Source: Desulfurococcales archaeon
GTDB lineage: Archaea > Thermoproteota > Thermoprotei_A > Sulfolobales > Acidilobaceae
NCBI GenBank assembly: GCA_015523445.1
Contig: WAKG01000003.1
Coordinates: 1-38,927 of the forward strand
Direction: 5' to 3'
Length of the DNA: 38,927 bases
In this document: positions 1 to 38,927 of the stretch, in pieces
How positions within the stretch are numbered: the stretch's first letter is position 1
Layout: each line of letters starts with the position of its first letter
Notes under the pieces: generated by a model
Database searches by the model: none
The model's input: the letters and a program-made list of their open reading frames with translations, nothing else
Told to the model about the DNA's origin: nothing
Position numbers and translations under genes: made by a program

Positions 1-19
1 AGATGTGTATAAGAGACAG
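1..19 (+). other. Nextera transposase mosaic-end adapter remnant
   Basis: The first 19 bases, AGATGTGTATAAGAGACAG, are identical to the Tn5 mosaic end used in Nextera library preparation. This is a technical sequence left at the contig edge and not part of the organism. Genomic sequence should be taken to start at about base 20. Confidence 0.95.
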
Positions 20-355
20 GTAGTGGGTGATCTAGTTAAAAAGTCTTTAGCTAATTAAGTTCAACTTGGTTTCGATTTTATAGCTATTGTTTGTGGCATG
101 TGTATTGTTTAAGTGTATGTCCATGGAAGATGTCTTATAGTGTGCTAGGACCTGCTAGACGGTTCTGGTACATTACCAGACTTTTATGTCGTGGATTCAC
201 TACGGGTCTATATTTTCAGGTTTAGCCTATGCCTTACAACCGCCTAATGGTTTCCCTGTATCCTTAGTCCTAGTGGCTGACTGTGTTGAGTATAGAAGGA
301 TAAGTCATGTATGCTTATACCGCGTATTGTGAGTTAACAGGGTTAACCAGCTACG
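20..355. other. Gene-poor stretch with one terminator-like hairpin
   Basis: No convincing coding region, tRNA or repeat is visible. The stretch is more AT-rich than the genes that follow and has stops in all frames. The only clear structure is a perfect 7-bp hairpin at 164-180, TCTGGTA, loop CAT, TACCAGA, followed by CTTTTA, which resembles a transcription terminator on the plus strand. Because the sequence begins at an adapter, any gene it would terminate may be missing. Confidence 0.5.
164..186 (+). terminator. Hairpin with short T tract
   Basis: TCTGGTA (164-170) pairs perfectly with TACCAGA (174-180) across a 3-nt loop, followed by CTTTTA. The shape resembles an intrinsic terminator. Archaeal terminators rely mainly on the T tract, so the role is uncertain. 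Confidence 0.3.
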
Positions 356-589
356 GTGTGCCTCGGGAGCCTGGTCATTCCACATTTCAGAGCTTCGGCC
401 CTTACATGGCTCTTCATCGGCCTTGATAGGAGGGGCTCCTCAGACCCGTTTAACTTCATCACCCTTAGGGGGCTCGGTCATCGAGCGCCAGTCATCGCTC
501 CTGTATGTATTATTGGCTTGTGGGGGATATATGCTGGTTTAGCCGGGGCTGTTCTAGCTTCTAGACTTATCCGGAGTCGATACTATTAG
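356..589 (+). CDS. Possible small membrane protein (77 aa)
   Basis: This ORF starts with GTG and lies 30 nt before the next gene on the same strand. I do not recognise the protein. Residues about 45-72 (APVIAPVCIIGLWGIYAGLAG region) could form one membrane segment; the N-terminal half is unremarkable. There is no strong Shine-Dalgarno site, and family membership cannot be judged. It may be a small real gene, a degraded remnant or a chance ORF; the last is quite possible. Confidence 0.25.
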   Translation: MCLGSLVIPHFRASALTWLFIGLDRRGSSDPFNFITLRGLGHRAPVIAPVCIIGLWGIYAGLAGAVLASRLIRSRYY

Positions 590-619
590 GGTTAGTTTAA
601 ATGAAGGGGTAGGGGCCGC

Positions 620-1327
620 ATGGCGGCTTCAAGGCGAGTGGCGGTATTGCTTACAGCAGTAATCCTGGTATCTACATTGTATTCAGTCTACCTGGGTGTG
701 CTGTCTCCAGTTAAGAGGGGGCTTGGAGGGTGGACCCTACTCGGCGAGGATGAGGAGAGGCTCGAGTCTGGGTTGGCATCTGCTTCTGTAAGGCTTAGGG
801 TCTATAGGGTTAATGTGGATGGTGATAGCCTGGCTAGGGCTATTGATAGTATTATTGACTATTGTGTGAAGCAGGATGTGCAGGGTGGTTGGGATGTGTG
901 TGATGTTGATCCTGGCGAGCTGGAGAGGTATGCGGGAGAGGGTAGGCTAGCGGTTATAGCAGTGGTGGCTAGGATCTCCAATACTGGCTTAGCTCCGGTG
1001 AGCGTTGGGGGCCCGGGCCCCTTGTGTGGCCAGAGCTACAATCTGGAGCATCTAGAGGATTCAAGCCTAGTTCCCCTAGTTGTTCATAGGGAGCCCGTAG
1101 CTTACTTGGAGTTTAAGGTTCTTGAGGGTGAGGTTGTCCTAGGCTATGGTGGGTATTGCCAGCTTGCACTGGTTATGCGCAAGCTGCTGCCAGGCAGTTT
1201 CTCTGAGACTGTATATGGTTTTATCGTGGTGACGCCATTTAAGGGAGTCTTTTCTATAGAATCTAGCGTGGAGATTGATAGAGTCTGGCATGATATTACA
1301 CTTAATGTCAGCGTGGAGATACGCTAA
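620..1327 (+). CDS. Exported or membrane-anchored hypothetical protein with four cysteines
   Basis: A 235-residue protein of unrecognised family. Residues about 6-28 form a hydrophobic N-terminal segment (VAVLLTAVILVSTLYSVYL) after two arginines, typical of a signal anchor, so the rest should lie outside the membrane. Four cysteines (about 82, 94, 136 and 180) fall in the predicted external part, enough for two disulfides. The start ATG follows a purine-rich GGGGTAGGGG stretch. The stop TAA overlaps the stop of the convergent VKOR gene by 4 nt (CTAA). The combination of an external Cys-containing protein and a disulfide-forming enzyme next door suggests an enzyme-client pairing, but that is inference. 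Confidence 0.65.
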   Translation: MAASRRVAVLLTAVILVSTLYSVYLGVLSPVKRGLGGWTLLGEDEERLESGLASASVRLRVYRVNVDGDSLARAIDSIIDYCVKQDVQGGWDVCDVDPGELERYAGEGRLAVIAVVARISNTGLAPVSVGGPGPLCGQSYNLEHLEDSSLVPLVVHREPVAYLEFKVLEGEVVLGYGGYCQLALVMRKLLPGSFSETVYGFIVVTPFKGVFSIESSVEIDRVWHDITLNVSVEIR

Positions 1328-1740
1328 GCTAGCGTTAATACGATAGCTTGGAGTAGGATTATGATGTGCATTATTGTACACCATAGGCATACTGCCCTAG
1401 CCTTTACTAGCTCCAGATAGACTAGGTAGGGGACCAGTAGTGCCCCAGCTATCCAGAGGATCTTATAGGCCAATAGCGTTATGTGGCTACCTGTAGCTAG
1501 GTATGACGAGAATAATAGTAGCTGGAATGCGAAGTATATGGGGGCTAGCTGGGATAGGTGCACTCTTCCTAGCACTAGCGCCTCTGGAAGCATGTATACC
1601 AGTTTGCACCCACCCGGCTCCTCCCCTACACTGCATATAGCATTCCTCAGCTCCGCCTTGTAGTCATGGTAGGATAGGATGCCAGCTAATAGACCTGCTA
1701 GGGTTAATAGGCTTTGGGTTACCGGGTTTAGCGGGTCCAT
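1324..1740 (-). CDS. Vitamin K epoxide reductase (VKOR) family disulfide-forming membrane protein
   Basis: The 138-residue protein has four to five hydrophobic segments and the VKOR cysteine pattern: a loop pair at Cys36 and Cys45 (ICSVGEEPGGC) and a membrane CxxC at Cys118/Cys121 (VCLWCT). In archaea such proteins pass electrons from folding exported proteins to quinone, making disulfides outside the cell. This copy is the short, single-domain form without a fused thioredoxin. A separate thioredoxin lies at 27890-28378. It follows atpB by 10 nt on the same strand, so it may be read through from the ATP synthase transcript. The pattern of all four cysteines makes the call firm. Confidence 0.85.
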   Translation of the reverse strand: MDPLNPVTQSLLTLAGLLAGILSYHDYKAELRNAICSVGEEPGGCKLVYMLPEALVLGRVHLSQLAPIYFAFQLLLFSSYLATGSHITLLAYKILWIAGALLVPYLVYLELVKARAVCLWCTIMHIIILLQAIVLTLA

Positions 1741-1750
1741 CTCTACTAGC

Positions 1751-3166
1751 CTACATGGACCTATAGTTGGGGTGGTACTTCTTTATTGTCTCCTCCTTTA
1801 TGTTCACCAGCTCCTCCTCCGGCAGCGTGGCTAGTATCTCCCATGCTATGTCTAGGGTCTGCTCTATAGTCCTATTCTCCCTCGGTCCCTGGCTTAGGAA
1901 GCGGCGCTCGAATAGGTCTGCGAACTTTAGGTACTTCCTGTCTGTCTGGCTTAGGCTCTCCTCCCCCACCACAGCTGCCAGGCTCCTCAGCTCCACTCCC
2001 CTACTGTAGGCTGCGTATAGCTGGTTGCTGACCTCAGCGTGGTCTTCCCTCGTCTTGCCTGGGCCTATCCCTTCCTTCATCAGCCTGGATAGGCTCATGA
2101 GCACGTTTATTGGCGGGTAGATTCCCTTGTTGTGCAGCTCTCTGCTTAGGACTATCTGGCCCTCTGTTATGTATCCCGTCAAGTCTGGTATCGGATGTGT
2201 TATATCGTCGTTTGGCATTGTTAGTATGGGCATCTGCGTTATACTCCCCTTCTTGCCCTTGACCCTCCCGGCCCTCTCGTATATGCTTGCCAAGTCGCTG
2301 TACAGATATCCAGGGTATCCTTGCCTGCCGGGAACCTCTTCTCTGGCTGCGCTTATCTCCCTCAGCGCCTCGGCGTAGTTGGTCATATCTGTTAGTATGA
2401 CTAGGACGTGCATGTCCCTCTCGTATGCAAGGTACTCTGCAAGAGTTAGGGCTGACCTTGGAGTTACGAGCCTAACCATTGCCGGCTCATCCGCTAAGTT
2501 AACGAACATAGCCACCCTGTTCAGGGCCCCAGTTTCCTCGAAGAACTTCTTGAAGAACATATAGTCGTCATACTTTATACCGATGGCTGCGAACACGACT
2601 GCGAACTCCTCGGCCTCACCCCTGACAGTTGCCTGCCTCGCGATCTGTGCGGCTAGTATGTTGTGCGGCATTCCGGAGCCGCTGAATATGGGTAGCTTCT
2701 GCCCCCTTACCAGGGTGTTCATCCCGTCTATGGCACTTACACCAGTCTGTATGAAGTCCTCGGGATAGCTTCTCTCAGCCGGGTTGAGTGGAGCCCCGTT
2801 GACGTCCCTCTCATCCTCGGCAATGATCTTGGGGCCACCGTCTATAGGCTCTCCCAGGCCGTTGAATATCCTGCCTAGCATGTCCTCGCTTACGGGTATT
2901 TCGAGAGGTTTGCCTAGGAACCTCACCCTTGTGCCTGTGGTGGTTATGCCAGTGGTGCCCTCGAATACCTGAACGACTGCCACGCCCCGGGCGACATCTA
3001 GCACTCTACCCCTCCTCTTCTCCCCTGTTGGTAGCTCTACCTCAACTATCTCGTCATAGGCCACGTTTGTTACGCCCTCTACTATGAGTAGGGGTCCCTT
3101 GATCTCGGTGATCCTGGAGTATTCCCTTATACCTGCTATCTCCATACCCATCCCGTACCACCTCAC
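1751..3166 (-). CDS. atpB: A-type ATP synthase subunit B
   Basis: Non-catalytic regulatory subunit of the A1 head, alternating with subunit A in the hexamer. The family blocks are all present, including [12 protein letters not shown], the region that replaces a true P-loop, and [18 protein letters not shown]. The length of 471 aa is close to the usual 460-470. The ORF-track GTG start overlaps the atpA stop as GTGA, which would couple translation. However, the in-frame ATG codons at 3151 and 3145 lie after GAGGTG and give a better-sized N terminus (about 464-466 aa), so the true start may be one of those. The gene is third-to-last in the minus-strand run F-E-A-B-VKOR. No subunit D gene follows it. 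Confidence 0.96.
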
Positions 3167-4959
3167 CCGAGCCTTGCCTCGAGGGACTCCAGGGCTTTAA
3201 GGGCCCTGTTCCTCAGCTCCTCTATCTTCTCCAGCTCATCGTTCTTTATGCTGAACTTGGCCTTGACCATCTCCACGTAGAGCCTCCCTACGGCATCCCT
3301 TATCTGTGCAACAGTGGCTCCGTGCTCGACCAGCTGCGCTGCCTTCCTGTGGAAGTCTAGTATCATCTTGAGTAGCTTGAACTGCTTCTCTGGAGTAGTG
3401 AACGCGTCGATCGGGTCGAACGCGTTCTGCTTTAGGAAGCCGTCCTTGAGGAGCCTAGCGGTCTCTAGGACCAGCTTATCCTTCTCATCCAGGCTCTCAG
3501 TGCCTACTAGCCTGACTATCTCCTGTAGCTCGTCCTCCCTGAGGAGTATCTCCATTGCCTCGTCTCTATACTCCTTCCACCTCTTATCCACGTTCTTATG
3601 CCACCACTCAGCAACCAGATCCGTGTAGGCGCTATAGCTTAGTAGCCAGTTGATCGCGGGGTAGTGCCTACTGTAGGCTAGCTTCGTGTCTAGGGCCCAG
3701 AAGACCCTTATGAACCTCTTAGTGTGGCTTGTCACTGGCTCGGTGAAGTCGCCTCCCGGCGGACTTACTGCCCCCACGATAGTCACGCTCCCCATCCTCT
3801 CCGGGGAGCCCAGAGCCTCGACCCTGCCAGCCCTCTCATAGAACTCCGCCAGCCTCGATGCCAGATAGCTCGGATACCCCTCCTCAGCAGGCATCTCCTC
3901 CAGCCTACCCGCTATCTCCCTAAGAGCCTCCGCCCACCTGCTAGTCGAGTCTGCCACCAGGAGGACATCATACCCCATGTCCCTATAGTACTCTGCCAGG
4001 GTGACCCCAACATATATACTAGCCTCCCTAGCCGCCACTGGCATGTTGCTGGTGTTCGCTATCAGTATCGTCCTCTCCATCAACGGCTTACCCGTCCACG
4101 GATCCTTATACTTTGGGAACCTCTCCAGGACCTCGGTCATCTCATTACCCCTCTCACCACACCCTATATAGACAACCACCCTGGCAGAGCTCCACTGAGC
4201 CAAACTATGGAGTGTAACCGTTTTCCCCGTGCCAAACCCTCCAGGCACGGCGCCGGTTCCTCCTCTGGCCATTGGGAAGAGGGTGTCTATTATCCTGGTG
4301 CCAGTTATGAGGGGCTCTGTGGGGTCTAGCTTGGCCTTGAATGGTCTGGGTATCCTTACTGGCCATCTCTGGGCCATCCTTATGTCGATTGTCTTCCCGT
4401 CTGTACGTACCTGGGCTATGACTTCGTCTACCGTGTAGTCTCCCTCTACTGCTAGCCAGGTTAGGGTGCCCCTGACGCCGGGTGGCACCATTATCTTGTG
4501 TGTGATTAGGCTTGTCTCCTCTACTATACCTAGTACGTCGCCTCCCTCAACCTTGCCGCCCAGCTCTGCCTGGGGCTTGAAGTGCCACTTCTTGTCCCTG
4601 GGTAGCGGGGGTACATCGATCCCCCTCTCTATGAACATTCTCCTGTGGGGCAAGTCCCTCGCTATTGTCTCCGCTATCAGAGGTAGAGGCCTCTGGACTC
4701 CATCGTAGATCGTACCTAGGAGGCCTGGGCCTAGCTCTACGCTGAGTGGAGCCCCGGTGCCCTCAACCACCTCTCCGGGCTTGAGCCCCGTCGTTGACTC
4801 GTAGACCTGTATGTAGGCTTTGTCTCCCCTGATCCTAGTTATCTCGCCGATAAGCCTATCCTCTCCAACCCTGACCATCTCGAACATCTGTGCTCCTTGC
4901 ATGTTCTCCGCTATTATCAGTGGACCGGAGATCCTCACAATCCTACCTTTAACCGGCAA
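3163..4959 (-). CDS. atpA: A-type ATP synthase catalytic subunit A
   Basis: Catalytic nucleotide-binding subunit of the A1 head at the inner face of the membrane. The 598-residue length, the non-homologous insert at about residues 115-190, and the P-loop GGFGTGKT (about 240-247) with the following CGERGNEM block identify it. The P-loop differs from the GPFGSGKT form I remember for archaeal A subunits. The start is TTG with GAGGGG about 8 nt upstream. A TTTAAA element at about 5008-5014 suggests an internal promoter between atpE and atpA. The stop overlaps the atpB ORF by 4 nt. Confidence 0.97.
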
Positions 4960-5040
4960 ATCTAACCCCTCTGGCTAACCCACAATCCACATGGCAACAA
5001 GTCTTGACTTTAAATCTAGCTACACTAGGAGGAGGGAGTG

Positions 5041-5655
5041 TTATGTCTCTCTGAAGAGGGCGCGGGATGCTGCTAGCCTTAGCTTGGCCTCGTTTAGGCT
5101 GAGTATCAGGTCTAGGCTATAGTCTATTCTTATACTTCCATCCTCCGACTCAGCTATGGCCCCACCCTTTATGGGGGCTGGCTCGGGCGATAGTATTATG
5201 TTCCTTGCATGCAATGTCTGCAGTATGCCTCTAGCTAGCTCTAAGTCGTCCTTAGCCACCTTAACTATGACACGGTCATGCCTACGGGCCTCCTCCGCTA
5301 TCCTCTCTAGCACCCTCCTCATAAACCTGGGGTACCACTCCTCGTTTTTGCTAGCCACAACAGCGTCTACAGCTTTTGAGATAGCCTCATCTATGTATTT
5401 GCTCTTAACCTCCGCAACTCTATTCCTTAGCTCCAGCTCCAGTGAGGATCTTTTGCTGGTCAATGCCTCCACGAGCCTCTGGTACTCATCTTCAATTTTC
5501 CTCAGGGCATCTGCAAGCGCCCTCTTGTAGGCATCCTCTATAATCTTCAGGGCAGCCTGGTAGGACTCATCTATAACTGACTGAGCGTTCTTCTCCTCCC
5601 TCTCGACTATAGCCCTAGCGAGTGCCTCCGGGTCTCCGTAGATCCTCATCGCCAT
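5041..5655 (-). CDS. atpE: A-type ATP synthase subunit E (peripheral stalk)
   Basis: The 204-residue protein has a long charged N-terminal helix (about 10-100, rich in Glu/Lys/Arg/Ala) and a mixed alpha/beta C-terminal half, as in subunit E. This subunit pairs with a subunit of the H type to form the peripheral stalk that holds the A1 head still. It is the second gene of the F-E-A-B run, 12 nt after atpF. ATG at 5655 or the ATG two codons later could be the start. No subunit H gene is visible in the window. Confidence 0.9.
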   Translation of the reverse strand: MAMRIYGDPEALARAIVEREEKNAQSVIDESYQAALKIIEDAYKRALADALRKIEDEYQRLVEALTSKRSSLELELRNRVAEVKSKYIDEAISKAVDAVVASKNEEWYPRFMRRVLERIAEEARRHDRVIVKVAKDDLELARGILQTLHARNIILSPEPAPIKGGAIAESEDGSIRIDYSLDLILSLNEAKLRLAASRALFRET

Positions 5656-5667
5656 ATACCCCCAATG

Positions 5668-5970
5668 CTACCCGAGCCCTAGGGCCTTGGCTAGTAGCTT
5701 ATCAACGTTTATGGGCTCCGCTGTAGCCCATCTTGTCGGTAGAACCAATACTGGCTTATCAACCTCCTTTATACTGTCCCTGAACATGTCCTCATCCTCG
5801 ACCATGTGTTTTAGCACTATTATAAGACCGATGTCATCCCTCCTAGAGGCCTCTATAACCTTCCTCACCACGTCATCCTGGCTATAAGCCTCTATGGCTA
5901 TAAGCCCGGCGCTCCTGAAGAGGGGATTATTATATTTGTCACCTATAACTGCAACCTTATACTCGCCCAA
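5668..5970 (-). CDS. atpF: A-type ATP synthase subunit F (central stalk)
   Basis: A 100-residue protein with the subunit F pattern: N-terminal KVAVIGDK strand, IGLIIVLKHM core and the KPVLVLPTR segment. It binds the central stalk subunit D near the base of the head. It begins the minus-strand ATP synthase run, with a TTG start preceded by GGGACTGAGGG. It stands opposite atpI across a 101-bp divergent spacer that must hold both promoters. Confidence 0.92.
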   Translation of the reverse strand: MGEYKVAVIGDKYNNPLFRSAGLIAIEAYSQDDVVRKVIEASRRDDIGLIIVLKHMVEDEDMFRDSIKEVDKPVLVLPTRWATAEPINVDKLLAKALGLG

Positions 5971-6029
5971 CCCTCAGTCCCTTACCAGTTATGCCTCGTA
6001 GAAGGGTACTTATCATTGATCCCCGGCCT

Positions 6030-6050
6030 GCCATGCTTTAATAACTCGAC
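6030..6050. promoter_or_regulatory. Divergent promoter region between atpF and atpI
   Basis: CTTTAATA at 6036-6043 sits about 32 nt before the GTG of atpI, near the expected place for a TATA box with a leaderless or almost leaderless start. On the other strand the same AT-rich core reads GTTATTAAAG and could serve the F-E-A-B operon with a leader of about 40 nt. Inferred from spacing only. Confidence 0.45.
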
Positions 6051-6071
6051 ATACGGCCAAATGCCAAGTGG

Positions 6072-8165
6072 GTGTATAATGGTAAGGGCGAGGTGCTGGA
6101 GGAGTTGCTGATTTCCAGCAGGGTTGAAGAGGTAGTAGTGACTCTGGTTGACGAGCATTACGACAGGGTGATAGCCAAGCTGGCTGTGGAGGGCATCTTC
6201 CACATAGACTCTCCTCCCAGCGGATTCAAGGGTAACGTTGATAGGGAATACGTCAGGGCCCTCTCCCTAGCCTCAGAGTACACCTCCAAGCTAGAATCAT
6301 TCTTCAGAGTCCTTGGCCTGGAGCCGCAGACCGTGGAGGGAGTTACGATACAGGTATCTAAGTGGATTGATGGCTTTAATAGGGTAATTAAGGAATATAA
6401 GGATATCCACGAGGAGTATGAGAGAGGAGTATCAAGGCTACTCCAGATAGAGTCCCAGCTGGGAGAACTCCAGGCGCTCAAAGCAGTCCTTTATCAGGTT
6501 AAACATGTTGACACTGATATAAGGGCAGCTATGGAAGTCACGCGGCTAGGCTTCTCCATAGGCTTTGTAAGCGCGGATGCTGAGGGGAAGCTAGAAGGGT
6601 ATGCTAAGAAGTATAACGTTATGATAGCGTATGAGAAAATCGATGAAGAAAAGGGCCTAGTTGCTGTGGCTGGTGACTATCCCTCTGTTAGGTCGGTGGT
6701 ATCCCAGCTGGCTAGGTATAAATGGAGCCCCCTCTCAATACCAATTAGCTTACCCGGATCTCCTGCTAAGGCGTTTGAAGCAGTAAGCGTGGAGATCCAA
6801 AGGCTTATGAGTGAGGCTGACAATATACGGTCTCTATTGGCTAGGGAGGATATGGTCTCTAAGCTTAAGGAGTACTATACTAAGGTCCTAGCATTCAGGG
6901 AGGTATTTAAGTTCCTAGTAAACACGTTGAAGACCAAGTCAACTAGGACCTTTAGGGGCTTCGTGGACGTGGCGGATAGGAGCCGTCTTGAGAAGGTCCT
7001 CAGGGAGGCCACTGGTGGCGCCTTTATAATGGCTAGCCTGGGCGTTAAGAGGGCTGCAGGTAAGACACCTACCAAGGTCAGGCTACCCGGCCCTCTCAGG
7101 ATTTTTCATAACATTGTTAGGATGTATGGAGAGCCCGATCCAGATGAGATTGTCCCCACAATTTTCCTTGTGATAACCTTGCCCCTAACATTTGCCCTCA
7201 TGTTTCCCGATGCTGGTCATGGACTCCTAGTTCTCCTATTTGGGTTACTCTACGTGATGCCTAGGAACAGGGACTGGGGTACGATCATTTCTATACTAGG
7301 TGCCTCTAGCATAATATCGGGCCTTCTCGCAGGGGAGATATTTGGACCTCTAGTATCTAAGGCCATCGGTATTCACAAGATATGGGAGGGTCTAGGGTTC
7401 GAGACCCCGCCTCTAGCACCTCCCACTCTGGCCTCCGAGCTATACCCGCCTGGACCTGAGAGAATAGAGTTATCCGTCACATTGCTCTATAAGTCCATAA
7501 CTATAGCCTTATGGATAGGAGGCTTTATGCTGACTCTAGGCGCCCTGCTGGGTGTGATAGACGCCCTACTCAAGGGAGACAAGATAGGGGCCATCCTGAT
7601 AAAGGCGCCTAAGCTACTATTCTTCGCCGCAGTCACTAGTCCCTTCCTAGTATACTTTAACATAAGCGAGTCAGGAGCTGTGCTGAGGAGCGCCTTGCTG
7701 GAGGGCAATCTAGACAACCCTGTGGCGGCATTCCTCTACTACGGAGCGATAGCCGGGCTACTATGGCTCTTCATAGGAAATATTGTCGAGGCCATTATCC
7801 ACAAGGAGTCGCCCCTCTCAGGGTTGGGCCATGGGTTCCTTGAGGTGTATGAGCTTGTCCTAATGGCGGTGGGGAACATACCCAGCTTCCTTAGGATCAT
7901 GGCGTTAAGCCTTGCTCATGCCAGCCTAATGCTAGGCTTCTCAGAACTCTACTACGTAGTTGCTGGAGATGGGATCTTAAGCCTGCTGGCTGGTGTGCTG
8001 ATCTACATTATGGGTAATCTACTCGCTGCCGGGCTCGAGGGCATACTATCCTACGCCCACAGTATAAGGCTGCACTTCTACGAGTGGTTCAGCAAGTTCT
8101 ATAGTGGAACAGGGATTCCCTTCCAGCCCATATCCCTACCTGGGGTTAGGATCGTGGTGGCCTAG
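6072..8165 (+). CDS. atpI: A-type ATP synthase subunit I (membrane subunit a)
   Basis: Membrane subunit of the Ao part, forming the half-channels for the coupling ion against the proteolipid ring. The 697-residue protein has the two expected halves: an N-terminal cytoplasmic arm (about 1-350) with helical, Glu/Lys-rich stretches, and a C-terminal part with about eight membrane segments. Conserved family blocks include FALMFPDAGHGLL, SFLRIMALSLAHASL (holding the essential arginine) and LHFYEWFSKFYSGTG near the end. The GTG start gives an N terminus (RVEEVVVTLVDEHYD) that lines up with the family. It is transcribed away from F-E-A-B. No proteolipid gene follows; the next gene is convergent, with two bases between stops. 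Confidence 0.95.
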   Translation: MYNGKGEVLEELLISSRVEEVVVTLVDEHYDRVIAKLAVEGIFHIDSPPSGFKGNVDREYVRALSLASEYTSKLESFFRVLGLEPQTVEGVTIQVSKWIDGFNRVIKEYKDIHEEYERGVSRLLQIESQLGELQALKAVLYQVKHVDTDIRAAMEVTRLGFSIGFVSADAEGKLEGYAKKYNVMIAYEKIDEEKGLVAVAGDYPSVRSVVSQLARYKWSPLSIPISLPGSPAKAFEAVSVEIQRLMSEADNIRSLLAREDMVSKLKEYYTKVLAFREVFKFLVNTLKTKSTRTFRGFVDVADRSRLEKVLREATGGAFIMASLGVKRAAGKTPTKVRLPGPLRIFHNIVRMYGEPDPDEIVPTIFLVITLPLTFALMFPDAGHGLLVLLFGLLYVMPRNRDWGTIISILGASSIISGLLAGEIFGPLVSKAIGIHKIWEGLGFETPPLAPPTLASELYPPGPERIELSVTLLYKSITIALWIGGFMLTLGALLGVIDALLKGDKIGAILIKAPKLLFFAAVTSPFLVYFNISESGAVLRSALLEGNLDNPVAAFLYYGAIAGLLWLFIGNIVEAIIHKESPLSGLGHGFLEVYELVLMAVGNIPSFLRIMALSLAHASLMLGFSELYYVVAGDGILSLLAGVLIYIMGNLLAAGLEGILSYAHSIRLHFYEWFSKFYSGTGIPFQPISLPGVRIVVA

Positions 8166-8167
8166 CC

Positions 8168-9334
8168 CTACATCCATATAAACGCTCCTTTCAGATAATC
8201 TAGGTACTCCTCCCCCCTCATAGTATGGTCAGGGGAGGCTCCCCTAAGGGAGCCTAGTATCCTATAGTTATCGTTAACCTCTAGAGCAACCTCAGATATT
8301 ATTTTGAGGAAGTTGTCTCTAGTGAGGAAGTAGCTACAGCTACTGAGGTATGCCACCGTGGAGCCGGGCGTTGAGTGTTTTAGGCTCCAACTGTATGCTC
8401 TCCTATACGCTTTAATCCCCCTGTTTATGCTATCCTGGTCTCCCCGCTGAATAAAGGCTGGAGGGTCTACTGTTATCGTGTCGAACCTGTCCTCGAGCCT
8501 CCTCATACTCCATATACTTGTATTGTAGATTTTGTATCTTTCAATACGGTTAATCTCTAGGTTTCTTCTGAGAATTCTAGCTGCGGTAGGGTCTTCTTCC
8601 ACGAAGACCACTATTCTCGCCCCTTCCATAGCTGCATGTATGCCAAAGGCCCCCGTATAGGAGAAAACGTCTAGGACCTTGCTCCCTACATATCTCCTTA
8701 GCTCTAGCCTATTCATTCTCTGGTCCAGGAAGAACCCGGTCTTTTGTCCATTCACCACGTCTACTATAAACTTAGCCCCGGCTTCTTCTATTATAACCTC
8801 TCTTTTCCTTCCTATGATCCATTCAACCACGGGCTCTAGGCCTATATCCTTCCTACTTCTCTGGGTGCTCTTGTTAAATACATGCCTTGACCCTGCTAGC
8901 CTGGATAGGACCTTTGCTATGTATTCTATATGGGGGTCTATGGCCCAGCTGCTAGACTGCAGTACAGCCACGTCTCCGTAAACATCTATTATTAGGCCTG
9001 AGAGTAGGTCCCCGTCACTGTTAACAAGCCTCATCCCATGCTCTGGAGCGTATCCCAGCCTTTCTCTAATCCTATAAGCATCCTCCAGTCTATCCTCTAT
9101 CACCTCTTGAGGAGTTGTGTAGCTACATCCACTATGTTCTACTACCCTCACCGCTACAGGGCCTCTAGGCTCCCATAGCCCACAGGCTTCCAGGCCTGCC
9201 TCGCTGGAGTGTATCTCTACAAGCTCTCCAGGCCTGAGCCCCTGCTCCGGGCGTACCCACTTCCTATAGATTATGGACGATCCGCGCCTGAGTTTTCGGA
9301 GACCTATCCCCTCGACTAGGACCTTACTGGGCAC
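8168..9334 (-). CDS. RlmI-like class I SAM-dependent rRNA (cytosine-C5) methyltransferase with PUA domain
   Basis: The 388-residue protein has a PUA-type RNA-binding N terminus (about 1-75), the family middle domain ending in VNGQKTGFFLDQR, a Rossmann SAM site (DVFSYTGAFGI) and a DPPAF motif followed by a SCSYF block with the cysteine expected in C5-cytosine enzymes. Relatives such as RlmI methylate 23S rRNA; the archaeal target cannot be read from sequence. The start is GTG. It lies 19 nt after the egsA stop on the same strand, so the two are probably co-transcribed. Confidence 0.85.
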   Translation of the reverse strand: MPSKVLVEGIGLRKLRRGSSIIYRKWVRPEQGLRPGELVEIHSSEAGLEACGLWEPRGPVAVRVVEHSGCSYTTPQEVIEDRLEDAYRIRERLGYAPEHGMRLVNSDGDLLSGLIIDVYGDVAVLQSSSWAIDPHIEYIAKVLSRLAGSRHVFNKSTQRSRKDIGLEPVVEWIIGRKREVIIEEAGAKFIVDVVNGQKTGFFLDQRMNRLELRRYVGSKVLDVFSYTGAFGIHAAMEGARIVVFVEEDPTAARILRRNLEINRIERYKIYNTSIWSMRRLEDRFDTITVDPPAFIQRGDQDSINRGIKAYRRAYSWSLKHSTPGSTVAYLSSCSYFLTRDNFLKIISEVALEVNDNYRILGSLRGASPDHTMRGEEYLDYLKGAFIWM

Positions 9335-9353
9335 TGTGGCTCCCTGCCACTGC

Positions 9354-10409
9354 TTATATTATTACTCCAGTATCCTTTGCAACCTTCTCTGCTGCATCCC
9401 TTGTTAGACCCTTCTCACCTAGTATCGTGTAGCGTTCTGGCCTTATCTTGGCTGCTAGGACTAGGGCTTCTATTACCTCCTCATCCTCCACTCCTATCTC
9501 TCTGGCCGTGGTTGGGGCTCCTGCCTCCTGCATGAGTCTTTTGATCCTCCTCCACTTCATCCCGTGTATGTATGACATCATTATGGTTCCTACACCTACT
9601 GCTTCTCCGTGCAGAGGCTTTCTCTTGGCTATAATGGATAGGGCATGGGCGAATAGATGTTCTGAGCCGCTGGCTGGCCTAGAGCTACCAGCTATACACA
9701 TCGCAACTCCACTGCTAACCAGAGCCTCTAGGAGGACCCTATATCCTTCTGTTGTGCCTAGCCCTATCTCCCGGGCGTATGATGCCACGTGCCTAGCACT
9801 CATAAGGGCTAGGCTAGCAGCGTATTCGCCATAGTACTCTCCCCGTAGCTTATGTGCTAGCCTCCAGTCCCGCACTGCAGTGAACTTTCCTATGAGATCT
9901 CCGAACCCAGCTATGTTATACCTTCGTGGCGCCTTCGAAATAACATCCACATCCAATATAATTATATCGGGGGGTTTAGCCCTCCTAGATATAGGCCTAT
10001 CGAACCCCTTGAGGCTGGCAAAGGGCGAGGTTATGCCGTCGTGGCTGGCCACCGTTGGCAGACTTATAAGACCGGCCCCCGCGTGGCTAGAGGCATATTT
10101 CGCTATATCTATAGACCGGCCCCCGCCTAGGCCCACAAGCGCCCTTACACCACTCTCTCGGGCCTGGCTGGCCACCTTCTCCGCTGTATCCACCGTAGCA
10201 TCGATAATTACTACACTCTCAACGCTGAACCCGGCCTCCTCGAGGGACTGCCTGACACGGGGATAGTATAGGCTATAGACCCTAGGCCCTGTGACCACCA
10301 GTATGGAGGATCCTCTTGCATATAGCTGTGAGGCGTAGCCTCCAACCTCTCCTATAACACCCCGGCCAACCACCACCTTACGTGGCAGGTCTATAACGTG
10401 CCTATCCAT
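9354..10409 (-). CDS. egsA: sn-Glycerol-1-phosphate dehydrogenase
   Basis: Makes sn-glycerol-1-phosphate from dihydroxyacetone phosphate with NAD(P)H, the step that fixes archaeal lipid stereochemistry. The nucleotide motif GLGGGRSIDIAKY and the metal ligands in GFGDLIGK, SGSEHLFAHAL and LHGEAVG are all present. The ORF track begins at ATG 10427. I prefer ATG 10409 (MDRHVIDLPRKVVVG), because a TATA-like element at 10439-10445 places transcription start near 10416, and this gives the usual length of about 350 aa. The other lipid gene in the window is the Tes-type enzyme at 25955-27775. Confidence 0.93.
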   Translation of the reverse strand: MDRHVIDLPRKVVVGRGVIGEVGGYASQLYARGSSILVVTGPRVYSLYYPRVRQSLEEAGFSVESVVIIDATVDTAEKVASQARESGVRALVGLGGGRSIDIAKYASSHAGAGLISLPTVASHDGITSPFASLKGFDRPISRRAKPPDIIILDVDVISKAPRRYNIAGFGDLIGKFTAVRDWRLAHKLRGEYYGEYAASLALMSARHVASYAREIGLGTTEGYRVLLEALVSSGVAMCIAGSSRPASGSEHLFAHALSIIAKRKPLHGEAVGVGTIMMSYIHGMKWRRIKRLMQEAGAPTTAREIGVEDEEVIEALVLAAKIRPERYTILGEKGLTRDAAEKVAKDTGVII

Positions 10410-10433
10410 CCCGCACGCTGCCCCCATGCAAGG

Positions 10434-10462
10434 GATAGTATATTACGATAAGCCTATAATGG
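10434..10462. promoter_or_regulatory. Shared divergent promoter of egsA and psmB
   Basis: TAGTATATTAC (10436-10446) gives a TATA-like core on both strands. It is 33 nt from the preferred egsA start (10409) and about 60 nt from the preferred psmB start (10504). The ORF track extends both genes through this element so that their ATG codons overlap on one CATG, which would leave no room for a promoter. That is the main reason for moving both starts. Confidence 0.5.
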
Positions 10463-10503
10463 CTTATAGGAGCCACTATCCCTGTTGGAGGGGTTTAAGA
10501 GGC

Positions 10504-11136
10504 ATGTATCCTGACTGGGGAGGACCTGGAGGCAAGGCTATAAAGGCAATCCATGGCACCACCACGGTAGGCCTGATAGCAGGAGACTACACTATACTAG
10601 CTGCAGATAAGAGGGCGACAGCTGGCATGCTGATAGCCAGTAGAACCGTGAAGAAGATAGTAAAGCTAACAGATTACTCTGCCATGACTGTCTCCGGCCT
10701 AGTGGCTGATGCCCAGGCCCTAGCAGAGCTAGTCAGGGAGGAGACTAGATTGTATGAGCTATCCAACGGGGTTAGGCTAAGCGTCAGGGGGATAGCAACC
10801 CTACTCTCAAACCTACTATTCTCATCCAAGTGGTTCCCTTACCTAGTCCAACTGATCGTCGGCGGCTACGACACTAGGCCTAGGCTCTACACTCTAGACC
10901 CTTATGGTAGCCTAACGGAGGAAGTCTACACAGCTACAGGCTCTGGATCTCCCGTGGCCTACGGGGTCCTAGAAGATAGTTACAGAGAGAACCTTAGCCT
11001 AGAGGACGCAGTCAAGGTTGCGGCTAGCGCTGTTAGATCAGCCATAAGGAGAGATGTTGCCACAGGAGACGGGGTTGATGTTGTGATCATAGGCAGAAAC
11101 GTGTACGAGGAAAGATTTATACCCTTTAAGGGGTGA
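10504..11136 (+). CDS. psmB: Proteasome beta subunit, catalytic
   Basis: Threonine peptidase of the 20S core. The processing site is AIHG|TTTVG; counting from that Thr as 1, Asp17 (AADKR) and Lys33 are both in place, so the subunit should be active. The ORF track starts at 10426 with a 44-residue propeptide. I favour ATG 10504, which lies 10 nt after GGAGGGG and downstream of the likely transcription start, leaving an 18-residue propeptide; ATG 10459 is another option. It is followed by aCPSF1, a neighbour pair also known in Methanocaldococcus (MJ1237-MJ1236). No alpha subunit is in the window. Confidence 0.94.
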   Translation: MYPDWGGPGGKAIKAIHGTTTVGLIAGDYTILAADKRATAGMLIASRTVKKIVKLTDYSAMTVSGLVADAQALAELVREETRLYELSNGVRLSVRGIATLLSNLLFSSKWFPYLVQLIVGGYDTRPRLYTLDPYGSLTEEVYTATGSGSPVAYGVLEDSYRENLSLEDAVKVAASAVRSAIRRDVATGDGVDVVIIGRNVYEERFIPFKG

Positions 11137-11238
11137 CTCCTAGCCTCCAGGATAGTAGTGTAGTGGGGGTAAAAGTCCTCGACCCCCGAAAGGGCCTAGG
11201 ATCCCTCCTAGAGGACGGGTAAAGTAGGTGACCCGGTA
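11137..11238 (+). other. Structured psmB-aCPSF1 spacer (two hairpins)
   Basis: The 102-bp spacer holds two good hairpins. One is GGGGGT (11165-11170) with ACCCCC (11182-11187) across an 11-nt loop. The other is CTAGGA (11196-11201) with TCCTAG (11206-11211) across a 4-nt loop. No box C/D or ACA signature or T-rich tract was found. It could be the aCPSF1 leader or an RNA-processing site between the two genes. Confidence 0.35.
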
Positions 11239-13254
11239 TTGGCGGCTCAGGAGGCTAGAAGGGTTCAAGCCACCCTCGACAGCAGGAAGAAGCTAGTCCT
11301 CGAGATCTATAGGGTCCTAGGTGGAGCCGATATAACTAGCATAGAATTCGAGGGCCCCGAGATAGCCGTCTATGTCAGGAATCCCCGGTATCTACTAGAG
11401 ATCGAGGATAAGATCAAGGAGCTAGCCAAGAAGATTAGGAAGAGGGTAGTGGTTAGGACAGACCCAAAATCAAGAAAGGGGAGAACGGAAACCACTAAAT
11501 ACATAGTGGAACACGCACCCAGTGAAGCTGGCATAGATACGGAGAGCCTACTATTCGATGAAGTTCTAGGAGAGGTAAGGGTCCTCGCAGACAAGCCAGG
11601 CCTACTACTAGGGAAAAACAGGACGTTCAGGAACCAGGTCCTAGCCGAGACAGGGTGGAGGCTAGAGGTTTATAGAAAGCCGCCGCTAAGAAGCCACACT
11701 CTCAACTCTATACTAAGCCATCTATTCAGGGCATCCGCTGAGAGAAAGAAGGCTCTAAGGGAGATAGGAGAGAGGATATTTAGAGACACGCTAGTGGGCA
11801 CTAAATACATTAGACTAATAGGTCTAGGCAGCTTCGGTGAGGTCGGCAGATCAGCTATACTACTCGATACAGGTGAGAGCAAAGTTCTTCTAGACGCAGG
11901 AGCGGCCCCCACAGGGTTTGGCCCCTCAGCGTTCCCCTACTTCATGGCCCCAGAATTCAGGATAGAAGAGCTGGATGCCGTTGTCATCAGCCACGCTCAC
12001 CTGGACCACGTTGGCATGCTGCCTCTACTCTACAAGTACGGCTTCCGTGGCCCTGTATACGCAACACCACCTACCAGGGACATAATGCTGCTGGTACTGA
12101 AGGATTATATAGAGCTGGCCAAGAGAGAGGGAGTAGAGCCTGTATATGAGCTGAGGGATATACAGACCATGCTAACTAGGACTATAGTGGTGAATTATAA
12201 CACTGTTACCGATGTCGCTCCAGATATAAAACTGACATTTACTAACGCTGGCCATATACTAGGTAGCTCCCTAGTACACCTCCATATAGGTCAGGGCCTC
12301 TTCAACGTCCTCTACACCGCGGATTTCAAGTACTACAGGATCAAGGGTGACACTAGCGTTAGGCTCCTGCCACCAGCTAACGACGAATTCCACAGGGTAG
12401 AAGCCATGATTATGGAGGCCACCTATGGCGCTACCGAGACTCAGCCTAGGCATGTAGCCGAGGAGGACCTAATAACGATGATCAATAAGGTCTACAAGAA
12501 CCGTGGTAAGATACTGATACCTGTCATGGCTGTAGGAAGAGGCCAGGAGATACTGGTTGTGATAAACAGAGCCTTGAAGGAAGGGAAGATCCCTGAGATA
12601 CCCATATACGTAGACGGCATGGTATACGAGGTTACAGCCATCTACACTGCATACCCAGAACTCCTAGCCAAGCCTATACGAGACCTTATACTATACCACG
12701 GAGAGAACCCGTTCCTCGGCCCAACCACAGTATACGTCAACGACCAACAGGGCAGAGATGAGGTTAAGTACAGTGAGGGTCCCGCAGTAATACTGGCAAC
12801 CAGCGGCATGATGACGGGTGGCCCCGTTATAGACTATTTCAAGCATCTAGCAGAGGATAGCAGGAACGTACTAGCCTTCGTAAGCTACCAGGCTCAAGGG
12901 ACTCTGGGCAGGCGCCTAATGGATGGTGAGAGAGAGATACAGATGGAGGAGGACAGCCACCTGAAGACGATAAAGGTTAACATGGAGGTAGTTAGAATAG
13001 AAGGCTTCACTGGCCACTCCACTAGGAGCGAGCTGCAAATGTACCTGAGGTACCTGAAGCCGAAGCCTAGGACTATACTACTCAACCACGGCGAGCCCCC
13101 AGCACTACTAAGTCTAGCCTCTGCAATAAAGACTAAGTGGAGCAGGATGGGCTTCGAGTCCCCCCCAGAGGTTATAGTCCCAGAGAACCTGGAGTCGATC
13201 AGAGTCTATCCAAGGAGTTACAAGCTACATGCTGGAGTGTCATATACTCCCTAA
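11239..13254 (+). CDS. aCPSF1: beta-CASP ribonuclease, archaeal transcription termination factor
   Basis: Member of the archaeal CPSF73-like family, known to cut RNA at U-rich 3' ends and terminate transcription across the genome. The order is two N-terminal KH-like domains (about 15-75 and 95-150), a metallo-beta-lactamase fold with SHAHLDHVG (252-257), GHILGSS and YTADF, an inserted beta-CASP domain (MEATYG), and the C-terminal FTGHSTRSEL and NHGEP motifs. All metal ligands appear present. The second KH has GKNR where a GxxG loop would be expected. TTG start with GGTGA about 8 nt upstream. The length of 671 aa is normal for the family. Confidence 0.94.
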   Translation: MAAQEARRVQATLDSRKKLVLEIYRVLGGADITSIEFEGPEIAVYVRNPRYLLEIEDKIKELAKKIRKRVVVRTDPKSRKGRTETTKYIVEHAPSEAGIDTESLLFDEVLGEVRVLADKPGLLLGKNRTFRNQVLAETGWRLEVYRKPPLRSHTLNSILSHLFRASAERKKALREIGERIFRDTLVGTKYIRLIGLGSFGEVGRSAILLDTGESKVLLDAGAAPTGFGPSAFPYFMAPEFRIEELDAVVISHAHLDHVGMLPLLYKYGFRGPVYATPPTRDIMLLVLKDYIELAKREGVEPVYELRDIQTMLTRTIVVNYNTVTDVAPDIKLTFTNAGHILGSSLVHLHIGQGLFNVLYTADFKYYRIKGDTSVRLLPPANDEFHRVEAMIMEATYGATETQPRHVAEEDLITMINKVYKNRGKILIPVMAVGRGQEILVVINRALKEGKIPEIPIYVDGMVYEVTAIYTAYPELLAKPIRDLILYHGENPFLGPTTVYVNDQQGRDEVKYSEGPAVILATSGMMTGGPVIDYFKHLAEDSRNVLAFVSYQAQGTLGRRLMDGEREIQMEEDSHLKTIKVNMEVVRIEGFTGHSTRSELQMYLRYLKPKPRTILLNHGEPPALLSLASAIKTKWSRMGFESPPEVIVPENLESIRVYPRSYKLHAGVSYTP

Positions 13255-13373
13255 ACTTTGAAGCTCTCTAGAATAGGAACAGTAGTATATGACGCATGTA
13301 AACACTATTACTTTTAGAATTTAGTTTAGATTTGGTAAGAGTTTGGTAAAGAATAGAGGCCCTAGGAGGGCCA
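13255..13373. terminator. Convergent 3' region with T-rich tract and hairpin
   Basis: This is the only sizeable spacer between convergent genes in the window (119 bp). On the plus strand TTACTTTTAGAATTTAG after aCPSF1 offers U-rich 3' ends. On the minus strand, directly after the zinc-ribbon stop, GGCCCT (13358-13363) pairs with AGGGCC (13367-13372), followed by TCTATTCTTTACC. Confidence 0.5.
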
Positions 13374-13631
13374 TTACCTTCTTCTCTTACGTTTGACTGG
13401 TATTGCCCTCTTGACTATAGTTCTTTTCTCGTCTGCTATCTTTAGTATTATTTCTGCGCTTCCATTAGACTCTATAGTTATTATCTCGTCTGTGATTTGC
13501 GTACCACATGCTGGGCATTTGTAGTATCTTATTAGCCTCCTGTGACCGTTGCTTGACTTCTCTGTTTCAAGTGTATATTCCATGGGTATCCTGCATCTAG
13601 GGCATAATACTACTTTTCCATTGCTCTCCAT
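13374..13631 (-). CDS. Small zinc-ribbon protein with basic tail
   Basis: An 85-residue protein with two CxxC knuckles (LCPRC near residue 9 and KCPAC near residue 39), which should hold one zinc ion. The C terminus is strongly basic (VKRAIPVKRKRRR), suggesting nucleic-acid binding. I do not recognise a named family. ATG start, with GGGAG just upstream and a TATTTAGA promoter element about 34 nt before it. Single gene on its strand. Confidence 0.75.
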   Translation of the reverse strand: MESNGKVVLCPRCRIPMEYTLETEKSSNGHRRLIRYYKCPACGTQITDEIITIESNGSAEIILKIADEKRTIVKRAIPVKRKRRR

Positions 13632-13759
13632 TACTCCCTACACCCCACTCCACTAGCTCTAAATACCTGCACTCTGAGGGTTGCCCCAGGCTATTCTGAG
13701 TGTTTCCGCCTGGCTGCCCGTAGTTTCCCCTACTTTCATGTATATCACTACTAACCTTG

Positions 13760-13848
13760 CCGGGCTTATAAGTGTCATAGCGCTAGCCTATTAGCCCTTA
13801 AATGCTGCCTCACGGGTCTGCGGACCTCTTAGAGGAGGTGTATGCGTG
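13760..13848 (+). promoter_or_regulatory. Promoter and ribosome site of ahcY
   Basis: CTTATAAG (13765-13772) and CCCTTAAAT (13795-13803) are two TATA-like elements ahead of ahcY. GGAGGTG at 13834-13840 is a strong Shine-Dalgarno site. It is only 1 nt from the ORF-track ATG (13842) but 7 nt from an in-frame GTG at 13848, so GTG 13848 may be the real start. Confidence 0.5.
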
Positions 13849-15092
13849 TGGAGGACTACAAGGTTAAGGATCTTAGCCTAGCTAGCGAGGGTAGGATTCA
13901 GCTTGACTGGGCTGAGATGCACATGCCCGTGCTGGTTCGGCTGAGGGAGTCTAGGCGTGGCGATAGGCCGCTAGAGGGACTCAGAGTTTCAGCTGTTCTT
14001 CACGTGACTAAGGAGACCGGAGTCCTCGTGAGGACCCTTAAGGTATGGGGGGCAGATGTGTACCTAGCCGCTAGTAACCCGCTATCCACGCAGGATAGCG
14101 TTGCTGCAGCACTTGTGGATGACGGTGTTCACGTCTATGCGTGGAGAGGTATGACTACTGAGGAGTACTTCCAGGCAATTAGGAGGGTTGCTGAGGCAAA
14201 GCCAGACCTTGTTATAGATGATGGCGGGGATCTTCATGTCCTACTTAACAGGGAGTTGAAGAGTATAGCTGGTAGCGTGATAGGTGGAGCTGAAGAGACA
14301 ACTACTGGAGTAATAAGGCTTAGAGCCTTGGAAAGGGGAGGTGAGCTTCTTTATCCTGTTATAGCTGTGAATAATGCTATGACTAAATTTATGTTCGATA
14401 ATAGATATGGAACTGGACAGAGTACCGTTGATGGCATATTGAGGGCTACAAACATTCTCCTGGCTGGAAAGGTGGCTGTAGTTGCAGGGTATGGATGGGT
14501 AGGCAGGGGTATAGCACTGAGACTACGGGGCATGGGGGCCCGGGTTATAGTGACTGAAGTTGACCCCATCAAGGCTCTGGAGGCCGTTATGGACGGCTTT
14601 GACGTCATGCCTATGATCGATGCCGCCAGAATAGGAGACATCTTCGTAACCGCTACAGGAAATAGAGATGTAATTAGGAGGGAGCACATGGATGTGATGA
14701 AGGATGGTGCGATTTTGGCAAACTCAGGCCACTTCAACGTAGAGATAAATATAGATGACCTAGAGTCCATGGCCGAGTCGAAGAGGGTTATACGAGGCAA
14801 CGTGACAGAGTACAGGCTGAGAAATGGCAAGAGGCTATATCTCCTAGCAGAGGGTAGGCTAGTCAACCTCGTAGCTGCTGAGGGCCATCCCAGCGAGGTT
14901 ATGGACATGAGCTTCTCAAACCAGGCGTTAGCCCTGCTATACCTACTAGAGAACAGGGGCAAGCTAGAACCCAAGGTCTACGAGGTGCCTAGGAGCCAGG
15001 ATGAGGAGGTTGCACGTCTAAAGCTAGAATCGATGGGTATCAGGATCGATGAGTTAACAGAGGAGCAGAGGAGGTACCTGAGCCAGGCCTAG
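13842..15092 (+). CDS. ahcY: S-adenosyl-L-homocysteine hydrolase
   Basis: Splits S-adenosylhomocysteine to adenosine and homocysteine, removing the inhibitor left by methyltransferases, two of which are encoded in this window. Visible family blocks are [20 protein letters not shown], the NAD-binding [10 protein letters not shown] and NSGHFNVEI. The length of 416 aa matches the shorter archaeal form. The start is ATG 13842 or, better spaced to the Shine-Dalgarno site, GTG 13848 ([12 protein letters not shown]). The TAG stop shares CTAG with the stop of the convergent transporter gene. Confidence 0.96.
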
Positions 15093-15970
15093 TACCTGAT
15101 AGCGAATACTATTCCCAACACAGCCAGTCCAGCTGCTAAGGCATGTATCGGCCTCACCTTCTCACCACTCTCACCTGATAGTATAGATGCTAGGACCGCG
15201 GTATGGACCGGGAATAGGCTTATGAAGACCAGGGCTTCAACCACGGGCACTAAGCTCAATGCTGTATACCTAAAGAGCTGGGCCGAGGTGACTACTAGTC
15301 CTGAGAGTGCTGCAAGGAGCATGGCTCTTCTATGCAATTTACGTTGTTGGAAGGTACCCCTTATCATGACCAGCGGTATGGGTATGGCTGCGGTATAGGA
15401 GATAGCTGCTCCCAGGATGGGTGATCCACTAGCGGCCCCTGCATACCTGACTGCGACTGATGATATAGAGAAGATCATGGTAGCCGTCAGCCCAGCTGCT
15501 AAACCCTTCCTCCTGCTGACTCCTTGGAGCGGGGTTCCCGAGGGATTATCTGCGGCCAGGAATACTGCTAGTGCGACTAGCGTCGCTCCGGCTATTTTTC
15601 CTATAGTTAGATCCTCGCCTAAGAGTAGCCATGCTAGGAAACTACTGATTATAATCACAGGTGATACTATGACGGCTGCACTGCTTGCTCCTAGTCCTGT
15701 TATGGCTGTATAAAATAGGTATCTTGCGACGCCAAAGTGTACTACTCCTATCGCTGCGAAGACAAGTGCTGGGCCTGTAGGTGGTAGCTGCTCCCCGACA
15801 GCTAGCCCTATGAGCCATAGGTATGGAGCTCCCAGCAACAGGCTTATCAGGACCAGTATGCTCCTATCAACATGCTTAGAGGCCATCCTTGTCAGCACAT
15901 CGCTTAGTGCGAAGCTGAATCCAGATGCAAATGCCAGCAGGTACCCAAGCTCCACCCCTACTGCCCCCAT
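15089..15970 (-). CDS. EamA/DMT-family transporter
   Basis: About ten hydrophobic segments arranged as two repeats of five, the usual 10-helix EamA fold, with the typical [26 protein letters not shown] turn closing the first repeat. Substrate unknown. The ORF track starts at 16081, which overlaps the divergent YjbQ gene and adds a non-hydrophobic leader. ATG 15970 ([12 protein letters not shown]) is 24 nt from a strong TTATATAT box, fitting leaderless transcription, and gives 293 aa, the normal family length. Confidence 0.88.
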
Positions 15971-15989
15971 CCCTATACATCTAAATCCG

Positions 15990-15997
15990 ATATATAA
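15990..15997 (-). promoter_or_regulatory. TATA box of EamA transporter
   Basis: TTATATAT on the minus strand, centred 24 nt before ATG 15970. The spacing predicts a transcript starting at the A of the start codon. It lies inside the ORF-track version of the gene, which argues against that longer start. Confidence 0.65.
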
Positions 15998-16057
15998 CCG
16001 GTCGGGCCCTACCCTATAACCCCTTAAAGCATCCATATTATTCATGGTGGTGGAAGC

Positions 16058-16471
16058 ATGACTAGGATCGAATCTACTCACATTACTATACCTACCTCAT
16101 CAAGGTTCCAGCTAGTCGATGTTACCAGCATGATCCAGGATTGGGTCTCCTCTATTAACGCTGGAGACGGGATAGTACTTGTGTATAGCCCGCACACTAC
16201 AGCTGGGGTCATAGTGAATGAGGCCGAGCCAGGGCTTATGAAGGACATATTAGACCTACTACGAGAGGTAACAAGGCCTGAAGGGGGGTGGAGACACAAT
16301 AGAATTGACAATAATGCCCATGCACATCTAGCTCAGGTTCTGGTAGGTGATAGCAGGGTGATCCCGGTAGCTAGAGGCTCACTTATGCTCGGCACGTGGC
16401 AACGAGTTATGCTACTAGAGATGGATGGGCCTAGGCGTAGGAGGCTCAACTTAGTCTATATAGGCTCCTAA
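16058..16471 (+). CDS. YjbQ family protein (UPF0047)
   Basis: A 137-residue single-domain protein with the family signatures SPHTTAGVIVNE, NNAHAHL and the LGTWQ...EMDGPRRRR end. Relatives show weak thiamine-phosphate synthase activity when overproduced, but the true role is not settled. ATG start with GGTGG about 6 nt upstream and CTTAAAG (16022-16028) as a possible TATA element. A candidate C/D box RNA follows at 16489. Confidence 0.9.
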   Translation: MTRIESTHITIPTSSRFQLVDVTSMIQDWVSSINAGDGIVLVYSPHTTAGVIVNEAEPGLMKDILDLLREVTRPEGGWRHNRIDNNAHAHLAQVLVGDSRVIPVARGSLMLGTWQRVMLLEMDGPRRRRLNLVYIGS

Positions 16472-16488
16472 CACATAAGCCTTCCATT

Positions 16489-16562
16489 GGGATGACGACC
16501 ACCCCGAACAGGATCTGAGACCCCCTCATAGAGGGGATGATCTAGTGGCGGCTGTCTGACCC
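16489..16562 (+). ncRNA. Candidate C/D box guide RNA (possible 16S rRNA 530-loop guide)
   Basis: Between the YjbQ and XPD genes. In order: terminal stem GGG (16489-16491), box C ATGACGA (16492-16498), D' CTGA (16515-16518), an internal hairpin CCCCTC/GAGGGG, C' ATGATCT (16537-16543), a 12-nt guide, D CTGA (16556-16559), and CCC closing the terminal stem. The guide AGTGGCGGCTGT next to D can form ten contiguous pairs (one G-U) with the universal 16S sequence GCCAGCCGCCGC; the fifth-nucleotide rule would point to C522 (E. coli numbering). Weak points: box C has one change, C' two, and the C-D' spacer is 16 nt rather than about 12. Expression is unproven. Confidence 0.5.
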
Positions 16563-16584
16563 ATTAGATGAGAGGGGTATAGTA

Positions 16585-18429
16585 GTGGAGGAGCCAGTGT
16601 TCCCCTACAGGGAGTTTAGGTCTGGACAGAGAGAGCTTGCTGAGGCTGTTAAAGAGACGGTTAGTGGCGGAGGTATACTTGCGGTAAAGGCCCCTACAGG
16701 ATTCGGAAAGACTGCTGCAGTTATTTATGGCCACCTACTGGCTGAGGCGCCTAAGGTCCTCTTCCTAGTTAGGACTGTTAATGAGGTAGAGCCTGTGGCT
16801 AGAGAGCTGAAGAGGTTTGGAGTCAACTATACAGTATTGATCTCACCCCGCAGAACCTGTCCCCTACTAAGAGGGTCCTCCAGTCATGTACCAGTAGAAG
16901 ACTTCTGGGAAAACTGTAGGATAGCAAGGCTCCGCGGCGCTTGCCTCTATTATATGGAGGTTGACTCTATTGATCCCAGCTCTGTATCTACTATCCTCTT
17001 AAATAGCCCTAGTTCCCTCTCGGGCCTCAGGCTAATAGGCTCCAAGCTGGGCTCTTGCCCCTTCTTCACTGCTAGGAGGCTTGTTAGGGATACAGCATTC
17101 ATTATAGCTACGTATCCCTACTTCTTCAAGAAGGAGTTGTTTGACTATGTCGTGGCTGAGATGGGGGTGTCCTATGGGGATCTTAGTGTTGTGATCGATG
17201 AGGCGCACTCCATATTATCTATCCACTCTATAACTGAGAGGAGCCTGACCCTAGACATGCTAGATAGGGCTGTGGAGGAGATCAAATCTAGAGTTCCAGA
17301 GTATAAAGAGGTTTTGGATAGTCTAATAGCTCTAAAGAACCTTATATCTAGGGTTATGGAGAGGCGCGCTAGGGGGCTTAGGCTAATAGATAAAGAAATC
17401 GTATTCGAGGCACTGGGTGACCATCAGCTCATACTGGATGCGGCAGAGGAGTCCAGGTTTAGGGCAGCTAGTGAAGCCTTGGCCAGTGGCGATGCGTCTA
17501 GTATGGTGTCTATAAGGAGTCCATTGTACTCTGTTGCACTTTGGGTAGAGACCATCGTGCTTGACGACTCTAGGGTTTTCTATAGTGGGGAGCCTAAGCC
17601 CCTGCTACTCGTCACATTATTAGATCCGGCAAGGATAGCTAGAGAACCGTTAGAGTCGGTACGCAGTGCCGTCCTCATGAGCGGGACCCTGCCCCCCCAT
17701 GGGTTCCTAAGTAGGATAATAGGGCTAAAGAGGAGCATCCAATACCTGGATTTATCCGTAACTAATAGAGTAGGAAAGGATTCTGTATATACTGCTGTAG
17801 CATCCGACGTATCCACTAGATATGTAGAGAGGAATAGGGTTACCTATTCTAGGATAGCATCGTATATTAATGTGATCAACACTAGGCTTCCGGGCCCCAA
17901 ACTGGTGGTATATCCGAGCTACGAAGTTATGAGGAGCATACTAGACAAGCTGCCTGCAGGCGTTGAGATGCACACTGAGGATAGGGGTACTAGTATAGAC
18001 TCACTAACAGAGTCCCTGTCTCCAGATGACCGTGTACTAATCAATGCGGTAGCTGGAGGTAAACTTGTTGAGGGTGTCGAGTTTACCATTAACGGTCATA
18101 GTATTGTGAGGGTTGTAGTGGTGGTAGGCGTCCCCTTCCCTCAGCCTGATGACTATACCAGGGAGCAGCTTCAGGTGGTCTCCTCCAGACTAGGCAAGGA
18201 GGGTGGCAGAGACTATGTCTACAGGTATCTTACTATAGTTAAGGTTAAGCAGGCCCTGGGCAGGGCCCGAAGGAGCCCTAGTGATAAAGCCGCGTTTTTC
18301 CTTTTAGACTATAGGTATCTTAGGAAGGATCTGAGGTCTATGCTAGGACTCAGGTATGATAGGGTGTTTAAGGGTGTATATGGGCTAGCGGCCACTCTTC
18401 TAGAGGCCTCACGGCTATTGTCTAGCTAA
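16585..18429 (+). CDS. xpd: XPD/Rad3-family iron-sulfur DNA helicase
   Basis: 5'-3' superfamily 2 helicase, likely acting in DNA repair. Walker A is KAPTGFGKTA (about 35-44), the DEAH box VIDEAHSI, and motif VI QALGRARRSPSDKA. Four cysteines at 92, 111, 120 and 158 (TCPLL, NCRI, ACLYY, SCPFF) match the 4Fe-4S pocket found in archaeal XPD. At 614 aa it is somewhat longer than the roughly 550 aa of Sulfolobus XPD. GTG start with GAGGGG 7 nt upstream, 22 nt after the candidate guide RNA. Its TAA stop overlaps the stop of the convergent gene (CTAA). Confidence 0.94.
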   Translation: MEEPVFPYREFRSGQRELAEAVKETVSGGGILAVKAPTGFGKTAAVIYGHLLAEAPKVLFLVRTVNEVEPVARELKRFGVNYTVLISPRRTCPLLRGSSSHVPVEDFWENCRIARLRGACLYYMEVDSIDPSSVSTILLNSPSSLSGLRLIGSKLGSCPFFTARRLVRDTAFIIATYPYFFKKELFDYVVAEMGVSYGDLSVVIDEAHSILSIHSITERSLTLDMLDRAVEEIKSRVPEYKEVLDSLIALKNLISRVMERRARGLRLIDKEIVFEALGDHQLILDAAEESRFRAASEALASGDASSMVSIRSPLYSVALWVETIVLDDSRVFYSGEPKPLLLVTLLDPARIAREPLESVRSAVLMSGTLPPHGFLSRIIGLKRSIQYLDLSVTNRVGKDSVYTAVASDVSTRYVERNRVTYSRIASYINVINTRLPGPKLVVYPSYEVMRSILDKLPAGVEMHTEDRGTSIDSLTESLSPDDRVLINAVAGGKLVEGVEFTINGHSIVRVVVVVGVPFPQPDDYTREQLQVVSSRLGKEGGRDYVYRYLTIVKVKQALGRARRSPSDKAAFFLLDYRYLRKDLRSMLGLRYDRVFKGVYGLAATLLEASRLLSS

Positions 18430-18806
18430 ACCTCCTCCACCCTTGACTCCAGCTCATCATATACGTCAAGTATAGCTTCGCGCGTCTTCCTTTCAACCTT
18501 GAAGCCGTGTAGCCTTAGTATCCTATCTATCTCGTCAACTATAGATACCAGAGTTTCTAGGACCTCCTCTAGCGCTTCTCTCGGATCCTCTCCGTGGTCC
18601 AGATATTCGTCAACCCTCTCCCTTAGCCCCTCACCTACCTTCATCTCCACAACAATGGTATCCCCAGTGGGGTAGACCTCTATGTATATGGGCTCGTCGG
18701 GAACTATAATTTCGAGGACTCCATTCTTACTCTTAGTTGTTGCACCTCTCCTACTAACGGTTTTAGAGATCTCCTCTACTACATCTCTTCCTAGCACGTT
18801 ATTCAC
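18426..18806 (-). CDS. Acidic hypothetical protein (126 aa)
   Basis: Unrecognised. The N-terminal half looks like a small beta-rich domain (VLEIIVPDEPIYIEVYPTGDTIVVEMKVG), and the C-terminal half a charged helix (about 65-126). The ORF-track start is GTG 18806; an in-frame GTG at 18797 has GGGTG about 6 nt upstream and may be the real start. A TATA-like ATATTATA at 18835-18842 lies between it and the candidate guide RNA. Convergent with XPD, sharing 4 nt at the stops. Confidence 0.7.
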   Translation of the reverse strand: MNNVLGRDVVEEISKTVSRRGATTKSKNGVLEIIVPDEPIYIEVYPTGDTIVVEMKVGEGLRERVDEYLDHGEDPREALEEVLETLVSIVDEIDRILRLHGFKVERKTREAILDVYDELESRVEEV

Positions 18807-18852
18807 CCACTAGACTTTCCTGCTGCTGAGAGGGTATAATATGGTGTATCCT

Positions 18853-18927
18853 GGGGGTCAGCCCTGCGCGGGGTCTTCACCACCCTAACTATAGGGCTCC
18901 GCCCTTTCGAGCCACATCACTCCCCCC
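18853..18927 (-). ncRNA. Candidate C/D box guide RNA overlapping a stop codon
   Basis: Minus strand. Terminal stem GGGGG (18922-18927) with CCCCC (18853-18857). Box C GTGATGT (18914-18920), 12-nt guide GGCTCGAAAGGG, D' CGGA (18898-18901), a 17-nt linker with hairpin CCCTA/TAGGG, C' GTGAAGA (18874-18880), 12-nt guide CCCCGCGCAGGG, D CTGA (18858-18861). Boxes C, D' and C' each differ from consensus at one base, but the G and A that form the sheared kink-turn pairs are kept. The TGA inside box C is the stop codon of the methyltransferase gene. I found no confident target for either guide. Confidence 0.5.
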
Positions 18928-19558
18928 GGATTAGCCGTATACAGGCGAAGCCCTCTTTGCCAGTATAGTCTCTAGGCTCCTCCGGCCTCTCCCTCTCCCA
19001 CGGCATGTATGTTATGGTGGCCTTTATAGAGTCAACAGTGAATCCAGCCTCCCTAGCCATCTCTACAAGGCTGGCTATACTGATAAATCTGGCATGAGAA
19101 TAGTATGGATGCCCTTTGTCTGCTAGGGTAGAATAGTACCTGCCTAGGGGTGACTCCTTGGGTACTATGCATATTACCATGACTCCTCCAGGCTTTAGTG
19201 CCCTGTATGCCTCTTCCATCATCCTATGTGGATCGTTCATAAAGCATATAGATACGACGACAAGTATGCTGCCCAGAGATAGGCTCCTAACTGGGAGGGC
19301 CTCTCCCCGGGCAACTGCAACCTCTATCCCCCTGTCCAATGCTATCCTGAGCATCTCCAGGCTAGGATCTATCCCGAACACGCATCCAGCCCTCTGCGCG
19401 AAGAACCCTGATCCCACTCCTACTTCCATGCAGGGAGTAGGTGCATCCCGGAGCATGTCCACAACGAGTCTAGCCTCATTCTCCGCTGTGATCCTGTGCC
19501 TTGTATACCATGAATCATACTCTACAGCCCTCGAGTCGAACAGCCATGCAGTGGACAA
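18917..19558 (-). CDS. Class I SAM-dependent methyltransferase
   Basis: A 213-residue Methyltransf_11-type protein. Motif I is CMEVGVGSGFF, followed by FGIDPSLEML (ribose-binding acidic residue) and ALKPGGVMVIC (motif VI region). The substrate cannot be told; this group includes small-molecule and quinone methyltransferases. TTG start with AGGGG upstream. Its stop codon lies within box C of the candidate guide RNA downstream. Confidence 0.83.
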   Translation of the reverse strand: MSTAWLFDSRAVEYDSWYTRHRITAENEARLVVDMLRDAPTPCMEVGVGSGFFAQRAGCVFGIDPSLEMLRIALDRGIEVAVARGEALPVRSLSLGSILVVVSICFMNDPHRMMEEAYRALKPGGVMVICIVPKESPLGRYYSTLADKGHPYYSHARFISIASLVEMAREAGFTVDSIKATITYMPWERERPEEPRDYTGKEGFACIRLIRGE

Positions 19559-19603
19559 TACTCTAAGCCCCTAGATGCTCCTGATATGCTTGTCCTAACT
19601 AAG

Positions 19604-19725
19604 TAGTTTAAACCCTTGCATGGGAGCGATAGGTACTGGGGGATGTCTAGGCAGGGACGTCCCGAGCCCCCCAGCTATGAGGAGGGTCTGGAGCGATAGG
19701 AACCCCACATGGAGGTAGATAACGG
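19604..19725 (+). promoter_or_regulatory. Promoter and structured leader of the VTT-domain gene
   Basis: TTTAAA (19607-19612) is a palindromic TATA-like box that could serve both this gene and the divergent methyltransferase. It predicts a plus-strand start near 19635 and a leader of about 90 nt. The leader region folds: ATAG, bulge GTA, CTGGGGG (19629-19642) with CCCCCAG-CTAT (19668-19678), capped by GGGACGTCCC. An 11-nt direct repeat GGAGCGATAGG occurs at 19623-19633 and 19690-19700. GGAGGT (19711-19716) is a Shine-Dalgarno site 9 nt before TTG. It matches no riboswitch class I know. Confidence 0.4.
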
Positions 19726-20493
19726 TTGCCCGAGCAAGTGGAGCCAGCTAATGCGACGATTACTGGCGCCGGGGACTTAGCCGGGTTCATAGAGTCTCTC
19801 TACTACCAGGGGCCTCTAGGCCTTTTCCTAGCAGCGTTTATCAGTAACCTTATCCCTGGCTTCCCCGCGGTCTACCTAGCACTCGTAGCTACTTATGCTG
19901 CTCTGGTGGACAACGTGTATGCTAACATAGCTGCATTAGTCCTCGCTGGCGTGGGTGCTGGTCTAGGCAAGGTCCTAGTCTTCCTGGTTTCCAACTATTT
20001 AGGGTCTAAGTCTAAGAGTATACAGAGGAGGAGAGAGCAGGCCAAATGGCTCCTTGGAAGGGCTGGTAAGGGTGTTTTCCTAACAGTGTTTCTATTCGCA
20101 GCGTTACCTCTGCCAGACGACCTACTCTACATACCTCTTGGCATTGCTGGGTATAGGCTTGTTCCCTTCGTGATAGCCGTAGTGCTTGGAAAGGTGGTTA
20201 TGACGGGTATAGCAGTCTTCCTAGGCAAAGCATATAGGGGGGTTCTTGACAAGTTTATGGGAGGAGGTACTGCTCCTGTTAGCCTCGAGGTTCTTATAGC
20301 TGGCGCCCTTATAGGCTCAGTTGTACTATCCTATGTAGTCTTAACTATGGATTGGAAGAGGCTGTATGACGTGTATAGGAGTAAGGGGATCATACACGCT
20401 CTCCTAGCTTTCATAGTCGAGTTCTTCTATACACTATTCAAGCCCCTGATAACCCTCTTCACCATAATAGCTAGGACCTTCTCTAGCCGCTAG
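19726..20493 (+). CDS. VTT/DedA-like (SNARE-associated) membrane protein
   Basis: A 255-residue integral membrane protein with about five to six hydrophobic segments. FISNLIPGFPAVYLAL, GVGAGLGKVLVFLVSNYLG and FLFAALPLPDDLLYIPLGIAGY resemble the glycine- and proline-rich re-entrant motifs of the VTT domain. Relatives flip or transport lipids or lipid-linked carriers; the function here is not known. TTG start, well placed after GGAGGT. The stop shares CTAG with the convergent ABC permease. Confidence 0.7.
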   Translation: MPEQVEPANATITGAGDLAGFIESLYYQGPLGLFLAAFISNLIPGFPAVYLALVATYAALVDNVYANIAALVLAGVGAGLGKVLVFLVSNYLGSKSKSIQRRREQAKWLLGRAGKGVFLTVFLFAALPLPDDLLYIPLGIAGYRLVPFVIAVVLGKVVMTGIAVFLGKAYRGVLDKFMGGGTAPVSLEVLIAGALIGSVVLSYVVLTMDWKRLYDVYRSKGIIHALLAFIVEFFYTLFKPLITLFTIIARTFSSR

Positions 20494-21707
20494 CTCTTGT
20501 ACATAACAAGCTTCTCAGTGCTAAAGCTCCTGGCAGCTATCAGTGTAAGTAGTATCCAGTATCCTGCCATAAGTGTGGCGTTAAGTAGAGCAGCCTCTAC
20601 CTCTCCTAGGGCATAGTTATGGATCATAAGTGCTGCATGGGTGAAGGGGACTAGGGATAATGCCAGTGATAGTGGTCCTGGGAGTTTTGAGAGGTCTACC
20701 ATTAGTGTTGAGAAGTATATGGCTAGGGCTATCATCACCACTAGGAACGAGGCGTTCTGGGCCGCCCTTACACTTTCGCTTCTAGATGCTATGAATACTA
20801 TTAGGGGGGCAGTTGTCAGTACCAGTAGGACAACCGCTGCGAACCATACTATTATTATTGTTGGTGAAAGGGTGAATTCTGTTCCTGAGATCTGGAAGAA
20901 TGCTATGATACCGATCCCGTCTGCAATTGCCGATAGTAGCCCTAGTATCCCTGAGGCTGCTAGCTTCCCCAGCAATAGGCTCCTCCTAGATATAGGGGCC
21001 ATGAGTAGCTTCTCGATCGTCTTCCTCTCCTTCTCTCCAACTATAGAATCGGTCATGAACACAACAGTTGGATTTACTACGAAGAATAGGCTAAACTCTA
21101 ATATCCTAGCTGCCTGCGCTACTGAGGCCTCTACACCTGTCGCTGGTGCTCCTGTAACCTTGTGGAAGCCTCTTTGGACTACTATAGGGTTCAATAGGCT
21201 TTCCGGGTTTATTTCTACGCTTGCCATATCGCTTAGCTTGAGTACTCTGTCTCTGACTATGTTCTGGGATAGCAGGCTGAAGGTTGTCTCAACAGCCTGC
21301 CTAGCCAGCTCGCTTGCTTGGCTACCTATAAGTATGCTAACTATCACTCGTGCCTGGCCGTCTATCTTTGACAAGTTATTGTAGAACCCGTTGGGTATAT
21401 ATACCAGTACATCTGTTTCTCCTGGCTTTACCTCACTTAGATTTGTGTATAGGCTTATGTTAGCGGCTACTCCATATAGTTGTAATGACGAATTTACCGC
21501 GTCTACTAGCAGGTCAGCGTTCTGTGCCATGAACGGGTCCTCTACTACTATGGCTAGGCTTATTGTTTGAGACGTTACTAGAACTCCTGTCAGTAGTGCT
21601 AGTCCAGGTAGCCCTATAAGGGGTAGAACTACTACTGCTACGAGGGTTCTATAGTCCCTAGATAGGTCCTTCAACTCTTTCCATAGAACTGTTCTAGCTC
21701 CTCCCAT
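20490..21707 (-). CDS. ABC-2 type transporter permease
   Basis: The 405-residue protein has an N-terminal membrane segment (about 22-45), a large extracytoplasmic domain (about 50-200), then five hydrophobic segments. VGEKERKTIEKLLMAPISRRSLLLGKL is the coupling region typical of NatB/YhaP-like exporters. It overlaps the upstream ATPase gene by 14 nt, so the two form an exporter operon. The cargo is unknown; sodium or a drug is possible by family. Confidence 0.87.
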   Translation of the reverse strand: MGGARTVLWKELKDLSRDYRTLVAVVVLPLIGLPGLALLTGVLVTSQTISLAIVVEDPFMAQNADLLVDAVNSSLQLYGVAANISLYTNLSEVKPGETDVLVYIPNGFYNNLSKIDGQARVIVSILIGSQASELARQAVETTFSLLSQNIVRDRVLKLSDMASVEINPESLLNPIVVQRGFHKVTGAPATGVEASVAQAARILEFSLFFVVNPTVVFMTDSIVGEKERKTIEKLLMAPISRRSLLLGKLAASGILGLLSAIADGIGIIAFFQISGTEFTLSPTIIIVWFAAVVLLVLTTAPLIVFIASRSESVRAAQNASFLVVMIALAIYFSTLMVDLSKLPGPLSLALSLVPFTHAALMIHNYALGEVEAALLNATLMAGYWILLTLIAARSFSTEKLVMYKS

Positions 21708-22434
21708 CTCCGACCGCCCTCACAAAAGCCTCTTCAAGACTCTCTGCCGAGTATGCTGAGAGAGCATCCTCTACTGTGCCTTGGAATATTATTCTACCCG
21801 ACTCGATAAAGCCGATGTGGGTGGCCAGCTCTTGAGCCTCGCTCATGTCATGGGTTGTTATTAGGAATGTGTACCCTTTTCCTGCCATGCTTCGTATAGT
21901 CCTCTTCACCCTGTAGGCTGCGAACACGTCTAGCCCGCTGGTTGGCTCATCCATAACAACTAGTCTCGGGTTGTGCATTAGAGTTGCTGCTATGAGTAGC
22001 CTCCTCTTCATCCCCCTACTGTAGCCTCCAGCTCTCCTGGATAACTCTTCCCGGGTTAACCCGCTTATGGCGGCTGCGTTCTCTAGGTACTCCTCTACTT
22101 TAGATGGGTCTCCTTGGCTGTAGAGCTCTGCGTAGAACCTTAGGTTCTCCCAGCCCGTTAGCCTGTCGTAGGGGCTTGCATCCTCTGGTAGGTAGCCTAT
22201 GTCTAGCTTAACTTTATCCCAGTCTGGATCTCCGGGCTTGCAGCCTAGGACTTCTATTCTACCTGAGTCCATGCTTATTAGTCCCATTAGTATGCGGATT
22301 AGCGTTGTCTTGCCAGCGCCGTTTGGACCGGCTAGTACGTATACCTGGCCCTCTCCAACTGTTAGGGACGCTCCTCTCAGGATGGTCTTTCTCTTGATAG
22401 TCTTCCACACGTCGTTAGCATTAACCACATGCAT
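21694..22434 (-). CDS. ABC transporter ATP-binding protein
   Basis: Motor subunit for the permease that follows. Walker A is AGPNGAGKTT (about 33-42), the signature YSRGMKRRLL, Walker B LVVMDEPTSGLD and switch histidine ITTHD. At 246 aa it is one standard ABC-A/CcmA-type domain. ATG start at the edge of a 62-bp divergent promoter region shared with the penicillin acylase-family gene. Confidence 0.93.
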   Translation of the reverse strand: MHVVNANDVWKTIKRKTILRGASLTVGEGQVYVLAGPNGAGKTTLIRILMGLISMDSGRIEVLGCKPGDPDWDKVKLDIGYLPEDASPYDRLTGWENLRFYAELYSQGDPSKVEEYLENAAAISGLTREELSRRAGGYSRGMKRRLLIAATLMHNPRLVVMDEPTSGLDVFAAYRVKRTIRSMAGKGYTFLITTHDMSEAQELATHIGFIESGRIIFQGTVEDALSAYSAESLEEAFVRAVGDGRS

Positions 22435-22464
22435 CCCTACGTGCCCATTGGCTAGCAGGATCAG

Positions 22465-22496
22465 CTAGAGTTATATTCTCAAGTTATTATAGCCCC
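22465..22496. promoter_or_regulatory. Divergent promoter region: ABC exporter / acylase
   Basis: TTATATTC (22471-22478) is centred 23 nt before GTG 22497, consistent with leaderless transcription of the acylase. The same core read on the minus strand (GAATATAA) is about 40 nt from the ABC gene start, giving a short leader. ATTATAG just downstream is another AT-rich element. Confidence 0.5.
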
Positions 22497-24995
22497 GTGT
22501 TCCATGCTTTTACCTGGTGTGGGCTTGCATTGTCCCGGGCTGTAGTTATCTCGTCAATCCTAGTGGTTATCATTCTAGCAGTTCCAGTAGTATTTCCCGC
22601 CCTTCTTCCCTTCCTTGATCCCATCAATGGCCTTCCGGGCGCTGCTCTGGCTCCTGATAAATATGAGGGGACCTTCACAGTTAGAGGGTTATATGGAGAG
22701 GCACTAGTATATTATGACGAGTGGCTAGTTCCCCATATAGAGGCTACTAGCGACGAGGCGGGTTTTTATGCGGTTGGCTGGATATCTGCTAGTCTAAGGC
22801 TCTTCCAGATGGATCTTCACAGGAGGGTTGTCCTTGGCAATTTAAGCAGTTTGGTGGGGGAGGCTGGCCTGGAGAGCGATAGATTATCCCTTCTTCTTGG
22901 CCTTCCTGAGGCAATCGAGGAGACTTGGAGTATTATTGAGTCTAAGCCAGAGTTTTCCAGGGTAGCTTCTGCTCTTGAGGCTTATTCTCGCGGTGTAAAT
23001 GATTATATAGAGTATGCCAAATCCAACGATCTGCTTCCTGCTGAGTATAGAGTTCTAGGGTTGGAGCCTGAGCCCTGGATCCCTATACACTCCCTATCCA
23101 TAGCTAAGCTGCTCTCACTCATGCTAGCCTGGGATACTGACGATCTTGTTCTAAACGAGCTTGTTAGGAGGCATGGACCCGATATTATCGTGAATCTAGA
23201 TATAGTTAATAGGACTAGGAACCTTGCCCATGCCCCTTGCGGCGAGGCCTTTAAATTAGGCAGTATAGTGGGGACTGATAGCGTCAATATATCGCTTCTA
23301 CCTCCATCGGCTCTTCTAGCATCTAAACTATCAAGCATCTATTCCACTTGGAGTGATGCATCCAATAACTGGGTCGTCGCGCCATGGGCTAGCAGTAGTG
23401 GAAAGCCGTTGCTTGCCAATGACCCGCATCTAGCCCTCACCGCGCCCCCTATATGGCTCATACTCCATATCAAGACTCCTAACATGAATGTTGCAGGCGT
23501 TACTGTACCTGGTGTGCCCTTCATCGTGATTGGAAGGAATCTTAACGTGGCCTGGGGATTCACCAATGTTGGCAGTGACTTCGTAGACTTCTACTACTAT
23601 GAGTGGAGTGAGGGGAAGTACCTGTACAAGGGAGAATGGATGAAGCCCGAGTATAGGGAGTACAATGTTAAGGTGTGGGATCCCATGTCTAGGAGTTATA
23701 CAGTAGAGAAGATTGTTGTTAGATCAACAATACACGGCCCTCTATTAGAGGAGGGCACGGAGTCCTTTGCAGTCAAGTTCACCGGATCTGAGCCCAGCTT
23801 GGAGGTTGTATTCATATACATGCTTAACAGAGCTGACACCGTGGATGATGCGCTGGAATCTCAGAGATACTTCATAGCCCCAATACAGAACTTTATAGTA
23901 GCTGACTCTAAAGGTAATTTTGCATATTCACCTAATGGAGGCTATCCTGCCAGGACTAATCTACCCCTCATAGACACAGGATATGGGAAGATCGTGAACA
24001 CAGGATTCCTACCCTTCAATGGAAGTCGTGGTGAAGGAGAGTGGACTGGATTTATACCTTTAGATGAACTACCTGTTCTCTACAATCCAGACCTACCCTA
24101 CGTAGCTACAGCCAATAGTAAGCCGTGGAATGGTAGTTGCGGTGCAGGCCTAGGCTGGAACTATGCAGATAGGTTTAGGACCTTAAGGATATATGACCTG
24201 CTGGACAGCTTCTCTAGAATAGGACCATTAAGCATAGATCACATGTCACGGATCCAACTTGATACAAGAGACTATTCACTGGAGGCACTGGCTTCAATAT
24301 TGGTCGAAGTTACCCCTAGAAAAGGCGAAGCAAGCCTCTATGTAGATATGCTTAACCAGTGGCTCCAGAACCCGAGTACAGATATAGACGATAGTGTCAC
24401 TCCCCTAGTACTAGCTTGGACATACTACTTCCACGAGTTATTATGGGAGGAACTCTATGGGTCCACAGATAATAGATACTTCTTTAAGATAGAGCATCTA
24501 GAAGCATTAGTTGATAACTATCTTAGAGGTGAATCATGGGCCAGAAGATACCTGAAGAACTCCAGTCTAGAAGAGCTAGCCCTCAGTTCCCTTGAGAGAG
24601 CACTTAGCACTCTGGACTCTATTTTTCAAGGCGAAGATTGGAGGTATGGAGATATACATGTATACAGAATTGTAAATCCGGTGTTGAAGGTTGATATAGC
24701 AGGAGATCCAGCTGCTGGAGGTCCATATTCAGTTAACGTTGCTCCTCCTTCCAGCATAGACCCAGCCATGGGAGCTCCAGTGAGTGTAGGTCCTAGTGTT
24801 AGGCTGATCTCAGATCTATCAACTACCATGCTCCACATAGCCCTTCCAGGGGGTGAGAGTGGAAACCCGTTCAGCAAGCATTACAGCGATCATTATAGAA
24901 GTTTCTGGCTAACAGGTGAGTATTACAGGCTGGATCTAGAGGAGACACACGCCGGGGCTAACCTTGTATTCTCAGGGGATGGTCAGGGTGGCTAG
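22497..24995 (+). CDS. Penicillin acylase (S45) family N-terminal-nucleophile hydrolase, membrane-anchored
   Basis: Family enzymes cleave amide bonds, including N-acyl groups of antibiotics or acyl-homoserine lactones, after cutting themselves into two chains. The likely nucleophile is Ser289 in DASNNWVVA, the new N terminus of the beta chain; upstream is the alpha-chain block GWISASLRLFQMDLHRR. Residues about 14-40 form a hydrophobic anchor, placing the enzyme outside the cell. At 832 aa it is a normal precursor length. The natural substrate is unknown. GTG start with a TATA box 23 nt upstream. It overlaps the small membrane protein gene that follows. Confidence 0.88.
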   Translation: MFHAFTWCGLALSRAVVISSILVVIILAVPVVFPALLPFLDPINGLPGAALAPDKYEGTFTVRGLYGEALVYYDEWLVPHIEATSDEAGFYAVGWISASLRLFQMDLHRRVVLGNLSSLVGEAGLESDRLSLLLGLPEAIEETWSIIESKPEFSRVASALEAYSRGVNDYIEYAKSNDLLPAEYRVLGLEPEPWIPIHSLSIAKLLSLMLAWDTDDLVLNELVRRHGPDIIVNLDIVNRTRNLAHAPCGEAFKLGSIVGTDSVNISLLPPSALLASKLSSIYSTWSDASNNWVVAPWASSSGKPLLANDPHLALTAPPIWLILHIKTPNMNVAGVTVPGVPFIVIGRNLNVAWGFTNVGSDFVDFYYYEWSEGKYLYKGEWMKPEYREYNVKVWDPMSRSYTVEKIVVRSTIHGPLLEEGTESFAVKFTGSEPSLEVVFIYMLNRADTVDDALESQRYFIAPIQNFIVADSKGNFAYSPNGGYPARTNLPLIDTGYGKIVNTGFLPFNGSRGEGEWTGFIPLDELPVLYNPDLPYVATANSKPWNGSCGAGLGWNYADRFRTLRIYDLLDSFSRIGPLSIDHMSRIQLDTRDYSLEALASILVEVTPRKGEASLYVDMLNQWLQNPSTDIDDSVTPLVLAWTYYFHELLWEELYGSTDNRYFFKIEHLEALVDNYLRGESWARRYLKNSSLEELALSSLERALSTLDSIFQGEDWRYGDIHVYRIVNPVLKVDIAGDPAAGGPYSVNVAPPSSIDPAMGAPVSVGPSVRLISDLSTTMLHIALPGGESGNPFSKHYSDHYRSFWLTGEYYRLDLEETHAGANLVFSGDGQGG

Positions 24996-25329
24996 ATCCA
25001 TCATAATAGCGGTTCTAGGAGTAGCCCTCTACATCGCTATAGTATACTTAGCTCCGAGCCCACTAAACATAATGGCAGCTCCCGTGGCTACTGGAATCCT
25101 AGTGTCTAGGAGTTCCCGTCACATGGGATCTTTAAAAGCATTTCTACTTGGAGCGGCTGTAGGTATCTCCTCGTATCTGGCATTTCTACTCTACACTGGC
25201 AGTTTGCCCATAGTTCTGACAATATCCATGGAGCTAGCTGGCCCTCTGGGGGTTATCTCACCCATAATCTACCATGGAGTAGCTACGGGGCTAGTCTCAC
25301 TAGTAGCTGTGGAGGTAGCCCGTTCATGA
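24979..25329 (+). CDS. Small membrane protein, hypothetical
   Basis: About 116 residues with three to four hydrophobic segments (SIIIAVLGVALYIAIVYLA, IMAAPVATGILV, AFLLGAAVGISSYLAFLLY, a C-terminal stretch). Family not recognised. The ORF track starts at TTG 24964; ATG 24979 after CAGGGG is more likely and still overlaps the end of the acylase gene. Its stop overlaps the next start as ATGA, so three genes appear translationally coupled. Confidence 0.65.
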   Translation: MVRVARSIIIAVLGVALYIAIVYLAPSPLNIMAAPVATGILVSRSSRHMGSLKAFLLGAAVGISSYLAFLLYTGSLPIVLTISMELAGPLGVISPIIYHGVATGLVSLVAVEVARS

Positions 25330-25958
25330 GGCCATATACTATAGTTTTCTCTACAGAAACTGTGGATGGTAGGATTGCAGATCCCACCGGGTTCTCACAG
25401 CTTAGCTGTATCGAGGACTTTATCCTACAACATACACTTCGTGCTAGAGTGGATGCTGTAATGGTCGGAAGTAGGACTGCTATTATGGATAACCCTAGGC
25501 TCACCGTCAGGCTGTCCAGCGGATGGAGCCCCTTACGGGTAGTTATAGATTCTAAGCTTAGGGTACCGCCTTCTGCTAGGGTCTTCAGTGTTCCGGGCAA
25601 AGGGGTTCTAGTCACGGTAGAGGGCCATAGTAGTGAGAGGCTCTTGGAGTATAGAAGGAGGGGGGTAGTTGTTGTGGAGAGTGGTAGGGGTAGGGTTGAT
25701 CTTAGAGATGCTGTTGAGCGTTTAGCTGGGATGGGTGTTAGGAGGCTTATGGTTGAGGGGGGTGGTGGCTTGAACTATGCACTCTTGTCTTATAGGCTGG
25801 TTGATGAGGTATGGGTTACTATAGCTCCCTACGTGTTTGGAGCTGGGAGGTCTATGTTTGAGGGTGATAAAGGTATTAGGGCTAGGCTTGCCCTATATTA
25901 TAATAAAATATTGTGTGGGGGTTGGGTTCATCTCCGCTATAGGGTTGTTTACCACTAG
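25326..25958 (+). CDS. RibD C-terminal-domain reductase (diaminohydroxy-ribosylaminopyrimidine phosphate reductase-like)
   Basis: A 210-residue single-domain reductase, the archaeal form that uses NADPH to reduce the ribosyl group of the riboflavin intermediate. Recognisable blocks are STETVDGRIAD at the N terminus, VMVGSRTAIMDNPRLTVR and LMVEGGGGLNYALL. In archaea this step precedes deamination and also feeds F420 and FAD synthesis. ATG start overlapping the previous stop by 4 nt. The stop shares CTAG with the convergent Tes gene. Confidence 0.85.
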   Translation: MRPYTIVFSTETVDGRIADPTGFSQLSCIEDFILQHTLRARVDAVMVGSRTAIMDNPRLTVRLSSGWSPLRVVIDSKLRVPPSARVFSVPGKGVLVTVEGHSSERLLEYRRRGVVVVESGRGRVDLRDAVERLAGMGVRRLMVEGGGGLNYALLSYRLVDEVWVTIAPYVFGAGRSMFEGDKGIRARLALYYNKILCGGWVHLRYRVVYH

Positions 25959-27775
25959 AATATTATACCTTTGTAGGCCTCCTTATATATGGGATGGTTC
26001 CTCATTAGCTTTACATACTTGGCCCTGTTGTACTTCTCTCCTGGGTTAAATGCCTTCGTCTCTAGGTCTTTCACGTATAGCTCTAGTGGCTGCTTGTATT
26101 TCTCCTGTACATAGTCTCTGTATAGGCTCTCCATCACGTTGAAGGTGCAGAATGGTATTATCCTGCCGTCTGGTGATAGGTAGTGTATGTTGCACCTCCT
26201 GACTCTAGTTACATCGTAGTTATATAGGTCCATGAAGTGCATCATGCCTAGGAACATCATGTGATAGTGTAGTTCTCCAAGGGCGTCGTAGTTCCTCTTT
26301 AGGAACACCTTTACTAGTAGCTTGTCGAAGCTTAGACCTTTTGGCATCTTCTTCACGTCTACGAACTTCTTTAGATCGACCATTGCCCTTAGCATCGCTA
26401 GCTTTTTGCTTCCACCACTGAGTATGTCTATCCTTCTCTCGTCAAGCCACTCCATGAATGCAATTACATCGAAGAACTCTGTTAGTGGAATGAACTTCTT
26501 GGGAAGGCCTTGCTCGTCTCTCTCGAAGAATATGTATGTTCCTGCTCCACACATTGGGTGGTTACTCATACAGAACTGGGGCACTGTTACAACTGACTCT
26601 ATGAACTTAGCGAACTTGGCTGCAGCTGGTATGGGGTACCATGCCTCTGGCGGTATCTGGTTGTCTGTTTGTTCAGCTATTCTATGTATTGCGTCTGCAA
26701 TTGTGATCCTCATCCTCTCCCTCTCGTGCTTCTTCATCTGCCCGCTCAGGCTTACTGGCTGGAAGTTTACTGCCCTAACTATATCCACATGCTTTACCCC
26801 AAACCTTATTATATCGCCTAGCTCGTGGTCGTTGATCGTCTTGATCACAGTGGGTACCAGGACGACACTGGTCATTCCAGCTTTCCTGAATACCTCGAAT
26901 GTGAATGGAACCTCGTAGTGGTTCTTCCAGTTGACCTTGGGGGTGACACCATCGAAGCTCATGTAGACCGTGTTTACACCCGCCTTCCTCAGGCTCCTAG
27001 TGTACTCTACCGCATAGTCGGGATCGTTGAAGTACATCTCGGCAAACTTTATCCCGTTGGTGTTGAGCTGGACATGCCTTACTCCCTCCTCTTTTAGCAT
27101 CTTTATGACTTCCACAAGGTCCTCCCTAACCGTTGGCTCTCCACCTGTTATCTGGACTACCATGGTAAAGCCCTGCTTCTTCAGCTGGCGTACCTGGAAC
27201 CTCAGGTTCTCCAGGTCTGGCTCGTATACGTAGCCAGCTTTTTCGGCGTAGAAGAAGCAGTAGAAGCAGGCTATATTACACCTATTTGTGACCACCAGGT
27301 TTGCTAGGGCTGTGTGGTTCTCATGCATACTGCATAGGCCACAGTTGTAGGGGCAGGGTGCTGAGAGTGTTAAGTACGCCTTTACTAGCCCGGGCCCCTT
27401 ACCTGTTTCTTCGAACTTCATCATGTGTCTATATAGTTCTGCATCTCCATAGTAGAGTTCTTCTATTTCACCATGTTCTGGACAGATCTTTCTTAAGTAG
27501 ATCTTTCCATCCCTCTCGAGGACCCTTGCTGGGAGTAGCCTCATACAGTAGGGGCATAGGCTGCTGGTTACCCTAACATGACGCTCTCCAGCCCTCAGCT
27601 TTGGCATCGGGCCTCCTATTGGAATCTTCTTCTCAGCTATCTCAACGTATACCTCCCCGTTCTCACGTATAAGCCTGGCAGGTGCTGGCAGTGTCTGGGT
27701 CTTCTCTATCCTTAGCACCTTCTTCTCTGCCACTGCCACCAGGCTACACCTCTGTAGAACTCTTCTCTGTTTCAC
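25955..27775 (-). CDS. tes: Radical SAM tetraether lipid synthase, Tes/GDGT-MAS-like
   Basis: Homologue of the MJ0619-type enzyme that joins the phytanyl chains of archaeol to make membrane-spanning tetraethers. The radical SAM motif is CNIACFYC (166, 170, 173), with TGGEPT following. Extra cysteine groups match the several metal sites of Tes: CPYC (74, 77) and KICPEHG (98) at the N terminus, PCPYNCGLC (141-148) just before the core, CMSNHPMC, and RRCNIHYLSPDGRIIPFC near the C terminus. At 606 aa it is slightly longer than some relatives. GTG start 24 nt after a strong TTATATATCC box, so probably leaderless. Confidence 0.87.
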   Translation of the reverse strand: MKQRRVLQRCSLVAVAEKKVLRIEKTQTLPAPARLIRENGEVYVEIAEKKIPIGGPMPKLRAGERHVRVTSSLCPYCMRLLPARVLERDGKIYLRKICPEHGEIEELYYGDAELYRHMMKFEETGKGPGLVKAYLTLSAPCPYNCGLCSMHENHTALANLVVTNRCNIACFYCFFYAEKAGYVYEPDLENLRFQVRQLKKQGFTMVVQITGGEPTVREDLVEVIKMLKEEGVRHVQLNTNGIKFAEMYFNDPDYAVEYTRSLRKAGVNTVYMSFDGVTPKVNWKNHYEVPFTFEVFRKAGMTSVVLVPTVIKTINDHELGDIIRFGVKHVDIVRAVNFQPVSLSGQMKKHERERMRITIADAIHRIAEQTDNQIPPEAWYPIPAAAKFAKFIESVVTVPQFCMSNHPMCGAGTYIFFERDEQGLPKKFIPLTEFFDVIAFMEWLDERRIDILSGGSKKLAMLRAMVDLKKFVDVKKMPKGLSFDKLLVKVFLKRNYDALGELHYHMMFLGMMHFMDLYNYDVTRVRRCNIHYLSPDGRIIPFCTFNVMESLYRDYVQEKYKQPLELYVKDLETKAFNPGEKYNRAKYVKLMRNHPIYKEAYKGIIF

Positions 27776-27793
27776 AAAATAAAATATCGTCCA

Positions 27794-27803
27794 GGATATA
27801 TAA
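27794..27803 (-). promoter_or_regulatory. TATA box of tes
   Basis: TTATATATCC on the minus strand, centred 24 nt before GTG 27775. It is among the strongest TATA boxes in the window and predicts a leaderless mRNA. Confidence 0.65.
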
Positions 27804-27858
27804 GGGTTTCCCTTTCTGAAAGGGCAAGAACCTTCTAATACACACTGATCTCAACACT

Positions 27859-27869
27859 AAAATATATAC
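27859..27869 (+). promoter_or_regulatory. TATA box of thioredoxin gene
   Basis: AAAATATATAC, centred 25 nt before ATG 27890, so transcription should begin at the start codon. It stands back to back with the tes promoter; the two genes diverge from separate boxes about 65 bp apart. Confidence 0.65.
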
Positions 27870-27889
27870 ACTAAAATACTACTTTAACA

Positions 27890-28378
27890 ATGTCAACACG
27901 ATCCCAGGCCACGGAGACTTTAAAGTCCCCTGATACACCCAGCCTAGTGCTGGTGAAGAGTATAGTGTCAACACGTGAAATAGCTGCAGACTTAGCCAAG
28001 GCACTCAGGGCAAGAGCATCACTCATAGAGAGGATGTCCAAGGACCCTGTTATAGAGGTTAACACAAGCAACCTGGATAAAATACTCTCTAGCCACGACC
28101 TAGTCTTCCTATACTTCACTGCAGAGTGGTGCGGTCCATGCATAACATTCCTATCTACTATAAGAGAGGTAGCGGCTACTCTAGAAGATCCCAGAATATT
28201 GTGGAGCAAGGTTGATGTTGATAAGAGCTTTACCATAGCTGATAGGTACGGTGTTAATCACATACCCTCAATGCTTATACTATATAAGGGAAGAGTAATT
28301 GACTCGATCGTCGGCACAATGTCTAAGGATAAACTAGAGAAGAAAATTAAAGGTTACATAGATACCTATCTCAAGTAG
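27890..28378 (+). CDS. Thioredoxin-family protein with N-terminal extension
   Basis: The thioredoxin fold occupies about residues 55-160, with the active site EWCGPC (Cys81, Cys84) and cis-proline in HIPSML. The first 50 residues are a helical, charged extension not seen in classical 105-residue thioredoxins. No signal peptide is obvious, so it probably acts in the cytoplasm. Archaeal thioredoxins reduce protein disulfides; no reductase gene is visible nearby. The two-cysteine motif is intact. Confidence 0.9.
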   Translation: MSTRSQATETLKSPDTPSLVLVKSIVSTREIAADLAKALRARASLIERMSKDPVIEVNTSNLDKILSSHDLVFLYFTAEWCGPCITFLSTIREVAATLEDPRILWSKVDVDKSFTIADRYGVNHIPSMLILYKGRVIDSIVGTMSKDKLEKKIKGYIDTYLK

Positions 28379-28431
28379 AATAACCTGTATAGAACTAGGA
28401 CCCCAGCGAGAGCTGTCAGGGGGCAAGCCCA

Positions 28432-29649
28432 TTGTTAAGGAGGATCCATACACTCCTGGACACTGCCATGACTGGGAAAAGAAGGCTAATAGTAGATTTG
28501 GGTATAGCCCTATTAGCCCTAGGATCCTATAAAGCCCTGTCCAGCTATGTTCACGGAGAAGAGCATGAGGTCCTAACTCTAGGGTTAGCCGCGCTCCTTA
28601 TACTACTCTCAGGCCACATAGCATCTATCCTGCTTCTACCCGTCGCCATTATAGAGATCATACTGGGAATGGCTGCTGCAGGTTTCGGGGCCAAGCCAGG
28701 CGAGGGCCTTGTACTACTCTCCAATATTGGGGCCAACCTACTCCTATTCATGGCTGGAGCAGAGATCGACGTGAAACTCCTTAGAAGGAGGGCCCTTCAC
28801 GCCTTCCTATTAGGCTTCCTGGGGTTCATGTCACCTGGCCTATTAGCCTTGGGATTATCAATGGTATATGGACTATCTGGGGCCCCCGTCCTAATAATGC
28901 TGGCAGGCTTCTCCGCAACTAGTGTGGCCCTCACCTATAGTATACTTAAGAACAGTGGCTTAACAGCTAGCCGGCATGGACAGCTAGCGCTAACCGCTGC
29001 TATGGTAGCTGACATTATTGGTATGATAGCTCTCAGCTTGGCTACGGCCTCAATTGATCCAACTATAGGCCTCTACGTGCTGATCCTGCTCTCCGCCCTG
29101 CTACTGGGCCCCTTGCTCCCCAGGGTTAGCGGAGCTCCTTTCGAACTCGAGGTTAGGCTTATAACAATGACTATAATTATTCTTGGAGTCCTTAGTGAGA
29201 TACTTGGAATGCACTCAGTACTAACAAGCTTCATACTTGGGGTTGTAGCCTCTGAGACTGTTAGAAGTAGTAAGGCTTTCCAGGAGAAGCTTGAGAGTCT
29301 TGCAACCGGATTCTTTACTCCCTTCTTCTTCATAGTATCTGGCATGAGCGTGGATCCATGGCTTCTAGTTGATAATATTATGGTTGTTGCTGGCCTGGGC
29401 CTTGTAGTGGCTGTGTTGAAGATGGCCCCAGCCTATCTGTACTTCACTAGGATCTCTGGAGCCCGTAGCAGGGTTGCTATTATCCTCTCATCTAGTCAGG
29501 TTCCTCTTCTCACAGTCACTATTATAGCTGGTAATGTTGGCCTTAATCTAGGATTGATCGGTAAGGACCTGTATATAATCTTGATGGGTACTGTGGTGGT
29601 GACTAGCCTACTGGCCTCGGTTGTATCATCCAGGTTCGTTAGAAGATAG
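28432..29649 (+). CDS. CPA2-type cation/proton antiporter (KefB/NapA-like)
   Basis: The 405-residue protein has about 12-13 hydrophobic segments and the family features [22 protein letters not shown] and [14 protein letters not shown], where the aspartate would bind the ion. The C-terminal RCK nucleotide-binding domain of KefB is absent. It exchanges Na+ or K+ for protons. TTG start after a GGGGG run. The 3' end runs 24 bp into the convergent pncB gene. Confidence 0.85.
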
Positions 29650-30810
29650 AGCCTTGAGCTGGTTTAGGACGTAGCGCCTGATCTCATCTATGCTTGGCAG
29701 GTCGCTAACAACACTTCCAGACCTCATGTATATCCTTGTTATGGATCTACAGTTCTTAGGCGGATCACTTAAGAGGCCTATGACCCTGTCGCCGCTACAC
29801 TCATATAATGCTCTTGCCCCAGGTAGCTTACCCCTCTTTGTTACTGGGATCCACTGACCGTTTCTATTAACTTCTACTATGTCCATGCTTATATCTATGT
29901 TAGGTGGCCATGCAATACTTGTTCCTACACCGAACCCGTCTACAACGTCTTTCAGTTGTTGTATTTGCTCTTCATCTATCCCTCCACTAACATATATCTT
30001 TACGTGCTTGTAGCCGTGTATGTCTAGAGTCCATCTTACCTCCTCTACTATATCCCTCATCTTACCCCTCCTGCTACCAGGGGTATCGAGCCTTACCCCA
30101 TGCAGGATCTCGCCCAGTTCCCTGGCTGCCATTAAAGCCTCTTCCCTCTCATCAAGGAACGTATCTACAAGGGCAATTACAGGGGCTTCTCTAGCATAAA
30201 GCTCCGCATATAGCCTCCATGCTTTCCTCTGGTCTCCTATGGCTATTATTAACGCATGCGGCATGGTTCCCCGCGGCTTCAGCCCAAGGTATGCCTCTGA
30301 AAGAGCCCCTGAGACACCGTCTACTCCACCTATATAGGCCGCTCTATCAGCTGCTGGCTGGAGTGCTGGATGGGCGGCTCTAAGGCCGAAGAATAACACT
30401 ATCTTATCTCCTCCTGCAGCAAGTTTTATTCTAGCTGCCTTAGTTGCCACACTAGTTGAGTACCTTAATATACCTAGGATCGCCGTCTCGTACGCTATAA
30501 AGTCGTATAGCCTACCTTCTATCACCATTAGAGGGTCTTTTCTCCTAAATATTGTCCCCTCGGGTATAGAATAGACTTTAACGTCAATATCCTCCAGAAG
30601 CTTTAGAGCCTCTTCCAGACCAGCATAAACTCCCCAGTGGTATCCCTCAGGCAAGCTGTAAGCATGAATCTCTGCCCTGACCAGTAGATCCTGTAGGCCT
30701 GCCTTCTCCAAGATCCTCCTAGTCCTCAAGAAGTATATGTCGGTCGCTAGCCCAGATAGTATGTCATCTGTTGTTGCCATGTATAGCTTGGGTTTGCCCA
30801 AGCCTCCCAC
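29626..30810 (-). CDS. pncB: Nicotinate phosphoribosyltransferase
   Basis: Makes nicotinate mononucleotide from nicotinate and PRPP in NAD salvage. The 394-residue protein has the archaeal-type layout, with the [21 protein letters not shown] terminus and [12 protein letters not shown], matching the phosphate-binding segment of the family. GTG start with TATATAA 29 nt upstream, indicating leaderless transcription; ATG ten codons later is an alternative. It is convergent with the antiporter gene and divergent from the THUMP gene. Confidence 0.92.
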
Positions 30811-30835
30811 CGTCTGCGGCCTGTAGCAGATAGCC

Positions 30836-30870
30836 TATATAACGTTCCGCTACCCAGCTAGGTTATATTA
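30836..30870. promoter_or_regulatory. Divergent promoters: pncB and THUMP gene
   Basis: TTATATAG on the minus strand (30835-30842) lies about 29 nt before pncB GTG 30810. TTATATTA on the plus strand (30863-30870) lies about 43 nt before the THUMP TTG 30910, which has GGGAGG upstream. The two sides thus use different modes: leaderless and SD-led. Confidence 0.55.
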
Positions 30871-30909
30871 CCTAAGAATTGCCAACTTGCTTTACTGGGA
30901 GGATGCTGA

Positions 30910-31431
30910 TTGGCCAGATGGTTTAACTTGATCGTGACCCACCTGCCAGGAAGCCCTGCCAAGCGGGAGGCCATAATGGAGCTTAGAAGGCTTCTCAGGG
31001 ATGAAGTAGATATCGTAGCAACTGCACCCAACATAATCTTCGCTAGAAGTAGGGATCCCGATGACGCAATCTCGAGAATCCGTGGTGGAATAGGAGAGGA
31101 TACGGTAATCTTGAGAGTTATACCTGTTTATAGAGTAGTCGATCCCAATATTGAGGCTGTAAAGAGTGCGGTGGACGACCTCTTGCTTCAGGCTGATCCT
31201 GGAAGTTTCGCTGTGAAGGTTGACGGTTACCTGAGAGATGTTGATGGGTCCCTTATGCATAGGAGAGACGCAGCAGTCAAGATAGCTGAGGGTGTAGACA
31301 GGCCTGTTAACCTAAGTAATCCAGACATACTAGTCTATGTGAAGGTTGTTAAGATAAGGGGCAGATATTCAGCCGCAATATTCGTGGGTCCCCCCTCTAT
31401 GATCCTTTCCACAACCAAGCTAAGGGGATGA
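30910..31431 (+). CDS. THUMP-domain RNA-binding protein (TAN1-like)
   Basis: A 173-residue protein made almost entirely of a THUMP domain with its N-terminal ferredoxin-like part (LIVTHLPGSPAKREAIMELRRLL; core IRVIPVYRVV, C-terminal YVKVVKIRGRYSAAIFVGPPSM). THUMP domains bind tRNA. There is no catalytic domain, so it may assist a separate tRNA-modifying enzyme as eukaryotic Tan1 does for N4-acetylcytidine; that is inference. TTG start with GGGAGG 8 nt upstream. Three nucleotides separate it from the mutase gene. Confidence 0.8.
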   Translation: MARWFNLIVTHLPGSPAKREAIMELRRLLRDEVDIVATAPNIIFARSRDPDDAISRIRGGIGEDTVILRVIPVYRVVDPNIEAVKSAVDDLLLQADPGSFAVKVDGYLRDVDGSLMHRRDAAVKIAEGVDRPVNLSNPDILVYVKVVKIRGRYSAAIFVGPPSMILSTTKLRG

Positions 31432-31434
31432 GGT

Positions 31435-32895
31435 ATGCCCCGCCTCTTCGGGACAGCAGGGATCAGGGGGAGATACCTAGAAACCGTCACACCAGAGCTG
31501 GCATATAGGGTTGGCCTGGCTGTTGCATCCTATATAGGTGGCCAGAGCTCGGCAGTTATAGGGCATGACGTCAGGACTACTAGCCCTCTGCTGGCACAAA
31601 TGGCTGCTGCAGGACTCATGGCTGGCGGGGTTGATGCTCTCTATATAGGCTTGGCTCCTACACCCGTAGTAGCTTATAGTGTGCCGCGGAGCAGGAGCAG
31701 GGCTGGCATCGTGATTACAGCTAGTCATAATCCTCCCCCTGATAATGGTATAAAGGTCTTCAGTGGTGATGGGATGGAGTACACAGTCTCTATGGAGGAG
31801 AACCTTGAGGCCCTTATCCTGAATGGAGATAACGTGAAACTCCACGCTGAATGGGATAGGGTCGGCTCACTCATACACACTGAGGAGTATTTAGACGACT
31901 ACATCAGGCACCTGACCACTGTCATGGAGCCCAGGCGTAGGGGGGAATGGATGAAGATAGCCGTGGACTGCGCTAATGGGGCAGCTAGCAACGTGACACC
32001 CAAGATTCTAAAGCACATGGGCATAGGCAGAATAGTCAGCTTCAACTGTCATCCTGACGGCATGTTCCCTGGCAGGCCTCCAGAGCCTAGGCCAGACGTG
32101 CTAAAGAGTTTCATAAGTAGTATGGAAAACCTGAACCTCCACGCTCTTTTAGCACATGATGGAGACGCGGATAGGCTAGCCTTAGCCATACCCCGGTTTG
32201 GCTTTGTCAAACAGGACCTCTTGATAGCACTCTTCGCTATGCATAAACTGAGGGATAAGAAGGGCGTAATTATAGTGTCAGTAGATGTGGGTATAGAGGT
32301 TGAGGAGATCGTGGAGGCTATGGGTGGTAAGCTTGTTAGGGCTAAGCTGGGTAAGTTGCATGAGAAGCTCAAGGAGGTGCCCGCCGCCCTATTGGCAGCT
32401 GAGCCATGGAAGCTTATAGATCCTTCTTGGGGTCCCTGGGTGGACGGGATATATCAGGCGGCACTGATAGCCAAGATCGCCGTAGAGGAGAGGGCTACCC
32501 CGCTAGACTTGCTAATGAGGCTTCCGTTCTACCCGTCAGCCAGAGTTTCTGTGAAGCTGGCCAGAAGGGAGGATAGAATTAGCCTATACGAGGCTGTCTC
32601 TACAAGACTTCTCTCCGAGGTTGCTAGGGAGGGTGCAACTGTAGATACTCTGGATGGCGTTAAGGTTACGTTTGAAGATAGGACTTGGATCCTTGTTAGA
32701 CCCAGCGGGACTGAGCCTAAGATAAGATTCTACACTCAGGCTACGAGGAAGGATAGATTGGAGGAGATTGTTTCCTCCATGAAAGAGCTTATACTTAGTG
32801 AGGCCAAGAGGCTTGGAATCAGGGTTCTAGGTGTAGAGGAGCAAGTTGATATCGGATTTAGTCTTCAGAGGATCTCTGCGCCCCATACTTCTTAA
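31435..32895 (+). CDS. Phosphohexomutase (phosphoglucosamine/phosphomannomutase family)
   Basis: Alpha-D-phosphohexomutase, 486 aa. The phosphoserine is Ser97 in TASHNPP; the metal loop is DGDADRLA; the phosphate site is RPSGTEPKIRF near residue 425. The sugar-ring loop, usually GExSGH or GEENGG, reads AEPWKL here, so the substrate among glucosamine, mannose and glucose phosphates cannot be assigned. ATG start with GGATGAGGT just before. Its 3' end overlaps the convergent DUF2208-like gene by 38 bp, the longest overlap in the window. Confidence 0.9.
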   Translation: MPRLFGTAGIRGRYLETVTPELAYRVGLAVASYIGGQSSAVIGHDVRTTSPLLAQMAAAGLMAGGVDALYIGLAPTPVVAYSVPRSRSRAGIVITASHNPPPDNGIKVFSGDGMEYTVSMEENLEALILNGDNVKLHAEWDRVGSLIHTEEYLDDYIRHLTTVMEPRRRGEWMKIAVDCANGAASNVTPKILKHMGIGRIVSFNCHPDGMFPGRPPEPRPDVLKSFISSMENLNLHALLAHDGDADRLALAIPRFGFVKQDLLIALFAMHKLRDKKGVIIVSVDVGIEVEEIVEAMGGKLVRAKLGKLHEKLKEVPAALLAAEPWKLIDPSWGPWVDGIYQAALIAKIAVEERATPLDLLMRLPFYPSARVSVKLARREDRISLYEAVSTRLLSEVAREGATVDTLDGVKVTFEDRTWILVRPSGTEPKIRFYTQATRKDRLEEIVSSMKELILSEAKRLGIRVLGVEEQVDIGFSLQRISAPHTS

Positions 32896-33631
32896 CTAAT
32901 TCATATAGCCTCTTGGGATTCCTACTATAGAGTCTCACCTTCATTATACTCCTCTTACCCTCTCTAACTAGCTCTACGAACCCTCTCTTAGTGTTTACTC
33001 TAACCTGGACATCGCTAGGTAGGGGGAACTTTATCCCACTCTTCCCTATTAGGCCTCCGATCACAATCCCTTTATCGGTTAGTGTGTAGGACTGTGGTAT
33101 GTTTATCACCGGCATCTTACCCGCCTTCTTCATGGCAACTATCATAGCAGCCTGATTTATAACGAAGAGACCCTCAAAGAAGACTAGAAATGCTAGGAAA
33201 TGGGCCATCACTTCGCTGTTGCCAGTATAGGTTAGGAAGAACTCGTATAGAGAGTCTATCTGAGGCCATAGCAGGAAGAAATAGGCTATACCAACGAACA
33301 TAGATGCGCTAGTGTACATACTGAACCTGGACTGCTCCTGAAGGTCCTCCATTAATTTCTCATCTTTTAACTGTATATCCCTAATCTTCTCCTCTGAATA
33401 GAGTTTCTTCCCCTCTAGTATTTCCTCCGGCTTGGCTTTACTAATACCCAGAGGGCCTTTGCCTCTTCTAGACTGGATTATAGCCGCTACAATGAACAAT
33501 ATGAATATTATAATGAAAGTCCTTGTCTCCCTACCCAAGATTGCCGCTAGAAGGCTGTAGAGAATTACGAACGCCTGACCCATTAGCAGCCTACTCCTCA
33601 TGTTCTCTATATACGACATCCTAGGCCCCAC
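32858..33631 (-). CDS. Archaeal membrane protein, DUF2208-like
   Basis: 257 residues: two close hydrophobic segments (about 17-50), a charged cytoplasmic loop (52-105), two more segments (about 107-170) and a soluble C-terminal domain of about 80 residues. The layout recalls DUF2208, a crenarchaeal family of unknown function; this match is from memory and tentative. GTG start 28 nt from an ATTATAATA box, so perhaps leaderless; an ATG at 33619 is the alternative. Confidence 0.65.
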   Translation of the reverse strand: MGPRMSYIENMRSRLLMGQAFVILYSLLAAILGRETRTFIIIFILFIVAAIIQSRRGKGPLGISKAKPEEILEGKKLYSEEKIRDIQLKDEKLMEDLQEQSRFSMYTSASMFVGIAYFFLLWPQIDSLYEFFLTYTGNSEVMAHFLAFLVFFEGLFVINQAAMIVAMKKAGKMPVINIPQSYTLTDKGIVIGGLIGKSGIKFPLPSDVQVRVNTKRGFVELVREGKRSIMKVRLYSRNPKRLYELVKKYGAQRSSED

Positions 33632-33654
33632 GTGGTCTATGCGTAAGAACCACC

Positions 33655-33663
33655 ATTATAATA
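33655..33663. promoter_or_regulatory. Palindromic TATA box shared by divergent genes
   Basis: ATTATAATA reads almost the same on both strands. It is centred 28 nt from GTG 33631 of the DUF2208-like gene and 43 nt from GTG 33702 of the amidohydrolase. One box may serve both, or be read in both directions. Confidence 0.5.
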
Positions 33664-33701
33664 GGTTGGCTTGCAACCTCGGCATTCCTGGGATATAGGA
33701 A

Positions 33702-34823
33702 GTGATTACAGCATTCAGGGTAGGGTTGGCGTTAGCAGGTGAGGAGCTGGAGGCTAAGAGGAATGCATGTATCTGGGTCAGAGATGGGGTAGTAGAGTCT
33801 ATAGAGTCCAGCGCTTCATGTCCTAGAAGCTATACAGGAGGTCCATCTATGGCTGCAGTACCCCAGCCAGCTAATGCTCACGTCCACTCAGCCGACTATA
33901 TTTATCCAGAGTATGGCATAGACCTAAGCCTAGAAGAGCTTGTAGCCCCTCCCCATGGACTTAAACACAGGCTCCTAGCATCATCTAGCCGCGAGATGCT
34001 TGTAGACTCGGCTAGGAAGTTCTATAGGGAATCGTGGAAGTTCGGAGTTGGACTTGTGGCGGATTTTCGAGAGCTGGGTGGGATAGGGTGCATGGCAGCC
34101 AAGGAGGCTTTAAAGGAGCTGGATAGGGGTTTAGAGGTTCTTATCCTAGGCAGGCCAGGCCCTGGATGGCCTCATGGCTGTGACGGCCTAGGCATATCGT
34201 CTCCATTGGATTATGAGGAGTCGGAGCTGGCCTCGCTGGTAGAATATAAGCCTGCTATGGCCCATGTTGCCGAGACTAGGGCTTCTAGGATTAGTGGTGA
34301 TCTAGAGCTTGCTCTACACTATGGATTCAACGGTGTAGTTCATGGGGTTTACCTTGACAGGGGTGATTTAGAGTATATGAGGCATCATGGCGTAGGCCTT
34401 GTGCTTTGTGTTAGGAGTAATATGTGGCACGGCATAGGCATTCCCCCTCTAGTGGACATTATGGAGTCCAGAGTGACTGTGGGGATCGGGACAGATAACG
34501 CTTCTTGGATCCCCCCTGACGTATGGGAAGAAGCCCGAACGCTCCTCTTTCTAATGCGTCTTCGTGGAATTAAAAGATCTGCAAGGTGGATCCTTGAATC
34601 ACTACTAGTGGGTGGATATAGGATTGTTGGCTCTACTCCTAGGCTAATAGTTGAGGGTAGTAAGGCTAAATTCCTCCTGTTCCACCTAGATCATCCTAGT
34701 CCTGGAGACTCTGGGGATCCCTATTATTGGCTACTAAAAAGGATTGGAGCAGGTACGCTCTATGCTAGGATAGATGAAGGTAGCATATCTCTGCTAGGTC
34801 TTGCCAAGGCCAGCATCTATTAG
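33702..34823 (+). CDS. Amidohydrolase-family metal-dependent hydrolase
   Basis: 373 residues in the amidohydrolase barrel fold: N-terminal composite sandwich, HxH metal motif NAHVHS, then VADFRELGG, VHGVYL (metal/base histidine) and GTDNASW (metal aspartate). The pattern is closest to the cytosine deaminase/chlorohydrolase group that removes amino or chloro groups; the actual substrate is unknown. GTG start with GGATATAGGA upstream. Its end overlaps the convergent SCP2 gene by 30 bp. Confidence 0.83.
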   Translation: MITAFRVGLALAGEELEAKRNACIWVRDGVVESIESSASCPRSYTGGPSMAAVPQPANAHVHSADYIYPEYGIDLSLEELVAPPHGLKHRLLASSSREMLVDSARKFYRESWKFGVGLVADFRELGGIGCMAAKEALKELDRGLEVLILGRPGPGWPHGCDGLGISSPLDYEESELASLVEYKPAMAHVAETRASRISGDLELALHYGFNGVVHGVYLDRGDLEYMRHHGVGLVLCVRSNMWHGIGIPPLVDIMESRVTVGIGTDNASWIPPDVWEEARTLLFLMRLRGIKRSARWILESLLVGGYRIVGSTPRLIVEGSKAKFLLFHLDHPSPGDSGDPYYWLLKRIGAGTLYARIDEGSISLLGLAKASIY

Positions 34824-35129
34824 CTTCTTTAGGTTCATCGTATCCAGAACGTTTCCGGTTATCTTGAGTTGCCTAGTCATAAATGCCTTCATTGCGTCTA
34901 GATCCCCGTTTAGTATCTTCTCGAATACCTCCCGTGTTGCTGATAGGGTTGCTATAGGGCTCGCATGCCTACCCTCTTTAACATCCATTTTCCCATCCTT
35001 TATCTCAATATAAAACTCGCCGTCTCCCTCCACAACGAACTGGTATACCTTGCTCCAAGTCTTTACCTCTGGCATCCTATCCTTAGCCTTCTCGAAGATC
35101 TCTAGGAGCTTACTCTTTATCTCCTCCAA
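34794..35129 (-). CDS. SCP2 sterol-carrier-type lipid-binding protein
   Basis: A 111-residue protein that is entirely SCP2 domain: FVVEGDGEFYIEIKDGKMDVKEG followed by PIATLSATREVFEKILNGDLDAMKAFMTRQLKITGN, the classic blocks. The fold binds fatty acyl or isoprenoid lipids in a cavity; the ligand is not known. TTG start with GGGTGG upstream. Confidence 0.88.
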   Translation of the reverse strand: MEEIKSKLLEIFEKAKDRMPEVKTWSKVYQFVVEGDGEFYIEIKDGKMDVKEGRHASPIATLSATREVFEKILNGDLDAMKAFMTRQLKITGNVLDTMNLKKLIDAGLGKT

Positions 35130-35290
35130 CTAGCCCACCCTAAGTTATTGGGTAAAGCTTTCCCGGTTTATCCACGTTAAAGTTAACATGCACATACAAT
35201 ACTATGTCCATGACTATATTAAACCTGGATCTGTAGTCTAGATTTATTGTAGATGGCTAATATGCCTGTGTGTAGTGTTGAGATACAACT

Positions 35291-35324
35291 ATTATACCCC
35301 TGCCAGCTACACTATCCCAGGGTG
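35291..35324 (+). promoter_or_regulatory. Promoter and SD of the DUF35 gene
   Basis: ATTATACC (35291-35298) places transcription start near 35320. GGGTG (35320-35324) is 9 nt before ATG 35334. Both elements lie inside the ORF-track version that starts at 35253, supporting the shorter protein. Confidence 0.5.
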
Positions 35325-35333
35325 TACCTGATT

Positions 35334-35873
35334 ATGAGTCAGAAGGAGTTGGCAGACGCTTTCATGAAGCAGGTTGAAGACTTTTCTAACATGATGAAGC
35401 AAAGCATGGGTCTACCCCTGGTTTTCGATCAGAAGACAGGGACTGCACTTTGGTTTGATCAGCGTGAACTCAAGCTACGATTCTTTATAAGCATCGAGAG
35501 GATCAAAAAGTTCTTCGAAGCCCTCAGTGAGGGCAAGATACTAGCGACTAGGTGCAAGAAAACTGGTAAAATCTACTTCCCTCCACAGGTTGATTGTCCC
35601 GAGGTTCCCGATAGCGAGGTGGAGTGGATAGAGCTACCCCGGGAGGGAGAGCTAGTAGCCTATACGGTGATATATACAAAGCCCTACACATTCAGCCATT
35701 ACCCTGACTATACTGTAGGTGTTTCCAGACTGTCCAACGGTGTCCAGGTCCTAGCCTGGGTTAGAGAGAGTGATCCTAAGAAGTTAAAGATTGGGATGAA
35801 GGTAAGGCTAGAGGTTGTAAGGAGGGATCCTGAGGGATATTTAACCTACGAGTTAGTTCCCATAGAGAGCTAG
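35334..35873 (+). CDS. DUF35 OB-fold acyl-CoA-associated protein with degenerate zinc ribbon
   Basis: About 179 residues: an N-terminal helical part, a rubredoxin-like zinc ribbon and an OB fold (AYTVIYTKPYTFSHYPDYTVGVSRL). In archaea such proteins partner thiolase and HMG-CoA synthase in mevalonate synthesis, channelling acyl-CoA. The ribbon reads ATRCKKTGKIYFPPQVDCPEV, so the second and fourth cysteines of the usual CxxC...CxxC are Thr and Val; zinc is probably lost. No thiolase is nearby. The ORF-track start at 35253 adds a leader unlike the family. Confidence 0.85.
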   Translation: MSQKELADAFMKQVEDFSNMMKQSMGLPLVFDQKTGTALWFDQRELKLRFFISIERIKKFFEALSEGKILATRCKKTGKIYFPPQVDCPEVPDSEVEWIELPREGELVAYTVIYTKPYTFSHYPDYTVGVSRLSNGVQVLAWVRESDPKKLKIGMKVRLEVVRRDPEGYLTYELVPIES

Positions 35874-36253
35874 CAACATCTGAGAGAGAATATTATTCCT
35901 ATCTTTCTATAAATCTCGTCAACAAGATCTTCCTCCTTCTTTATCCTATAATTGCCTGGCTCTAACTCCTCCACTATACCTTTATCTGCAAGCTCTCTTA
36001 GAATATCCTCGACAAACTCTCTTGTATAGGCATCCTCAGCTACTCCCCAGTCTATTTTGTCCTTAGTCTCCCTTATGATTCTCCTTCCTTCCTTGGCTAT
36101 GGCCTCCGGGCTTGTATGCTCCCTCCTACTGTTCAATCTCAATATGGATAGTATTGTTAACATTACTCCGCGTGGCCTTCCCTCCGCGAAGTCCCTATAT
36201 ATTCTTTCAAGCGCGTCCTTTACTCTCACCATATCCCACCTCGCCAGCTGCAT
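35870..36253 (-). CDS. Winged-helix-like hypothetical protein (127 aa)
   Basis: A charged helical protein. TREFVEDILRELADKGIVEELEPGNYRIKK resembles the recognition helix and wing of a winged-helix domain, so DNA binding is possible. The first 60 residues are helical and basic. Family not recognised. ATG 36253, or ATG 36232 (MVRVKDALERIYRDF) as alternative. The stop shares CTAG with the DUF35 gene. Confidence 0.65.
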   Translation of the reverse strand: MQLARWDMVRVKDALERIYRDFAEGRPRGVMLTILSILRLNSRREHTSPEAIAKEGRRIIRETKDKIDWGVAEDAYTREFVEDILRELADKGIVEELEPGNYRIKKEEDLVDEIYRKIGIIFSLRCC

Positions 36254-36360
36254 TGTAGTTTATTGCATAGAATTTAAACAGGCCGGATGGAATCTAAAAC
36301 CTTCTCCGGGCAAACCCGTATTAGCCGCCGCTGGGTCAGTGTTTCCTGATGGGTTGAGTA

Positions 36361-37218
36361 TTGGGAGGGAACCCACTGGTATCTATAATAATTCCAACAT
36401 ATAATAGTGCAGGTACCCTTCGTCGCACTCTGGACTCTATAGCTGGACAGACCTATGATAATATTGAGGTTATTGTAGTTGATAAAGGATCTAGTGATTC
36501 TACTGTAGAGATTGCCGAGAGTTTTGGGGTTAGGGTTCTACTTGTTAGGGTTAGAGAGAGAAGTGAACAGAAAAATCTAGGAGCTAGGGAGGCTAGGGGT
36601 GATTACCTGTACTTTGTTGATTCAGATTTCATCCTAGAGCCTAGGGTTGTCGAGGAGGCTGTGAGTAAGTGCGAGCTTGAGGGTTATGATGCAGTACTCA
36701 TTCATAACACGTCTGACCCTACTATCAGCTTCTGGGCCCGCGTGAGGAAGTTTGAGAGGGATTTCTATATTGGGGATCGGGTGAATGTTGCCGTGCGTTT
36801 TATGAGGCGTGAGGTCTTTTTTAGTGTCGGGGGATTTGATGAAAGCCTTGTTGCTGGGGAGGATTATGACTTGCATAATAGAATCGTTGAGGCTGGGTAC
36901 AGGATCGGGGAGATACTGTCTAGAGAGGTCCATATAGGCGAGCCCCGAACTCTTTTAGATGTTGCCAAGAAGCATTTTTACTATGGTAGGACTATAGGCA
37001 GGTTTATAGCTAAGAATGGAAGGCGTGGCGTCGCTCAGATCAGCCCTGTCAGACCTTCATATCTGAGGAATTGGAGGAGGTTTTTGGAGGACCCGGTAAT
37101 TACTATAGGTTTTGTCGTGTATCAGACTGTCAGGTATTCCTCAGCGGCTGCTGGTCTTCTGGCTGGCAGTATTGAGGCTGGGGCTAGAAGGCTTAGGAGG
37201 GCTAACGCGAATCGGTAA
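36361..37218 (+). CDS. Family 2 glycosyltransferase
   Basis: 285 residues. The GT-A fold begins with VSIIIPTYNSAGTLRRTLDSIAGQTYDNIEVIVVDKGSSDST; the metal motif is VDSDF; the GGFDESLVAGEDYDLHNRI block is the typical acceptor/catalytic region. A hydrophobic stretch near residues 245-270 may tether it to the membrane. It probably transfers a sugar to a lipid or protein for surface glycans. The TTG start is weakly supported. The TAA stop lies within the likely aspS TATA box. Confidence 0.85.
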   Translation: MGGNPLVSIIIPTYNSAGTLRRTLDSIAGQTYDNIEVIVVDKGSSDSTVEIAESFGVRVLLVRVRERSEQKNLGAREARGDYLYFVDSDFILEPRVVEEAVSKCELEGYDAVLIHNTSDPTISFWARVRKFERDFYIGDRVNVAVRFMRREVFFSVGGFDESLVAGEDYDLHNRIVEAGYRIGEILSREVHIGEPRTLLDVAKKHFYYGRTIGRFIAKNGRRGVAQISPVRPSYLRNWRRFLEDPVITIGFVVYQTVRYSSAAAGLLAGSIEAGARRLRRANANR

Positions 37219-37223
37219 TATAC
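37216..37223 (+). promoter_or_regulatory. TATA box of aspS, overlapping the stop of the glycosyltransferase gene
   Basis: TAATATAC begins with the TAA stop of the preceding gene. It predicts a transcript start near 37248 and a leader of about 29 nt with GGGTGT (37265-37270) 6 nt before GTG 37277. Confidence 0.5.
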
Positions 37224-37276
37224 TAGTATCCTTCACACTCGCCACTAACCTGGGTAGGATAGAAGGGTGTACGGCA

Positions 37277-38602
37277 GTGCTTAAGCACCTGTTCATAGGA
37301 GATCTGCTGGCGAGGGATGACCTTATAGGCTCTAAGGTTAGAGTATGTGGGTGGATCCATAATATTAGGGACGTGGGCAGGATCAAGTTCTTAGTGCTTA
37401 GAGACAGGACCGGGTTTATACAGGCTGTTGTAAAGGCTGGAGAGGCCCCTGGGGAAGCTGTGGAGAAAGCGTCTAAGCTAAAGCTGGAGAGCGTTGTTTG
37501 CGTAGAAGGTGTGTTAGCTAAAGGAAGGGCTAAGGAGGGAGTGGAAATTAAGGTCAATTCAATAAGTATCCTCTCAACACCCGTAGAACCCCTTCCGCTG
37601 GAGCCTGACACTAGTACCAATAGTATATTAGCTACCAGGCTCAACTACAGGTGGCTCGACCTTAGGAACCCCAGAGTGACTAAGGTGTTCCTTCTCGAGT
37701 CCTGGGTTGCATGGCAGTTTAGGGAGTATTATCGTAGCCAGGGCTTCGTCGAGATATTCACCCCAAAGATCGTAGCTGCTGGTACCGAGAGCGGGGCTGA
37801 GGTGTTTCCTGTCATCTACTTTGGTAGGGAGGCTTTTCTAGCCCAGAGCCCACAGTTCTACAAGCAGTTCGCTGTTATCGGGGGCCTGGAGAGGGTGTTC
37901 GAGATTGGCCCCGTGTTCAGGGCCGAGCCACACCATACCACAAGGCACCTCACGGAGTACCATAGCCTAGATATAGAGCTCGGCTTCATAGATGGCTATG
38001 AGGATGTCATGGACTATGTAGAGGGCTTCTTCAAGGAGCTGCTAGGCAACCTGCAACGGGACTCCCAGCTCAAGCCTATACTTGACGAGTTCAACGTCGA
38101 GATCCTAGTTCCCAAGAAGGTGCCCCGGATCTCTATCAGGGACGCCTATAAGATCTTAGAGAAGGAGTATGGGAAGAAGATACCATACGGTGAGGACTTG
38201 GACAGCGAGGCCGAGAGGCTACTCGGAGACTATGCAAGGAAACACTATGACTCAGACCTCATATTTGTGACAGAATACCCATGGAAGGTGAGGCCATTCT
38301 ACACAATGAGGATGGAGGACGAGCCAGAGTGGACTTATGGCTTCGACCTACTCTACAAGGGGCTAGAAGTGGTAACCGGGGGACAGAGGGAGCATAGATA
38401 CGACATTCTTCTAGACAATCTCAAGGACAAAGGTTTGAATCCCGAGTCATTCAAGTTCTACCTAGATTTCTTCAAACACGGAGCCCCACCCCACGGAGGA
38501 GCAGGCATGGGCCTAGAGAGAATCGTGATGCAGACCCTAGGTCTAGACAACATAAGAGAGGCAAGACTCCTACCTAGAGATCCTGAGAGGGTCACCCCCT
38601 AA
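37277..38602 (+). CDS. aspS: Aspartyl-tRNA synthetase, archaeal type
   Basis: Charges tRNA-Asp. An N-terminal OB fold (about 1-100) binds the anticodon, and the class II core has FRAEPHHTTRHLTEYHSLD (motif 2) and GAGMGLERIVMQTLGL (motif 3). The ORF track starts at 37112 inside the previous gene; GTG 37277 with GGGTGT upstream gives 441 aa, the usual archaeal length. His28 in CGWIHNIRD replaces the Trp found in discriminating archaeal enzymes, hinting that tRNA-Asn may also be charged. tRNA-Asp follows 52 nt downstream. Confidence 0.95.
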   Translation: MLKHLFIGDLLARDDLIGSKVRVCGWIHNIRDVGRIKFLVLRDRTGFIQAVVKAGEAPGEAVEKASKLKLESVVCVEGVLAKGRAKEGVEIKVNSISILSTPVEPLPLEPDTSTNSILATRLNYRWLDLRNPRVTKVFLLESWVAWQFREYYRSQGFVEIFTPKIVAAGTESGAEVFPVIYFGREAFLAQSPQFYKQFAVIGGLERVFEIGPVFRAEPHHTTRHLTEYHSLDIELGFIDGYEDVMDYVEGFFKELLGNLQRDSQLKPILDEFNVEILVPKKVPRISIRDAYKILEKEYGKKIPYGEDLDSEAERLLGDYARKHYDSDLIFVTEYPWKVRPFYTMRMEDEPEWTYGFDLLYKGLEVVTGGQREHRYDILLDNLKDKGLNPESFKFYLDFFKHGAPPHGGAGMGLERIVMQTLGLDNIREARLLPRDPERVTP

Positions 38603-38654
38603 TATTCCGGGGAAACCCATAAAAACCCGTAGAGGAGAACCAACCCACCGGAGC

Positions 38655-38732
38655 GCCGCGGTAGTATAGCCTGGCCTAGTATGCGGGCCTGTCAAGCCCG
38701 TGACCCGGGTTCAAATCCCGGCCGCGGCGCCA
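38655..38732 (+). tRNA. tRNA-Asp (GUC), CCA encoded
   Basis: Acceptor arms GCCGCGG (38655-38661) and CCGCGGC (38722-38728) pair perfectly. The anticodon arm is CGGGC, loop CTGTCAA, GCCCG, giving anticodon GUC for Asp. T arm is CCGGG, TTCAAAT, CCCGG. The discriminator is G73 (38729), the Asp identity base, and CCA (38730-38732) is encoded. No intron. It lies just after aspS on the same strand. Confidence 0.97.
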
Positions 38733-38927
38733 TTCACAGGCCCCTCACAAGGGGGCCATAACACCCCCTGCAGTATGCAAGGTGTGCACTAAGCGAGGGA
38801 GACCGTATGAGGAGGCCAACCGGGAGGGCCGCTGTCATCGCTGCCCCCGGTTGGGGGCCTCAGGGGCCCTCCAGGGCCCCCACCAGGACGCCACCGGGAG
38901 GGGGTGGTGCCTAGTGGGGGTCCTCGG
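38733..38927 (+). other. Very GC-rich, foldable terminus (possible start of a structured RNA, cut by contig end)
   Basis: No protein-coding region was found. Consecutive hairpins are GGCCCCT/AGGGGGCC (38739-38757), ACACC...GGTGT with inner TGCA/TGCA, GAGG-CCAACCGGG/CCCGGTTGG-CCTC, GGGGCCC/GGGCCCC (38863-38880) and GGAC-CCACC/GGTGG-GTCC at the edge. The first may terminate the tRNA transcript. GC content well above that of the neighbouring genes fits a stable RNA in a hyperthermophile. I looked for RNase P (GAGGAAAGTCC) and SRP-core signatures and found neither. Confidence 0.35.

Follow-up and report, generated by a model that had tools for sequence, protein, structure and literature searches.

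We identified a well-supported C/D box sRNA, a new example of a known RNA class, in an intergenic gap of the window, by which we mean the whole 38,927-nucleotide stretch of DNA that was analysed. Its D guide most likely directs 2'-O-methylation to C522 of 16S rRNA (E. coli numbering), a nucleotide of the 530 loop in the decoding centre, and its D' guide most likely aims at C553. On comparative sequence evidence we put the probability of this explanation as a whole at roughly 0.88, the D' target being its less certain part. Two elements go beyond the original prediction: the patterned D' guide with its target, and an internal hairpin. The features of the locus are as follows.

16058-16471 (+): upstream neighbour, gene of the UPF0047/YjbQ family (PF01894; TIGR00149)
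16485-16566 (+): C/D box sRNA gene, delimited as matched by the covariance model; the RNA itself probably spans about 16488-16563
16488-16491 (+): terminal stem, 5' strand TGGG, pairing with CCCA at 16560-16563 (sequence; MFE fold)
16492-16498 (+): box C, ATGACGA (sequence)
16499-16510 (+): D' guide, CCACCCCGAACA, with G16506 at position -5 predicted to lie opposite 16S C553
16511-16514 (+): putative degenerate D' box, GGAT (from the 12-nt spacing and the 10-12 nt rule, PMC3608112)
16515-16518 (+): alternative D' box, CTGA (sequence)
16522-16536 (+): internal hairpin CCCCTC-ATA-GAGGGG in the D'-C' interval (MFE fold)
16537-16543 (+): box C', ATGATCT (sequence)
16544-16555 (+): D guide, AGTGGCGGCTGT; 16545-16554 pair with 16S C519-C528, with G16551 (-5) opposite C522
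16556-16559 (+): box D, CTGA (sequence; within the conserved pattern)
16560-16563 (+): terminal stem, 3' strand CCCA (sequence; MFE fold)
16585-18429 (+): downstream neighbour, Rad3/XPD-like DNA helicase gene (PF06733, PF13307; TIGR00604 below its cut-off)

The gap that holds the sRNA is 113 bases long and is bordered by the YjbQ gene on one side and the helicase gene on the other, all on the forward strand. The source assembly is archaeal, consists of 164 contigs and is probably a MAG. Neither 16S nor 23S rRNA was found in it or in the assemblies of the same genus, and for this reason matches to 16S were checked in relatives. Elsewhere the window contains a tRNA-Asp (GTC) gene at 38655-38732 and, on the minus strand at 25958-27775, a tetraether lipid synthase (Tes) whose score is well over the curated cut-off. 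Scans for sigma-70 promoters and terminators carry no meaning for archaea.

As the original prediction had claimed, the boxes C, D', C' and D occur in order and are enclosed by a TGGG/CCCA stem. Box C is close to the 5' end and box D to the 3' end. A descriptor of the four boxes matched once in the window, compared with a mean of 0.02 matches in 100 Markov-shuffled windows. The boxes are not perfect: box C differs from RTGATGA by one letter and box C' by two; consensus boxes are found in relatives. The TGACGA variant of box C is also present in G001, G002 and several members from family f7, and a TGA stands just 5' of the guide in box C' of nearly all members. Internal spacers of archaeal C/D RNAs are 10-12 nt long (PMC3608112). 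In the window the distance from C' to D is 12 nt, and that from C to D' is 12 nt if GGAT is taken as the D' box and 16 nt if it is CTGA, four bases downstream. The D' box is thus ambiguous, and the spacing within the sRNA family favours GGAT.

Folding of the single sequence gave nothing unusual (z -1.07), as is expected for C/D RNAs, and the terminal stem is short and imperfect in the genus of the window. The internal hairpin has counterparts in other members from families f1 and f7; hairpins were seen between D' and C' in L045-L053, L077 and L079 as well as in the window, with only a short loop in other members. The sRNA family has both a kink-turn and a kink-loop version. Because a hairpin replaces the short D'-C' loop in the genus of the window and in some relatives, the inner motif of these RNAs may be a full k-turn.

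The sRNA is widely conserved. A DNA search recovered the same element in the same gene gap of two further members of the genus, at 81-84% identity. Of the 229 genomes that represent the class, 55 contain the exact D guide followed by box D, GTGGCGGCTGNCTGA, while the reversed pattern occurred in one. A sister form, GCGGTGGCTG, was first met 5' of helicase orthologs from other genera, at the equivalent place, and adds about 60 genomes of the class. The sRNA would therefore be present in at least about 115 of the 229 genomes, or about half; the count is a minimum, because searches with exact patterns overlook members such as that of G002, in which box D reads CCGA. Beyond the class the guide is rare, near the control level. 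Around the GTGGCGGCTGNCTGA copies the set of boxes C, D', C' and D recurs nearly throughout, amid surroundings that are otherwise unrelated. In a strict automatic test for boxes C and C', 75 of 121 collected copies passed, against 0.5% of random positions, and on inspection all but three or four of the 121 resemble C/D sRNAs. Three copies (L070, L159 and L173) were judged to be chance occurrences and L170, in G127, was considered doubtful.

Comparative structure points in the same direction. In an alignment of 25 sRNAs, all from genera other than that of the window, the terminal stem comprises five pairs with 76.8% of cells paired, and double-sided changes were found in all five. None of 500 shuffles reached its covariation score, which fell by half or more when the stem was moved by 1-3 columns. 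A covariance model, R1, was trained without any sequence from the genus of the window. It recovered the element of the window at full length with 49 bits and an E-value of 3.9e-13, the next match having an E-value of 0.38. A search of Rfam yielded no family above threshold, so we judge that the sRNA belongs to a family which is widespread in the order and, as far as could be seen, is uncatalogued there. The best Rfam resemblance, in the C and D boxes, was to RF01150 (sR11), but the score of 18.4 bits (E 0.27) lies below the gathering score of 39, and membership was rejected.

It might be thought that boxes and complementarity had come together by chance in intergenic DNA. A 10-mer match of such quality to 16S was found for 1% of random window-like 10-mers and for 5% of shuffles of the guide, which is G-rich, so that this match is only moderately rare when considered alone; the z-score of the fold is no more striking. 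It is conservation that lends certainty. A chance arrangement, to which we assign practically no weight, is refuted by the recurrence of the element in about half the genomes of the class, by the match to R1 and by the covarying stem.

In several genera (L031, L032, L033, L034 and L035) the sRNA, with either form of the guide, lies directly 5' of a gene for a Rad3/XPD-like helicase. At L034 box D is decayed (13.8 bits). This position, together with the mere 25 bases that separate the sRNA from the helicase start codon in the window, might suggest that the element is a cis-acting k-turn in the mRNA leader, bound by L7Ae and regulating translation of the helicase rather than guiding methylation. 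Regulation by L7Ae of mRNAs bearing k-turns has been suggested elsewhere (PMC5539422). However, class-wide conservation concerns the guide and its boxes, which recur at loci whose flanks are unlike those of the window, and a leader element would have no need of the guide itself. We consider this explanation very improbable.

The D guide of the sRNA forms a duplex of nine Watson-Crick pairs and one U-G pair (at G527) with C519-C528 of 16S rRNA, with a computed energy of -21.9 kcal/mol. Ten contiguous pairs with 16S had been predicted from the window alone, and this part of the claim stood: the pairing with CAGCCGCCGC was found in the 16S of seven out of seven relatives. The quoted C518 did not stand, for the relatives have U518. 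It lies in GTGTCAGCCGCCGCGG, which was present in the 16S of every relative recovered, and the ten-pair duplex is unaffected by it. CAGCCGCC is the 16S stretch that the host must carry if this reading of the D guide holds. G16551 faces C522, and the fifth-nucleotide target named in the original prediction is supported by independent comparative evidence. The guide base at -1 differs freely from one species to another, as an unpaired position should.

The sister form GCGGTGGCTG keeps all ten pairs, likewise with C522 at guide position 5, but places its single wobble at G524 instead of G527. The computed duplex energy is the same for the two forms, while a fully Watson-Crick guide would reach -23.8 kcal/mol. 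Such a guide is almost absent from the class, a single clear sRNA (L143) having been found, and in the sample of the phylum that was searched no copy of a two-wobble guide was accompanied by boxes. The guide variants for comparison are GUGGCGGCUG, GCGGUGGCUG and GCGGCGGCUG.

Could a genuine C/D sRNA have its D guide directed at another RNA, such as 23S rRNA or a tRNA? The sole other recurrent rRNA complementarity of the guide is a GU-rich one to a conserved stretch of 23S, present in most relatives. It is far weaker than the 16S duplex (-11.3 against -21.9 kcal/mol), 16S provides the only strong anchored rRNA match in every relative, and the pairing with C519-C528 is kept exactly by both forms of the guide. 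We give this alternative little credence and retain C522 as the most likely target.

A second target is suggested by the D' guide. A G occupies -5 in a D' spacer of 12 nt in 58 of 118 sRNAs, that of the window included. These patterned guides have a core that is rich in pyrimidines and ends in GA; the G is exactly eight bases past box C, and the core pairs with UCGGG of 16S 552-556, C553 being at the modified position. The D' region pairs with at least seven of the nine invariant bases of 16S 547-556 in 53 of 118 sRNAs, compared with 4% when the regions were shuffled. In families f11 and f2 the D' guides are different ones. The 16S of G011, G015, G023 and G182 offers TCGGGGTG at 552-559 for pairing with CACCCCGA of the window, which is a perfect match to UCGGGGUG of these four genomes and is followed by a predicted A-G mismatch, which falls at 551 in every 16S compared. 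With TGTTCGGGGTG, a U at 551 would make the duplex perfect, while a G leaves one mismatch. At variable positions the D' guides paired no better with the 16S of their own host than with that of other hosts (46 of 80, 43.8 expected). Because this covariation is not significant, we infer the aim of the window's D' guide at C553 from the complementarity. The D' pattern points to C553. The sRNA is thus probably a double guide that covers helix 18 on its two sides.

The 16S genes of G176 (L120/L150) and G141 (L210) appear to be interrupted right past GCGAG (548), inside the D' target. The interruptions look like rRNA introns and occupy the same site in two families.

In the established scheme for archaeal C/D RNPs, the k-turns are bound by L7Ae, and methylation of the target riboses is the work of Nop5-fibrillarin (PMC3608112). 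Expression of the sRNA of the window, its assembly into an RNP and methylation are taken from this known mechanism. L7Ae would bind the k-turns and be joined by Nop5 and fibrillarin. The D guide would pair with C519-C528 and place a 2'-O-methyl group on C522, while the D' guide most likely pairs with 550-559, about 30 nt downstream, to address C553. A single RNP would in this way serve both sides of helix 18 during assembly of the 30S subunit.

Guides to neighbouring segments of one rRNA domain could also mean that the sRNA acts mainly as a chaperone, folding helix 18 through its contacts with 519-528 and 550-559, methylation being secondary. Such a role has been suggested for comparable sRNAs by Dennis et al. 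2015 (PMC4644070), and the rarity of fully Watson-Crick guides, although they are only one substitution away, is compatible with selection for release. The canonical spacing of the D guide, with C522 exactly at the fifth position, would be superfluous for a pure chaperone. The two roles are inseparable by sequence; we regard a mainly chaperoning RNA as unlikely, and keep to a methylation guide.

More tentatively, as a reading that is less likely than not, we suggest an uncatalogued, order-wide family of double guides in which one RNP serves both sides of helix 18 and selection maintains exactly one G-U pair, at G527 or G524. If Watson-Crick and two-wobble guides are indeed avoided, the strength of the duplex at this near-invariant site would be tuned, for example for release. 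The two guide forms amount to a natural experiment on the proper strength of the duplex between guide and target. A predicted Cm522 would be placed in the 530 loop across much of one archaeal order of hyperthermophiles and thermoacidophiles. Among the carriers, family f11 probably consists of Sulfolobaceae and the f1 genomes resemble Aeropyrum; some carrier species are probably cultivable, so the prediction of Cm522 is directly testable.

We found no text in the open-access literature that names the guide sequence, Cm522 or C499. C499, which corresponds to C522, does not figure in the main text of PMC4644070; the supplementary target table of that paper may already predict C522, possibly for S. 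acidocaldarius or I. hospitalis. According to the same paper, helix 18 is a hotspot of predicted methylation: 23 predictions are spread over 13 positions and come from five of the seven species.

The sRNA of the window shares with the archaeal C/D sRNAs for rRNA methylation (Omer 2000; PMC4644070; PMC7994747) the ordered boxes C, D', C' and D, the 12-nt guides, the terminal stem, the double-guide layout and an rRNA target in the helix 18 hotspot. It differs from the usual ones in its degenerate D' box and, as in the rest of its genus and some relatives, in having a hairpin between D' and C' where a short kink-loop is the rule. Among published sRNAs, Pca sR53 and Tte sR15 come close: their D' guides are predicted (Table 3 of PMC4644070) to act on C530, besides C34/C35, and by our conversion, made from the G507/G530 offset given in that paper, C530 equals E. 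coli C553, the D' target proposed here. Their D guide is also directed at helix 18, but at A509 (E. coli A532), whereas that of the window faces C522, and in this respect the sRNA departs from them. Guides to the two sides of helix 18 that several species share have a precedent in Tte sR114, Iho sR21, Pca sR28 and Sac sR115 (Fig. 3b of PMC4644070), although these address A535 and G515 with guides unlike those of the window.

Follow-up and report, generated by a model that had tools for sequence, protein, structure and literature searches.

Archaeal box C/D guide RNAs of the Pyrococcus sR26 type carry boxes C, D', C' and D, have 12-nt guides and follow the D+5 rule, and the interval between D' and C' is an unpaired loop. 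Archaeal C'/D' motifs in general form either an internal kink-turn or a k-loop, according to whether the kink is bordered by a stem I or by a loop (PMC8413462), so the internal kink-turn is, as a motif, already known in archaea. In eukaryotic snoRNAs such as yeast snR51, snR60 and snR70, stem I is present at the internal C'/D' motif. Eukaryotic Snu13 requires that stem and both G-A pairs, whereas archaeal L7Ae binds k-loops as well; the non-consensus C'/D' motif of yeast snR51, which has a stem I, is also bound by archaeal L7Ae.

The two loci described here, sRNA-A and sRNA-B, share the four boxes and the 12-nt guides with the sR26 type, and the D+5 rule and the same assembly with L7Ae, Nop5 and fibrillarin would be expected to apply. 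Unlike sR26, they have a stem I, mostly 4-8 bp in RNAs of this kind, where the loop would be; a k-loop is defined by having no helix between D' and C', and both RNAs have one. With the internal kink-turn of archaeal guide RNAs (PMC8413462) they have in common a helix-flanked kink, with stem, 3-nt bulge and G-A pairs in identical register. They differ from it in that the form occurs in several sRNA families of one genus, where it alternates with k-loops within orthologous families, and in that the D' boxes have drifted. We consider it probable (about 0.8) that sRNA-A and sRNA-B are box C/D guide RNAs in which the internal C'/D' motif is a complete kink-turn, made so by a GC-rich linker stem I.

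The window, by which we mean the whole 38,927-nt stretch of DNA that was analysed, is one contig (C3) of the assembly of a Desulfurococcales archaeon. Because no rRNA genes were found in this assembly (1.61 Mb, 164 contigs, 90% complete), the rRNAs of relatives were used for target comparisons. The family was taken as Acidilobaceae, to which the same-genus genome G002 ('Acidilobaceae archaeon' MAG JALWEI01) is assigned. Among the other relatives are G015 and G023, which we take to be Aeropyrum, G022, presumably Acidilobus, and G039, presumably Pyrolobus. The features of the region are as follows.

16058-16471: UPF0047 protein gene
16489-16562, plus strand: sRNA-A, box C/D guide RNA gene (boxes read directly; conservation)
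16492-16498, plus strand: sRNA-A box C, ATGACGA (direct reading and descriptor match)
16515-16520, plus strand: sRNA-A box D', CTGA at 16515-16518 or, preferred from covariation, GAGA at 16517-16520
16522-16536, plus strand: sRNA-A linker hairpin CCCCTC-ATA-GAGGGG, arms 16522-16527 and 16531-16536
16537-16543, plus strand: sRNA-A box C', ATGATCT (direct reading)
16544-16559, plus strand: sRNA-A 12-nt guide AGTGGCGGCTGT (16544-16555), then box D, CTGA (16556-16559)
16585-18429: XPD/DinG-like helicase gene
18426-18806: open reading frame, product unknown
18853-18926, minus strand: sRNA-B, box C/D guide RNA gene with a 5-bp GGGGG/CCCCC terminal stem
18858-18873, minus strand: sRNA-B guide 2, CCCCGCGCAGGG, then box D, CTGA (18861-18858)
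18874-18881, minus strand: sRNA-B 3-nt bulge GGT (18881-18879), overlapping box C', GTGAAGA (18880-18874)
18882-18897, minus strand: sRNA-B linker hairpin GCCCTATAGTTAGGGT (GCCCTA-TAGT-TAGGGT), candidate kink-turn stem I
18898-18901, minus strand: sRNA-B box D', CGGA
18902-18913, minus strand: sRNA-B guide 1, GGCTCGAAAGGG, with an 11-bp tRNA-Glu(UUC) match
18914-18920, minus strand: sRNA-B box C, GTGATGT
18917-19558: methyltransferase-like open reading frame

Thus, sRNA-A is placed between the UPF0047 and helicase genes, and sRNA-B begins where the methyltransferase-like frame stops, one TGA serving as stop codon and as part of box C (18917-18920, minus strand). Archaeal C/D genes with overlaps of this kind are known (PMC7994747). 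In three other genomes (L190, L192 and L193, of G015, G023 and G011, respectively) sRNA-B occupies a site different from that in the window, approximately 0.5 kb upstream of 16S rRNA. An Rfam scan placed neither RNA in a C/D family, its sole match being a tRNA. A first-pass annotation of the window had called both loci candidate C/D guide RNAs and had noted the stems CCCCTC/GAGGGG and CCCTA/TAGGG between D' and C'. Both points hold, as the boxes can be read directly, the two loci are conserved in relatives, and the stems are found where they had been placed.

The clearer case of the two is sRNA-B, which reads as a textbook C/D sRNA. Both of its guide spacers are exactly 12 nt, and the linker pairs from end to end in six pairs, the closing one being G-U. 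The 6-bp stem begins at once after D' CGGA and is followed by the 3-nt bulge GGT and then by the GA of C'. Judged from the sequence, this order of stem I, 3-nt bulge and tandem G.A pairs is the geometry of a standard kink-turn.

As read here, sRNA-A is genuine but less tidy, with an ambiguous D' and a long first spacer: the C-D' interval is 16-18 nt, whereas the second spacer is 12 nt. The terminal stem is weak (approximately 2-3 bp), and the linker is 18 nt when counted from CTGA (16515-16518) to C', in agreement with the first-pass annotation. Two genomes of the genus have the RNA with 80-82% conservation. In G001 and G002 the GAGA of the window is GGGA. Positions 1 and 2 of GAGA/GGGA pair with positions 6 and 5 of C', and one of these pairs switches from A-U to G-C; because of this covariation we favour GAGA as the D' box. 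The stem of G001/G002, CCCTA/TAGGG, directly adjoins D' and has the exact kink-turn register. One compensatory change separates it from the CCCTC/GAGGG of the window, where one or two extra C residues set the stem 1-2 nt out of the ideal register. A relative of sRNA-A in G016 (L006) has the stem GCCTCC/GGAGGC in the same kink-turn register as sRNA-B. Across the order, the D-guide, in the second half of the RNA, is kept in 30 of 214 genomes, and the first half differs among lineages. Copies from a second family of the order (f11; L409-L423) combine the D-guide, as GTGGCGGCTGT, with the D' guide GACCTTTGGGA and a short linker. This D' guide matches 23S rRNA, as it does in L271; the Acidilobaceae copies have different D' guides.

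One alternative is that these are k-loops of the usual variable sort whose GC richness is accidental, and that the stems are chance or neutral features with no structural role. The folding of the naked RNAs is indeed not exceptional (MFE z of -1.4 and -1.0, not significant), so that the support for the hairpins is comparative. We assembled 52 sRNA-B loci, nearly all archaeal, from a pattern scan and from relatives' genomes. Their linkers fall into two broad length groups, with the 2-nt linker of a k-loop in 18 of the 52, a count that favours this alternative, and a linker of at least 9 nt in 23. The 2-nt state occurs within the Acidilobaceae themselves (L066 and L160), many other members of which have hairpins.

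The first-pass annotation had staked its proposal on covariation in the linker stems, and such covariation is present in sRNA-B. Among 20 linkers of at least 12 nt, non-pairing ones included, double compensatory changes were seen at all six stem pairs. The covariation value was 0.598, as compared with 0.230 for shuffled alignments, and was reached by none of 500 shuffles; registers slid from that of the kink-turn gave at most 0.295. Paired cells made up 78.3% (57.2% after shuffling), and doubly changed cells numbered 27 as opposed to 10.9. When 3' arms were swapped among orthologues, a mean of 32.9 outer pairs and a maximum of 62 were obtained in 10,000 trials, whereas 85 were observed. These figures overstate significance since related rows are not independent, but the effect size and the peak at one register are hard to explain otherwise. 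The same register is seen in L034 and L080 (GCCGCC/GGCGGC), L035 (GGCCCC/GGGGCC), L041 and L134 (GCCGGT/ACCGGC), L132 (GCCCCC/GGGGGC) and L176 (8 bp). The compensatory changes at six of six pairs, the sharp peak at the kink-turn register and the arm-swap control all argue against an accidental origin of the stems, which we regard as quite unlikely.

A somewhat different possibility is that the stem is real but has another role, such as an additional protein site, a processing or circularisation signal, or a clamp for heat stability of the transcript. The lengths of stem and loop are quite variable, linkers reaching up to 31 nt in L039, L048 and L132, beyond what a kink-turn needs, and in L037 and L045 the stem is one nucleotide out of register, as such a role would allow. 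The dominant form, in contrast, begins immediately after D' and stops 3 nt before the GA, and drift of D' goes with it; we therefore think another role unlikely. Still less can the hairpins be expected to be terminators of transcription or inserted repeats that have nothing to do with guide RNAs. Hairpins of 5-6 bp rich in GC are superficially terminator-like, but no terminator-like site was found in the region, and in the orthologues the hairpins are flanked by conserved boxes and guides, which makes this explanation very improbable.

The drift of D' differs between the two linker classes. D' is CTGA in 8 of 21 short-linker sRNA-B orthologues and in none of 18 with a hairpin, and its third letter is other than G in 6 of the 18 hairpin orthologues as opposed to none of the 21 (Fisher p 0.006, ancestry ignored). 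Drifted boxes seen here are CGGA, CTTA and GGGA. It has been reported that L7Ae still binds a C'/D' motif from which the 2n-2b G-A pair is missing if stem I is present, and that Snu13 does not (PMC8413462); the drift that accompanies the hairpins fits these binding data.

The genome has an L7Ae gene, and in this genus the IEV residues in loop 9 of L7Ae are retained. K-loop binding is thus presumably intact and would not need the stem, in line with the persistence of k-loop sRNAs; retention of these residues is also what would be expected if the linkers were variable k-loops. For the same reason, loss of k-loop binding by L7Ae is not supported as the cause of the stems. A separate feature of L7Ae in this genus (L385 in G000, L387 in G002) is YVRSKK, where other sampled relatives have YVPSKK.

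As a check, the first-pass annotation had further proposed a genome-wide scan for RNAs of the same layout. With a descriptor that left linker length free, we scanned 448 kb of the organism's own genome (about 30%) and 363 kb of G002. In this part of its own genome, 12 matches scored at least 15, as compared with approximately 0.8 per dinucleotide-shuffled replicate, and three matches had a stem score of at least 4, as compared with none on shuffled sequence. The 12 included hairpin-linked RNAs (L237, L219 and L250) as well as k-loop RNAs (L209, L240 and L216); because the sampled sequence is partial, the proportions of linker types are rough. The hairpin form recurs in the L237, L219, L250 and L269 families. 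One register is shared by at least four sRNA families that are unrelated to each other, which again speaks against accidental stems in k-loops. Paired changes accompany the stems of L219 and L269: same-genus orthologues of L219 go from GCCCTC/GAGGGC to GCCCC/GGGGC, and stem changes in L269 are likewise paired within the genus, while other genera alternate hairpin and short linkers. In G022 (400 kb, GC 0.572), there were 12 matches, none with a stem of at least 4 bp, and linkers were at most 6 nt in seven. As its GC content is similar, GC content alone was rejected as the cause of the stems, and the same comparison tells against linkers that are GC-rich by accident. The Aeropyrum-like G015 gave few matches, one of them with a 5-bp stem.

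These results modify the proposal of a lineage-specific form in which a full kink-turn replaces the k-loop. The stem I register in sRNA-B and in same-genus sRNA-A orthologues, the compensatory changes and the recurrence above shuffled background within one genome sustain it, and neither of the outcomes named in advance as refuting it was observed. Replacement, however, is too strong a word: the genus retains 2-nt k-loop sRNAs, and the hairpin form is therefore enriched in it. Nor is the form confined to the lineage, since further genera of the Desulfurococcales type have it and the linker state switches within one orthologous family.

The first-pass annotation would have taken matches near rRNA-complementary guides as support. 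The guides of sRNA-A and sRNA-B showed no complementarity to relatives' rRNA above that of shuffled guides. Guides of L250, L269, L271, L216, L235 and L240 have 10-12 nt matches to relatives' rRNA at positions that agree among several genomes, a consistency that supports the descriptor. For instance, guide 2 of L250 forms 11 bp with 16S rRNA, and the guides of L269 form 10-11 bp with 23S and 16S rRNA of several relatives. The sRNA-B guide 1, on the other hand, pairs with the anticodon loop of the organism's own tRNA-Glu(UUC) (L307) over 11 bp with no mismatch, and D'+5 falls opposite U34. The match score of 11 is just under the 95% shuffle value of 11.3 (24-nt query). Despite this, a tRNA target is likely, given the register, the wobble position and how deeply the guide is conserved. 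The probable function of sRNA-B guide 1 is to direct methylation to U34 of tRNA-Glu(UUC), not to rRNA. No target above shuffled background was found for sRNA-A, its guide 2 fitting the 16S 530 loop CAGCCGCCGC with one G-U at a level not above shuffles, and none that was convincing for sRNA-B guide 2. A tRNA intron of G002 (L318) holds CCTGCGCGGGG, 11 nt of which are complementary to sRNA-B guide 2, possibly by chance.

If the RNAs are expressed, the D'-C' linker probably folds into the GC-rich stem I in place of a short k-loop, so that L7Ae would bind at two kink-turns, one terminal and one internal. Bound L7Ae would recruit Nop5 and fibrillarin, and fibrillarin would methylate the target at the nucleotide that lies across from guide position 5, counted upstream from D or D'. 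Stem I most likely would stabilise the internal motif and its L7Ae site, relaxing selection on D', which would thereby be free to drift from CUGA; in some relatives even one G.A pair appears to have been lost.

In the literature that we examined, recurrence of the form across sRNA families of one lineage, with switching within orthologous families, was not found described, and an earlier description of lineage-wide hairpin linkers is possible. We suggest, tentatively and at somewhat less than even odds, that many C/D sRNAs of this Acidilobaceae lineage have exchanged the k-loop for a full internal kink-turn, stem I offsetting the decay of D', in which CUGA and even one sheared G.A pair have been lost, and that their evolution has taken a route linked elsewhere with eukaryotic snoRNAs. 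Descriptors that presume a short D'-C' spacer overlook guide RNAs in such genomes. The orthologous guide RNAs form a natural series whose members differ mainly in having a k-loop or a kink-turn at C'/D'. With this series one can test directly why the k-loop has been retained in most archaea and how stem I affects L7Ae binding, sRNP assembly and the tolerance of degenerate boxes.

Follow-up and report, generated by a model that had tools for sequence, protein, structure and literature searches.

Does the DNA at the 3′ end of a methyltransferase gene in this archaeon also encode a guide RNA, which RNAs would such a guide modify, and what follows from a stop codon that lies inside one of its boxes? 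These questions were raised by a sequence-only reading of the window, i.e. the whole stretch of 38,927 nt that was analysed, which had placed a candidate C/D guide RNA at positions 18853-18927. Read 5′ to 3′, the minus strand from 18927 to 18853 is GGGGGGA-GUGAUGU-GGCUCGAAAGGG-CGGA-(17 nt)-GUGAAGA-CCCCGCGCAGGG-CUGA-CCCCC. It consists of the 5′ strand of a terminal stem (GGGGG, 18922-18926), box C (GUGAUGU, 18914-18920), the D′ guide (12 nt, 18902-18913), box D′ (CGGA, 18898-18901), a D′-C′ spacer of 17 nt that folds into a small hairpin and differs in length among relatives (18881-18897), box C′ (GUGAAGA, 18874-18880), the D guide (12 nt, 18862-18873), box D (CUGA, 18858-18861) and the 3′ strand of the stem (CCCCC, 18853-18857), all on the minus strand. 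Boxes C′ and D were assigned from the homologue alignment together with the sequence, and the UGA of box C is invariant in that alignment. As in C/D-box sRNAs, boxes C, D′, C′ and D follow each other in this order, guides of about 12 nt lie upstream of D′ and D, and the terminal stem adjoins boxes C and D. Both 12-nt guides and the GGGGG/CCCCC stem had been read correctly; the boxes and coordinates stood overall, except that box D′ is the imperfect CGGA rather than the canonical CUGA and that box C ends in U, not A. In many homologues box D′ is CUGA or CAGA.

For the search among relatives, a sequence-only model of 14 homologues from Acidilobaceae, the window's copy included, was used. It matched positions 18853-18926 of the window with an E-value of 5.2e-19. 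In the order it also matched 186 of 214 genomes and in the class 118 of 122 good ones, in almost every case at a single site; all five genomes inside the class but outside the order were among those matched. A scan of genome contigs returned mostly chance bacterial matches besides the archaeal ones. The fourteen Acidilobaceae homologues have in common the core bases of the boxes and an invariant core of 10 nt in each guide, and the guide cores are nearly invariant throughout the class. Boxes and guides are kept across the class while the flanking DNA and the neighbouring genes differ, i.e. the element is conserved as an RNA, independently of coding context. The flanks 5′ of box C and 3′ of box D also differ among genomes, yet they pair with each other within each: in 14 genomes the mean stem energy was -9.6 kcal/mol for own pairs versus -5.5 kcal/mol for mixed pairs, and none of 20000 permutations was as good. 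The terminal stem covaries.

The proposed guide RNA was confirmed by this class-wide conservation and by the model match. Short and degenerate box-like motifs could also meet by chance at the end of a gene, with no RNA behind them, and the weak Rfam match of the window (best sR23 with 14.4 bits where the cut-off is 45, E-value 0.25, no threshold of an Rfam C/D family being reached) would fit that; however, throughout the class the RNA is kept although the genes beside it are unrelated and its surroundings change, and its stem pairs within genomes. Conservation independent of coding context refutes a chance arrangement, to which we assign next to no probability. Several homologues are recognised by Rfam C/D models below their thresholds (snoPyro_CD with an E-value of 4e-5 for L246 and sR5 with 4e-4 for L239). 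A literature search with the guide sequences gave no archaeal sRNA paper among the matches listed, and experimental sRNA catalogues may already list the RNA or its targets.

The claim that the stop codon of the upstream gene lies inside box C was also borne out. The UGA at 18919-18917 ends, in frame, the ORF 18917-19558 on the minus strand, which encodes a class I SAM-dependent methyltransferase of 213 aa and overlaps the sRNA gene with its 3′ end; the same three bases (18917-18919) are the stop codon and the core of box C. In Acidilobaceae relatives the same methyltransferase is followed by the same sRNA, and stop positions were compared in the 15 family members that have the methyltransferase directly upstream. 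The UGA stop lies in box C in eight of them (G000, which is the window's genome, G001, G002, G005, G016, G017, G053 and G060), in box D′ in two (G013 and G045) and in box C′ in one (G011); the stop is upstream of the sRNA in three (G021, G010 and G064) and downstream of the whole sRNA in the remaining one (G004). A different gene stands upstream in family f11, an ORF ending in KYGA that in G180 is a 2,3-bisphosphoglycerate-independent phosphoglycerate mutase, and this gene, too, ends with the UGA of box C in several genomes (G180, G192, G201, G206 and G208). Since the stop position varies and the upstream gene differs, the sRNA is the constant element around which the stop codons vary. A stop codon conserved without the boxes, which the sequence-only reading had named as evidence against it, is the reverse of this pattern of class-wide boxes and guides with a varying stop. 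As a separate observation, the methyltransferase frame enters or crosses the sRNA in G011, G004 and G013 (L004, L007 and L016), where a C-terminal extension translated from part of the guide RNA is predicted. A functional link between sRNA and methyltransferase was considered and set aside as unsupported, the protein being a generic SAM methyltransferase and the adjacency being limited to one family.

PMC7994747, citing Tripp 2017, puts at 25% the share of archaeal C/D genes that include the stop codon of the upstream gene, almost half of these in box C, and describes the effect of such overlaps on a reporter as neutral or slightly negative. Being described there as common, the stop-in-box-C overlap is an ordinary arrangement and not new. 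With the genes of Tripp 2017, as they are summarised there, the locus shares a box C UGA that is the stop codon, and there is no difference in principle; what the relatives add to that set is a stop found in box C, in C′, in D′ or outside the RNA, and two unrelated upstream genes. The sequence of one RNA was kept while a methyltransferase in some genomes and a phosphoglycerate mutase in others came to end in its box C, and the relatives provide a natural series in which the origin of such overlaps between stop codons and k-turn boxes can be followed.

In C/D guidance, the nucleotide opposite the fifth position from the box receives the methyl group. Complements of the guides, for which the sequence-only reading had proposed a search of host rRNAs and tRNAs, were looked for in the tRNA sets of G000 and G002 (full), G164 and G194 (nearly full) and G088 (in part). 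In G000, G002, G088 and G194, 11 contiguous base pairs join the D′ guide to the anticodon arm of tRNA-Glu(UUC); the fifth nucleotide counted from box D′ faces U34, and tRNA-Glu(CUC) mismatches the guide exactly at position 34. Where box D′ is the canonical CUGA (L016), position -1 pairs with G30 as well. An exact genome pattern of the D′ complement had matched no tRNA because the real target does not include the -1 pair. In the tRNA-Glu(UUC) gene of G194 (L327), a stretch resembling a D-arm intron is inserted upstream of the anticodon arm, and the guide target is intact.

The D guide pairs with tRNA-Leu at the junction of the variable arm and the T-stem, with G47 opposite the fifth nucleotide from box D. 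The pairing extends over 14 contiguous base pairs, two of them G-U, in three tRNA-Leu of G088, over 13 of 14 positions in four tRNA-Leu of G194, and over 10 contiguous base pairs with one G-U in G000. A tRNA-Arg(GCG) was considered as a target of the D guide and dropped. Each guide is in this way complementary to a stable RNA whose predicted target faces the fifth nucleotide counted from the box; the complementarity is weakened in family f7, where in G164 both the D′ and the D pairing are affected. In this family, tRNA-Glu(UUC) has A37 instead of G37 (L296, G164) and the D guide is changed to GCCGCGCAGCA (L248); together these changes suggest altered targeting in that lineage.

How strongly the tRNA matches count was assessed with shuffled guides. 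With the tRNAs of G000 and G002 as targets, the number of shuffles out of 400 that did as well as the guides ranged from 0 to 13; with those of G088, none of 300 shuffled D guides was as good. For the guides of G194, 12 of 300 and 22 of 300 shuffles were as good, and its D′ score was reached by up to about 7% of shuffles when the total register score was used. That distant families show the matches again with an identical register is a stronger argument for the predicted targets than the shuffle tests. The moderate rarity of the single matches would be expected if they were coincidental and the true target of a real sRNA were rRNA or another RNA. Most archaeal C/D guides target rRNA (in Pyrobaculum 56%, versus 16% for tRNA; PMC7994747), and the MAG of the window has no assembled rRNA of its own. 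In seven Acidilobaceae genomes, the best ungapped 16S and 23S matches were weak, had mismatches in the 10-nt core and fell on sites that were not shared, although the guide core is invariant, whereas the pairings with tRNA return, in an unchanged register, in families that are only distantly related. In G015 and G023, long matches located upstream of the 16S gene were discarded, since what is matched there is the opposite strand of the sRNA gene. Of the proposed search for complements, the tRNA part succeeded with tRNA-Glu(UUC) and tRNA-Leu, and a conserved rRNA site was not found in the 16S and 23S of the seven family genomes; a true target other than tRNA appears improbable.

Another partner for the D guide is offered by pre-tRNA-Thr(UGU), and it is slightly less improbable that in Acidilobaceae this intron is the important partner of a real sRNA. 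Every intact tRNA-Thr(UGU) gene read in this family has a short intron, mostly of 15-19 nt, in the D stem, and genomes of three other families have none. The intron sequence includes CUGCG(C/U)GGG, or differs from that motif at one base, and can pair with the D guide along 10-12 nt; it forms the hairpin CCC-UGCGC-GGG or one close to it, and by inspection fits a bulge-helix-bulge. An sRNP would bind the loop of this hairpin and influence how the precursor folds, is spliced or is methylated. For G000, pairing of the guide is better with the intron than with tRNA-Leu, and the same complement is found in the tRNA-Arg(UCU) introns of G002 and G011. The guide core is, however, class-wide and hence older than the intron, and methylation of an intron that is removed has no obvious use. 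Guide and intron both have a high GC content and are palindromic in part, so that a 5-nt match in the loop together with a GC stem may have arisen by chance; among 400 shuffled guides, 13 match the tRNAs of G000 equally well. The intron had been taken first as the main D target and was demoted when the guide proved to be class-wide. That a single guide RNA links Um34 in tRNA-Glu(UUC), Gm47 in tRNA-Leu and recognition of the D-stem intron loop in Acidilobaceae pre-tRNA-Thr(UGU) is a speculative proposal to which we give a low probability; if it were true, a methylation guide would have been recruited to a pre-tRNA intron or would have shaped it. Independently of the guide, the introns of tRNA-Thr(UGU) (L119, L159) and tRNA-Arg(UCU) (L136, L097) lie at different positions and have CCUGCG(C/U)GGGG in common, and these short introns are possibly related.

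The explanation that we consider probable is that of an archaeal C/D guide RNA for 2′-O-methylation with U34 of tRNA-Glu(UUC) and G47 of tRNA-Leu as predicted targets and with an incidental stop overlap. From the sequence we infer that the sRNA is transcribed and directs methylation. Cutting or trimming of the methyltransferase transcript at its 3′ end would release the sRNA, which, by analogy with its family, would be assembled with L7Ae, Nop5 and fibrillarin, with L7Ae at the k-turns and fibrillarin being directed to the target. The D′ guide would then lead to a methyl group on the wobble U34 of tRNA-Glu(UUC) and the D guide to one on G47 of the tRNA-Leu isoacceptors. Since UGA is part of box C anyway, a stop codon at this place may have been tolerated or favoured. 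An mRNA from which the sRNA matures would lose its stop codon, and therefore the competition between RNA maturation and translation that had been suggested is plausible for each individual transcript.

With the known archaeal C/D-box sRNAs (Sulfolobus sR, Pyrococcus, Pyrobaculum) the RNA shares boxes, 12-nt guides, terminal stem and size, as well as a single-copy gene that overlaps a protein gene. In contrast to them, both guides here appear to serve tRNAs; tRNA-targeting sRNAs usually have one guide that lacks a target (PMC7994747), which counts against a double tRNA guide. PMC7668247, citing snoRNAdb, lists predicted C/D guides for U34 of tRNA-Gln(UUG) in S. acidocaldarius and for G47 of tRNA-Leu(UAA) in P. 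furiosus, and states that Gm47, although predicted, was undetected in the P. furiosus tRNAs analysed. Compared with the guides listed there, the positions U34 and G47 of tRNA-Leu are the same, but tRNA-Glu(UUC) replaces tRNA-Gln at U34 and one RNA would serve both sites. Several methylated tRNA positions of S. acidocaldarius are still without an assigned guide (PMC7668247). A link of a C/D guide with a pre-tRNA intron is also known from pre-tRNA-Trp of Haloferax and Pyrococcus, where the intron is the guide itself, whereas here, speculatively, a separate guide would bind the intron. The locus is useful in providing a class-wide guide RNA with predicted tRNA targets that can be tested.

Additional elements were observed in the neighbourhood of the sRNA. 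A putative H/ACA sRNA, GCCCGCGGCUUCCCGGCGGCGGC...ACAGCCUCCAGCCGCGGGCACA, with an outer stem and a 3′ ACA (e.g. L006, about 2250-2360 on the plus strand), matched no Rfam family, and a brief inspection revealed no rRNA target that was convincing; this H/ACA-like element is conserved near the C/D sRNA and the 16S rRNA in many Acidilobaceae genomes (L005-L009, L015, L040 and L041). Directly downstream of the sRNA in the window, an ORF of 126 aa (18426-18806, minus strand) is found, for which there was no Pfam or NCBIfam match. This ORF follows the sRNA in the genus of the window, whereas in several other genera the sRNA is followed by the 16S rRNA region.
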